Shown: one piece after another, positions 1-64,000 of the stretch
Position numbering within the stretch: position 1 is the first letter of the stretch
How the letters are laid out: every line of letters begins with the position of its first letter
DNA from: Salminus brasiliensis
Lineage: Eukaryota > Chordata > Actinopteri > Characiformes > Bryconidae
Direction of reading: 5' to 3'
DNA length: 64,000 bases
NCBI RefSeq assembly: GCF_030463535.1
Contig: NC_132878.1
Location: 23,131,925-23,195,924 of the forward strand
Program-made: the position numbers and the translations under genes
Notes under the pieces: generated by a model
The model's input: only the letters and a program-made list of their open reading frames with translations
What the model was told of the DNA's origin: nothing
The model's database searches: none

Positions 1-129
1 AAGTACAAAAACAGGACATGTTTGTAGCGAATAATGTCAACAACATGACTAATTCTATTTTGTTCTAAACATTCATATTTCAAAGATTAATTAAGTCTGA
101 CTTGAACATTCAGAGATGCCAGACATACC

Positions 130-3100
130 TCACTGGCTTAACTTGTGTGAGTTCTGATCAAATTGATCAAAAACCCATGTCAGATGTCCAGAAGACTCCA
201 GATGACCTCTGACCTGTCCTCTTCTTGATTTTGGATCCCTAATTGGCCAATTGTCCACAGCGAGCTGCTCTTGTTCCTGATGACGGTGGATCCTCATATG
301 GGCGCTGCGGCTTTTTACTTTAGGAAAACTTCTGAAAGTTTGCCACAAAAACCACAAATAAGCACTCACAATGGTACAATTTTGACTTTTACGCATTCAG
401 TTTTTCTTGAGTATACTTAATTATCCAATTTACGAGCTAATTAAAAAGCCTTCCTATATTAATGAGATCTGGCAAGGACAAAGTGCAGTGCAGTAAGAAG
501 GAGTCAATCGCAAATGACTTCCTACTCCCCTATAACGTACTGCATAAGTTATGAAAAGTGAAAATGTAGAATAAATAAATAGTACATTATGTATCTTACA
601 GGAAGGCTTTTTATGCATTAGGTTTAGGACTATTAATTTTCTATACGTAATGAATACAATACTAGCTTATGGAATTACAAACCTGCCACACTCCTGACAA
701 GCATATTCCCTGTTCTCAACATACTGGCCTTCATGTGTTCCCACTGCTCTGTTCAAGGATCTCCTGATCCCAGAGTTAGTTTCAGACTTCTCCTCCATTG
801 CACTATGGAACTCAGCCTACAGCCAAGGCAAGTGAAGTAAGTGCTGGTATACTGCAATCTCAGACAAGAGCATTTATGCACTCTACATCGTACACCTATG
901 TATAATGTGATTTGCTTTCAGCCTAGATGCTTTGGTGTCTCATAGGTATGGTCTTTCTCTAACCTTCTCAGCAGTTCCATCTTTTTTAACTTTTTTTTTG
1001 TGCTGCTTCAACTTCTTCAGCTTTTTCATGGCATAGTAATACTCCACACACTGGGCCACAGATTTGGTCTTCAACTACAGAAAAGGAAAAACAAAGTGCA
1101 TTAAGCACAAGCTCTTATGCTTTTGACTGTCTTACCCAATGACTGTAAGAAACAATGTGGTTCCATTCCCTTCTGTTGTATCGAAATGAAGAAAAATCAC
1201 TGAAAAATATGGGAATGGATGGAGCTACACATCATACTGCACCAGCCAGCGAAGATCCCAGACATGTGGTTGTTTCACTTGAGAGACGTTGCGCTGCCCA
1301 TGTTTTCTATAATCAACGGTCTTACCATGTTATGAATTTGCTGAAAGTCCTTCTTGTGGCTGAACAGAGCTCTCCGGAACAGTCTTATCTCCTGAGCACT
1401 CCAGCGGGCTAATCCTGTAATTTAACAAGTGGTGGTCAGAATATTTAAATTTTTGTAATTTTATCAGTCCAGCTGTTGATGTTTATTTTCTGTAAATAAA
1501 TGTAGTATGACTGTATCAACCCCACAGATAATGTATACCTGTGTAGTGGTAGTCACTTAATTGATTAGAGGAGGTTCCATAATCTCCTCTCAGTAAGAGC
1601 AAATCCAGGGCAGCCTGGTTAAGAAAATTAAAAAGTATGTACAGTCAGATGCCATATCTGTTGCTGGTCAACTAACATGACAACACTTTTACACTATACA
1701 GTCCAAAAGTAAACATAACACTTTCCACATTACATGAGTAAACATGTAAAACTGTTTTTCATCACTAATGATATTTAAACATAACAATTAGACAGAATTT
1801 CTTAGTATTATCCCTTTCATGATTCAAACTGACGTTAGCATTACATTGTCCTTCATTTTTTAAAGTTTTAATTAGTTGTTTTTTATTATTATTAAAAATA
1901 TTCTTTAAAAAATAGTTTGTAGTTTATTTCCAGATTAAAAAAGAAAAATACCCCAGATTTTCCAAGTGCTCTTCTGTGGATTCTGTAGCAAACTTACTAG
2001 TACATCTCCTTGGACTTCATGAAGACAGTGAAGGGCAAGTTCAGTGTTGGTACCCCCTCCAGGTAGCACACTTGAACAGCACATGTTCAGAAACTCTGTA
2101 ACTGATGCATAGAAAATGCATAGACACACTTTAAGTCTCTCCAAGAGACACTCCGATAGTGTACAATGGTGTTTAGTAGCCGTTTTTCTTATTCTATTCA
2201 ACATATTGGCCAATCATAAAACTGTTGGCCAGTAAACTGCCTTTTTTCCACCAATTAGCATTGTATGGCATGTGCCCATCTTTATAGATAATAGCATGTT
2301 ATACATTGTCAGAAAGCACATCTGCAAGTCTGTTCAAAATGACAGAATAATTTAAAGCTGTTTGAGGATATGTTAGAGTTAATTTTTCAATCAGCAGAAT
2401 TCATTTGAATTCTGCTAATTGTTGGGGTATATGGTTCCACTACTTGTTAGCTAAATTAGCCTTATAGTTTCAGTGCAAACCTACATAAGCAAACTTCAGG
2501 CATCAAATGTCTTGACTAATCAACTGCATGTGGTGTTAAGAGAGAAATTATGTAAACTACTTTTTCTACTATATTGTTGCCTTAGTTGTAGATCTTGAAC
2601 AACTTTTAATACTAAAACAAAATATGCAAGAGAGAGACACAAACCCTTTTGTTGTGTCTCTGGGTTACTGGGGAGGTCTCCCCATGGAGCCCAGACAAGC
2701 TGAGCAGGGTGCTCATCATAGAGCATCAGCAGCAGGTTACGCAGGGGTGGAATTTCAGCCTGAAAGCTAGGGCCCACGTTGATCTTTCTACACAGAAAAA
2801 CACAGAACATCAAAAATACCTGTGACACTAAGACAACTGGTGAATGAGCATTCCAGTGATGTCAACTAGACAGAAATACAATTTTGAGTTAATTCCCAAG
2901 TAATGGGAACAATGGCGATGCAATCAGAGACATGGCTCAGAGCCCTACAAAATACCTAGGCTTCATAAAAGTAAACACCAGTGATGGTGAAGGAAACTCA
3001 CGGCTCAATGTTGACTACTACATTGTCTGTCATCAAAGTGACATTGTCTTTCCCATCTAGACAGAAGAAAGCAGCAGTAAATACAATGTTTGCAACACTA

Positions 3101-6100
3101 ACTGTATACTATATATTCAAATATTCATAATAATATCTTCACAGCAACTGCAGATATATTTGTCATGGTTTTTCACTGGTTACGCTAGAGTTTATTATAA
3201 ATTATATTTATAAATTATAAATAATTTTTTTTTTTTTTATATTTTCTCACCCAGGTAGGCAGTGTAGGTGCTGGGTGGTGGTGGACATGGCTGGAAATGG
3301 GGCAGAGTGCTGAAATAGAGCCCAGTGCCTGGTCTAAGGGGGCTCAGCATTGGAGGGGGAGTGTACGGAGGGGGCTGAAAGCCTGGCTTTAGTAGGTGGT
3401 CAACGAGGTATGTAGGTGAACGCAGCTGGCTGGGGTAACCTCCTGCAGCTCGGCATCCCTGCCCCCCAGATTCAGCCAGATTGGGAATGATCAAAGATCT
3501 CAGGAGATCAGAACGACAAGACTTTCTGGACAAGTCATTGATGTTATTCTGCTTCTCTGCCTGCAGGGGGACAATATACAGAGAGTATTCTCTGTTTGCA
3601 GGGTATCTTAAATTAACTTAACACACTTGCATAAGTATTTCACACAGTCTGAGGTTGGTAGTGGTAATACTTGAGGCATCTATAAGTGTTTTTTTAACAC
3701 CATTTGTAAAAACAAATATGGAAATATATATGTAATAATTGTATTTATAACTGTGTAGTTATACAACAGCTATAATGCATTTAACAGACGTGTTAATACT
3801 CATTATATTTTTGTTATGGACTACAGTACTACAGCATTAAATGTGTACCAACTTGAATTTTGAGATATACTAGTGTAATTACAGGAGTTAAAGTACCATG
3901 ATCTATCTGTAACAGCGACATCAACAGTAGGTATACTTGTGTTGCAGGGATTGTTAATGTGTAAACCACAGTTTTTACAAATACTTAAAAATACTGTAAA
4001 TTGGAACTAAATATGTCCTATCCAGTTTTATAGATTTTATATATTTTAAACTGTAAAACATTTAATGGGTAATGGAACAATAAAAATAGTCCAAAATGAC
4101 ACAATTAATATGTTTTTTTTCCCATGAGAGGTAAAAGGTTTTCTTATGACAGTGACACTATGCAAGTTGGCATTCATTTACAACATCAGCATGTAGTACA
4201 GGCTATACATATAAAATACTGTATAATAAAGGGAATATTTTTTACTGATTGTACTGATGGTTTGTTGAAAGGGGATTCTTTGCCCAGGACAGGCACAGAA
4301 ACTGGGATAACCAGTGGTGACAGCTGGAATCCGTGGGACTCTTGGATCTGTCCAGCTCCCCTGCCTTCTTTTTTACCCTGCTTCAGGAATCAAATAGTAA
4401 TACCAGGAGAACATCAGTAAACAGTTCCATATATATAATTTGCTTGTAATATGAAAGAGGCATCACCATTGACTTATGGTCATCCATTTTAGCAGAAGAA
4501 ATTGTTGGAGCTTGTGAAAACAAAGGCCAGGGTTGAACATGGCAGTCAGGTGAATATGTTAGATGTGTCCTGAGAAGAAAAAACAAAGCGATACAGCAGC
4601 TTTAAAAATTTGCTGAGGGACCACAAAACTGGAATCACTGAATTACTGCCTACAATAAACCTGACCTGCCGGGGTCTTTTCCATTTTGTCTTATAGCAGC
4701 AGCACCTTCTCCCTGTATGATGGAATGGCAGAGACAAAGCTACAGTAAATTATCTACTCTTTACAACATCATCTAAGGAGGAATTTGCACACAGACCACT
4801 CTACAAAAAATTGGAATCAGCGTCTACAATATAAAATGAATTTAGTTCATCTTTCTTTACATGTTTTAAATGAGGAAGTAGTGAAATAATGGGTTTAAAT
4901 GATTGATAATAATAATTTTTAGATTGCATTACATTTTCATGGAAAACACCAAAAATGCCTCAAAAAATGGTCACTGGAAAAACACAATTGACTGTATATA
5001 GATACTTACAGTAAATTACAGTATTACTCACAATTACAGTTAATTACAGTAAAGGTTATTCTAGTTCATAAAATAATGAAAACTTCCAAAGGCCTGAAAA
5101 GTGCTGTAGAACAATGGTAAAACAGTCTGTTCAAACCCCACTGTAATAGCAATACCTTGATTGTGAAAGAGGGGGTGCTCTCTGTACTGAAGGATGCCAT
5201 TGCCACCTGGCTAGGGGAGATAAGGTATGGTGGGTGGGGCCTGGACTGTGTTTTTGTTTTGGGTTTGGTAGCACGTAGAGGAGGGACAGGAACATTAGTC
5301 TTCGTGGTCTTCTTGCCCTTCTTGGGTGGAGGTGGAGGAAGACGACAAGGCTTTCTCTGGTTTGACGGTGGCGCCACTGAACTAAGCTCACTGTCTGATA
5401 TAGAGCATGACTGTGCTCCACTGGTGAACTGAAAGTCTTGCTTCAGTAAAACTGGTTGACTTTTCTTAGGGGAAGCTGTGAATGGCTTTAAGAGACATTG
5501 AGTTCCTGCATTTGTTTCCTCCTTGCAAGGGTGCACAGACAGAACCCCCTTCGAAGATTGAGGGTTTGTCAAAGGAAAATTCAGACCATCTTCCCAACCA
5601 TGGACATTTACAACTTTTGCCTCATGGTCATCTGGTGCCACTAGGTCCACCGTAGCGTGTCCAGGCCATGGGTAGACACTTGGGGGCCACTGGTTAGAGG
5701 CGCCATGGGGTGCTGGCAAGTCTACTGCTGCTAAGCACCAAGGTTCTCGGATAACAGGCAGGTTGACTTTTGGGAAGCGATTCGACCCAGTATTCCCTAC
5801 TATTGAAGCACACCCAGTGTAGTTTCTGTACCTAGCTCCACAGCTAACAAACTGCTCAAGCTGAGAGACGAAAGCAGATTTTGGTGGAGAGTCAGAGAGA
5901 GAATGATAGCTTTTAGATGAAGATTGGTCCTCCGTCACTGCAGGAGGATGTGGCGGCTCCCAAGAAACTGAGGAAGGTTCAGGGGGGTCTGGTGTGCTGC
6001 ACTTCAGGGAGTGCTGGTTGCAAGAAACCTTGTGGCAGCCAGGCTTAGTGCAGGAATGAGCCTTCTCCTGGTGGGTCCGCATATGAGCCGTGCTACAGAG

Positions 6101-7407
6101 AAAGTATGACATGTCCCTTAATCATGGTCCAAATTACAGAGTTACATGTTGTATTTACACACTGTATTTTTAGCTTGTGTATAATTACTAACTGGGCTAG
6201 CTTCTAAAATTACAAAATAATTTATAACAATAACTATATTTTGCACAGATGGCATATGACATTTGTTTAGAAGCCAAAACATCACCAAACCATCCCACTG
6301 ACCCTTATTTTGAACAGGCCCATCTATTTTACTCTCTATTTTACACTGGTTCTAATTTTCTTTCTTTGTTTCTTTTGAATGTGTCCTATTCATGAAGGGC
6401 TGATGTTCTTCTTACTTTTCAGAAATTTTACTTTTATGTAGGAAAACTAGGCTGATGTCTCTGATGTGTGGCTCCATCTTTTTTTCCCTTTCAAATTACT
6501 GTCATGATTATAACTCATTTTACTTTGCGTGGTTTCGTCTAAGGTCTGTCCCACACTACAGTAAATTTTACCTAATGTTGAAAATGTTCAAGACCCTACA
6601 AATATATATATAATTTGCTCAACACTCACAAGGTTCAAGGATGAATTAAAAAAAATACCCTCTTCCCACACGTTACAGCATACATATTGAGCTTGCTTAA
6701 TATTTTTAGATCAGAGATGTAAAGGCACACACCACACCAGAGGATAATCTAGGAAGAAAATAATTTGAGATCAACTTCAAATTGGGACACCTTCTGTAAT
6801 TGTCAGTAGGTATTAATTGGCCTCAGGCATCTGGTTTTTTATGAAAATGAGTTCCACTCACAGGTGATCCTGCCGTTTAAATCTTCGCTGGCAGATATTA
6901 CATGCATGGGGTCTGTCCGGTTGGTGGCTGAGTAGGTGCTTGTTGAGAGCATTTGTGGTCCTGAATACTTTACCACATTCTGAACACTTGTGTTTAATAA
7001 CTTTGGCCTGCTGCATCACTTGTGCTGGAATAAGTTCAAGTCCAAATGGGGATTCCATCTCTTTGTCATAAGCCTTGACAAGAGGAACTACCAACAGAAA
7101 AACAACATGAATTCAGTATTTTAGGACAGCAACATTAAACTATATTATTTTAAAGATGGAACAGTTTATTTTTTGAAACACAAAGCTGTACATAGTCACC
7201 AGTCTTGGTGCTCATTCCAGACTCATGGTTTATCCACAGGTGATCTTCCAAAGAGGGTAGTGGCGGGGTTAACTGGCTAATGAAGATTACATCATCTGAG
7301 AGGTTTTCAGTCACTGACAGCAAGGGCATCGTCTCGTCAGAAGGGTCCATAGCCTCCATAACCTGATCAGCAGACTGAAGTTCAGGAGACGTTCTCTCTT
7401 TAGACAT
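130..7407 (-). CDS. znf541: Zinc finger / ELM2 / SANT protein, ZNF541-like
   Basis: Likely a chromatin co-repressor scaffold; mammalian ZNF541 works with HDAC1/2 in meiotic germ cells. Coding exons in transcript order: 7407-7200, 7087-6862, 6092-5156, 4377-4246, 3560-3251, 3056-3002, 2787-2645, 2101-1998, 1614-1539, 1408-1326, 1074-964, 816-683, 331-130. All junction phases agree and give 906 codons plus TGA. Two N-terminal C2H2 fingers ([23 protein letters not shown]) span the first exons. A third C-x4-C start (CTKPGC) lacks its histidines. A long low-complexity proline/lysine-rich exon follows. Exons 3056-1998 encode ELM2 ([30 protein letters not shown]). Exons 1408-964 encode SANT ([23 protein letters not shown]). 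The last junction completes a canonical C2H2 finger (CQECGRSF..SAHMRIH). The start at 7407 is the first in-frame Met in that exon, so an upstream coding exon is possible. A further small exon at 4712-4666 has good splice sites but would break phase. TRERF1 or MIDEAS are relatives; linkage to ehd2 favours ZNF541. Confidence 0.82.
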
Positions 7408-7539
7408 ATTGCTAGGCACAAATACAGGGATTTCTATGACACATGCATACATACTTAAAATCGTAAGACAACAAACATACACTAAAATAACAACACCCTG
7501 CTAGTAATGTGAACAACAAAGCTTCAGAACAGCTTCCAC

Positions 7540-8042
7540 CAATGGAAAATGTCTTAGTATTGTAACACCTGTTTATTTATTGCTTCTTCTGAAACTAAGG
7601 GTATTCAAAAGAGTTTAATGGTAGAGTAACTGTCTCTACTATCCAAGGTAAGCTTTCTAGTAGATTGGAGCATTACTGTGAATATTTCATTGCATTTAAC
7701 TGCATTAGTGAAGTCGGGATGTTTGGAAGATCACCACCCCAAGTCATCCCAAAAGCACTGGATGGAGCACCATCATTCCAGAGAACACAGTTCCACTGCT
7801 CCACAGCTCAATGCTGGGGTGCTGCTCTGCACCCCTCTAGCCCACAACTGTCATTCGCCATGGTGCCAATAGGTTCATGTTTCTCTGCTCCAGAGAGTCC
7901 TATTCTGTTGGCAGTATTCTATTCTCTACCGTGACTAGACAGGCTATGTGTGTGCATTTGCACATCTGTTCAAGCAATGGATGCTAGCTACTTAAAGTAG
8001 CTGAATGCATTCATTAGAAGACATTTGGACATATAGTGTATA
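7540..8042 (+). mobile_element. Non-autonomous inverted-repeat transposon, copy 1 of family A
   Basis: This stretch matches the elements at 30390-30724 and 51229-51640. They share the words CACAGTTCCACTGCTCCACA, CCCCTCTAGCCCAC and TAAAGTAGCTGAATG, and degenerate ends of the type GGACAAAAGTATTGGGACACC / GGTGTCCACAAACATTTGG. It carries no transposase and any open frame in it is chance. It lies just upstream of the first recognised znf541 exon, between znf541 and ehd2. Confidence 0.7.
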
Positions 8043-8049
8043 TTTAAGA

Positions 8050-8538
8050 GAATAAATTAACTATACATCTAATGTCTGGGATGTACAACTCTTAGCCAAC
8101 GACTCTAGCGATGTTAGCAAATGTTAGCAGTAACAGTGTTAGCAGTATTTATCTAGCGATGTGAGCAAACAACAGAGATGCTAGCTAGTGCTAGCTAGCT
8201 ACCAACCTTTGACAGCAGCCCGCCAAATTAGCTCAGCTGCTAGCTATGCTAGCTAACTGTTGAACTAATACAACACGTGGAGATAAAACCTAAAAAACGG
8301 CCAAATTTAGCAAATTAAACATAAATCTTCGTCGAATATACTGTATACGCTTGCGAAAAATATTTAATAAGCTAAAATCGACCAAAATACTGTCAGCACA
8401 ACTACTTCTAACGTTAGTCTAGCAAGCCAAACTTGAGTCTGGGAGACTGTGGGTTTGAACGCAGACGGTAGGGGGCGCTCTCACATTATTCTTTCCCAAT
8501 ATTACAACAGATATATAATATAATATAAACATGTAACG

Positions 8539-8574
<36 letters not shown>

Positions 8575-8720
8575 TATATTATCTATTTTTTGGTAAATCA
8601 TAATAATTTTTAATCATTTACTAATTGTGTGCACATTTTGCTGTTATAAGTGTTGTAGCTTTCAGCTTAGCAAAGTTAGCTTCATTTAGCGAACACTCTG
8701 CACTACAGTAAGCATTTTAA
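8050..8720. promoter_or_regulatory. Divergent upstream region of znf541 and ehd2 with GTTAGC/GCTAGC cluster
   Basis: No coding exon is visible here. About 8100-8270 the words TTAGC, GTTAGC and GCTAGCTA recur more than ten times, and more appear near 8410 and 8660-8690. The same kind of cluster sits in the first intron of akap10 near 26130-26290. The position between two genes transcribed away from each other suggests promoter or 5' UTR sequence for one or both. No TATA box or start site could be fixed. An ATT trinucleotide run occupies about 8545-8574. Confidence 0.4.
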
Positions 8721-8979
8721 TAAGAACATGAACGAGGATGAACGATTTGTATGTGATCACAGACACACAACTAACGTTCAGCGATTTGGAGAATATTAGG
8801 GACCCAGCACCCCACCCCTTTGAACATCTGGAGCTGAGAACACCAGGACCCTCTGAAGCCTCTCAAGCCAAACCAGACTGCAGTCAGTTGAACTCCAAGG
8901 CAAAGAGGCTGTGTCCACATTTTAGAAAACTGTAAAAACAAAAAGAGAGAGAGAGAGAGGGGGGGGGGGGGGGAGGTAT

Positions 8980-9158
8980 CCAGTGTAGAGAGAAGCCCTC
9001 CATAAGCAACTGTGGCATTTTGTTCCACAGAGCGTTTCACTGTAGGCTGAAGAGCAGAGGGACAAGGTGGATGGGACAGAGCAGGGTTTGTAGGTGAAGC
9101 TGAAAACCCCACAAAGATTTCCAGTCTCAGACTTATTTCACACAGCTGTCCTGAGGAG
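8980..9158 (+). other. ehd2: Candidate untranslated first exon of ehd2
   Basis: A strong splice donor (CTGAGGAG followed by GTAAGA) lies at 9151-9164, and the coding exon of ehd2 has an acceptor (TTTTCAG) ending at 11483, only 11 bases before its ATG. ehd2 therefore needs an upstream non-coding exon, and this is the best donor seen on the plus strand upstream. The 5' end is not determined. A GA run and a run of about 15 G at 8945-8973 lie immediately before it. Confidence 0.4.
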
Positions 9159-11494
9159 GTAAGAACTTCTGTCACTTTCTGAGCTTGAAGCTGCTCTCTG
9201 TGTATCTACTGTATCAGATGCACTGAGTTTTCTTAATAGTGTAGCTAGATTTCAGTGGCAATAGTTTGTGAGGTTTTACATTGGTTTTCATCTTCCAGAT
9301 TAAAAGTATGCCAGACTTTAAAGTTTCAGTTCATTTCAGACACCAGGATCCTGAACTGATTAATGTCTTTCATTTGTTAAAAGGCAAAAATGTGGTTTTC
9401 TTTTTTTTTTTCTTTTTTTTATCAAGTTTACTTATTAAAGTCTTGCTCATACAGGAATACAGTTTTTTTACAAAAAAAGAGAAAAGAAATGATCACTTTA
9501 GTGTCTTTTTTGTATCATACATAATTTAGTTATTGACCATGAATTAGTTAAAAAGGGTTTCAATTCATATCTGTAATTTTGGAAATTGTTCTCCTTTTGA
9601 CCTCAACTGAAAAATGTGCATTTTGGCAACTCACATTCACAGGAAAAATGACCTGATTGTTTTCTGTTCTTGTAGTTACAAAATCTAAGAACATGTAAAT
9701 ATTATTATTCTAAAACTATTTTCTGCAGGTAGGTCACAAAGTGACAATCTACACACAGCTTTATAATTCAGACATCACAATATTTAAAACAATGTATACA
9801 TAAAGTCAGCCTTTACTGGCATACTCTGCATTCATTAATTTCTGATCATTTTTTTATGATCTTAAATCACTAATTTTTGGCATCTAAACTCCTTTGTTCC
9901 TTTGGTCATTTCCCTATGCTTCATATTTCTTCCCTCCGCCCAGTTCTATAAACCTTTCCTCATCGAGTGACAAACCAGAGACAGCTCTGGGGTGCGACCG
10001 GAGAGTCTGATCTGTTCCCTTTATTACACTAGGGTAACATATAAGAGCACAGCTGTGCAGACTAGACTCGGGTCACACCATAACACAATACAGTTTCATA
10101 ACATTTAATAGTAGTATATTCTTGAACACTGTAGTATGCATTAAGTGATTTGAGTTAGGAATTTGCTAATGTAGTTTCAGTGTGGAGTTTGTCTAGAATT
10201 GTGCCCATTTTGTAGAATACGTCCTACAGTGTCAGACATGGCATGTGCAACTGCATAGCACCCCTCATTTTACTGCATTCATGAAGTCAATGAAAAAGGT
10301 TTTTGGCTGTCCTTTTTTGTTGTTGGGCTGTTGTGCAGCAGCTGGAGCAGCTGCCTTGAGTTGCTCAACAACACTGTTTGTTCATTTTTGTGCCTTTCTA
10401 TCTCTTGGGCATGCTGTGGCACCTGCACATTATAAGTTATTTGTAAAACATGAACTCAAGCCCATACTGAATTTCCCTTGTTCATCCCTCATGACAGTTT
10501 CCTCCCTTTTGCTATTTCTTTTTTTTTTTTTTTGCATTTCTTAAGTAGGTCTTGACTACTGCTAGTTGTTACTGAAAACAACAGGATGTAGCAACTGATT
10601 AAGGCGAAAGTTTGAAGGAAACGAAAAATTTAGTGAAGAAGCTAAAGTGCACCTAAAGTTAATCTAGCTTAAGTGCACCAATTACTAATGTGCAAACTGC
10701 ATGCATGCTTCACACATTTGCCTTCAGCCATGTCTCATTTGCATATGTGGTTTCTCTAACTGTATGACAGTGCATATCTAAAACCGTGGAAGAACCGTGA
10801 AGACAATTTTGATAGATAACAGTATATTTTTATTTGTATTGTACACTGCTGTTCACAGGTTTGGAATCACCTATCATATTAATCACCTTTGTTACTTTAT
10901 ATTCTATAATAACCTATAAAGTTGTATGTCAAATAGTTTGAGAACAAATGTTAAAAAAGCATTTAAGGTGATGGTTCAATATAGAACCTTGTCGACTCAA
11001 AGAAACAGGTTGAATGTATTCGTGGTTCTTCGCCTGTTCAAACTGTTATCAGGTGAAAGGGGTAAAACACATGGAGTTATAGATTTTATTTAGGCACATT
11101 GGTGCCTTCAGTCAACTTAGAATTAAATACAGATCTGTTTATCTTTTTGGGCAAAAAGGGTTCTGTATAGTACTGAAAAGGTTTTCTTTAACATAACAAT
11201 AGTGTAATTGTTTTGGTGCTATATGGGGACATTTTCAAAAGGCTCTTTACAGAACGATATACAAGAGATTTTCCTTGTATATGAAAAACAAGTAAACCAG
11301 GTAAAAAAAATTTAAGCACCCAGTGGTTCCATTAAGAATAAACTAGGCTAGTCACTATTACAGTATTTTATTTATCATTTAATTAAAACAATGACCTTGA
11401 TGTTCTGCATCAAAAATACCATCTATGTGTTATACTGTACCCTTTTGTGCACACACTCAGCACTCTATGTGGTTCATTTTCAGGTTTCTGCTAA

Positions 11495-14400
11495 ATGGCT
11501 TCCAAAGAAGTGAAGAACAGGGGTGTAAAATCCCTAAAGGATGTACAGACAGTAACTGAGGGGCTGAAATTGCTCTACAGACAGAAGCTTCTTCCTTTGG
11601 AGAAATATTACAGCTTCTCTGACTTTCACTCTCCAAGCTTGGAGGATGCAGACTTTGACAACAAACCCATGATCCTGGTGGTGGGTCAGTACTCAACAGG
11701 AAAGACAACCTTCATTAGGTAAATAAATAAGTAAACATTTTTGTAAAAGGTCCACCTTGGTTAATTTTCATCTGCAGGTCCTGAGCACAAGTCCGACTTT
11801 TGCTGTAAATGGTAAAAGCATTTGCTTAGGACACATGAGCTAAGGCTACTATGTAAATGAGGTGGGGGTGTAGAATGTGATTTAAGCCCCCAAAAATGAT
11901 CAAACATGATTCCAGGGGAGCAAAAAAAGGCACTATAATTATATTATATATATTAAAATAAATAAATTATATATTTATTTATATTATATTTATTTATATT
12001 ATATTATGTTTATTTATATTATATATTATATATATTTATTTATAGGATTGTGTCAGATTGTGCATGATTTATGCATTGTTTTATCTGGATGGATTTTTTT
12101 TAGGTATCTCCTTGAACAAGACTACCCAAGTGGCAGAATTGGCCCAGAACCTACAACCGACTGTTTCACTGCTATAATGCACGGGAATGTTCAGGGGGTT
12201 ATCCCAGGCAATGCACTTGTTGTAGACCCCAACAAACCCTTCCGCAAACTCAACCCTTTTGGAAACACCTTTCTCAACCGGTAAGTGAGACATGGTGTGC
12301 CCTGGGTTGCCAGTTTATTATTAACACTTATTCTGTACCTACACTCATTTGGACATTTTATCAGGCACACCTTACATTTACAAAGCTTCTTGTCTTAGAA
12401 ACAGTAAAAAGCATATCTTAATGTTAGGTGTACCTGATAAAATGACTAATAATGAGCGTAGGTACAAGGTTGGTGCTTCTTATTAATTGGCAACATTGGT
12501 ATATGAATTGGTGGCCAAAGCAAGCAGAGGGGAAGAATGTCTGTTTCCGAGGTTTCTGTCACTGAAACAGAAGTAGTGGCTAAGGAACCAAGGGAAACTC
12601 TTGAGAAAGGGTGGGTCCAGTGTAGAGAAAGACATATTTGTCATTCGTCATTTTTGGCATGTTAAATGTCTTTGCACTTTGCCAAACTTTGAAACACTGA
12701 GGCTGGGAATTTAAGACATATAAATTAAAGCTAGCTGGGAAGTAGAATAAGGTTTGCAATAGTTCAGCAACTGTGATATGTGGAATTTTGTTCAGCTGTG
12801 TAAGCCACAACTGCTGTCACCTTTTGCACTGAAAAACTGAAAAATGAAATGAAAAACTGCATAGAAAACAAAAGTCCTGGAATCCAGTATTTCATTGTAT
12901 TTTTCACTGTTCCTGTAGGTTCCAGTGTGTGCACCTTCACAACCAGGTTCTGGAGAGCATCAGCATCATTGACACGCCTGGAATTTTATCCAGCTCTAAG
13001 AAAAGGATGAGCAGAGGCAAGACAACAACAGACACTTACTGTAGAGAGTGATCTAGTTCATACATAGACTGGTAGTGATGTTTAACCCTTAGAGGTTGAG
13101 AGTTAATGCTTTGGTCTTACTACAGTATTCAAATCTAATTATGTAATAAAACATTTAATGACGTAGTGAGTTGGACAATAAAGTATTCTCACATTTGGTT
13201 AACATTCTTTATAGACATCTTTATTCAACACACTTTTCCAAATAGTGCCAGGCAGTAACAAAGCATGGCTTATAAAAAGTATTGTGAATTGCACCAAACT
13301 TTTATTATTGCTAGTAATCACTGTAATTTCTGCTCATTAAAACTTATTGATGTTAAACCCATAAAAAGCTTCCCATTGGGCTAACACATTAAGCACAAAC
13401 ATGCACAGTGAGTGTGGAGCACAAACATGCACAACCTTTGGACCTCAGATTTGTTTAGTTTTTTTGCTAAAACCTGAATGTGTAAACTAAAAAGTTATGA
13501 TGAAGAAAATGAAGAATTATTTAACATTCCACACTACCGTTTGAGTACTTTTAAAGCTAATTTTAAGCAAATGTGAGTCATTGATTATGTTCTGACTGTA
13601 CTTTTGGGTTTTAAGTCTGATCTCTTGCATTAAAGCTTGTGTTCAAATGGTGGTCAGGCAGATCTGCCAGCTTGAGTGCATTCCATCATTAAAACAAATG
13701 GGTACTATTGCTAATACAAGGAAAATCTGACATTCATGTTTACATTTCACAGATTCTACTTTTCACCCAAATTCTTATGCAGATATATTAGAATTTAAAA
13801 TTTAAAAATACCATGACCATATTTCTATTACATTAAAAAGTAAAATACAAACTTGAAGCATTTTCATTAGTGCTTTCAGATTTTTCGACCGCACTGTAGT
13901 TTATGCCAGTATGTCAGGTTTCCCCCAAATAACAGCATATATAGGCTACTGGGTACCATGTAATATTACATTTCTTTAATTAACCTTTTATTGTGATTCA
14001 GTAGCTTTATAATAGGTATTTTTATACAAGATATTGTACTTACTTTCGTTTGTCCTGTCTGAACCCTGCTGCATGCCTTTTTCACACTGAACAACTGAAA
14101 GTCATTTTCAGAGGTGGGGCTGTATTCTTACTTACTGATGTCATCCTTGCCATCCATAAGTTACAACCGGCTTATTACTAAGCGCTTAATCTGATCTCAA
14201 ATTCATTTTTCATAAAGTTTGCTACTAACCACACCATTTTTAATTTGGAATGCTGATCAAAATCAGCTTTTGACACTATAATTATTACAAAATAAGAAAA
14301 AGGGCCTGAATGTAGCTGGAGTGTCAGATACTGTTCATTTTCCCCACAGACAAAACTCAGAAAAGTGAATTCTCCCAAACGGCACTAAGACTATAATGAT

Positions 14401-17400
14401 GGAATTAAAATGTACATGCATTAACTCTTATCCAAACAGTGCACTGTAACTGCACTTCTTAATGAAATAATTAAGTTAACATAGCTTAAATAATACAGGC
14501 AATTGGGATCACTTCAGTTGATAAAGCCGAACTAACTCAAAAATGAGTAGTTGAGATACATACCCAGTTCAATTGTGTAATGAAAAACTAAACCATTGAT
14601 TTAAAAAATGTAATGTCATTCACTTTCAGTTGAGATTTTTAATTAAATTTGTCTTTAAATAAAGTCTTTGAGTTATTCCTAATATTTTTTGTGTTGTTTA
14701 TACATATTGAGTTGTGTTTACACTGATATACAGTGTGATGTACAGTAAGGTACATTTAGTAGTATCTTACTTACATTCAACTTAACCTCTAATTCATTTG
14801 TTAAATAAAGCTTAACTTTATTGATTTTAGGGCAATGTTGTGTCAAAGGTTTTAAGTAAGGTGAACTTACATGTACTGCTCCTTTAGTTCTACACTAGAA
14901 CTACAAGACAAATCTAAATGATCTTCGTATCTCCATTTTGGGGCAAACTATCGGTTTAACCCAGAGAGTAAATCCAGATTTACTCTTTAAATCAGGTGCT
15001 CAGCCTGTGTCAGAGACATGCTGTGTTCTTCTGGCCTTAATGCAGAATGACAAGCTCGAGATTTGAAGTTCCAATTACAAACACCAAACCTCAAGTTTAG
15101 TGTTGAAGCATGTTAGTGTTTAAATTGTGCTAAAAGTATGTGTGTTGTTAATTAAGAGCAATTTCAAATGCAATGTTTTATGGCTTCTCTTAGGATATGA
15201 CTTCCCTGCGGTCCTCCGCTGGTTTGCAGAACATGTGGACCGCATCATCCTCCTATGTGACGCTCATAAGCTGGAGCTGTCCGATGAGTTCTCACGCACC
15301 ATCACAGCTCTGCGGGGCAATGAGGACAAGCTGAGGGTGGTTCTCAACAAGGCCGACATGGTGGACTCCCAGCAGCTGATGCGAGTGTATGGTGCCCTCA
15401 TGTGGTCGCTGGGCAAAGTGTTCCGCACCCCAGAGGTCCTGAGGGTCTACATTGGCTCCTTCTGGTCCTCTCCTCTGAGGATGACTGACAACCGCAAGCT
15501 GTTTGAGCAGGAGGAAGATGACCTCTTTGCTGATATTCAAAACCTGCCTCGCAACTCTGCCCTGAGAAAGCTCAGTGACCTAGTAAAGAGAGCACGGCTT
15601 GTGAGGGTAAGGTACAGTCACCTACGGTCATCAATAGAGTTTGATATTAACTATTAACTTGCACCATTCAGAATCACAGGTCATGAGTTCATAATATTGG
15701 AAAAACCTCATGTTACATGCATCCAAAATAAAAAGCTATAGATGTTAACAAAAGGAAAGCTGCAGTGAGAATTAAATAAAATAAAGGTATTATTTGACAG
15801 TTTATCTTCTTATTTTTCACTCCCAATACATATTATTCAGCTATTTTGATAATATGCTATAGACTACTGTTAATTGAGTAATGAAAATGTTAATATGAAC
15901 AAAGTTTTGTATGATAATAATAATTTAATAATTTCAGTATTCAGTATTAGAATATAATGGAAAGCTAATTATTTCAGTAAGTTGTCATGTACATGCTCAG
16001 TTTGTTTACTGCAAATGATTGTTTGGCTCTGTTCATTGTTTTGAGCTGCCTGCTGCATAGCAACTGGTTTAAAAAAAATGCTGCGTCATTATTACTAATA
16101 ACACTTCCAGCTTTAGAGACAGCACAGATGGCAAACAGTAGTCTGGGAGAAAAGTCCCTGTGGAGCACAGAGACTAACAACTTCCTCGTTTTATTGGATG
16201 CTTTGCTTTGTCTTGTCATTCGCTTGAAAAATAAAGAGCTTCCTTCCAACACTATCAGTGCTGATCTCAGTTACATGCATTTTACATGGGGGTTTATTCT
16301 TACGCCCATAAAAAAAGAATTTCTATTGTTTTATACCATTTGAAAATGACAGCTGCTCTTTGTCCATATTGTGTGAACATTTTATAATCTATGGATCAAT
16401 AGAAATGCTCTAAATAGAAAGATACTTTGAGACTTTAATGATACTTTACAGGACATGTTATTGAAGGGGAATTCCACTGGATAGTTTTCAATATTTCTTC
16501 ACCTGTTTGAATGTGGGCTAATCATAATTCAAAAAACATTTTATCCAAAAGTCCATATTTGTACTTTCAAAAAAGAGGACACTGAGGACACACTGGTATC
16601 CACCATGGATGTTGTGGCTGGGGGATTTCAATTAGGCCTAAATTGTATTCTGAACTGAAAGGAGATTATTTGGTCATTTGGGCTAATAATGCTATTTATT
16701 GGTCTTGCTGAATGAGTATATGTGTATGTATTAATGTACATACTGTAGTTGCATGGTTTGAGAGGTATTTCCACCCTCAAACATATACATTGCCACAGCA
16801 TTACAACTTACTTACAACAGACCTATTTAAAAAAACCCAGACTTGACATCCTAACTATGGTGGATGCTCTTGTTTTCCCAGTGTCCTCATTTTTAAAAAC
16901 AAGCATATGATTAAGGATATGGTTTGGATCAAATGTTTTTAAGATGATTATCAGCACACTTTCAAACTTTTGACTGGTACTGTATTTCATTTACTATCCA
17001 AAACCACTAGTTTTTAGTTTTTACATGTCTAGTTCCAGTTCTGACCCCGTATGTTTCTCTTGATGAGAAAATTTCACACCAGACCACTCTGATTCCCCTG
17101 TAAAGATAAAGCCGTTCTGATTTCTTCTATATTACACATTTGTGCAAATTGTGATTTTGTGTGTGATTTACTTGTGTGTGGAATACGGTTTAAGTTTAAG
17201 TTTAAATTCTACTGCTTTCCTCTTATTCCAGGCCCATGCTTACATTGTTAGCTCCTTGAAGGAGGAGATGCCTCTCGTCTTCCGCCGAGACAACAAAAAA
17301 AGGGATTTAATATACGACCTTCCAGCAATCTTCTCCAGAATTGAACAACGGTATCAGATCTCACCTGGAGATTTCCCTGACTGTGCAAAGATGCAGGTCT

Positions 17401-19703
17401 GTTACAGTCCACATAAAACTCCTTCCCAAGAATTCCCCAAAATAAAGATACAGTCATGTGAAAAAGTTAGGATACTTAATAAAACCTTTTTTAGGATATT
17501 TAAACATATTAACATTTGGTCTTAATTTAAACAATATTAATATATGTAAATGTAACAGTATGAATAGAGGTAATTTAACTAAACACAGAAATATCTTTTT
17601 TAAATCATTTGTAAAATGAATAAAAATTACTGTTTTCCTGTGAAGAAAAAGTAAGGACACCTTCCACATTTATTACTACTTCAAATGCCTGAATCAGGGG
17701 CAGACTAGAACATGCTTAAAAAGGATTTTGGAGGACCCTATTTTATTAAAACCTCAGACTTTTAGTTTAGTTCGCTCTTAATTGGTGAATGTTATTACCA
17801 TGGAGCTTTCTGAGGCTTTTAGAAAGAAGGTAATAGATTCAGATAAGTCTGGAAGAAATCGGAGGCCGTTCCACTGTTTCCTAATTAATTTACAAATGTA
17901 ACAACAGCCAACATGGGCACGTCATGTTGTCATAGCAAGCTCAGTCCAACAGCAGACCACAATTTGCACACAAATTCACACAATCCTAAAATCTCATCAC
18001 AGGATCTACAGGTAGCTCTTGCCGCAGCGGAAGTCAAAGCACAGCATCTACCATCAGAAAGAGACCGCACGCATTTGAATTTCATGGTCTGTCAAAAACA
18101 CCATCAGAGCAAGACTAAAGTTTTCCACAGAACACCTACACCAAGACCAGGACATCTGGAACAATGTGCTTTGAACAAATTATTGTTTAATGAATTTCAT
18201 TAATTAAAAAATGGAATTATTTGGACACAGTAACATGACATGTTTGGTGTAAACCACACACAGCATTTGAGCACAAGAACTCTTTCTCAACTCTCTCTTT
18301 GAAGCAAAGAGGTGGACATGTCATGGTTTGGGGCTGCTTTTCTGCCGTAGGGCCTGGAGAGCTCTCCAACATAGAATCCACTTTGAATTCTTTATGGTAT
18401 CAAAAGGGTGCTTGAGTACAATTTCTTCAGTTTTATGTGTTCAGTTATATTACTTCCATCTATTAATATTGTTCAAGTGAAATTCAGATGTCCAAAGGTT
18501 TAAATATACAAAAAAAGAAAAAGGGTGCCCTAACTTTTTACATGACTGTATTTATTGAGTCTTTGAAAAGGCAGTTGATAAATAAAAATCCAGAAATTGC
18601 TATTTGATGCCATTTTTTCTTTTTAAATCAGAAACAAATGATGGAAAAACTGTTTATTGTTCAGAGCAATAAAATACTTGAATGTGAATGTTTTTGTAGC
18701 ACACTAATCCATGTTACTGTACTCTTCTAGCCTGCCAGCTAGCAGCTGGCAGCTAGGGGTTTACAGCTGGCAACAATGAAACAAAAGAAAAGCAATGCAC
18801 AACAGTTCTTATTATAAATCTGAATCCAGCACAGTTAGCTGATTTTTCCCACATCCACTAAACCTGCCTATTAACATGGCAGTTGAATCAGGTGTGTTTG
18901 AGCAAAAAAAGCTGGGCAGTAATCCTACCCTCCAGGACACGGGTTGCCTACCTCTATAGCAAATCTGACTCCTCATTGTGTGCTCCTCCCTTCATCCTAC
19001 AAATGCCCACTTGTAGCAAACTTGTGAAAAGTGCTACAAACTTCCATAATGTGAAGTGAAGTTGGCGAGGGCATGTTTATAAACATTACTGAAGGATATG
19101 TGTCCTTGTTAACTTTTCTATGTCCCCCACTGGCAGGAGCGACTCATGAATCATGACTTCACCAAGTTTAAAGCCATTAAACCCAAACTCATGGCTGGTT
19201 TGGATGAGCTCTTGACCAACGACATTGCAAAGCTGATGCCTCTTCTACGGCAGGAAGAACTAGAGGCTGCTGACCAACCCGGAGTGCAAGGTGGGGCCTT
19301 TCTGGGGACGGAGAAAGGTCCATTTTTTGAAGGGAACCCCTTTTATTACACAGGGCCCAGTGGAGAGTGTGAGGTGATATCTGGTGAAAGTTGGGTGGTC
19401 TCGAAAGATAAACCTAAATATGATGAGATCTTCTACAACCTCTCCCCTCATGAGGGCAAACTCAGTGGAACCAAGGTGAAGGACTGGATGGTCAGAACCC
19501 AACTGCCCAGCTCAGTACTGGGCAGAATTTGGAAACTCTCAGATGTGGACTGTGACGGCATGCTGGACGACGAGGAGTTTGCTTTGGCCAGCCATCTGAT
19601 CGAGGTGAAGCTGGAGGGCTTTGGGCTTCCCCCAAAGCTCCCTGCCCACCTGGTGCCTCCGTCCAAAAGAAGGCGCAAAACCTTAAATTCCGAGAACAGT
19701 TAG
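11495..19703 (+). CDS. ehd2: EH domain-containing protein 2 (dynamin-like ATPase)
   Basis: EHD2 is a membrane-bending ATPase that oligomerises at caveolar necks and regulates their stability and endocytic recycling. Coding exons 11495-11718, 12104-12280, 12919-13016, 15194-15606, 17232-17396 and 19137-19703 join in phase to 547 residues (vertebrate EHDs are about 535-545). Visible motifs are the P-loop GQYSTGKT at about residues 64-71, the [11 protein letters not shown] segment, switch DTPGIL, NKAD, and a C-terminal EH domain at roughly 447-540. The EF-hand-like loop [12 protein letters not shown] starts near 495. The tail ends in a basic stretch (PPSKRRRK). The start is the only ATG after the acceptor and matches family N-termini. 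The intron after 13016 begins GC rather than GT, and phase requires this. The intron after 17396 holds a Tc1 relic. Paralogues EHD1, 3 and 4 are less likely because of [11 protein letters not shown], tail sequence and linkage to selenow. Confidence 0.93.
12335..12465. mobile_element. Short MITE with about 42-bp terminal inverted repeats
   Basis: The left end (GTACCTACACTCATTTGG, then CATTTTATCAGGCACACC) is repeated in inverse at the right end (TAGGTGTACCTGATAAAATG, ending GCGTAGGTAC). The two arms pair with only a few mismatches, with about 45 bases between them. The arm resembles the common fish repeat with an ACTCA..CTTTATTAGGTACACC end. It lies in ehd2 intron 2, shortly after the exon ending at 12280. 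Confidence 0.8.
16945..16985 (-). mobile_element. Possible isolated Tc1-type end
   Basis: Read on the minus strand this begins TACAGTACCAGTCAAAAGTT, close to a widespread Tc1-like terminal repeat of fish. No clear partner end was found upstream, so this is a truncated relic or a chance match. It lies in ehd2 intron 4. Confidence 0.35.
17451..18548 (+). mobile_element. Degenerate Tc1/mariner transposon
   Basis: The ends are near-perfect inverted repeats inside TA: CAGTCATGTGAAAAAGTTAG at the left, and CTAACTTTTTACATGACTG at the right. The interior carries decayed Tc1 transposase, for example the translated piece [15 protein letters not shown] around 18320-18360. Stops and frameshifts interrupt the frame, and the 1.1-kb length is below the usual 1.6 kb. 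It is dead and sits in ehd2 intron 5, about 54 bases after the donor. Part of it extends an open frame beyond exon 5, but that is not coding. Confidence 0.88.
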
Positions 19704-20609
19704 GACTGTGGGGATGCATAGAGACTTATGTATAAATGCTCAGCAATTTACAGTCAAAACAGCTGAATGGTGGCTGAGATGACAGCGTATGTCTCACTCA
19801 TTTACCAAAGATTTATTACAATCAACTACTTCATATTACAGATAAAAGTGCTTACAGTAGTTCACATACTCTTTTACAACACACTGCAGCACTACCATCA
19901 TCTACCCAACATTAAAAGAAATAGAATAGAAGTAGAATTTCACCCCAGTATGAATGCTGTACGGTGGTCCTTTCCTCAGCCTATGTAAATTTTAAAATGT
20001 CCAGGTTTTCCCAATCCCATTTTTTTCATTTCATCGCTGAATGTCTGCTAAATAACATAACACTTGAAGTTCCTTTATGTCACGGGTTGGTTTGGTCTAA
20101 AACTTAGTCAAGGCCAGATAATGTGTTGCTGTAAAATGCAGCCCTGGGTCAAAGATAATTTTGATTCCAAGATGGTGCACAGCAGAATTACTTATGAAAC
20201 ATTATTATGAAAGGAAAGGGGTTTTGTGCTTGTTTATCTTCATTATATACTTTTAGGCAATTCATTTAGGCAACTACTAAACGATTTGCCAAATGGCATG
20301 AATTTGACGAGATGTAAAATGTCATGCAAAATTCATTAAACCTCATGTTAAAGTGATATTGTTTACACCATTGTTTTTGCGTGTCACATTTTTTTCTATT
20401 GATTTTTTTTTTTTTTTTTTTTTTGAGAAGAGCAGCATCAACAAAGACTATTTGTGACCTTATTGTGAACATGTTGTATTCTTCAAAACGACCACAGAAT
20501 GCATTTTAAATGTAAAGGGCTTTTTGTGAACCACTCAGGCCTGGAGCAAATATACATGAGCTACCAATAATATACAACCTTTGTTTAGAAAATATACTTT
20601 TCTAATAAA
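19704..20609 (+). other. ehd2: ehd2 3' UTR with poly(A) signal
   Basis: After the ehd2 stop no further exon is visible. The stretch is AT-rich, with a run of about 20 T near 20403-20424. The first well placed AATAAA is at 20604-20609, just before the selenow promoter. If it is used, the 3' UTR is about 0.9 kb. Confidence 0.5.
20604..20609 (+). terminator. AATAAA poly(A) signal, probably ehd2
   Basis: A canonical AATAAA hexamer lies about 900 bases after the ehd2 stop and about 110 bases before the first selenow ATG, in the same transcriptional direction. Confidence 0.5.
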
Positions 20610-20639
20610 AACCTAACCACATTTTCCGTTAAAGAAGTC

Positions 20640-20722
20640 TTTAGACGCTTCTCACGCGTACCGGAAGTGCAGCCGAGTGGAGCGTCTTTGTTGTTTTGCT
20701 GTGGCTCTTTGGCTTTTAGAAA
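20640..20722 (+). promoter_or_regulatory. selenow: Core promoter of selenow with ETS-type site
   Basis: The short GC-richer block after the ehd2 poly(A) signal contains ACCGGAAGTGC at 20659-20669, a consensus ETS/GABPA site. Such sites usually sit within tens of bases of the start of TATA-less housekeeping genes. That would place the transcription start at roughly 20660-20700, before the ATG at 20723. No TATA box is seen. The start site is inferred, not shown. Confidence 0.5.
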
Positions 20723-20851
20723 ATGCTGGGTTCGCTCCGCCTCGCCTGTTTCATAACAACCAAGACAATCAGCGCGAGATCTGCCAGACCTCTCACTTCT
20801 CTCCCACTCTCACATTATTTCAACCAGACAAGGGGTGTCTCCACCGCAGAA
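20723..20851 (+). other. selenow: Candidate in-frame N-terminal extension of selenoprotein W (mitochondrial-presequence-like)
   Basis: An ATG at 20723-20725 follows the in-frame stop TAG at 20717-20719 and has A at -3. From it 43 codons run open and in frame into the family start ATG at 20852. The peptide begins MLGSLRLACFITTK and ends NQTRGVSTAE. It has Arg at 6, 19, 22 and 37, Lys at 14, many Ser/Thr/Leu, and no acidic residue until Glu43. These are the features of a mitochondrial targeting sequence, with a plausible cleavage region after Arg37. Known selenoprotein W proteins start at the second Met and are cytosolic as far as I know. The sequence shows only that the frame is open; translation is inference. 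Confidence 0.5.
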
Positions 20852-23513
20852 ATGGGGGTCAGAATACACATAATTTACTGGTAGGTCACTCTAGTGCTAT
20901 TTATAGCACACGAAAGCGGATAAGTGCTCAGACTTGCAGATGTAGCAGATAGCTATCTCTCTGAACTGGGCTTCATCTGTGGAGCTGTAACAGCAGAAAC
21001 CGGCTGTTGTTGTTGATGAAAGTAGCGTTGTGTGTTTTTAACGTCTAGCAAGCCGATATTACACATCGCCCGTATTTTTAATAACTTCTTTACAGTTAGC
21101 ATGCTTGCAACTTTGCATTGTTTGGTAAAAAACTCAAAGACAGGCATTGATCTCGCCCAACAGGCCGTGTTAGTAGCTAATTTCTGAAAAAACATGCAGC
21201 ATTGCTAGACTGGAATTACCTGAGTGTTTAGCCCGCAGCACAGGTGCTGTAAAGATAATGAGTCTACAGCTGAGGTTACAGCTCTGACAGCCCTGGATAA
21301 GATGCACTGCTAAAAAACACAGCCAGGTGCTGAATAAAAGGAGCCTGCAGTCTTTACTTTATGACTGTACTGATGTTTTAGTAGTTAATATGTTAAGCCC
21401 TCATATCAACACAGCAATATTTGCTTTACAGAATATAATTCAGAGGACAGCAGTTAAACTAGTTATTGAATGCAGTAATGTTTAATAGCTGATATCAATG
21501 CAGTTATATTCATCCTTTTTTATTTGTTTCTTTTTTTTCTCAGTGGTGGATGAGGGTACAGACCCAAGGTAGGTTTTGTGTGCTCTAATTACAGAACGTT
21601 GTTTCTGCATCTGTCTGTGTTTATTTATTTGCTTCTGATTTGCTATTTACTATCTGATTGAATCCCCCTTGTGTTTTACAGTTCACCAAGCTCAAGACGT
21701 TGCTTGAGGATGAATTTCCAGGCGACCTTGAGATTGTAAGTGATCCAAACCTGTAATTTTGTAGACTAGAGAGAGAGTCGTGAATGACATTTCTTTTGCT
21801 GACTCTTTAGTCAGTATGGATTTTAATCTTTGATGCTGCACAGTTTATCTACAAGATCATCTATAGTCGAAGACATGTTATGTATCATAATACAGTTTCT
21901 ATCACATACGTATCACACACCCTACATTGTCCCTGAAAGCTGAACTCCTACTACTGTATTACTCCATTGAGCTTTCCCGAGGGAGATGCCTCTGTTGTGG
22001 AACAGAAAGCATCCTGGTAACTGTTGGAGAAAATAACCTATTTAAGAATTTGGTAGATTTCAAGAACAGTTACGAGACCTACGAATGCTGTGCTGACAAA
22101 CATGTACATCCAAAATGCTAACCTATATGTTCTAAAATAATTGTTTTATTTCATGTCATTTTAGAGCATTTCTGTTGGTCCACTCTTCAGGAAATGTTCA
22201 TACACTCTAAAAAGGGCAACTGCTGTCGCCAAAAAAAAAAAAAAGGCAATTGCAACCTTATGTAAATTCGGTTATGGTCAGAATATCAGTACCAGTTTTT
22301 TAATCAAATTGTTAATATTTGTCATGTGTTGTCATTTCATGTCGGTCCTAAAGAATTGAGGAAGTGTTTCTGATTGGGTCTCTGAGGTTTCTGTGTAGTT
22401 TTCTGTAGATACACAGGGTGTGTGCAGCTTGTATAACAGGATGGTGCAGCACACCTTGTGGTGAAGAGCGAAAGTGAAACAACAAAGACTTTTTTTTCGT
22501 GTCATTTAGCTAGTTAGGTTATTAAACTATAATTAATTCTTCGCACAAACTACTTTTTAGGGCCACTATAAAAACATGAATGTAAAGTTCTCTGAATGTG
22601 GATTACTGGTTAGTTAGTGCGGCCTTGTTCACGTTAATATGGTTACATTTGAAAATCTATTTGTGGTGTAAACGTTCTGTCTACATTAGTGTTTCTGCAT
22701 TGTTCTGTGTACACCCTGAAATGCAGGGAGTGATAGGAAAACTATGTGCCCAACACTTGAGCCACAAAGGTTCCTTATTTCCGACCAGTGTTTTCAAATC
22801 TGTCAGGCCACGGAGAGCTTTTTTTTAGTAGAGGAAAATGCTAATACTTTGTGGGCAGATGGCCAGAACTCAGTTTATCTAGGTAACTTAAGAGGAAACC
22901 CAGCCTGTCTTCATGAAAAAGAGCTGAGGAGCATTGCTACCTGGCTAACTGAGAAATCCGGCTTGGTAGGTCTGTGATGATGATTATTGTTGTGGTTGGG
23001 CGTTCAGCATTCTTAAAAATGTTTCATAGCTAGTACATGGTGATCATATATGGTCTTGATTGCTGAGGCCACACAGCAGGTTGGGTTTTTGTTACTTGTT
23101 GTTTTACTGTGTTTATTTCTGTTTCTCTATGCAGTCTGGTGAGAGCACCCCCACAACTTCGGGGTGGTTCGAGGTGGAGGTGAATGGCAAGCTGGTGCAC
23201 TCCAAGAAGGTGATGAACCCTTTGCTGGCACACTTGTTTATTTAGCTCACAAATAATGGGGTCTTCTGGCAATTGCAGAGGATACTTTAATATTAAACCT
23301 TCTTTACACTCTCCATGCTTTTTTGTTCTGCTTATAAATGAGATCATGTAGCTCTTGTATGTTGGATATTTAAATTTACATGTACATGCCATATATCACA
23401 TAAAAACCTGAGGTTCAGACTGTCTGGTTTTACAGAACGGGGATGGCTTTGTGGACAGTGCTCAGAAGATGGCCAAGATTGTGAGTGCTATTGAGAAGTC
23501 CATTGAAAAATGA
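20852..23513 (+). CDS. selenow: Selenoprotein W
   Basis: A small thioredoxin-fold redox protein of the Rdx family (SelW/SelT/SelH/SelV). Coding exons 20852-20880, 21544-21568, 21682-21735, 23135-23209 and 23436-23513 join in phase to 86 residues, the usual SelW length. The first intron splits the Cys10 codon, giving C-G-G-U with UGA at 21551-21553 read as selenocysteine 13, then GYRPK. This is the CxxU redox motif. Later family segments are LKTLLEDEFPG, SGWFEVEVNGKLVHSKK and NGDGFVDS. A SECIS element in a downstream 3' UTR exon supports recoding of the UGA. The ATG at 20852 has a strong context (gcagaaATGG) and matches family N-termini; an in-frame ATG 43 codons upstream is described separately. 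Standard gene callers would stop at the UGA. The TGA after IEKSIEK at 23511 is the true stop. Confidence 0.95.
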
Positions 23514-24063
23514 GACTATGATGATCTTGGAGGTGAGAAACTTTAACATAAATTGAAATGGACATTTTACAGCTGTAGCAAACTAGTGTCTGTGTCTTCC
23601 AACACTCCCAATGTAACACAACAAGCATGTTGTTGCGATTATAACATGGTTTATTGACATTTAATAATAACTCTTGAGACAATCATTAATATATTAGTTG
23701 ACTAAGGCAACTAATATATAATATATATATTATATATATATATATTGTACACTGTACATTGTATTGTACAGTGTACATTGTACACTCATTGTACAGATGC
23801 ATAACTTTAATGTAATTTTCTCAGACAGCTCAGTGTTTGTGCAGTGCTGTTAATCGGGAGCTATTTGCACTTGGATTCATTGTTTTGACTCTGAGTTGAG
23901 TCAGGAGTATTTGTAGTCTAAAGTTTGTTGAAATTGTATTGTTCTTGCAGATGTATTAGTAATTTTGTCTCTCTCTTCTTTTCTCTCGTGCTCTTTCCTA
24001 TTTTCACCCTCTCCTCATCCATCTGTCAGTTTGTTCTTCTTTGTTTGTCGGCCTCTCTGGCAG

Positions 24064-24120
24064 TGCAACAATGATGGTGACTTCCGAAGTGTCTGTGGCA
24101 CGGATGTTACTTGATGCTTC
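24064..24120 (+). promoter_or_regulatory. selenow: SECIS element of selenow
   Basis: The RNA signal that directs UGA-to-selenocysteine recoding through SBP2/eEFSec. The 5' core ATGA is at 24071-24074 and the 3' core TGA at 24112-24114. Between them the stem GTGACTTCCG (24077-24086) pairs with CGGATGTTAC (24101-24110), with one T-T mismatch and one G-U pair. The conserved AA (24087-24088) opens the apical loop, 12 bases after ATGA, as in known SECIS structures. The fold was made by hand. Confidence 0.88.
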
Positions 24121-24302
24121 CCGCATTCCCAAGGAGGAGGCTCTCGGAGTGGGCAAACTCAAGATTTGAAACGGTTTTACATGATGTTAAGGGAATTCGG
24201 GACAAAACTTGTTTAATTTTGTTCTGTTTTTTTTTTTTCGTCCTATTAATGAAAACGCACAAGGAATGTTTTGGCTTATGATTATTTGAATAATCATGCA
24301 AT

Positions 24303-24308
24303 AATAAA
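24303..24308 (+). terminator. selenow: AATAAA poly(A) signal of selenow
   Basis: A canonical hexamer about 190 bases after the SECIS core, with no further exon seen before the next gene. Confidence 0.65.
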
Positions 24309-24784
24309 AAGAGTGTACATTCTGAAATCCTCTCTTTTGTCTCTTTTTGTATGCAGATAAACAATGCTGGATACAAACTGATCGTGCTTTATATAAACTA
24401 GGTAGTATCTGGTCTTAACTAACTTTCAGTATATGTTTCTTGCACAAGGAATATCACACTCCTTATGCTCTGTTTTAACTTTGTGAACAATGTGCTGTTT
24501 TAAACAATGTGCTGGTATGTAAAAATATGTCTTTTCAGATTTGTGAAAGTTCTTTGAAGTCTAAATTAAAATGTAAATAATTGAAAGGTTTTTTTTAAGG
24601 AAGTTAGTAATTAAGGGACTGTCAGAAGTCAGAATTCATAAATACTTAATTTGACTTAATGTACAAAAGTACCAAAATACTCCTAAAGAGGAATTACAGT
24701 AACTGTACAACTAGTTCAATTGTTCTAATGAGTGGTTCAGTATCAAATCCGTTCTCTGTCAAACCAGACATCACAAGAGTTTAC

Positions 24785-24918
24785 TGGGGCAGTGGTGGCT
24801 CAGCGGTTAGAGCTCTGGGCTATTGATGACAGGGTTGTGGGTTTGATACCTGGGCTTGGCAAGCTACCACTGTTGGGTCCCTCTTTGCTCCCTGGGCAAC
24901 TGGAGTTGACTGCCCACC

Positions 24919-24960
<42 letters not shown>

Positions 24961-25030
24961 CACTACCACAGATGGGTAAAATGCAGAGGACACTTTTTGC
25001 TGTACATAGTACAGTGACAAATACTTTTGC
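24785..25030 (+). mobile_element. tRNA-derived SINE, copy 1
   Basis: The head has an RNA polymerase III A box-like word (TGGCTCAGCGGTTAGAGC) and a B box-like word (GGGTTTGATACC). A shared body follows (CTACCACTGTTGGG, CCCTGGGCAACTGGAGTTG), then a TG run and an end around GATGGGTAAAATGCAGAGGA. A second, better preserved copy is at 62484-62737 and a degraded inverse copy at 29829-29984. Confidence 0.85.
24922..24959. repeat. TG dinucleotide microsatellite inside SINE copy 1
   Basis: About 19 TG units. The copy at 62484 has only a short TG stretch at the same place, so the expansion followed insertion. Confidence 0.9.
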
Positions 25031-25697
25031 ACTGAGACATGAGACATTGTTTTACAGCTTTTATAGACAACAATTCATACTTGTTACTGATTTATTTCAA
25101 GTGGTGGTGATTAGAACCAGGGCTTGCGATGTCTGCTACACAGGCATAGCCCTTCTATGTAATGTCGAAATTCCCCAGTGAATCTCCACGTGTCTTTTGA
25201 GTTTTATATGTAATGTTAATGTTGATGAGACTTTCTTTAAAGAAAGTTTCTTTACAACGGTTTACACCCGAATTTATGTATTTATTCATGTCATTTCCCT
25301 CATTGCGTAATTGAGTGAAACTGCTCAAATTATTTCCACCCTAATTTTCACAACAACAAATACTGAACCCAAATTTTGAAAATTAAATCGAGACAAGAAA
25401 TATCGAATAAAAATATGGAAAATCCCATGTGAAAAATTGTATCGTTACACTCGTGGTAAGTGGAAGAGAGAGTAGTGTTCAGTACGAGAAGGCCTCACAT
25501 TACATAAGCAGCTGAAGGCTGCCACCCAGCGGCATGTTGTAGCTGCAGGACACAGACAGGTGTTCTGTCCTGCACTTTTACAACTGTGTTAATTTACCCA
25601 CGGTGGAATGAACATATAGGCCAAAAAGAAATTATTGTCCAAATATGTCCCTGTGATTTTGGGAGAACACCGTTACTTTTAAAGGCTCTGTAAACGG

Positions 25698-25951
25698 ATG
25701 GACGTCTTTTCATTTGTCGAGTGTTTTCCCACAACTCCGCTCATAGTCCCTGCCGCAGAGCTCCGGAAGAGAGGCGCTTTATTGACAATATGGCGAGGAG
25801 AGACAGGGAACGTTTTCGGCTTTGACAGCGCCCTGAAATCCGCCGGAATAAGTTACTGTGTGTCCTGTCTGCAGCGGACTGTTATGGATGAAGGCAGCCG
25901 GGGATGTGCGAGATGCTGTGGCTAAGCTGAGAGTTGGCAGCGAAAGTAACC
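25698..25951 (+). promoter_or_regulatory. akap10: akap10 promoter / 5' leader with a 75-codon upstream ORF
   Basis: The block is GC-rich with a CCGGAAG ETS-type word near 25763. An upstream ORF (25698-25925, in another frame) ends 26 bases before the akap10 ATG. Its last ATG (about 25883) starts a 13-codon ORF in the same frame. If the transcript starts upstream of 25883, at least this short ORF lies in the leader and could lower translation of akap10. The peptide has no recognised family. Confidence 0.4.
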
Positions 25952-28900
25952 ATGGCGTTTTTCAGACGGAAAGGTGAGGATAAGCTAGTGGCGGAAGACT
26001 GAGGCGACGTGGACTGATTCTGACTGTATATCTTAAATGTTTTCATCCACAGCCTTTACATTAGCCTTCCGTGCTGTTTATTTACCACTGCGTCGTTGTA
26101 GCTCAAAGCTTATTCATAATGCGAAGTCAGGACACTTGATTGAGTGCTGTGCTAGCAGCATTAGCGCTTGCCCGCTAGGCAACGTTAGCTAGCTAGCTAG
26201 ATAGCTAGCCAAGTAACATTAGCCAACGCTAGCAGGCAGAATTAGTTTGGCAGGCTCGGCTGATGTCGGCTAATACGGCTAATTTACACCTCTGGGGTGT
26301 GATTATTAACCACATATTGGCGAATTCTGTAAAAGTCTTTATGTGGTAATGTATAGTGAGATGTATGCTGTTAAGTGTTAGACTGTATTCAGCAAGCCCA
26401 GTAGCTAGCTAGGCGTTTGACATGCAATCACGACCTGCCACTGAGTACATTAGACCGTTAGCTAGCTGTATAGCTAGTGCTACAGTATGGCTACATCACA
26501 AAGAAAGGTCTCAAAACCCCCCTGTTGTTTCCTGATTATAATAATAAACAAGCCCTGGAGCCGAAAGGGTGAACAACATCACTGTATACACATTTCTGCA
26601 CACATTGTTCAATGTCCTTATGGACTAAAATGCACCTCAAAGCACTTGTTCCACCCATCTGCAAGCCCACAGACTTATAATCGATGTTCCAGCGTTTATA
26701 AGTGCTGTTATTGTGCTTCAATATCCACTTTTGTTTATAACATAAGTTTGGCCTACTAACTGAAAAGCACTAACCCCATGGATATGCCCTCAATAGCTTT
26801 TGTGTTTGAGCCAGGCCCATTTTTCCAGTGACACAGTTATGAAGCCTGTCTTATCTTTCCTGTGGACCATAAGCCTTCATTATCAGGCTTTCTATACAGT
26901 TGCTGTATAGAAGATGAAAACAGTTCCCTTGCTCTTTTTGTATAAACGAGCTTAATGTAATATGTAAGCACTGTTAGTTTTCTCATTTGGCGATCAGTCG
27001 ATACACAAAGCCTCTGAATACCTCTGGTCTCTGGGACCAAGATGTTTGCGGCATTTTCTTGTGTTCAGTTTTGTTTCGGAGTTGTGAGGGGGGCCACCAT
27101 GAGTTTCATCGGTAAGCCTTGGATGCTCAAGATCACTAGTTGTCCTTCCTTCGATCACTTTTGGTAGGTTCTAACCTCTGCATACCAGCGACACCCCTTA
27201 AGACCTGCTGTTTTGGAGACGACACAGTCTTTTGTCCCTTGTTAGATCTGCATGGCCAACCATTTTTCCTGCAATTTAGGATTTGGGCCTTAAATTCGTG
27301 CCTTAAATTCGGGCCTAACAGCAAGGGTCTTGAACACACAGTTCTCACTACAGTGGCTTTTTTCCAACTGTGCTGTCACCTGCCCAAAATCATAATCCAG
27401 GTATTATCCAGAGATTAACACTATGGGTTGTAATGTTATTAATGATTAACTGCTTCCTGATATGTTCTTTGGTAGTTGTCGTTGTCATCAAAAATGGGCC
27501 CTTATTGCTGAAAGCCAATGTTCTATCATCTAGTCTAATTCTAGCTCTGTCTTACTTTGGGCAATCCAAGGTTATCCCAACATTGTACTGGGTTTTCATA
27601 CGTTATAGAGATGTGTGAAATGCATTTGATTATATGGTGTGTAGCTCTGGCCCTACTGAAAATCTGTCATAAATAGAATCCATTTGCTGTGAAGTGAAAT
27701 GTCTTGTGCTTTTTTTTTTCCCCCTCTCGACAGCTAAAGGAAAGGAACTGGACAGAACAGTAGATGCTAAAGCAGGCAGATGTGAGTATGTTTCTCTTCA
27801 GAATATTGTGTTTGTGCGCTGGTTATTTGCAAGGAATGTATTTGGATAAATGTTCGTTCTTTTGCTGTTCTGCATCCCAAAAACTGCCCAGTGGCTACTC
27901 TAACTGCTTTACTACAGTTAACTGTTGCAGTGTGGCATAAACAATCTGTGCATTTCCACTTGGGTTTAACATTGGATGTACTATCCTCTTAAACTGTTTA
28001 ATATGGAAGGTCCAAATCAGTTTTTGGACCTGATCCAATTGGAGTTCCTTAGCCAGAAGGTAACACAGACACAGGGGCATCCAGAAATGCTGATATCCCT
28101 CTACTCCACCTTCTGCAAACCTGAGTAATTGCAGTAACCCCTGGATCTGCAACTTTAGGGGAAACATTAATGACCATAAGCTACATTAAACAGATGAGTT
28201 TTCAGCCTAGACTTGAGGGTTAAGAATGTGTCCTGAACTTTATCTAGAAGGTTATTCCAAAGTTAGGGGGCTTTATAAGAAACTGTTGTTCCCCTTGCTG
28301 AAACTCTCTGAATTCTGGGACGTCACATATTATAGTTTTGTAATATTATAGTTTCTGTAATTTTATTTTTATTGAATGTGCTCGTTGTATTTACGCCCCT
28401 AAACTTGCACACCTCCAACCCATTATCGAAAGCTTAGTCAGAGCTGTGCTGCGTTCAAACCATGAAAATCTAATGTTGAAACTTGCAGATTCTGTTACTT
28501 ATCAGAAAACAAGTTACTATGTGAACCAGGCATCATGACCTGTGCCAGTATCCATGGAAGTGTAACTAAAAAACTCGACAAGGATGTTGTTGCCCCTGGC
28601 GCTTGCCTGGGAAGTGAGTGGGTTGTGTAGCTTCCTCAAATGTGGTCAAAACACTAGGACTTGATATGTTCCTCTGTAAAATAGTTCCACACTACAGACA
28701 CCTGAACTACTTTTAACTTTGCTCACCACTTACCAGTTGTAAGTCATCATCAGTTTATGTTGGCTCTAACAGCAGTGTAGCCATAAAAAACACAAAAGCA
28801 TAGGACATGGATTGGGTTTGAAATAGCTAATAGCCTGATCATGCTGATCCACATGACATGCTAACTGTATAACAGTTTCTATGAGTCTGACAAGTTAGTT

Positions 28901-31900
28901 TGTTAACAAACTTTTAGTCACCAGCTAATGTCCGATTCCCTGCACTGTTTACTTGACCTCTTGAAAATGGAAAGTGGTAGTGGAACAAAGTGTACCATCA
29001 GATGCAAAATTAATGTTTGGATTTAGCGCTGTGTTATGCCACATAGGGACGTTTTGGTCAGTAAAACCTGCTCAGAGAGGATGGGGTGGAGGATCAGATA
29101 AAGGCTGTTACTGCAGTTTCCTGCATTGAGATAAATGTCAGTTGTCCTGCTCACTACTCATCTGCACAGCCTCAGGGCTCCAGACAGACAGCCACAGACA
29201 ACATGAATGCCATGTGCATAGCACGTGACCTTTTTGTAGTTGCTGTATTTTCTTTAGGTGCCCTGTCAGCTAGGATAAAATATTATTAGTGAGCTATGGA
29301 AACATTAGTTTGGCCTGCTGTATTTAATCAAAAGAATTGAATTTTAATGGATTATATAAATTTATATAAATTTATAATTATATAAATGACCACAAACACC
29401 TATCTGGTACTATGATGTTGGCTGCACAGAAAAAAGTGTCATTTGGTTACAGTAGTGATTTCCGTAATGCAGCCTTGTGTAATATCAGTAACAAGGTCAA
29501 ATAAGGTGCTGTTTCAAGAGCATTACTAATGAAAGGAAAGGCATATCACACAAGCAGCCACCACATATCTACCTTGGCTTGCTCCTTAAAACCTTCATAT
29601 TTGCACTGTCAAGGATAAGCTTTTGGTGTAGCCAACTCACAAAGGTGCTTAGGATTTTGTATCTTGTGTGCTAAGGACCAGTCAATTCTAAGTGAAAGTT
29701 ATCTTGACTTTACAAAGTAATTGTAAATATTAAGTAGTATTGTTAGTATTACTGCACATACATTTGTTTCAGTAGTGCTATATAACTAATTATAATCTTT
29801 TATAATTTTCTGTTATTCTCTTTTATACTTTGTACAGTACAATGAAATGCTTCTCTTCACCTATCTCAGCTTGGAAAACCTGGTCAGTCATGCTACAGCA
29901 TACATAGAGCAGAGAGGTTAAGGCTTGTATTAACCCTGTGATCAGTGACTCACAGAGCTTTAACCACTGAGATGCCACTGCCTGAGATGTCTCGTTGTTA
30001 TGCTGTTAAATTAAAAAGATAGTTGTTGTGGCATATTTTATATTTTAATGACTGTGGGTTATTGGTTCTGTTCCAACCTGTCCCTGTGCTGAATACAGAC
30101 TTTATGATTAGTCATATATTTTTTTTCTCTGTCTGGTTCTCCACCAACACTGATGTTAATCTTTTTCTTTCTGTCTTCCAGCTCCAGTGTCACCCAACTC
30201 CCCCTCCCGGAATCACCATGCCATCTTGGAGGCGGCCGGTCCCAGCCATGTGGCCATCAGTGCAATCTCAGCAAACATGGACTCGTTTGCCCGCGGCCGC
30301 ACGGCCATCCTCAAGAAGCAGCCAAGTCACATGGAGGCAGCACACTTTGGAGACCTAGGTATGCCACTTGCTTTCAGTGTGCTTTCACGTACAGTAAATG
30401 GACAAAAGTATTGGGACACCTCCCTCATTTATTGTTTCTCCAGAAATTAAGGGTATTGGATAGATCACCATCAGCACACAGTTCCACTGCTCCACAGCTC
30501 AATACTGGGGCATTTTATACCCCTCTAGCCCACGCCTGGTGTTGGGCATAGTGCTAATTGGTTCATGTTAATTTGCTCCAGAGTGTCCTATTCTATTAGT
30601 ACTTCGCTAAAGTGACTTGCCAAGGTGTGCGTGCACATCTGTGTCAGTGATGGGTGTAGCTTAAAGTAGCTGAATGCTTTCATTAGGAGTGGTGTCCACA
30701 AACATTTGGGCATAGTTTATGTATGCACAATTAGGGCTGCAGCTGATGCATTAATATATAAATTATTAAATTAATCCGGCAGTATTACTTTAAGAGTAAT
30801 TAGTAATGTTGCTTTTGTAAAGCTTTTTGTATGCTGAAGTTCCTGTACCTTTGCTGCTATCACGTTTCAAATTTCCATTTGCGCAATAAGACATTTCTTG
30901 TTTCACTGTAAAATGAAATTGTGGAAGCCATATGGCCCTGATGCTTCCTGTAGTGAACTGCAATGTGTCAGGATGTCTGTGATCATTTTAAAGCGTTCCA
31001 GTAAATGACACATCAGCAGTTAAAATGCATGTTGCAATTTCAATCCAACGCTTGGACTCCTAACGTTACACGGTTGACAGTAACAGACATTGCTGAACTC
31101 ATTACTTTTTATGAGCTAATTCTTCAACTTGCCCTAGGTGGTCTTGGATGTGTAAAAAAAAAAACGCATAACATTAAACCATACAGTATAGAATCTCTCA
31201 TGAACTGTGACTGGAAAACACTGTTTCAAGAGATTAGCACTGGGCTTTGGTCCACAGATAAGAGAGTCTCTCTGTGTGGTTTGAGCTGTGCCGTGTTCAT
31301 GCATGAGAGTGCTGCAGTAATCACATTAGAGCAGAGCTGTGTGTGATGGCATGGAGATGGTAAAGGGAAATGACTTTGGCTGCCTATTTGCTTACTAGCT
31401 GTAACCCTGCAAGGGCAACAAGGCACTGGGTGTTACAGCATAGAGAGGAACCTTTCATGCAGGCCCTGCCTCCTATATACACACTTATTATGATGTTGTA
31501 AAGTACCCCTTTATACATCACAATATAAAGACTGATTGTAAACACTTCTCTGAAGACTGATTTGCTTTGGGAAGCATGAAGAACTGAATGGGGTCACATG
31601 TGGTTTACTTACCTGGTTGAGTCCAACCTCTGTAGAGGAGGAGGGAAGCACAAAACTGCAAGAAGAGTACTGTTGCATGTACATATAAACTTGGGTATGT
31701 GAAGCATTTGTTTTTAACCTAGGCCAGTAATGGTATATCATAGGGGAAGAGGACCCCTCATATAAGCAGCATTAATTGGGGGAACAAGAAAATCCCTTCT
31801 TTCAGCTTGGTGGATCGAAGATGACCTATATGACATCTCATAGCTGTAGACATTTTTGTTTTGTCTTTGTTTTGGTTTCGTTTATTGGGTGTGTGCTGGG

Positions 31901-32278
31901 AAATATGTAAATAATCCTGTGTTTAAATAAATGTGACCAGGAGAAGATCTTTTGAACCAGCTGTATTCCTTCTGGTTATTTGGATCGCTTGCCCCATGCT
32001 ACCCTAAGGTTTGTCCCCTGCTACAGCATACTGCGGGGTTGAGGTACGCACTTTATCACGGTTATACATATATCTCATTCACTAAAACTGTTGAGGTCTG
32101 AAAAAACAGATGTTCACAGTAAGCTAGCACTTGTTTGGCTGCTGTCTATATATGTAGAAGTGACGTGATGTCGCAGAAGTGAGCTCTTGATAAACTGGGA
32201 ATTATGAGTTGGTGGGTTGTGTTTTTGCCCCCCCATTTTTATGGTGGTTGTTGATGTTTATTATTTAATGTCTGCAGG

Positions 32279-32314
<36 letters not shown>

Positions 32315-35300
32315 TTCACTGTTTTGTTGGTCATGTACAGACTTCAAAACCATCATGTTGCACCAGCAGCAATTATATGCCCTTGTTGCTTCATTTATTT
32401 GTGTAACTGGGCACAAATGGAATTACACTTTGAGAGTATCATTTGATTTTAGCTGTGTTAAAACTCAATAGCAAAACCAATTAAAACCCCTATCTTCAGG
32501 CTGCTAATTGTGTTTGCTAGCAATATTAAAGCTTGCTAACAAAGAAACTAACAGGACTATTGGTTACACTAGTTACATCAGTTGCATGGCTTATAGTGGT
32601 GTTTTGCAAAGTAAAAGTGATGTGATCTCTCAGAACTGGGCTCTTGAAGAACTGGTAGTTGAGTTGATGCGCTGTTTATGTGGTTTATTTTATTTCATTA
32701 GTTAACAATGTTCATTGTTTAATATTAATTATATTTATTTCTTTATTTAAGGCTGGGCATTATTTCAGTTTTCTTATGGCTCTCTATGTAAGGCATCAGA
32801 CATGACCCTGCATGTGTGTGGTTGAACTAGTGTTGCAACTTTAACAAAAGAGAATGCTGCAGGGCAGCCTAAATCCGGACAGCCGTTACAACACAGTTTT
32901 GTGTTGGTGCACCTGTCTTGAGGGAGACACCCTTGTCTCAATCACAGCCTGACCTATCTTTCAGTCTTTCCCCCTCCCAGATTTCTTGTGCTTTGAACAA
33001 CAGAGATTATTATAGCCTGGTCCTGTGGGTGACTATTGTCTCCTCTGCTGTGCTGATCTTGGTATGACTGAACAAAGAGCCCGGTGTCCACAAGGGACAT
33101 GTGTTTCTTTCTTTTGTAAAGCTTTGTCAGGAAGTCCCCATCCTGTTTAAGGCTTTTATGTATGTTTTGCGCAAGCTTTGCAGTATGTATGTGATTTATT
33201 TGATCTTGAACATGGCAGGTTAGGATAGTTTCTGTAACAAGATGCTATTGCAAAGATTATGTAACTATAAGGGCATGCAGGTGCATGCCTGGTAATGTGT
33301 GAGCCGGAGTTAAATTCTTGACCTTAATTGCCTGCTGGAAGCTCTGACTCATTCATAGTTTTCCTCATCCTTGAGCTTATTTCACATCAAGCATCGTGTT
33401 GTCCTGTGAGCAATATGCTCCTATATTAATCAAAGTGTCCTTCATAACGGACGTGCAAGCACTGCAAATTTATGCTTTGGGACTATTTGTGATGTGTGCC
33501 ACATGCGGCACTCAAGCAGTTTCTGTGCCGAAACAGTACTTAATGTAAGTATCCTTGCTAAATGTACAATCTAGGCCAATAAACAGTTTTATCTTAAGAT
33601 GATAGAGCTAAAATTATGTACAACAATAAGCTGTTTATAAGAACAAAGCAGGTAACTGACAGACCAAGCTGTGAACTTTAACAGCTCATTAAAAAAAATC
33701 TATGGCCAAATGTAGCCTGCATAAAACTTATTTAAGAAAACAAGAACAACATAGACATGTGTAGCTTGTGTTTACATCATTTACATCAAACCGAAATCAT
33801 TTTTGCCTCATGATGTGTCTTGTTTGGTGTGAATGCGCCGCAAAAATATGCTGTGTCGCTTAAACTGTATGATGTTAAGGAAAACACAAATCTTTCAACT
33901 ACAGTTTACTGAAAATTGGTAAAAAATAACAAATAAAAAAACAAAACTAAATGCAGATAACTTGCTATTAACTTTGGTGTTTTGGTATGTTTAAATGTGA
34001 GGTTAACGTCAACAGTAATTTTCTGTTATTGCACTACTTGCGTGGGCAGTATTTGATGTCAGAGCAACATTGTTAACCATGGAGAGGGGGGGTGCAGAAT
34101 TCTGGTGGAGTGAAAAGATACTATTTCCTTTCTAAATTAGATGAAAAACATTAATCAAGACAGCATCTATGCTAATTCGTATTAAATGTGCCAATTAAAA
34201 TTTTCAGTTGCTATCACTACATCCTGTGCAAACTGTTGTTCATTTTTGTTTATTATCACTGATTCCATGAGAGAGCCCTATATGTGTATAGTGCTCTTGA
34301 CTATGCCAGTTTGTATAATTTGAAATCTGTTTTTACGTTTGTGTCACTTCAGGGCGTTCCAGCGTGAACTACCAGGCACAGGAGACGCGATCGCGACTCT
34401 CGAAGACTGTGGAGCAGATCTTGCGAGATGGCATGGCTCTGCCCTACTACCTGCAGTTCATGGAGACGCGCTCGGCAGAACACTTGGTGCGCTTCTGGCT
34501 AGAGGCTGAGAGTTTCCGCTCCACCAGCTGGTCCAGGGTCCGAGCACACAGCCTCAACTCGGTCAAGCACAGCTCCCTAGCCGAGCCTGCATCTGCTCTG
34601 GGTTCTCCTGGCTCTCCAGACTCATCCTCAGCCCTCTCCTCTGGGTCCCCCAGTGTGGATGGAGGGGAACCGGAAGACCCTTTTCCCTCCCGGATCCCTT
34701 CCAGCCCCCAGGACACTAACTCTAATGGTGGGGCCGGGGCGGGGTATCGAAACACTGATTGTTACGAGGGGTCTTCGAGGCCTGGAACACCCCAGCAGCT
34801 TTCGATCCGATCCGAGACGCCAAGTCGACTGCCGGCCACCTCTTCTAGGACAGGAACACCAGTTAAAGGCCAGTCCACCAGCGCACTCAGAGAGCTCTCT
34901 GACAAGCTTATGAAGAGTGAGTTCTAATGAACGAATGACCTAGTGAATGTGTTATGTAAAAAAATATTATTATTAATATATTTTTTTAATAATGCGAATA
35001 CAAATTGCACAGGGATAATATAATTAATACAAAAAGATGTTAATGCTTGAAAGTAGCCATGGATCTTATTTCAAACAGAAAAAATAGTTCATATATAAAT
35101 TACTGTTGTAAGCAATGTAATATATAATACTACAATATAAATGTGCAGTGTTTCTTGGATGGAAGCATATTGTGTGCAGATGTCCATGGTATTTTTGGTT
35201 TAGTCATTTTGCTTAATGAGGTCAAGAAAAACACAAGCAATATCTAACAGCAAGGTTTTTAAAGTGTGTCTTAGTTTAGAGGGAAGGCTAAAAAATGGAA

Positions 35301-38300
35301 TTACAAGTATTAGTATGTGAGAGGAAGTGCATGGCATATTAAAATAATACTAAGTTGAGGTAGTCAAGCACTCCTATACTTGGAATAAATTAGGTTCTTT
35401 TATTGTTACATCCTTATTAAGATTCTGTAATGTTCATATGACACATTGTAGTACACAGCAAGAAACATTGGGCACTGTGTTGCACAGATTTGGTTCGGGA
35501 CAATGGCTTTTCCACAGAAAGAGAAGCTGCTGTTTATTAATTTAGTAATTGTTGATAGATGCAGTGGGTATCATCAAAAATAAGTGCCAGCCCTGCAGTA
35601 GCATATTTCAAAGTCTGTGTAAAACTGTATGCGCTACTGTATTAATAGTCACAAGTACAGCATTCCTTTATGTGTGTTTCACATGCTTCAAATACTTTTA
35701 CCATTACATTAGCAAGGCAGTAGATTCCTGCTTACCAGCTAACAGCTCTTCACATCTTCAGGGCTTTTATTCGGTTGATGTCTTTTGATAAAAAAAAAAA
35801 AAAAGCTTTTCCTTTTGTATCTTGGTATGGTACAATTGGTGGAAGAACCATAATATCTGTAAAATCACTCTTATCACGGTTCATAAAAAGAAGCTTTAGG
35901 CAAAAGAAGGCAGTAAGCGAAGAAAGTCAATTGAGCTAAAAGCCGTGGGATCAGGCGTGGAATAAGCAGACGCTGTCTGCCCAGGGCTTTTAAACAGTCA
36001 GCACTTAACGAGCTAGCATAAAAATTAGCCGAGCCTGAATCTACATTTGAACAGGGCTGTAAAACCCAGCATGAATGCAGTTCAGTTGCATGTGAGCTGC
36101 CTCTCTATCACCCATGTGAATTTAAAATGCAATGCAAGCGTTTTAGTAATGTTTCTGAGAATGTCTGCTATGCAGTGATTATGGCCTCAAAATGAAAAGC
36201 ATGCCGCAGTTTTGTATAGAGTGAAGTGATGTTACTTGTTCAATTAGCAAAAGTTTTTAAATGTTTTAGGTGAAATGTAAAGAAGTGTGTACCTTCTCTC
36301 CCTTTTCTTTGTTCCTTTGCTACAGGTATAGAGAGGGACGCAGTCAATATTTTCACTAAGTACATATCTCCAGATGCTGCTAGGCCTATCCCCATTACTG
36401 AGCAGATACGCAATGACATTGTTGGTAAGAAAATGATCAGCTGTTATTTGCAGTTATGTTTGTTTTTCTTTCCTCTAAGAGTAGACTAGCATCCAATATG
36501 GTTGAAAAGGCAAGTTTCATCATCTCACATTTAAATGCCACATGCTTTATGTCTGTTAGAAGGCAGTGAGTCATGGTGAAAGTCTAGTCTATTGATTTTG
36601 TGTCTCTTAACTAAATGCTAAATCTTTTGACAGTGAAAGACTGTTGTTAAAAGTTGAGTAGGTGCAGGCACAGGCGCTGATGTAATTGTCTCTTCTCAGC
36701 TAAAATCTGCGGGGAGGATGGGCAGGTAGACCCAAACTGCTTTGTCATCGCCCAGTCAGTCGTGTTCACCATCATGGAGCAACAGTGAGTGATTTCTATT
36801 TTTCTGCATGACTCCAAGGTCAGTGTGTTATAGAGATGTCCTGAGAACCAATACTTCAATATCAAAGTTCTAAAAACTTAATGCTACTTGTTTTCTATGG
36901 TACTAAAACTTAGTATTATAAGCCTACACGTGTGGTCAACGTTAGATGCAAAGGAGAGACCGTTATAACAATATATAATAAGGGTGGGTGAAGCAATAGG
37001 CCATTTTTGACTCCTTAAATTATACAACCAAAAGCCAGTATAAAAACAATATCACGGCATTTGGAAAGAAAGGAGTAAACTTATCACAAACAGAAAGGCG
37101 AACGTTAGCTAACGCTGCAATATCTTACTGGTCATGTCACTCACTGGTCACTTAACTAGTCATGTAATAGTGTTTATATTAAAAGCTTTTATTTCAAAAG
37201 GTATGTAAACAGTGTTTACTCTCCACTTCATCCCTACCCATAATGTGAGTGAGCAATTATTACTTGAAAAGAAGATAATACTTTATTAACCAAAGGCTCT
37301 ATCATACTTTTATTGCTGGAATTTAAATAAATGTTCATTTTGAAATACTTTTATTTAATTTGTTTATTTGTTTTGGAAATTGTTAATGAGAATCTTTCAG
37401 TGGTATTGGTACCAACTACCAAGTTTGTGATATTTTGATATCCCTAGTATGCTGGGTATAAAAATAGCATTTTTAAGACCTCTTAACAATCCCAATATGT
37501 TTTGCTGTGGGCTTTGTGACCAATCGCAGTTCCTGGTCGGTGTTTCTTTGGATGTTTTATGAATGAAGGTGTTCATTAAATCCAAGAAATTACAGTATTG
37601 TGTTCAAAGTAATACAAGGCAGTCTTTAAGTACAATGCAGTTTAAGCACCCTATTGGTATTTTGTCCATAAACTTGAATCCTTAATATATCTATTATACT
37701 GCTATATTCACGTTATTTATTGTTGCATTTTGATCAGCAAATGTATGCGAAGCATGTTTTCTGATTTCTTGTGTCCCTCCCAGGCACTTTACAGAGTTCT
37801 TGCGGAGCCATTATTTCTGCAAGTACCAGATCGAGGTGCTGACCAGTGGCTCTGTGTTCCTGGCGGACATCCTCTTCTGTGAGTCAGCCCTGTTTTACTT
37901 CTCTGAGGTAAGAACCCACATTGGTTTTCTATTTAATTACATCCCTAGGCACAATTTACCACTGTAAAGATGGAGTGGGTGTCATTAGGTCTTTCTAAAT
38001 TTGTGTTTGCTATATGATGCCTTTTTTGTTGTTGTTGTTGCATAACATCATTACATTTGGTAAAGCCTTAATATAGAAAAATGCAAGCATGCAGAAAATA
38101 AGATTGCTTATTGCACTTTAGTAAAGAAAAGTGCTGAGGTATTTGGTATAATAGAATGCTGAATTTGCAGTGTGTGCATGTGTATGTGTGCAGTACATGG
38201 AGAAGGAAGATGCAGTGAACATACTACAGTTTTGGCTCGCTGCGGATAACTTCCAGGTTCAGCTGGCTGCTAAGAAAGGCCAGTATGATGGACAGGAGGC

Positions 38301-41300
38301 ACAGAATGATGCCATGATCCTTTATGACAAGTGAGTCTGTCTTTACTGTGTTTGTATAGTTTGAATGCCAAGCTGTCTATTGTAAGTGACCATGGACCTT
38401 ATATTTAAAATGTCCAGCTAGTCACTTATAGTTCTTGGGACTGATAATTATCCAGTACAGTACAGTACAACTCTTGTTTATGATATTTTAAACAATTACA
38501 AATGTCTAGATTTTATAGGCTCTAATTTTGCACTACACATAGGTTTGGCTCTGATTTCAGGTCACAAGCCAGTAATTGAACTCACAGGCCTTAGAATTTA
38601 TACATGATTGAAAGGACCTTTGAGTTTTGGTGCGTCTATAGACGAGGCCCTCTTTCCACTTCCTGCCCTGATAGGGTTCAGCGGGTAGTTCAGTGGTTTT
38701 CACAGGGGAGATTATGGGACATATGGTTTATATAGTTTCAAATTTCCATATACTATTTACAACAGTCATTTTCTCAATTTTGCAATGTTCCATTAAAAGC
38801 ATTCTAAAAATGTAGTTTATTCCGGTGTAAGTAATTTATGAACTGTTAAGAAAGAAAACATTAAATACATTTAAAAACTAAATACAAATACAAGAAATTA
38901 CATTTCTTATAAACTATTTTTGTTTTGTGAATGCCACATGTTGCATTCCTTATAAATCTATTTTTGTTTGGTGAATGTCTACAAAAACTTGTAAAATTTG
39001 TAAGACAGTTTTTGTGTTCCAATATTCAGGAAGCTTTATAATTTTATTAACTGCAACTTAAATATTATCTGATACTGTGATCTAATTGAGAAATATTGTA
39101 ATGCCTAATTTTAGCAGTATTGTCCAGCATTATTTTCAATGCAGAGCTGAACAGTTATAAATCCATAGACTAATTATTCCAGTGGCATTTTCATCTGCTC
39201 ATGCTCCTTGACGCAGTTAGCTAGCAAACCTTAAGGCAGCAGAACTCTTTAGCAGGGAAAGGCTAACGATGTAAGTTCAAAAATTGAGCCAAAAAAGCAA
39301 TTGAAAATACAATTGAAAGTCCATCATATCAGTCAGTCATCAGAATAGGGAGTGAGGATAGCATATTTATTACATACATAAAACACTGTCGCTGACTCAC
39401 CGTAGTTCTTTTTTCCAGTACTGATTTTCATAGTGCTGATGTAGCATTATGAAGTGCTAAATCAGCATTTCCTAGAACAGGACAACACAATGTAGCTGTG
39501 ATGACAGTTCTGTCATTCAGTGGAAAAGAGTCTGTAGTTACTTGTTAAACATGGCCTTATTTCATCATGGATATCATTTACGTTAATATGTTAATGGTTC
39601 CACAATTAAAATACTGAGTGTTAACCACTTACCGACTGTTGGTGCATTGACACTGAAATGCATTAAATGCGTTTTAAAATCTTGACTGAATTTGGATAAC
39701 AATTCTGTAGTCACCATTCACTACAGATCTTTCACTTCTGTTTTTCTTCTCATCAGTAGCTTAAAGCATTTGGATGTTTTAATATACATGATGTAGACAA
39801 ATCTAAAATGTGTCTAATGTGGTCTCCCTGTTATCAGGTATTTTTCACTCCAAGCAACAAATCCACTGGGCTTTGGAGACTCCGTTCGGATGGAGATTGA
39901 GTCAAATATCTGTCGTGAGGGAGGCCCTCTGCCAGACTGCTTTACCACTCCACTGCGCCAGGCCTGGACCACCATGGAGAAGGTGCGTGACCTCATCAGA
40001 ACAAGCTAATCTCAGACCTAAACTGCAAAACCTTTTTCATGGGACTTTCCCAGTGTGGTTTGGTTGTGGACCAAAAGAACCTGAGCAGTTGCATTTACAA
40101 ATGAGCTTGGATGGAAGCATATTGTGTGCAGATGTCCACAGTATTTTGGTTTAGTGATTTTGCTTCATGAGGTTGAGGTATCCTCATGTTGAAAAACACC
40201 AGCAATGTCTATTGGAAAGATTTTGAGACTTTCACTTAGGATTCTCTTTCTTCAGAGGGAAGGCTAAAACAAGTGTGAGCGTGCGAGAAAGAGCATGGCA
40301 TATCTGTAATATAAGAACTAGCTGTGTCTAGGTGAATGGAAAAGTAGTGTGACCATGGGTGTGCCTTTTAATATAAGTAACATATATTTATTTATTTAGA
40401 CACAAAGCACTGAACACATTCACTCACTCACGGTTGGTATTCAAATAATTTTCAGTGCTTTGCATCAACTATTGTATACTATATCATATATACTAAATCA
40501 GTATCAGTAAGTATTTATTTATTGTGCACAGCTAGTATACAAGGTGATCCGTACCTGGTTAAGTGGTTGATTTAGGTAGATAATTTTCAGGGATTTGTTT
40601 GACGTAGGGTTGGGTTGTATCTACGGTATAGCGGTATCCACACTGTCGTACCATTTCAAAATATTACTGCAGTATGCAGCATTACTGTGGTGGGGGTGCA
40701 AGTTGCACAATTAACGCAAATTGTTCTACATTTAGGTGACTTCCATTGGTCATATGTTTACAGTGCTCACCACAGAACAGTCTGTCTGACTGAAAGCCTA
40801 AGATAGAGTGACTGCTGTTTAGAGTGTTGTTGTTTTCAGAACGTGACCTCACCAATCAGCGCGCTCCCACAGAGCCACCATCCTGTGGCTGTGTTCATTT
40901 AACAAATAGGGGAATGAGCTTTGTCCATGTACTAGATGGACACAGAACATTAATTTGACACCTCAAACACAGTCACATTTTGAAATACGATTCTCATTTT
41001 GAGACCATAATTTTTAAATGTTGCAGTATACGGTATTACTGTTACACCGCCCAACCCTAGTTTTAGGTATATAGGATTAAGCACACTACTAGATGACCTA
41101 CAGAAGGAACGCTCACTTAACTATCACTGTACAAACTGGACATGGTTTTTGTTACAGCTATTTCCATTAACAAGCTCTGCTTAAAAGCTCTCCATTTAAA
41201 AATGTTGAGAGAACCAATTTTGTTATTTCAAACTACACATACCAGGATGAACTTTTGAAATTAAAGCATTCTAAGATGAGAGAAAGTCCAATGCAAGATC

Positions 41301-44300
41301 AGGTATGGCAGTCTAATTACATGTTCTTTGGGCATGTGATATGAAGTTATCTGAAGAAATTATATTGCAGAATTTCTGCAAATATTTGAGGTAAATTTAC
41401 TGGTTTTGCTTAACTTATTGGAACGTATTGGAAAAAGATGAAATGTGACTTATGCAAAGCTTGTCACTTTTATTTTTTCATATGTGTTTTGTTTTATTTT
41501 TAAACATGTCATTTAAAATGTTGTCCAAACCTTTACATGCACCTGCATCTAATATCTATTTACTAAATATTTAATGTATATTAGTACCTGCTCGCATTCC
41601 TTGAACCAATGACCTCCATCAGTATATCTTTTTCTGTGTGTTGTAAATTACAGGTGTACATGCCCGGCTTCCTGTCTAGCAACCTGTACTACAAGTACCT
41701 GAGTGACCTTATCAATTCTGTGCGAGCAGACGAGTTTGTCGGGGGAAACTCCACCACTTCGGGTCAGAGCATTACACCGGACAGCGACCGTGGCTCAAAT
41801 GCATCGGAAGGGTCACAGGCTCAGGTGACACAGCCACAGGCTTTCAACTTCATATGATCCGGTCTCTCAGCTCTCATTGGCTGCTCTCTGCATGTGGCAT
41901 TTCCATGTGACGCCATGACATTTTAGTATGGTTCCTTCAGGAACAGACGGTCTTGTGTAGATGTTAGAGAAGACATGAACCACTTACAAAAAGTAGGACA
42001 TGGGGCTTAAACACTAGATTCTGTCTGACAGCAGTTTGCCTCGAGGCTTTGTGAGCATCATATGAATCACTGATAAATTAGCAGTTTTCATTCTTTAACA
42101 AAAATTATGATTTTAATTTCATGATTTAAAAAGAAAACGTCACGGCAGATGTTGTCTTCTGTCTGATGTTCTGTATTTAAAAACACTACCTTCTAGAGAA
42201 ATAGTGAACTGTGTAATGTCAGCCATGTTCTCAAATTCTCAGCAATAAGTATTTTACTCGGCCCATGGTCATTCTACACCCCGGTCTCTGCATAGCAAAC
42301 ACTAAGCAGTGAATAGTGAATTAGTTTGCACAATTCCGAACACACTGTGCATTGCATTATACTAATAAAGGATACATTTAATATGAAGTGTTTGTTTCTT
42401 GCATGTTCTTTCTTTCTACGTTTTAGAGCTTTGTTTCAAGTACAATTTCCACACTGTAAAACATTTTAAACTGCTTTTATATTCTCTTGGGTTACAGCAG
42501 GGCACCAAAAAAGCAGCCATCAAAATCCTGAAGAACTTTGATGAGGCAATAACCGTGGACATTGCAAGTCTGGACCCCGAGTCTCTGTACCAGAGACCAT
42601 ATGCTGGGTATGTTACAGTCTGTAGAACAAAACAAAACAAAAGTAGTGAACAGTGAATGAGTGTATATTTGCAGAATTGGGTTAAGTTGGTTGCTAAAGT
42701 GCCGATTGTCTATTCCACTATATCATGGTGCACTCAAATTGTTGTCATATCACTGTGGAGCAGAATAGAATTCCAGAATAGAGGTCCACAGCAATTTCCT
42801 TTTCAGTGAGCGCTGCTTTACAGTCATCCTCTCATGGAGATGGCCATGGTGTTCTTTGACATTAAATAGAGCATTGTGATTTGCAGGGATATGTGAACGA
42901 ATAGCCTTGACACTCGATGTCATTTACAGTAAACCTGATTCATGCGAGTATTACCTCCTAGAGTATTCTATTAAAGTGTACAGAGAGCTGCATATCTGTA
43001 AGGACTATCTAGAAAGGCAACCGTGGGGTAGATATTTAATGTAATTTGTCAGTTTTCTTTTCATTTATGCAAGCAGTGCTGCACAATGGAATTGTGCACC
43101 ACCACTTTTTGACTATAGCTGAACCTTTCTGCAGTTTGCTTATAGGAGCCTATTGTTGCTGAGTGTTAGCACAAGGTCTGAAGATCAGATCATTTATAAA
43201 GCTTGAGTGTTGATTCGGTGGAAAGTTCCTTATTACAGTTAGTGACTCAAGGAGTGAGACCTTGCAAAATAAACAATTCTGAGCTTTTGCAACACAGATA
43301 TTGTCTAAACATTTGTATAGGCCACACTGATGATTTTAGTAATTTCAGGTTTTATATATGTTCTTTTGATGCATTTGTGGTTGATTTATAGTATGTGTAG
43401 CAGATTGCTTGCACCCATTGGCTTAGGATAAAGGGCATCTGTGACCACAGACACTGTAAATTAGTACAAGTAGCATTAAGTCCTGTTGGATGTCTGCCTG
43501 CATTAAGAGATACTGTCTCCCCTTCTGTTTAGAAGAATGACTTTTGGTAAAGTCAACGAGCTGGGGCAATTTATCAGGGAGGCTGAGCCAGAACCGGACG
43601 TCAAGAAATCTAAGGGTAAGAAATACACACTCCTTCTGTTTGCTTCTGAGTTTGCTTTTTTGGCATCTTCACTTTAAATGTAAGTTGTTCAAATAAAATG
43701 TGTCCTAAAAACGCATTTATTTATTTGTTTGTTTCTTTTGAAACACTGCAAATTCGATAAGCGGCTCTACCCATGAATATTAAGACTCTCAGTCTCTCTC
43801 AAACACATTTCATTGTCCGCTGGGTGAATTGGCTCTCAGCTCGTGTTGAAGTGCTCTTCAGGCTTGGGTTTGAGTGACTTGGAGAGTGTGTGTTGCCATG
43901 GTGATAAGGAGGCTGTGATTTGGTGTGATTGCGTTGGAGAGGAGACGAATTCTTTCGTTCTCTGTGTGTCCGTATCTTATTCTGTCTCTCCCCCTCTGAC
44001 AATCTTTGTTTCATTTTTTTGTGTGTTTAGCCTTAGTTTCCAGTCGATATTGTTAGATAACAGATTTTGAGTGACTCAGTGCGTGATGGTCAGCCACCGA
44101 AGCATAGCACAGTCAGTCAGCCGTTTTCCATCTGTGTGTGGGGCGCAATCTGAGTGTACTGGCTTTGATCCCATAGTGAAATTGCTTTGGGTACAGGCAC
44201 CATTGTGGACCTCAAGGCAGTTGGAACTGAGACTTCTCTCTCTCGCGCTCTTGCCCCCCCCTCACTCTCTCGCTCTTGCCCCCCCCTCACTCTCTCTCCC

Positions 44301-45729
44301 TCTGCCTTTCTAACAGGTTCCATGTTTTCTCAAGCAATGAAGAAATGGGTGCAAGGGAACTCTGATGAGGTGTGTATTTGAAATATGAAATCTTGGTCAC
44401 TATTATTTGTCTGTTTGGACAGTTATAGACGCATTGTTTTGTTGAATAAAATGTAGCATAATCCTGGTCTTGCTCTTTGCATGAGAACCGTCATTTCACT
44501 CTGTTTGTAGGTTACGTAACTCCTATATATCCATGTCTCTTGCTTCCTGATCTAGGCTCAGGAGGAAATGGCCTGGAAGATTGCTAAAATGATTGTCAAT
44601 GACGTCATGCAGCAAGGACATGAAAGCCCGGTAGCAAAGTCCACCAAGGTATTTATTTTATGGTGTTGAATTTCATTTCGTTTGTGACTGGTTTGGCAGA
44701 AAGTGAAGTGTATGATAACATAATTCTGTTTTAAATGGTTGCGAAAAGGTGTATTTCTAAATAAACAGAAAGCTACATAATGAGTCTTAAACAGCACATT
44801 TTCACTGTTATAAAATGTATCTTCTTATCTGTTGGCCCTTTACAAGTACGGTCCCACTTTTGGGATCTATACATTCAGCTTTGAAAGTGATGCAACAATC
44901 AGCTTTAATTCTACTGATGTGTCCAATCTTTTTGTTAATTAGACTTCCTTAAACATACAGTGCATCCCTAAAGCATAGGAATTTCCCTTCCACTGTAAAT
45001 GGTGCAGAATTTCCAGAAAAAGGTCTCACTCTGGGCTAACAAACTCAGACTGCCAGAACTTGAGTTTGTAAAAGGGTTAAGCTTGTCCTGATAGTGTTTT
45101 TCTTTTTTTATTCAAGCAGAGTTCTCTAATGTTAAGTATTGGTTGATCCTGATCACAATTGACGTTAGATGTTGCCACTGTCATGCAAAAACAGCTACTT
45201 TGCAGGAGCGGGAAACAACCGCTTCTGTAGTTTAATCGTTAGCTGACAATGTCCCAACAATGTGCTTTTGCCATTGTTCTGGCAGCAGACTGCTCACGAG
45301 AAACAGAGGTGCGCTCTAATTTTACCTTGCTGCGTCTGAAGAAAAGCGGCTAGTTCAAACACACACTGCCAACATTATGCGCTTTTTATATTCAGTCATC
45401 TAAACCACTCTGTAACCTTTTGCGAGTGCGCTCCCTGCTGCAGGTTAAAATATGCTTGTATTGGCCTTGAGCCTCTGGATTAGATCTGGAGATCACTGTT
45501 CTGTAAGAAGCTGAAAATTTTTAATAGAGGGGGAAATGTTCTAATCTCCTATTAACTTCCAAGAGCCTGAAAGAAACTTGAATTTCTGTTGGTGTTCATG
45601 AAATTGTGACACTAGTATTTTCAGACACTTTTTTTTTGTATTACGAGTTTTCTTACGATAGTGTTTTTGTTAAATTTCTTGGTGTTTTATATGACCTGTG
45701 TGGTCTCTCTTTTTGTCTTTTAGCTATGA
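25952..45729 (+). CDS. akap10: A-kinase anchoring protein 10 (D-AKAP2)
   Basis: A dual-specificity anchor that tethers PKA regulatory subunits at endosomal and mitochondrial membranes and binds Rab4/Rab11 through its RGS domains. Coding exons: 25952-25973, 27734-27781, 30182-30358, 34353-34916, 36326-36424, 36700-36784, 37784-37907, 38194-38330, 39838-39982, 41654-41824, 42501-42607 (or from 42498), 43533-43615, 44317-44369, 44556-44648, 45724-45729. They join in phase to 637 residues (human 662). The first RGS starts in exon 4 (LPYYLQFMETR, FWLEAESF), is interrupted by a Ser/Pro/Gly-rich insert, and resumes in exon 5. The second RGS begins at YMEKEDAVNILQFWLAADN. The PKA-binding amphipathic helix (EEMAWKIAKMIVNDVMQ, about residues 608-624) is in exon 14. 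The C-terminus STKL is the known PDZ ligand. The N-terminus MAFFRRKAKGK matches the family, and an in-frame TGA upstream rules out an extension. Confidence 0.95.
26130..26290. repeat. GCTAGC/GTTAGC word cluster in akap10 intron 1
   Basis: Within 160 bases the words GCTAGC, GTTAGC and ATTAGC recur, including a GCTA run near 26190-26210. More copies lie at 26400-26475. The same words cluster upstream of znf541 at 8090-8270. No exon is visible here. Confidence 0.6.
29829..29984 (-). mobile_element. tRNA-derived SINE, copy 3 (degraded)
   Basis: On the minus strand it begins GGCAGTGGCATCTCAGTGGT, then TTAAAGCTCTG and ACAGGGTT, and ends near TTCATTGTACTGTACAAA. This is the same order as the heads and tails of the copies at 24785 and 62484, with the central part reduced. 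It lies in akap10 intron 2. Confidence 0.65.
30390..30724 (+). mobile_element. Non-autonomous inverted-repeat transposon, copy 2 of family A
   Basis: The left end TACAGTAAATGGACAAAAGT and the right end GGTGTCCACAAACATTTGGG form imperfect inverted repeats next to TA. The interior matches the copies at 7540 and 51229. There is no coding capacity. It begins only 32 bases after the akap10 exon 3 donor. Confidence 0.82.
32282..32312. repeat. AT dinucleotide microsatellite
   Basis: About 15 uninterrupted TA units in akap10 intron 3. Confidence 0.9.
35154..35340 (+). repeat. Intragenic repeat pair, copy 1 (akap10 intron 4)
   Basis: From CTTGGATGGAAGCATATTGT to GCATGGCATAT this stretch matches 40106-40303 in the same orientation with moderate divergence. 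Shared words include GTGTGCAGATGTCCA, TTTGGTTTAGT, GAGGGAAGGCTAAAA. No terminal inverted repeats and no RNA polymerase III boxes were seen. Confidence 0.75.
36831..37446. mobile_element. Degraded inverted-repeat element (hAT-like)
   Basis: The ends TAGAGATGTCC and GATATCCCTA are imperfect inverses. Both arms contain the CAATA / TCAATATCAAAG and GATATTTTGATATC type words common in fish hAT-derived MITEs. No transposase frame is seen. It occupies most of the first part of akap10 intron 6. Confidence 0.5.
40106..40303 (+). repeat. Intragenic repeat pair, copy 2 (akap10 intron 9)
   Basis: Direct partner of 35154-35340, about 5 kb away in another intron of the same gene. It has a few small insertions relative to the first copy (for example around 40170-40230). 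Confidence 0.75.
40605..41059. mobile_element. MITE with TAGGGTTGGG ends
   Basis: The outer ten bases TAGGGTTGGG are exactly inverted at the right end CCCAACCCTA. Inside, GTATCTACGGTATAGCGGTA and TATACGGTATTACTGTTACA continue as an imperfect inverse. The ends and the GGTATACC-like subterminal words are typical of fish hAT-type MITEs. There is no coding capacity; it lies in akap10 intron 9. Confidence 0.75.
41825..42369 (+). other. akap10: Possible intronic polyadenylation unit after akap10 exon 10
   Basis: If exon 10 is not spliced at 41824 the frame runs eleven more codons to TGA at 41855-41857. An AATAAA lies at 42364-42369, still before exon 11. A transcript ending here would keep both RGS domains but lose the PKA-binding helix. 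This is a possibility only; AATAAA occurs by chance in AT-rich introns. Confidence 0.25.
44233..44312 (+). repeat. Tandem pyrimidine-rich repeat before akap10 exon 13
   Basis: A unit of roughly 25-27 bases (CGCTCTTGCCCCCCCCTCAC plus CTCT flanks) is repeated twice, directly before the acceptor ending at 44316. It forms an unusually long polypyrimidine tract. Confidence 0.7.
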
Positions 45730-47100
45730 CCCTGTGATCCTGGTGAAGAAGTTTTAAGTCTCCCAGTTGCTGCCCTCAACATTACAGAGCCAGATGCTAG
45801 GTCACCTACAGACAAACTGCACACTGCATTTATCCAACAGCGAGTTTGAATGAAGCTAGAACAAGGCATTCCTGCATATCCTTGACCTCCATATCACAAG
45901 GGTGCGCATGTGTGATTGTGTGCGTGTGTGTACGTGCTTGACTGACTGACTGAGAGAGAGAGAGATTGACAGACAGACAGACAGACAGACAAGAAGAAGT
46001 GTGTGTATATGCACTTGAGCCAGACCTGGGCTCACAAGACCCACACTTCCATTTTAAGCATTATGAAGGCTTTTTGAGTAACATGTGAAGAGGATCCTAA
46101 ATGAAAGACGAGTAAAGAGTGAGCTGATGCAGATGCAGAAGTGCCGCGGACTTTCAGAACAAATTCCCAAAGGGAGAGCGAAACAGCCACGAGCCGCATC
46201 TTTGGACCACTGCTGTTACTGTGCTGACCAAGAGGAAGCTCACAGAGACCTAAACAAAGTCCCTATGGTCTTAAGAAGTCATTAAAAGACCAGGTTACTC
46301 CAGTCTATCCACCCCCTATAGTTGTTCTCCGTTATCTTCCTCTCTCATTCTCCCTTGTTTCATTCGCCACTTTTGTTTTAACGAGACTGGCTATTGTGAG
46401 GAGCATTTTTCTTATTTTTTATAGTTCAGAGATTGACCCATGGTGACTATGTACAGTTTTATTTGCAGGCATATTCATTGTGGCATGACAGGTTAAATCG
46501 GTTGCCTGAAACATGGATATGCCAATATGCTTTTTTTTTTTTAATCCCCAAGCTGAACCGAATGGACTGATGTGTTGAAGTTTAAACTGAAGCGAACGGT
46601 CACAAGCTGGAAGGTCCTTTGACTGCTCTGTTCGCCCTCCTCCTCTCCTCTCTGGTAGCAGGGGCTCCCTCAAGCACTGAATCCAGAATCAGACCGTAGT
46701 CACACTCCACATGGACTGAAGTGCTAGTGCAATGTTATACCACCCCTTCAGCCTCCAGTCTATAACAATGTAGATTTCTGGTTACCCCCCTCTCCCCATA
46801 TATCAGTGTAACTTCTTTTTATGGTGATTGTCTCTTTTTGTTTGTTCATTTGTTTACTTTCTTTTTTTGTATGAGCTGTCAAGTCTGTGTCAAAGCGAAT
46901 TTCAGTGATGCCTGTTCAATTGGAAAAGTGTATTCTGTGAACATGCTAGCAATGATACTGCTTTGGACCTCATTGAGACGTGGACAAGAACCAGAAAAAA
47001 TAGAGTTTTGGTACTATGTACCACTAATGTTTTCTGACATGTATGTGTACTTAATCTATAATATATTTAAATTGTGTTTGATTTAAATACATATATTATT
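45730..47100 (+). other. akap10: akap10 3' UTR
   Basis: After the stop no coding exon is visible. The last exon encodes only Leu and stop, so nearly all of it is untranslated. A GA/GACA microsatellite lies at about 45951-45993. No canonical AATAAA was found up to 47100; the AATACA variant at about 47086 is a candidate signal. The 3' end is therefore uncertain. Confidence 0.5.
45951..45993. repeat. GA/GACA microsatellite in akap10 3' UTR
   Basis: Short GA units pass into seven GACA units. Confidence 0.85.
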
Positions 47101-48940
47101 GAAATGTGTTTTCTGAGTGTTTTTGCAGCTACTCTACATTATATGGCAGTTTTGGTCTTACAACTGAATTGGGTTTTAGTGAATAGCAGAGAGACAAATG
47201 TAGAGACAAAGTCGTGTTTTTTTTCTTTTCTTTTTTTGCAAATATGTTGTATATTTTGAAACCGTAATTCCCCTCTGTGCCAGTCAGGACTGCGTAGACG
47301 TCTCCAGTAGAGGGCAGTAGTAAACCTTACATGCTGTTGAAAAACCTGCTACTGCTGTTGATTTCGTATAAAAGGTCTCTCAATTCATTTAATTTAACGA
47401 CTAATATTAATGGACCGTTCCTTATAGCTCCAGTAACTAACACACACTGTCGTCGAACCCATAACAGGCTATTGACAAGTTTAGCTCGGGGCCATTTAAA
47501 GTTACTGTGGCACCGGGCGCAATTTAGCCTGATTGTTTTGAATGTAGGCCGTTTAATAGCAGAAAACCACGAAGCGAATGACGTGAATTCACTTTACAAA
47601 GAAAGCTGTGACGATACGGTGTTTTCTCTCCCGCAGCGACAATGAAAACACTCCGAGGCGACGCCCACCTTCCAACACGCGCGCGAGGAGCTACGCTCCG
47701 CGGATGGCTCATTCGATTCAGCGAACCGATTCTTTAGAATTGTCAAAAGAATCAAATAGTTAATTCAATTGTAAATTTAGTGATTTACATACATCAGCAG
47801 ACGAGTTATTCTCTCCGAACCCAAACACTGTGGCCCAACTGGAAAAATAATGTAACCACCTAAAATGATTAAAAAAAAAAAACGTGATCTGAGTTAATAA
47901 ATCAAAGTAAAACTGAATTATTTAAGTAATACGTTACGTTTTAGTGATACGTTAAGTGATTAGTTACATTTTCCAAAATTAAGTGGCCAAATTGTTTTAA
48001 TAATTTAGAAATATTTTGACAAAATATGGGAAATTTTGCTCTCACTTTCTCATTACTAAAATCTATTTTATTGTTTTTATTTTTACTGAACGTTTGTTTT
48101 TTTTGGTTCAGATCCTAAGAGTGAGCGAGAGACGTATTATTTAAATTAGAAAAGGCAATAACCTCAACATATGTGGGCACATTGTGGTGATGAAAATTAG
48201 CCTTAAAAATAAAACATTTCTATATATGAACTTGTGCCGTTGGACTTGGGAGTCAGTTCGACAGGTTCGTTCAAAAGAACTGGTTCAACTAAACGATTCG
48301 CTGACGATTCGGACAGCACTTCTACGCACGCTAACTTGACAGAAGCTTCAGAAGCCGCTCGCGCGTGCAACGGTCGCCCACAGCCTACGACGGAGAGCAG
48401 AAGAGGGGTTTACATGAGTGGTTTAACGGGACTCCGTAACCTGGTTTTTAAAAGCTGCATCTTGAGATAGAAGAAGAGAGGTGGATTTAATTGTGTAGTG
48501 GGGGGTGGTGGTGGTGGTGGGGGGGTAGTTTGTGTTCTCCCGCCTAGCCTCGCCTGTGTTGGTGGTGTTGACATGTCTTTGTCCAGCACTTCACTTCAGT
48601 TGTGAAGTCCGCTGGAGGAGCGACTCTCACGCTGGATTTACTGCACTGAAGATTTGGTCAAAAGTCAACTGTTTCAAGACTACAAATGACAGACCAATGA
48701 CCGGGGCGTCCTGTTCTCCCTTAACGGATTTAACGCCGTAACCGGGACACAGCCCCACATCTTCAGTAACCTAGCGCCCAGCTCCTCGGATGTGACAGTT
48801 GTTTTCAGTGAGTCGTGGGGCGGCTTTTAAACGTTCGTTCCCGCGTAGTGAATGCGCTCCCAATGCATTCACTGCTGCTGGCTCCACAGAGTAAAGAAGC
48901 CGGGTTTGGGATCGATCTGTCTCCGAGCTCGGCGAGGATC
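47101..48940. other. Region between akap10 and the LHFPL-family gene, including its probable promoter and 5' UTR
   Basis: No coding exon is recognised. GATTC/GTTC/GAAC-rich blocks occur at 47710-47760 and 48255-48312. The block 48340-48940 is GC- and CpG-richer and includes a G-rich run (48497-48530). It leads into the ATG at 48941, so promoter and 5' UTR probably lie here. An open frame runs in-frame upstream of 48941, but only the part from 48941 resembles the family. Confidence 0.45.
48497..48530 (+). repeat. G-rich run, potential G-quadruplex
   Basis: Runs of six and seven G are separated by GGT units. It sits about 410 bases before the LHFPL-family start codon. Confidence 0.6.
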
Positions 48941-49171
48941 ATGTTTAGCTGTGTGGGGTGTTTCTGGGTGCTCCTGTCCTCCGCCCTGGTCGCCGTGTGC
49001 AGCTTCAGTTTTATTTCTCCCGCCTGGATCGTGAAGGACCACGCCAGAGGCGAGGACTCGGTCAGCTTCGGCCTGCTATGGCACTGCTCCGAGTCTCTGG
49101 ACCACATGTACCGCTGCTACACCTTCGGTGGTCTGGGCAGGTTCGCAGAGATCCCCTCAAGCTCCTGGCAG
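48941..49171 (+). CDS. LHFPL-family tetraspan membrane protein, first coding exon (partial)
   Basis: The exon encodes 77 residues and ends in phase 0 at a good donor (TGGCAG then GTAGGAG). It starts MFSCVGCFWVLL and has a hydrophobic first transmembrane segment at about residues 4-27 ending FSFISPAWIV. An extracellular loop follows with SFGLLWHC, a second cysteine (YRCYTFGGLGRF) and IPSSSW. The order TM1 - W - GL..C - C - F..IPS..W is that of LHFPL proteins (claudin-related four-pass proteins, some in hair-cell and synaptic complexes). The subfamily cannot be fixed from one exon; LHFPL7/TMEM211 or an LHFPL1/6-like member are possible. The remaining exons, with TM2-4, are not seen up to 64000, so the first intron would exceed 14.8 kb. 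This ATG is chosen because homology begins here; an upstream in-frame ATG (48815) would add a non-hydrophobic leader. Confidence 0.75.
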
Positions 49172-49838
49172 GTAGGAGAGCGTTCCGCGTTTTCTGACAG
49201 CCCAGCTCCTAGTGAGGGGCAGCTTATAATTACAGACACACAGTGAGGCTAATAGCCTGTCTCAGCGCAGTCTCACACAGTACTGTGAAACGCCCTCACA
49301 GAAAGGAGCTCTCAGCTGTAGAGGACTTGTTTACCCCACCTGTTTTCAGACAAGCTCGGAAACGCTTCACCACACAGTTAATTTCATAGTCTTTATTTCC
49401 CCCTCACTCTTTTTCTGAAAAGCACCCAAACTTAACAAGGCCCAGTTTCCCATAGGTGTCCAGATCATCCTAACTGGGAGAGAGAGTGTTAAGTGTGATG
49501 CTCGATCTACCGTTTTTTCAAATAGCATAATCAGTTATAATATTGTATTTGTTATTGTATTTTAAACAGCAACCTTGTCAACAGTGTCATTTTGTTTTCC
49601 ACCTGTTTCCTAACAATAAAAGTATCATAAATCATCACTTTAGGCATTTATTTTTCCGATGAGATCTGATGATCCTCAATGATTTATCCTCCACCTGTTT
49701 TCATCATTTTTAAGTCATTTCTAAAGCCATTATTTTCCCCACTTTGTCTCTGACACCCCAAAATGTTATATACTCCCACCTGCTTTCTACCCTTATGTAC
49801 CATGTTTGGTTAATAGTTCATCATAAGAGGCGTCACGG

Positions 49839-50062
49839 ACCCAGTTTACACCTGCTCACTTTATGCGTCTTGAGTATCAGGATGATATCTGGATAACGCC
49901 AAACCACATTGAATTGCAAGTGTAAACGCAGCCAAACCTCATTTAAAACACCCATCGCCCAAACCACTTCAGGAGGTGGTCTGAGCCACACATTATAGCA
50001 GTGTAAACACATCAGCCTCTCCAAGACACATTTGGCAACCAAAACTCCAGTACAATAAAAAA
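49839..50062. repeat. Fish interspersed repeat, family B copy 1
   Basis: Shares CAAGTGTAAACGCAGCC and a GTTTACAC start with the stretch at 56573-56760. This kind of sequence (TTTACAC near one end, GTGTAAACGCA inside) is a common non-autonomous DNA repeat in fish. Confidence 0.5.
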
Positions 50063-51228
50063 AAAAACTCACTTTTGCACATTCCAGGCTAAAGAGTACA
50101 AGTGGAACAGCGGTCGGCCGGCTGACTGACTGACAAATGACAACTGGCCACTGACTGACTTACCAACACTGACTCTTAGCTCTACATAAAGCCTCTGTCA
50201 GAGCTATAATATCATAACAATCCCAAGAAATCTCTTCATAAACAGTGGCAGTGTTTGTTTTGACTCTGCAGGTTCTCACAGTACTCTTAACTGTGCAAGC
50301 TAACATCTCTGAAGCACATCAGGTTATGTCTTAGTGAGGCAGCAGGAAAAATTGACTGACATTCAGCAAATTCCACACAGTGTGGAAATACAAACTATGA
50401 CCAAGTGTATAAATATCATTTTGAGCCTTAAAAACATTTACCGGATTCCTGAGTTGAGGAATTTCCTTTACTAAATCAGAACCGCCCTCTCTCTCTAATT
50501 CTGATCGGTTCAAACTCTGATTCTGAAAATCTGTTGTCCTGCCCCAAGCTAAGATAGAGATTCTGATTGTTTCTGCTGCAGGGTTTAACTGTCTGTTTGG
50601 GGATATATGTCCTACAGGACAGTGTCAGTGCGATTTAGGGAGAGTGGATTCATTGAACTCAATGAACTGAACTCAGTGAAAAGGTTACCATTGAGAAAAT
50701 AGTCTGTAAATGTATTCTTCCAGATTAGAACCTCTCTTGGGCTAGTTCCGTCCCAGAAGCCGTATGTTTGCTAGCCCTGTACCAAAGTGTTAACCAACTG
50801 AGTAGTTATCTGTGTGTTAACATAAACTATTAACCAGTTTTAGCGTAGGAGAGCTGCTCCCTTGACGGAATACGGGTGAGAAAAGGAAGGTTTTGCTACT
50901 ACCCCCCCCCCCCCCCCTCCTCCTTGTTATGGTCAGCTGCTCTGTAAATGTCAGGAGCATGCAAACAACTTATAACACTGCAGTGCGACCACATTGTTTC
51001 ATTCCCATGCGTGAGCTTCAGCAACACGGACATCTGGTCATCGGAATGGCATGAGCATCTCAGCCATGTTAAATAATTCACTGAAGGAATGATTCACAAC
51101 AAAGGAGGGGGCAGCCACACTGCAATAGTATCACCACAGCTTGTTGATAGAAAAGCAAGATGTGATTCATCTTACTAAATAAACAGGATAGCGCTGCCAG
51201 TGCACCTGGCATAGGGAGGTGACTACAC

Positions 51229-51640
51229 TAGGTTTCCAAAAGTATTCAGAAACCCTTTCTAATTAGTGATTTGGCTACTTTATGATCCACTCTTTCCTGC
51301 CAAAGGCTTTTACACAGCTTGTATAATCTCCACAGAAAGGCACTACCAATGGGAGCGCTCAGGTCACCAAACTCAATGCCAGGCTTCAGCTAGATGGGTA
51401 TAAAGTCCCCTTTCCATTGGGCTGTGTAGCAGTGGAACTGTGTTCTCCTGTCTGATGAAGCTCTATTCCATAATCTTTGGAATTGGAATCAGATCTGCAC
51501 AGCATTTTCCACATCTAGAGTAAAGCCTTCCCAGATGAGTAGAGACTGATACTGTTGAAAACAGGTGGGAACAATACTCATTTTAATATACTCATCCAAT
51601 GATTTCAGAACATTGGATAAGCAGGTGTCTACAAATTGCT
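51229..51640 (-). mobile_element. Non-autonomous inverted-repeat transposon, copy 3 of family A
   Basis: In the minus orientation it carries CACAGTTCCACTGCTACACA and the TATACCC segment in the same order as the copies at 7540 and 30390. The ends (GGTTTCCAAAAGTATTCAG; GGTGTCTACAAAT) are degenerate inverses. It is older than copy 2. Confidence 0.65.
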
Positions 51641-52089
51641 CTGTATTGTTTAATAAAAAAACTGATTCAGAGAGGTTCCTAATGTGGTGTTAAATTCATT
51701 GTGATGTACGCTGATGACAGGTTTAGTTTTGGAGGCTACAGCTGTCTCTAGCTATGTATATCAGTATATTATATATCAGTTCTTGGGCTCCCAGCCTGTT
51801 GTCTGCCCCTGCAAGTGCTCCACCTGAGTGTAGAACAGCAAAGCACTGACTCTATTAATTGATTCGCCATAATGCAGAAACAAAGGCCCATCATTTTGCC
51901 CCTCCTCGTACCCACTGGCAGCTGTGGATGCAAGAACCCAGAGGGCAGCCTGGAGAAACATGTTTTGATGTTGATTGCTTTGTTTACACTTGGAGAAGGC
52001 GGCCTTTTTCTTGGAATGCCATGGTATGCCATGCAAGCAGCAATTTGAACTCCTGTTTTTTGGCCATTAACGGACATCTTGCCATACAC

Positions 52090-52165
52090 CTTTAAAAATA
52101 AAGGTGCTACAAAGGGTTCTTAAGGGATGCCATAGAGAAGCTTTTGGAACCATGTTTGAGTAGTT
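52090..52165. repeat. MITE fragment, family C copy 1
   Basis: The words AAATAAAGGTGCTACAAAGG, GGTTCTTAAG and GCCATAGAGAAGC recur in related form at 54347-54425. Such pieces are ends of a common fish MITE. No complete element is recognised. Confidence 0.45.
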
Positions 52166-54346
52166 AATTGCTATTTTCTTTGCATTCCATAGTGGGAGTC
52201 CATAGTGTGCACACAGCTCAGGTCATAGAAATATCGTAGACCTTCACAAGGTGTTAGGTCAGAATTACAACTACATCCTTCAGCAACCTGATTGCCTTCC
52301 CCAGTGAGGTTTTACATCAGCAGAAGCTTTCTGCTTCAGTTAAGGTAGATTTAAGCAGGATCCAAACTGACCTTTTCAGCTCAACTCTGTGCTACCGCAA
52401 GTTAAGCCTGATGAAAGCTCTGTAATTCGGCCTGTTAGCGTGCTATCACTGTTTATAAACAGTGGGGTCAAGAACCTTGTTCTGTTCTTTTCAGACACAT
52501 ACAGGGAATTGTCTGTCAGAATAAATGTTTATATACAAATAAAGCTGATGAAAATGCAATAGGGTACGCCCATGTTTTTTCAACCAGCCTCTGTCTGCTG
52601 CATTTAAAGCAATTCATTACTGTCACACAAAAACCTTGTATCTCCAAAATGAAAACTTTACAGGGGAAGAAAAAAACCTTCTAAAATTGAAATGAAGTCA
52701 ACATAAAATCTTTTTAATTCCAAGTTTTTTTTTTTTGAGCATTTCTTTTGGCCCATTCATCATAAAAGTTTGATACAATTTAAAGAACAATTGCCAGATT
52801 CAAATTGTATGTTGACTGTACTTAGAAAAGAACAGAAGCATGGACCTAACAAACGCTTATAATAAAATCCAATAGGCATTTTCAAAGTACCATTGGTAGA
52901 CATTTATACAAGAAACATATTTTGGTTTATACAAGATATATTTTGACTATTTTTCAAAAAACTATTATCAGCATTGTTTATGCTTCAAGGCTGCTTTAGT
53001 GAAGGTAGTGGTTCTATATTGAACCATGACAACTCAAGGATCCACCATTTTTCTGCTGTGTGAGAGACCTGTATTGTTAGTAAGGCTGCAATTTTGTTTA
53101 TGTTTTTTTTGTTTTGTTGATTTTATTGACATTGCAATATATTTTGCTCTGTGATATTGTGAAGAAATACAGGAATTATCACCAGAATTCACCATAAGTC
53201 AATGATCTAACATGCTAGGATATTAATAATGCACTTCAAGAATGTGTGTGGAGTAAAATGCAGTCCAGATATTTTTCTTTTGTTTAAACAGGAACAAAGT
53301 TGTAGCATGACTTGACTTGGCTATGAATGACTTTATGATTTTATAAAATGGTTTACAACTACCAGTGGCTCTCCAGTAAGACTGTGGAAACAAGCATTAT
53401 AAGTTTATACCAAACCAGTTGGCTAATCATATCAGTCCCATGTCAACAGCTCAGAAACATTCAGTTTGTACTGTTTTTCTTTAGAAGTTAGCAACTGCCC
53501 ATTGGATTTCATAATAAGTGACTTTTAAGTCAACGCTTCTTTTCAGGGAAAAAGAAAAATCTAACAAAATTGATGTCTGTAGCAATCAATGGTATGATAC
53601 GGAGGCAGCAGACTGGGATTAAGCTGACAATCACTGGTGGTGTATTCCTTTGAAAGTACAAGAGTGGTTTGCAGAAAAAAAAGCATTTCATCAAGTGTCC
53701 ATGCTTGAGATGTTCTACAGGAACAGAGCTGACCTTGGAGAATAGAGGCTTTAGTGCTTTGTATTGTGCCTCGTCTTACCACTTGATGCCTTAGTGCTTT
53801 TACAGCCCAACATTTCACACACCCACCAAACACACTTGTAATGTAGCTTACAGCTGTTGTCTTGTAGCTGGTGTGGGCTGAGGTGCACTTTTCTTTCAGT
53901 GGCTCTTAGGGCAGTGTCTAAGATTGGTTTTAGGTTGCATTGTTTGCTTCTTGAGACTTTCTGCTGTATTTTTTAGTATTTAAAATACTTATCATTAGTC
54001 TGTGCCTAGATCCTAGAACATTGCAGATAGATCTGCTTATGTAGCATTTTGCATTCAGTCTTTAAGGACTTAATGCACAGTGTACATTTCTGGTGATAAT
54101 CCTTAAACCACAGAATCTAAATCTTAGCTTGTGTACTATTCACAGTACACAACATGTCTTGGTATCAGAAATCTATAAGTCACTGTGGTTTGCGCACTAC
54201 ATGAGTGGTCTCTAAACCTATGTTTTGTTCTAAAAATAAAAACATGCGGGAAGTGACATGGGAAATAATGCAATACCATATAATGTGAGACAGGATAGAA
54301 GAAAAAATCTGCCCAAATTGTTTGTGTGCTGATGAGACTTTTCTTC

Positions 54347-54425
54347 ACACTCAAAAAATAAAGATGCTACAATTGGTTCTTTGAGCGATTCCATTGAGAA
54401 CCCACTTTTGGTTGCATGGGTTTTT
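54347..54425. repeat. MITE fragment, family C copy 2
   Basis: AAAATAAAGATGCTACAATT then GGTTCTTTGAGCGATTCCAT and GAGAACCCA parallel the fragment at 52090-52165. Confidence 0.45.
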
Positions 54426-56572
54426 TTGGATTATGCAGTATGAAACACTACACTATGAAAGTGTAACTGATCATGTGAAGTATGTGCCTTTTATTAGTTA
54501 ACGCCTTTGATCTTAGTCCAAATTCTCTACAAAATGTTTTTCATTAAGCATTTTTGGTTCAGTTCTATCAGACTTCATCTGTTTCTTAAACACGTACATC
54601 CTTTTATAAAGAAAATAAACAAACACACACACATACACACACAACCACAGACAAGTCTTTTAGGAATTCTCGGTCCTTCCACTTTTTGCCAGCGCCCTTG
54701 CCTATGGCCCAAGTTCCTTTACATAGCTGTCCGGCTCTTAAATAAGCTCTTTTCATTTCAGACTCCAGCACAGAAAGCAGCCTCGTTCCAGCCCCCTTTG
54801 TGCCATAAAAGCACTCTCTGCGCTCGGAAACACCAGCAACCTCTGGAGTTATGATTTATGTATGAAGGGGAAAAAAAAGAAATTAGCATTTGAAAGGAGA
54901 TATTAATAAATCGCAACGCCATTCTTTTTGATTCAGCAGGATTGTGAAGGCTAGAAGAAAAGCTTCACTCGATGCTTGACGATTTACTCCTTCTGGACTC
55001 TAAAGAATGGAAGAGTTGGATCAAGGACAACAGTGTGATGTGCACATATCCACATGCATAGCTGAGTGGGCATAAAGCTTAGCTCCGAGATGCTAGCGCG
55101 TTACTTATTTATGAGCATTGTTAGCATAGTGGCATGAAGTAATGCATGCAATAATTAATTTATTATTTGGTTAGGTGCATTTTTATAGTGGCATCTAAAA
55201 GTGATTTTCCTTACAAAGTGTCATTATTTTAAATTATTTGAAAAAGTGCATGGCTGCAATGAGCTGCAAGAATACATGCATACTATGAACAGTGTTGGGC
55301 AGATTACCTTGAACACAACAGAGAACGGATTCAATATCTAGTCATACCCTTAATAAGTAATCTTTAAGATTATTTATAAAGTAATTTATAACCTGGTTAC
55401 CTTTTGGACTTTTTCTGATCTAACTGCTTTATTTGGTTTTGTAGTTGGCAAATTGGTTTCATGAAGATCATAGGATGATAATGCCCTAATTGTTCCCTTT
55501 CCATCCTTTGTTTCTCACAAAACCACATTTAAATATTGATTCCAGTCATAGTGTAAAAAAATAAGTAAAGATAGTAATTGGTAATATGGTTAGTAAAAGT
55601 CTGTAACTAAGGTCTTCAAATCTGGACATTGTAATCCTTGGTAGGTGTGACACTACATGGCACTGGATAATATGTTTTGCATACTTGAGTCTACTTTTTT
55701 CACTAGGGTCATTATATGTTTCTTAATAATACATCTTTTGTTTGTTGGGTTTGACTGCATTGACCACTTCTTAAGGCTTTGCACCTGTTCTGCTGGCTCT
55801 GCTGCAACAGTATCAGGTCTGTATCAGCAGTATTGTTGGCAGCATCTTTTCTTTGTGTGCGCTGGCTCACATTCCCTCCAGTTAGCCCACAAGAGGCATC
55901 ATCCAAGACTTACTTTATCGCCGTAGGGAAGACACCCCTGCCTCGAAGAACAGAAAAATAAAATAGTTCAGCAGAAATTGCTGACAGAGGTTGTTCTTTT
56001 AAACAGATGTTGCTCTTTGGTCTCTGTGGTGCCCCACCACCTCCACTCCTCGGTAGCCATTAATAAAGGTGAGGAGACCATTAAATTTTCATCAGGCGCA
56101 CGTCATGCACTTCTGCCACGACTCATTGGTGTGCAGATTATTCTAGTGCTGTCCCCTGCCCCCACCAGACACAACACACACTTTTTACAGCGCCACTACA
56201 ACATTTTGAAGATGACTGATGATCTGGCCACTTCATGTGGCTTGTGTTCCCTGAAAATAGTTTGAACAAACTCTATGCCAGAGGAATTAGACAGACAGGT
56301 GGAGTGCAGGTGTGGACAAAAGCGAGGTGTCTGTTTGGGTTTGGCCAGTTGTGTTCTGTGGGCCTACTCTGAACTACTCTGCCCTGCAAGAAGACATTTG
56401 TTACCATTTTAGAATCGTAAGGAGCTACATAGGAGCTCTACATAGTGCACATGAGTCTCACTGACTTTATGGACACTGTTATGAAAACACTTCAGTTACC
56501 TACACCTTTGCTCTTGTGAGAGAACAGGATAAATACTACATGTTTTTCTTACGCACTGCTGTGGGCTCTTTA

Positions 56573-56760
56573 AGCCTGTTTACACTGAATTTGTCTGGAG
56601 TTGTTTGGATAGCAGTCGGATTGTGAAAATGTCAAGTGTAAATGCAGCCACGATGCAATAGATACGGATTGCCGTTCAAATGCTCAGACAACTTCATGTG
56701 GTGCTTTGAGACATAACAGACACTTCTCCAAAAAGCCAGTAGAGCTCACCATAAATGCAA
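56573..56760. repeat. Fish interspersed repeat, family B copy 2
   Basis: Contains GTTTACACTGAATTTGTC and CAAGTGTAAATGCAGCCACG, matching the order in 49839-50062. Degenerate. Confidence 0.45.
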
Positions 56761-58444
56761 GCTGGTAGAAAGTTGTCCAGCTGATATCTGCTGGCATAGC
56801 ATTTTGTTTTTTACTGGTGAGAATCTGACACTGAGGTACGATGCTTGTTCACACGGCACATGGTAAAATAAATCAGTGAGCAGAATTATCACTTCTTCTG
56901 TGCTATCATGTTTTTATTGCTGTATAAATGATGCACAAGTCATTCATTTTTTTTCATGTATGAGCATGCAACCTCATTCAGAATAAAGTTTGTGTATGTG
57001 CTCATTATATTGTATTTTGTATTGTGTTTTCAATCAGACAAACTATAAAATGTAAGTAATTATCTGACTGGTATATGCTTTTACATGTGCCTTCTTGTTC
57101 AAACATTTTTAGTTCTGGAAAAAATAATTACAAATGGGATTGGTTTATTAATACAGTCAAGTAGATTAAATGTCAGAAATGGGGACCACCTGTTGGCCTG
57201 CAGAAGGAGATTGAAGTCAATTAATCCATAAGGTGTGCCTGAAAATGTTCCTTCTGTTAACTTGTTAATGTTTTTAAGGTATTAGAGCTTGAAGTGGAAA
57301 AAAGTTTTATTTACATGTTGACTTGGTCCCCACTACTGCCTATTAACTGAAATCCACCATAGCATATTTGGCTGTAAGACTTTTTAAAACCTACTCTTCC
57401 AAGAGGACATACAGGCCTGTCTTTAGCCCCCCACAGACCCTGGCAGGCTGTGGTCCAAAGAGGCAGGCATGAGGAGAGCAACTACTACTTGATAAGCATC
57501 AGGCAATTGTGACCAGAAGTATTGCCTCACTATATAGATGATTTATTTAGTTATTTTACCATAGCGATTTTGTTTTTTGGTCATTGTAATCTGTTCCTAA
57601 GCGAATTTAGTCCAGTTGGCTTTACAGCAGGTTCCGAGCGCATCACAATAATCGTTATAAGCGATTATAATCACATTTGTGCTTTTATCAAATTTGTCAG
57701 TGTCCTGGTTCTCTACCGGGCATGGCTAGGTTATGGTAGACATACCGCCTTATGAGTGTGTTGCTGTTGGAGGGCTAAAGAAGAGCACCATTTGACTTGT
57801 TAACAGCTTATATGATTATGGGGAGCTGCAGCACAACAGTGAGGGAGCAAGCAGTGAATGCTCGGCCAGGATTAGCCCAGCCCCAGAGCATGCTGGGTAA
57901 CACTTGGCCGCTCTTGACACATCCAGCTGGCAGCTAACGTGTGTGTATGTACTGTGCATGTGTGTATGTGTTATGGTTCTCATGTGAATGAGATTTGGCT
58001 AGACACCACATTGATTGTAATTGGACAATGTGTCTGCATAAGTCCTTGTCTATTGTTCATCTCTTAGCGAAAGTGGCAGATTCACAATACTTGTGCTTTG
58101 AGTGGAGGGTGTTGTGGAAATTAGTTATGTCTGAGTGGAAATCTTCCAAGTACAGACAATATGGCGTCCCATATTCTGGGCAAATGATTGCATTCTGAGC
58201 ACTTTATGTTCATATGTTAAGGTGGAAGCATCTTGAGAAGGTCACTACTGAAAACATAAAAGCTTAAAGAGCCAATGCCATGTCAAATAGAAGTTTTGTA
58301 CTAGGTGTAAGAATTCTCAAAATTCTGAGTTTGATTTAATACAGTCTCGATAAATCTCAGTATAAAAATAAGGAGTGGCTGAAATGTCTTATGATAACAC
58401 ATTGTCTCAATCAGTTTATCAATGAATACAGCCTCACACTAATG

Positions 58445-58660
58445 TTACAGCCATAACAATAAAACCACCTGCCTAATATTGTGTAGTCCCCCTCGTGCCA
58501 CCAAAACAGTTCAGACCAGTTAAGGCATTGACTTAATCTCTAAAGATTTCTTATGGTATCTGCCAAAGACATTAGAATCAGATCCTTTAGACTCTGTAAG
58601 TTACAAGGTAGGAGTTCCATTGAGCTCTGTACACCCGTGAACCTGCCACAGAGTCACTGA
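58445..58660 (+). repeat. Common fish DNA-transposon remnant
   Basis: Contains AAAACCACCTGCCTAATATT, TGTGTAGTCCCCCTCGTGCC, ACCAAAACAG and the later TCAGATCCTTTAGACTCTGT. I recognise this order from a repeat found in many fish genomes. It is truncated and has no intact frame. Confidence 0.65.
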
Positions 58661-59902
58661 TTGTCCTTCCTTAAAAAACACGGACTGGACTGAGAAAAAT
58701 ATAAAATATCAAATATATATTATATTAATTTAATTTTGTGTTTAGAGATTGTGGCAAAAGGTGGGTATGTGGAAAATAAGTGCATAAAGTGCTTTTCTAA
58801 CAGATTATTAAGATTAATAAGAGTATTGCAGACTCTCTTTTCTCCCTCCTTCTTTTACTCCTTTTGGGATGCTTGCATGTATTTGGCATCTTGAGCAGGC
58901 AGCTGTTACCTCCTTCATCTGAACCACTTAAGGCCTCTTTACTTATGAAACCAGACCACCAGTGCTGGGGGTCTTATCATGGCGGTCACACTGCTCTCTC
59001 TCTCTCTCACTCTCTCTCTCTTTGTCAAACTGAATGCAGAATGAAGTACTGCATCTCCCTATAGGCAGAGCCCACATATGAAAATGGCACAGGGGGGTTG
59101 TGTATTGGCTGTCACGCTGAGAAATATGACCCCATGCACTTCTACAGAGTTGGTCTGTGACTGGAGAATAAACTAGTGGTCACACTGGACTTTTGCATTG
59201 CTTTTCTTCTTTGGGCTAAAAGTCAGACCATTACAGACAGTGTTAGTGTAATTTGGAGGAAAGTGATTCAATAAACAGCTAATGTCGTTTGCAATGTAGA
59301 AACTGGATGTCTTGGAACTGTATTAATTAGCTATTAGCATGCTGTTTTTTTTCCAAAAGACAAAACTTGTTTTCTATTATCACACGGTACCAAGTTGAAG
59401 TTGAATCCGATGAACTTGACGTGTGAAATGAACTTGTTCATGTGAACTAGCTTTTTCAGCAGGCAAATTTTATTCGTGTACGGTCAGACCGCAGCTCAAG
59501 ATTGCAGATCGAAGCCACTCGCCGCACAGGGCTGTTTTACTCATGGTAGATTTACAGCATGCGAGGCAGAGACCTGCAGACTTGCTCTCTCCACAGCGTT
59601 TCATTCCCATCAGTAATGCCTGCTGAATAGGATGCATGTGCCTGATAGGCTAATGGAAATGCTCCACTGTTAATGTGTGATAGAGGTTAGGTGGGTGAGG
59701 AAAGTGTTATGAGGGGAGTGTGTGTAACGTGGCACGGTCATTTGCCCTGGGGAGGAGGATCACTCAGCGCAGAACATAGAGAGAGGGAGAGAGAATGAAA
59801 GGATGAGAGTAACAAGGAAAGGAGTGGATTTTTCCTTTGCTCCCTTGGCCTGAATGACCTGATTTTTTTTGTCAGATCTTTCTTGGTTGAAGACCCCGCA
59901 TG

Positions 59903-59904
<2 letters not shown>

Positions 59905-59961
<57 letters not shown>

Positions 59962-59965
59962 TACA

Positions 59966-60003
<38 letters not shown>
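59905..60003. repeat. Compound TC/AC microsatellite
   Basis: About 24 TC units are followed by AC repeats with a few interruptions, almost 100 bases in all. It is the longest simple repeat in the window. Confidence 0.95.
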
Positions 60004-60006
<3 letters not shown>

Positions 60007-60242
60007 TGTCAACAAGGCAGGGTGATGACAGTGTTGACAGAGTGATGTGAGTGGTAGTGGGTGATCACATTAATAGTACTACAGTAATTAGCATGGGAAA
60101 AGAAGCATTTCTTAATGAGTGAAAAATTAATCAATTATGACTTAACTTCTTGATAAATCAGCAGTGATAAACTGTTTTCATAAAAATGTGTGTGAAGAAC
60201 TTCTATATAAGATATAAAGATCCTCCATATAACATAAAGGTT

Positions 60243-60690
60243 CTCCACCAATGGGTTTCTTAGGAGTATAACAAACAAGATAACCAAAACAAACATATGC
60301 AAGGCAGGAGCGGAAACCAATAAACAAAGCAATAGTTAAAACCAGAGAGTCAAACAGCCAGGCAAACTAACCAGTAGCGGCAAAACCAAAAAGTTAGCAA
60401 CCAGGAACAAGCAGCGATCATACACAGAGTAAACTAGAAACAGGGAACTGCCTGGTATGCAACAGTAGAATTGGCAATACTTTACAAAGTTGTGAACAAA
60501 CTGAACAGGTGTATATACAAACAGGTGTGTGAGATCAGTACTCCGGTGAGGAGGAACAGGGAAAACAGTTCAGGATTGGTAGACATGTGACATGTGACAG
60601 TGGTTTCTTGTGAAGGTGGATTATAGAAAGTGTAGTTGTAGTTGAGTCAACCGAGGCAGAGGGAGAACACGGAAGCGTGGCAGGAACCTA
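60243..60690. repeat. Uncharacterised purine-rich repeat-like block
   Basis: AACCAG, AACAAAC and GGCAG words recur, followed by GAGATCAGTACTCCGGTGAG and CAGGATTGGTAGACATGTG. This resembles an interspersed fish repeat I have seen in other sequences but cannot name. No coding frame. Confidence 0.35.
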
Positions 60691-61177
60691 CATACACTTT
60701 GACATGAGCCAAAGGAAAGATGGTGCTGGATGTCCTAATGTCATTTCCACTCATTACTTACTAGGTCAACTAAAATGAACTAAATTTCAAGTATAGTGAC
60801 TACCACATCAAGTTTGGTTTTAGTGAGAACTGTGACAATAGATCAAAATGTCATCTGTCTCCATGTCCTTGCAAACAAGGCTATGAAGCTAGCTGAGCTA
60901 CATGTGGTTACAAAGCACCTTGATTATACCGACAATACACAAGCATTTTTCAAGCACAGTTATTCAAAACGTGAGTCTGGAAACTTTTAACAGTTGGGTA
61001 TCATCAAAAACATTTTTCCCCACAAGAAGTTGTTCTTGGCTGCAGCAAGTTTGAGAACACTTATAAGAATCTGGTGAGAATCAATCGAGGCAAGTGGAGT
61101 CCCCAAGTCATCGGTCAGGTTAAGCAAGTGACAAGTCCAGTCATATGAATTTTTTAAACACACAAGTCGTTTATTTT

Positions 61178-61179
<2 letters not shown>

Positions 61180-61207
<28 letters not shown>
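61180..61207. repeat. AT dinucleotide microsatellite
   Basis: About 14 AT units. Confidence 0.9.
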
Positions 61208-61208
<1 letters not shown>

Positions 61209-62483
61209 CACGCACTTAAACGTCTGTTTTAATAACAGTTCGGAATAACATCTTTGAAATGCTGTACATGGTTTGTTTCTGTTAAGCTATGTCTGTTTTA
61301 ATGGTTCAGCCTCCAAAAAAAGATTACTCTACTAATTGGTTATTAAAAGTAATTGGTTGTTTACTTGATTACTGTAACAAGCCACAGTAACTGAATTAAG
61401 AAAGGGGGAAGTTCAGCAGAGAAATGACCCAAAACTTGATGATAAAAATGATAAATGATAAATTCCCACAGCAGACATGGGATACTTACGCAAAAAACCA
61501 AACCCAATAAAGAAGGAGCTTTTTGACAGCTTGCCTTGTGGGAAATCAGGCCACAATGGTCTCTACTAAGAGATGCCACCTCCTTTGCCGGCCCCGACTC
61601 TGAGAGAAATCCCCACTGGCATTCAGAAAAAGCGGCTTCTTAATTGAAATAAGAGATCTGGAATGCAGATAGCAGACAGGGAAGGCACATCAGGACACAG
61701 ACTGTGTTTCCTCAGTCACTTTTCAATCATTTTGAGGTGATTAATTTGGTTGTGTGGTTATGCTAGTTATACATTGCCTATGAGAATGTCTTTGAAAAAG
61801 GTGCGTTCAGTCTCTGTGTATGTGAGAGATGTCTGGATAGCTGGTTCAACTTGTTGAACAAGTTTATGCCCGAACATTTGTAGACACCTTCTCATCACAT
61901 TTTCTCTTAACATCCTTTGCTACAATGATAGCTTCTGCTCTTTCAATAACAATTTGACAGGGGTGGCAAAAGTGGAAAATGAATTAAATAAATTTACAGT
62001 AAATTTACAGTATCTCTTCATGGGAACTTTAGCTCTGGAACTAGCTTTTGGAAATATTCCAAAACGTAAACCTATCATGGAAATGTTGGGAACTTTGGGA
62101 AATTATGGGAATCTATTGTAAATATTGGATAATTTAAAAGAACTATGTCATACACTATCATCATTGTACTGTATCTGTAAACTATTCGAAGCTAAAGGTA
62201 AGAAATTTGCATATAGTTGGTAAAAATATACTGAAGCATAATCTTGGCTAAAATAATGAGATGATACCAAAACAGTTGAATAGCAAAGCTGCTCCTCAAT
62301 CCAAGGCACATGGCACATTACACACTGAAGGGCTATTGAGACCACACCCCCTGCATGCTCTGTTCATTCCTCCATCACATGTATAGCATATGTCCAGATG
62401 GTTTGTAAAGGCTAAGGACTTGGCTACACAGTATTATGAATGGAGTAATATTGTAAACTGTGATAAAAGGTTAGGTATTTACT

Positions 62484-62737
62484 GCAGTGGTGGCTCAGCG
62501 GTTAGAGCGCCGGGATATCGATAACAGGGTTGTGGGTTCGATTCCCGGGCTCTGCAAGCTGCCACTGTTGGGCCCTTGAGCAAGGCCCTTTACCCTCTCT
62601 GCTCCCCGGGCGCTGGAGTTGGCTCTGGGTGTGCCCCTAACACGTGTGTGTGTGTGATTGTGTGTTCACTACCAGATGGGTTAAATGAGGAGGACACATT
62701 TTGCTGTACAGTGACAAATACGTGCACCTTTACCTTT
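62484..62737 (+). mobile_element. tRNA-derived SINE, copy 2
   Basis: The best preserved copy. The A box region is TGGCTCAGCGGTTAGAGCGC and the B box is GGTTCGATTCCC, an exact polymerase III-type consensus. The body has TTGGGCCCTTGAGCAAGGCC, a motif shared by several fish SINEs, then a TG stretch and the end GATGGGTTAAATGAGGAGG. The nearly intact boxes suggest it is younger than the copy at 24785. Confidence 0.9.
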
Positions 62738-63269
62738 AATATCAGCACATGCAAAACAAAAATGAACAGCTTTAAAAGGTGAAGTGTGTGGAAAACACGA
62801 GTATTTAGGTTTACTCATTTATTTCCAAAAGTTTAATCTGCAAGAGCAACAACAACCTTTCCAAATGTTAACCAAGGGAGCTGTATGTTTACACAAATGT
62901 CTGGATCAGTTGTACCGGATGTTACCCGGATTGTATCCTGCCAGCCCCCTAGTACAAAGTCCTGGTGATGTCCTAGTAATGCCCATGTGTGAATAGATCA
63001 GGTAATTTTCTGGAGAATTCACAGTGGCTCATGCCATGCCTTTCATGTGCTACACAGGTGCCGTGCCTCTTGACTAAACCACGTAGTGAGAATGCGCCTG
63101 ACATGGAAAATCTCCAGCTGTACACTACATGTGCGAAAGGGCAACTCCGGCTAATGTCTGGACCCGATTCTCCTGACATTTTCATATGTGAAAACGACTT
63201 ATTGTGCTCTAAGTAGTAGATCAGAATAGTGATCAATTTAGCTATATCTCAAATTATCAGTGTTTCTCA

Positions 63270-63490
63270 AAGTTGATTTTAGGGCTGTAAATTGCCAAGA
63301 AACTGGAGTTATGATACAAATCACAATACAAGGGTTACAATTCAATATACTGCGATATATCATGTTTTTTAGGAAACTGTGAAAATATGAAACATGAAAT
63401 CTGAATAGAGGAAAAGTTGACTTTATTTGCAATCAGAACAGTGGAATCTGAAGACACTGTACGAAACCAAACCATGGTCTGCCACCAGTC
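63270..63490. repeat. Degraded hAT-type repeat fragment
   Basis: AGGGCTGTAAATTGCC, ATACAAATCACAATACAAGG and TATACTGCGATATATCATG are the usual words of a fish hAT-derived MITE start. The other end is not found. Confidence 0.45.
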
Positions 63491-64000
63491 TGTACATGGT
63501 AACTATTTCTTAAAAAATGATACTGTTTTTGAGAGTTTATATGGTATTGCAAGACATAATACTTCAATACTTTGATTGATGTAATGAACCAACTTCATAA
63601 TATTTAGGTAAGAGCTTGGTTTAAAAAATATACTATATATGAAATATATATACTTTCCTTCTACCTCACACGAAGTAGAACAAATAACATATGTTTGGTG
63701 TCTGAAGTTCACATCTTACGTTTTGCGCTGAAGCTACAAGGGAAATGTCTGTAATGAGTAATCAAAGCTAAAGTCGAGTTTACACTAGATGCGATGTGGT
63801 GAGTTTGACAAGCCTGTGCCACATATGTGTTTGCTGCTACAACTTAAAATGTAGCAGTTTGCTGTTTTGATCAAGTGCCTAGATTGCACAGAATAGCAGA
63901 GTTTTGTAATGTTTGTAGCTACAATCTGTTAGCATGCGGCAAATGCCCAAAATAGATTTGAAGTGTTACCTTGTGGACTATACAAAAGGCTACAGTGACT

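Follow-up and report, generated by a model that had tools for sequence, protein, structure and literature searches.

In the excerpted text of PMC10650576, SelW is classed as a cytosolic protein and its exact function is described as unknown. The locus analyzed here, a 64-kb stretch of DNA (the window), raises the question whether one fish selenow gene could encode, by means of an in-frame upstream start codon, a mitochondrial form of this protein in addition to the cytosolic one, as had been proposed in an earlier note on the same DNA.

The window holds a complete selenow gene on the plus strand, whose standard protein of 86 residues reads, after splicing, MGVRIHIIYCGG-U-GYRPKF...EKSIEK. From the standard start codon (ATG2) onward, the coding part of exon 1 occupies 20852..20880 (+) and specifies MGVRIHIIY plus two bases of a Cys codon. 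Coding continues through exon 2 (21544..21568, +), which carries the end of the CGGU redox motif with TGA as Sec, exon 3 (21682..21735, +), exon 4 (23135..23209, +) and exon 5 (23436..23532, +), the last of which is coding up to the TGA at 23511-23513 and then forms 3' UTR up to a donor that we read as GTGAGA at 23533 (score 6.5). The CxxU motif (CGG-TGA, Sec being specified by TGA) is split over exons 1 and 2. A SECIS element (RF00031; 24062..24127, +; 30.2 bits, E 0.00091) stands at the start of the inferred exon 6; as its score does not reach the gathering score of the family (35), the scan run at that threshold does not list it. The acceptor inferred for exon 6 is the AG at 24062-24063 (score 3.8), in which case the first two bases of the SECIS match would be intron. 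A profile search placed the Rdx domain (PF10262) at residues 47-119 of the long form, with 65.9 bits (cut-off 22.6). Among PDB entries, mammalian SelW (2npb) gave 98.5 bits versus 39.5 bits for MIEN1 (C17orf37, 2ljk), a comparison confined to these two proteins, and the 2npb alignment starts one residue past the Met of ATG2. The selenow of the window is thus an intact, genuine fish SelW with the CGGU motif and a SECIS element. Mammalian SelW is described (PMC3316567) as a six-exon gene in which coding starts in exon 1, this exon contributes nine residues and the SECIS is in exon 6; the window gene fits this layout. According to the same source, as excerpted, SelW1 is absent from the bony fishes studied, zebrafish excepted. 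If the gene is SelW1, it probably implies an otophysan (zebrafish-side) or other SelW1-keeping lineage.

Several other features were observed in the window. At 19113-19703 (+), the last part of a protein with an EH domain (EH 67.1 bits, DUF5600 33.5 bits) is encoded; we take it to be EHD2, which neighbours SELENOW in human too. A stop-to-stop frame of 351 codons at 5066-6121 (-), Pro- and Ser-rich by eye and with no Pfam match, may be a large exon belonging to a gene that evolves fast. A 202-codon open frame at 34319-34927 (+) shows a partial RGS match of 22 bits, below the cut-off of 23.9, and presumably resembles AKAP10.

The upstream start codon (ATG1) opens a 43-codon in-frame N-terminal extension (20723..20851, +), a candidate mitochondrial presequence, with the sequence MLGSLRLACFITTKTISARSARPLTSLPLSHYFNQTRGVSTAE. 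The frame is closed just 5' of ATG1 by an in-frame TAG (20717..20719, +). The codon list bears out the description in the earlier note, i.e., an ATG at 20723 with an in-frame TAG before it and 43 stop-free codons that join the ATG at 20852. Its count of four Arg and one Lys, with no acidic residue before position 43, is equally correct (R6, K14, R19, R22, and R37; the first acidic residue is E43). ATG1 and ATG2 are the only ATGs in 20600-20900, and they share a frame. The 129 bases of the extension comprise 45 C, 31 A, 30 T, and 23 G, and are therefore C-rich. GC contents at the first, second and third codon positions are 0.44/0.58/0.56 in the extension versus 0.47/0.39/0.62 in the SelW coding sequence; by this measure the extension did not resemble coding sequence, though 43 codons are too small a sample for this to count.

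The resemblance of the extension to a presequence was evaluated with a small home-made classifier, i.e., a ten-feature logistic model built on a hand-compiled set of 39 mitochondrial and 44 other N-termini. Its leave-one-out AUC was 0.953; 36 of the 39 positives were found and seven of the 44 negatives were miscalled, two of them at or above the value obtained for the extension (RPL8, 0.94, and vimentin, 0.88). The ER-signal proteins P4HB (0.78) and albumin (0.50) were also miscalled. Extended SelW scored 0.874, which exceeds 16 of the 39 presequences of the set, versus 0.014 for the standard N-terminus. Over its first 40 residues the extension has a net charge of +5 (presequences of the set: median 4, range 1-8). 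The composition is thus presequence-like, as the earlier note had proposed, with its net charge of +5, freedom from acidic residues before position 43 and the above classifier score.

The amphipathicity of the extension is weak or modest; it falls short of the presequence median and does not surpass that of the chance extensions described below. Over 18 residues its hydrophobic moment is 0.199 (presequence median 0.256, median of other N-termini 0.181), a value that exceeds eight of the 39 positives and 28 of the 44 negatives; over 11 residues it is 0.353 (medians 0.385 and 0.295, respectively), exceeding 14 positives and 33 negatives. A putative cleavage site, loosely R-2-like (RG/VST), was found by pattern in the codons of RGVST (residues 37-41; 20831..20845, +), R37 being placed 7 residues before the standard Met. 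It should be stressed that this loose pattern was picked after the peptide had been seen; of 2,681 chance extensions with 25 codons or more, 30 have it in the last 12 residues and 141 anywhere, and it is present anywhere in eight of the 39 presequences of the classifier set. The strict R-3 pattern R-x-[FYL]-[AS] is absent from the extension and present in 14 of these 39 presequences.

The leading single reading of these data, which we hold tentatively and at less than even confidence, is that SelW may be dual-targeted in this fish lineage, i.e., that one gene may provide a mitochondrial and a cytosolic CxxU redoxin. Exon 1 of selenow would carry two start codons in one frame. Transcripts starting just 3' of an ETS-type motif would include ATG1 and yield a 129-residue precursor, the first approximately 38 residues of which would act as a mitochondrial presequence; cleavage at about RG/VST would then leave a SelW approximately five residues longer than the 86-residue standard protein. 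Cytosolic SelW would be made from ATG2, either by ribosomes that miss ATG1 behind a short leader or from transcripts starting after 20723. Of this scheme, the pair of starts in one frame, the SelW gene and the makeup of the peptide are shown, whereas we infer where transcription begins, the use of ATG1 as a start, the import and cleavage of the precursor, and a function of the long form. The gradings attached to this and the other readings are judgements and not computed probabilities, and a functionless chance ATG is nearly as likely.

That explanation, to which we give almost the same weight, holds that an in-frame ATG arose by chance in a C-rich leader and is unselected, even if sometimes translated, SelW being cytosolic as in mammals. 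The baseline for it was provided by 20,000 dinucleotide shuffles of 20661-20851. In-frame openness of at least 43 codons was found in 29% of the shuffled leaders, and 752 of the 20,000 (3.8%) contained an ATG extension of that length or longer; 40 of these 752 (40/20,000 shuffles) also had a net charge of +5 or above together with first 42 residues free of acidic ones. When 20600-20851 was shuffled instead, the respective values were 21% for openness, 493/20,000 for the ATG extension and 32/20,000 after addition of the charge and acid rule. A hydrophobic moment equal to or above the observed one was present in 437 of the 752 chance extensions. Moreover, the real leader is also open in one of the other two forward frames, so that the openness of this C-rich stretch is not, alone, a coding signal. 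This second frame extends from stop to stop over 111 codons (window 20617-20952, +) and covers the leader and exon 1; both ATGs of 20600-20900 belong to the other frame.

The classifier was applied to chance sequences as well. In 30,000 shuffles, 1,092 chance extensions had 43 codons or more, and of these 405 scored at least 0.5 and 81 (81/30,000 shuffles) at least 0.874; for chance extensions of at least 25 codons, 1,019 of 2,603 scored at least 0.5 and 205 reached 0.874. The window itself has 164 ATG frames with 43 codons or more; these values were reached by 50 and eight of them, respectively. The frame by itself is thus weak evidence, and amphipathicity is none. What speaks against chance is the combination of properties, which is uncommon for a single gene (81/30,000 by the classifier, 40/20,000 by the cruder charge rule); these frequencies apply to one gene, and genome-wide, across tens of thousands of genes, many chance cases would pass.

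For the making of two forms, the contexts of both starts are relevant, and they agree with the earlier note: ATG1 (TAGAAA-ATG-CTG) has A at -3 and C at +4, and ATG2 (GCAGAA-ATG-GGG), in a strong context, has G at both -3 and +4. A purine at -3 is reported to be the strongest determinant of initiation (PMC4299517), and the zebrafish start consensus is given as AAACATGGC (PMC4172775), from which ATG1 differs at -4, -1, +4, and +5, and ATG2 at -3, -1, and +5. As a start, ATG1 ranks between middling and good, and its A at -3 speaks against much leaky scanning. Of the leaky scanning proposed previously, the strong context of ATG2 is confirmed, whereas the step itself is weak, given the A at -3 of ATG1; because ATG1 is a fairly good start, leakage would need a short leader or transcripts of different lengths. 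For transcription starting at 20670-20710, the predicted leader before ATG1 is 53 to 13 bases long. Leaders of at most 40 bases are reported to go with more downstream starts and to be enriched among nuclear genes for mitochondrial proteins, but when the leader of ALDH9A1 grows from 4 bases to 40, this is already enough to shift output to the mitochondrial form, made from the upstream start (both PMC13219423, as excerpted). Taken as a whole, the dual-form proposal of the earlier note finds partial support: it keeps a real selenow, a presequence-like composition with a plausible processing site and a preserved standard start, and loses ground on amphipathicity and leaky scanning, both weak.

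Whether ATG1 is transcribed at all bears on a further explanation, unlikely in our judgement, according to which selenow is transcribed mostly or entirely from starts between ATG1 and ATG2, so that in most cells the extension belongs to the promoter or the 5'-flanking DNA. An ETS-type motif, CCGGAAGTG, marks the probable core promoter at 20661..20669 (+). The ETS site claimed previously is indeed present upstream of ATG1, with its core at these positions and not at 20659. No other exact copy occurs in the 64-kb window (nine of 100 window shuffles contain one), and the site lies about 1 kb downstream of the stop codon of the EH-domain protein. ETS sites are usually close to and upstream of transcription starts, and the core is placed 54 bases upstream of ATG1, which favours starts before 20723 and argues against a late start. 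In 200-base windows, the observed/expected CpG ratio is 1.17 and 1.08 for those starting at 20550 and 20600, 0.17-0.71 for those starting at 20000-20450, and again 0.92-1.00 within intron 1, for the windows that start at 20900 and 21000. The CpG-richer stretch around ATG1 favours the presence of ATG1 in the mRNA, though the ratio is raised in intron 1 too. As the CpG-richer windows cover approximately 20500-20850 and recur in intron 1, starts could be spread, in line with late transcription.

We consider it very unlikely that an upstream noncoding exon is spliced to the AG at 20719, 20827, or 20849, which would make ATG1 intronic or place it at an exon edge. Splice sites were scored with hand-written matrices, and donors were scored over 20000-20860. 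Pyrimidine-rich stretches precede the three AGs, which score 1.7, 1.0, and -0.1, respectively, so that two of them surpass the weakest acceptor assigned to selenow (0.7); the score of 1.7 is reached by 275 of the 4,102 AGs in the window. Against such splicing, the other four of the five assigned acceptors score 3.8-7.4 (7.4, 6.2, 5.7, and 3.8), and the best donor-like site in 20000-20860 scores 0.9 versus 2.0-6.5 for the five assigned donors of the gene. Since no donor in this interval matches the real ones, ATG1 is probably exonic if transcription starts upstream, near the ETS site. The mammalian layout, shared here, with coding from the first of six exons (PMC3316567), also argues against an upstream noncoding exon. 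Finally, the idea that the extension is made and aimed elsewhere (membrane or ER), or merely tunes expression as an upstream start, is highly improbable in our judgement, for although the N-terminal LGSLRLACFI is fairly hydrophobic and P4HB and albumin fooled the classifier, no long hydrophobic core is seen by eye and the basic residues are spread along the peptide.

Searches for relatives of the extension were conducted with the 53-residue exon-1 peptide. In viral_contigs, 299 pattern stretches were found, none of them confirmed; in genome_contigs, 590, again with none confirmed; and tblastn against plasmids gave no match. These are non-fish collections, and the results have no bearing on conservation. 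Within its own genome, all matches were selenow itself (one for DNA, one for the exon-1 peptide, and three for the SelW protein, i.e., exons 3, 4, and 5). The DNA and exon-1 peptide searches thus detected neither a retrocopy that includes exon 1 nor a sister presequence, and the SelW protein search, which has low sensitivity for short exons, detected no paralogue, though related genes are expected in fish. Among the literature matches listed (mainly open-access), there was no report of a mitochondrial or N-terminally extended SelW and none of 5' RACE of fish selenow. Zebrafish SelW expression is mentioned in PMC2278128 and PMC8881744, the excerpts of which have no word on the 5' end; SelW is described in neurons and synaptosomes in PMC3869984, in the excerpt of which the term "mitochondri-" does not occur. 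Translated upstream extensions in human are reported to be often unconserved and probably not functional (PMC11317171), which weighs against the dual-form reading, as does the classing of SelW as cytosolic (PMC10650576).

If dual targeting is true, a mitochondrial SelW would give the protein a compartment and candidate partners, i.e., mitochondrial thiol redox, fish embryos would offer a direct test, and SelW would join the selenoproteins with dual targeting. Because the processed form would be only approximately five residues longer, ordinary gels would not separate the two, and gels alone cannot place SelW in the cytosol only. The predicted N-terminal peptide of the processed form, if real, would be a clear target for mass spectrometry.

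Comparison with known systems sets the window gene close to vertebrate SELENOW (SelW1) of the Rdx family, with which it shares the CxxU motif, an exon 1 that codes for nine residues ahead of the active-site Cys, a coding region of five exons and a SECIS in exon 6. It differs in that its exon 1 could code for 43 further upstream residues, none such being reported for vertebrate SELENOW in the sources as excerpted. The N-terminus of SELENOV, a SelW relative, is likewise enlarged through exon 1, which codes for 261 residues on average, of unknown function (PMC3316567); SELENOV is, however, a gene duplication in placental mammals, whereas in the window one gene would make both forms. SelO is a shown mitochondrial selenoprotein (PMC3994087). 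The selenoprotein GPX4 has a mitochondrial form with an N-terminal targeting signal and a cytosolic form (PMC13059024); its forms are presented there as established, whereas the mitochondrial form of SelW is predicted. TRNT1, AKR7A2, ALDH9A1, and RFK have two in-frame starts, the upstream one leading to a mitochondrial targeting sequence (PMC12718117, PMC13219423). The first AUG of both TRNT1 and ALDH9A1 is reported to stand in a weak context, whereas ATG1 of SelW has A at -3. Cytosolic and mitochondrial isoforms made through alternative starts are thus of a documented kind (PMC12718117), to which the two forms predicted for selenow would belong.
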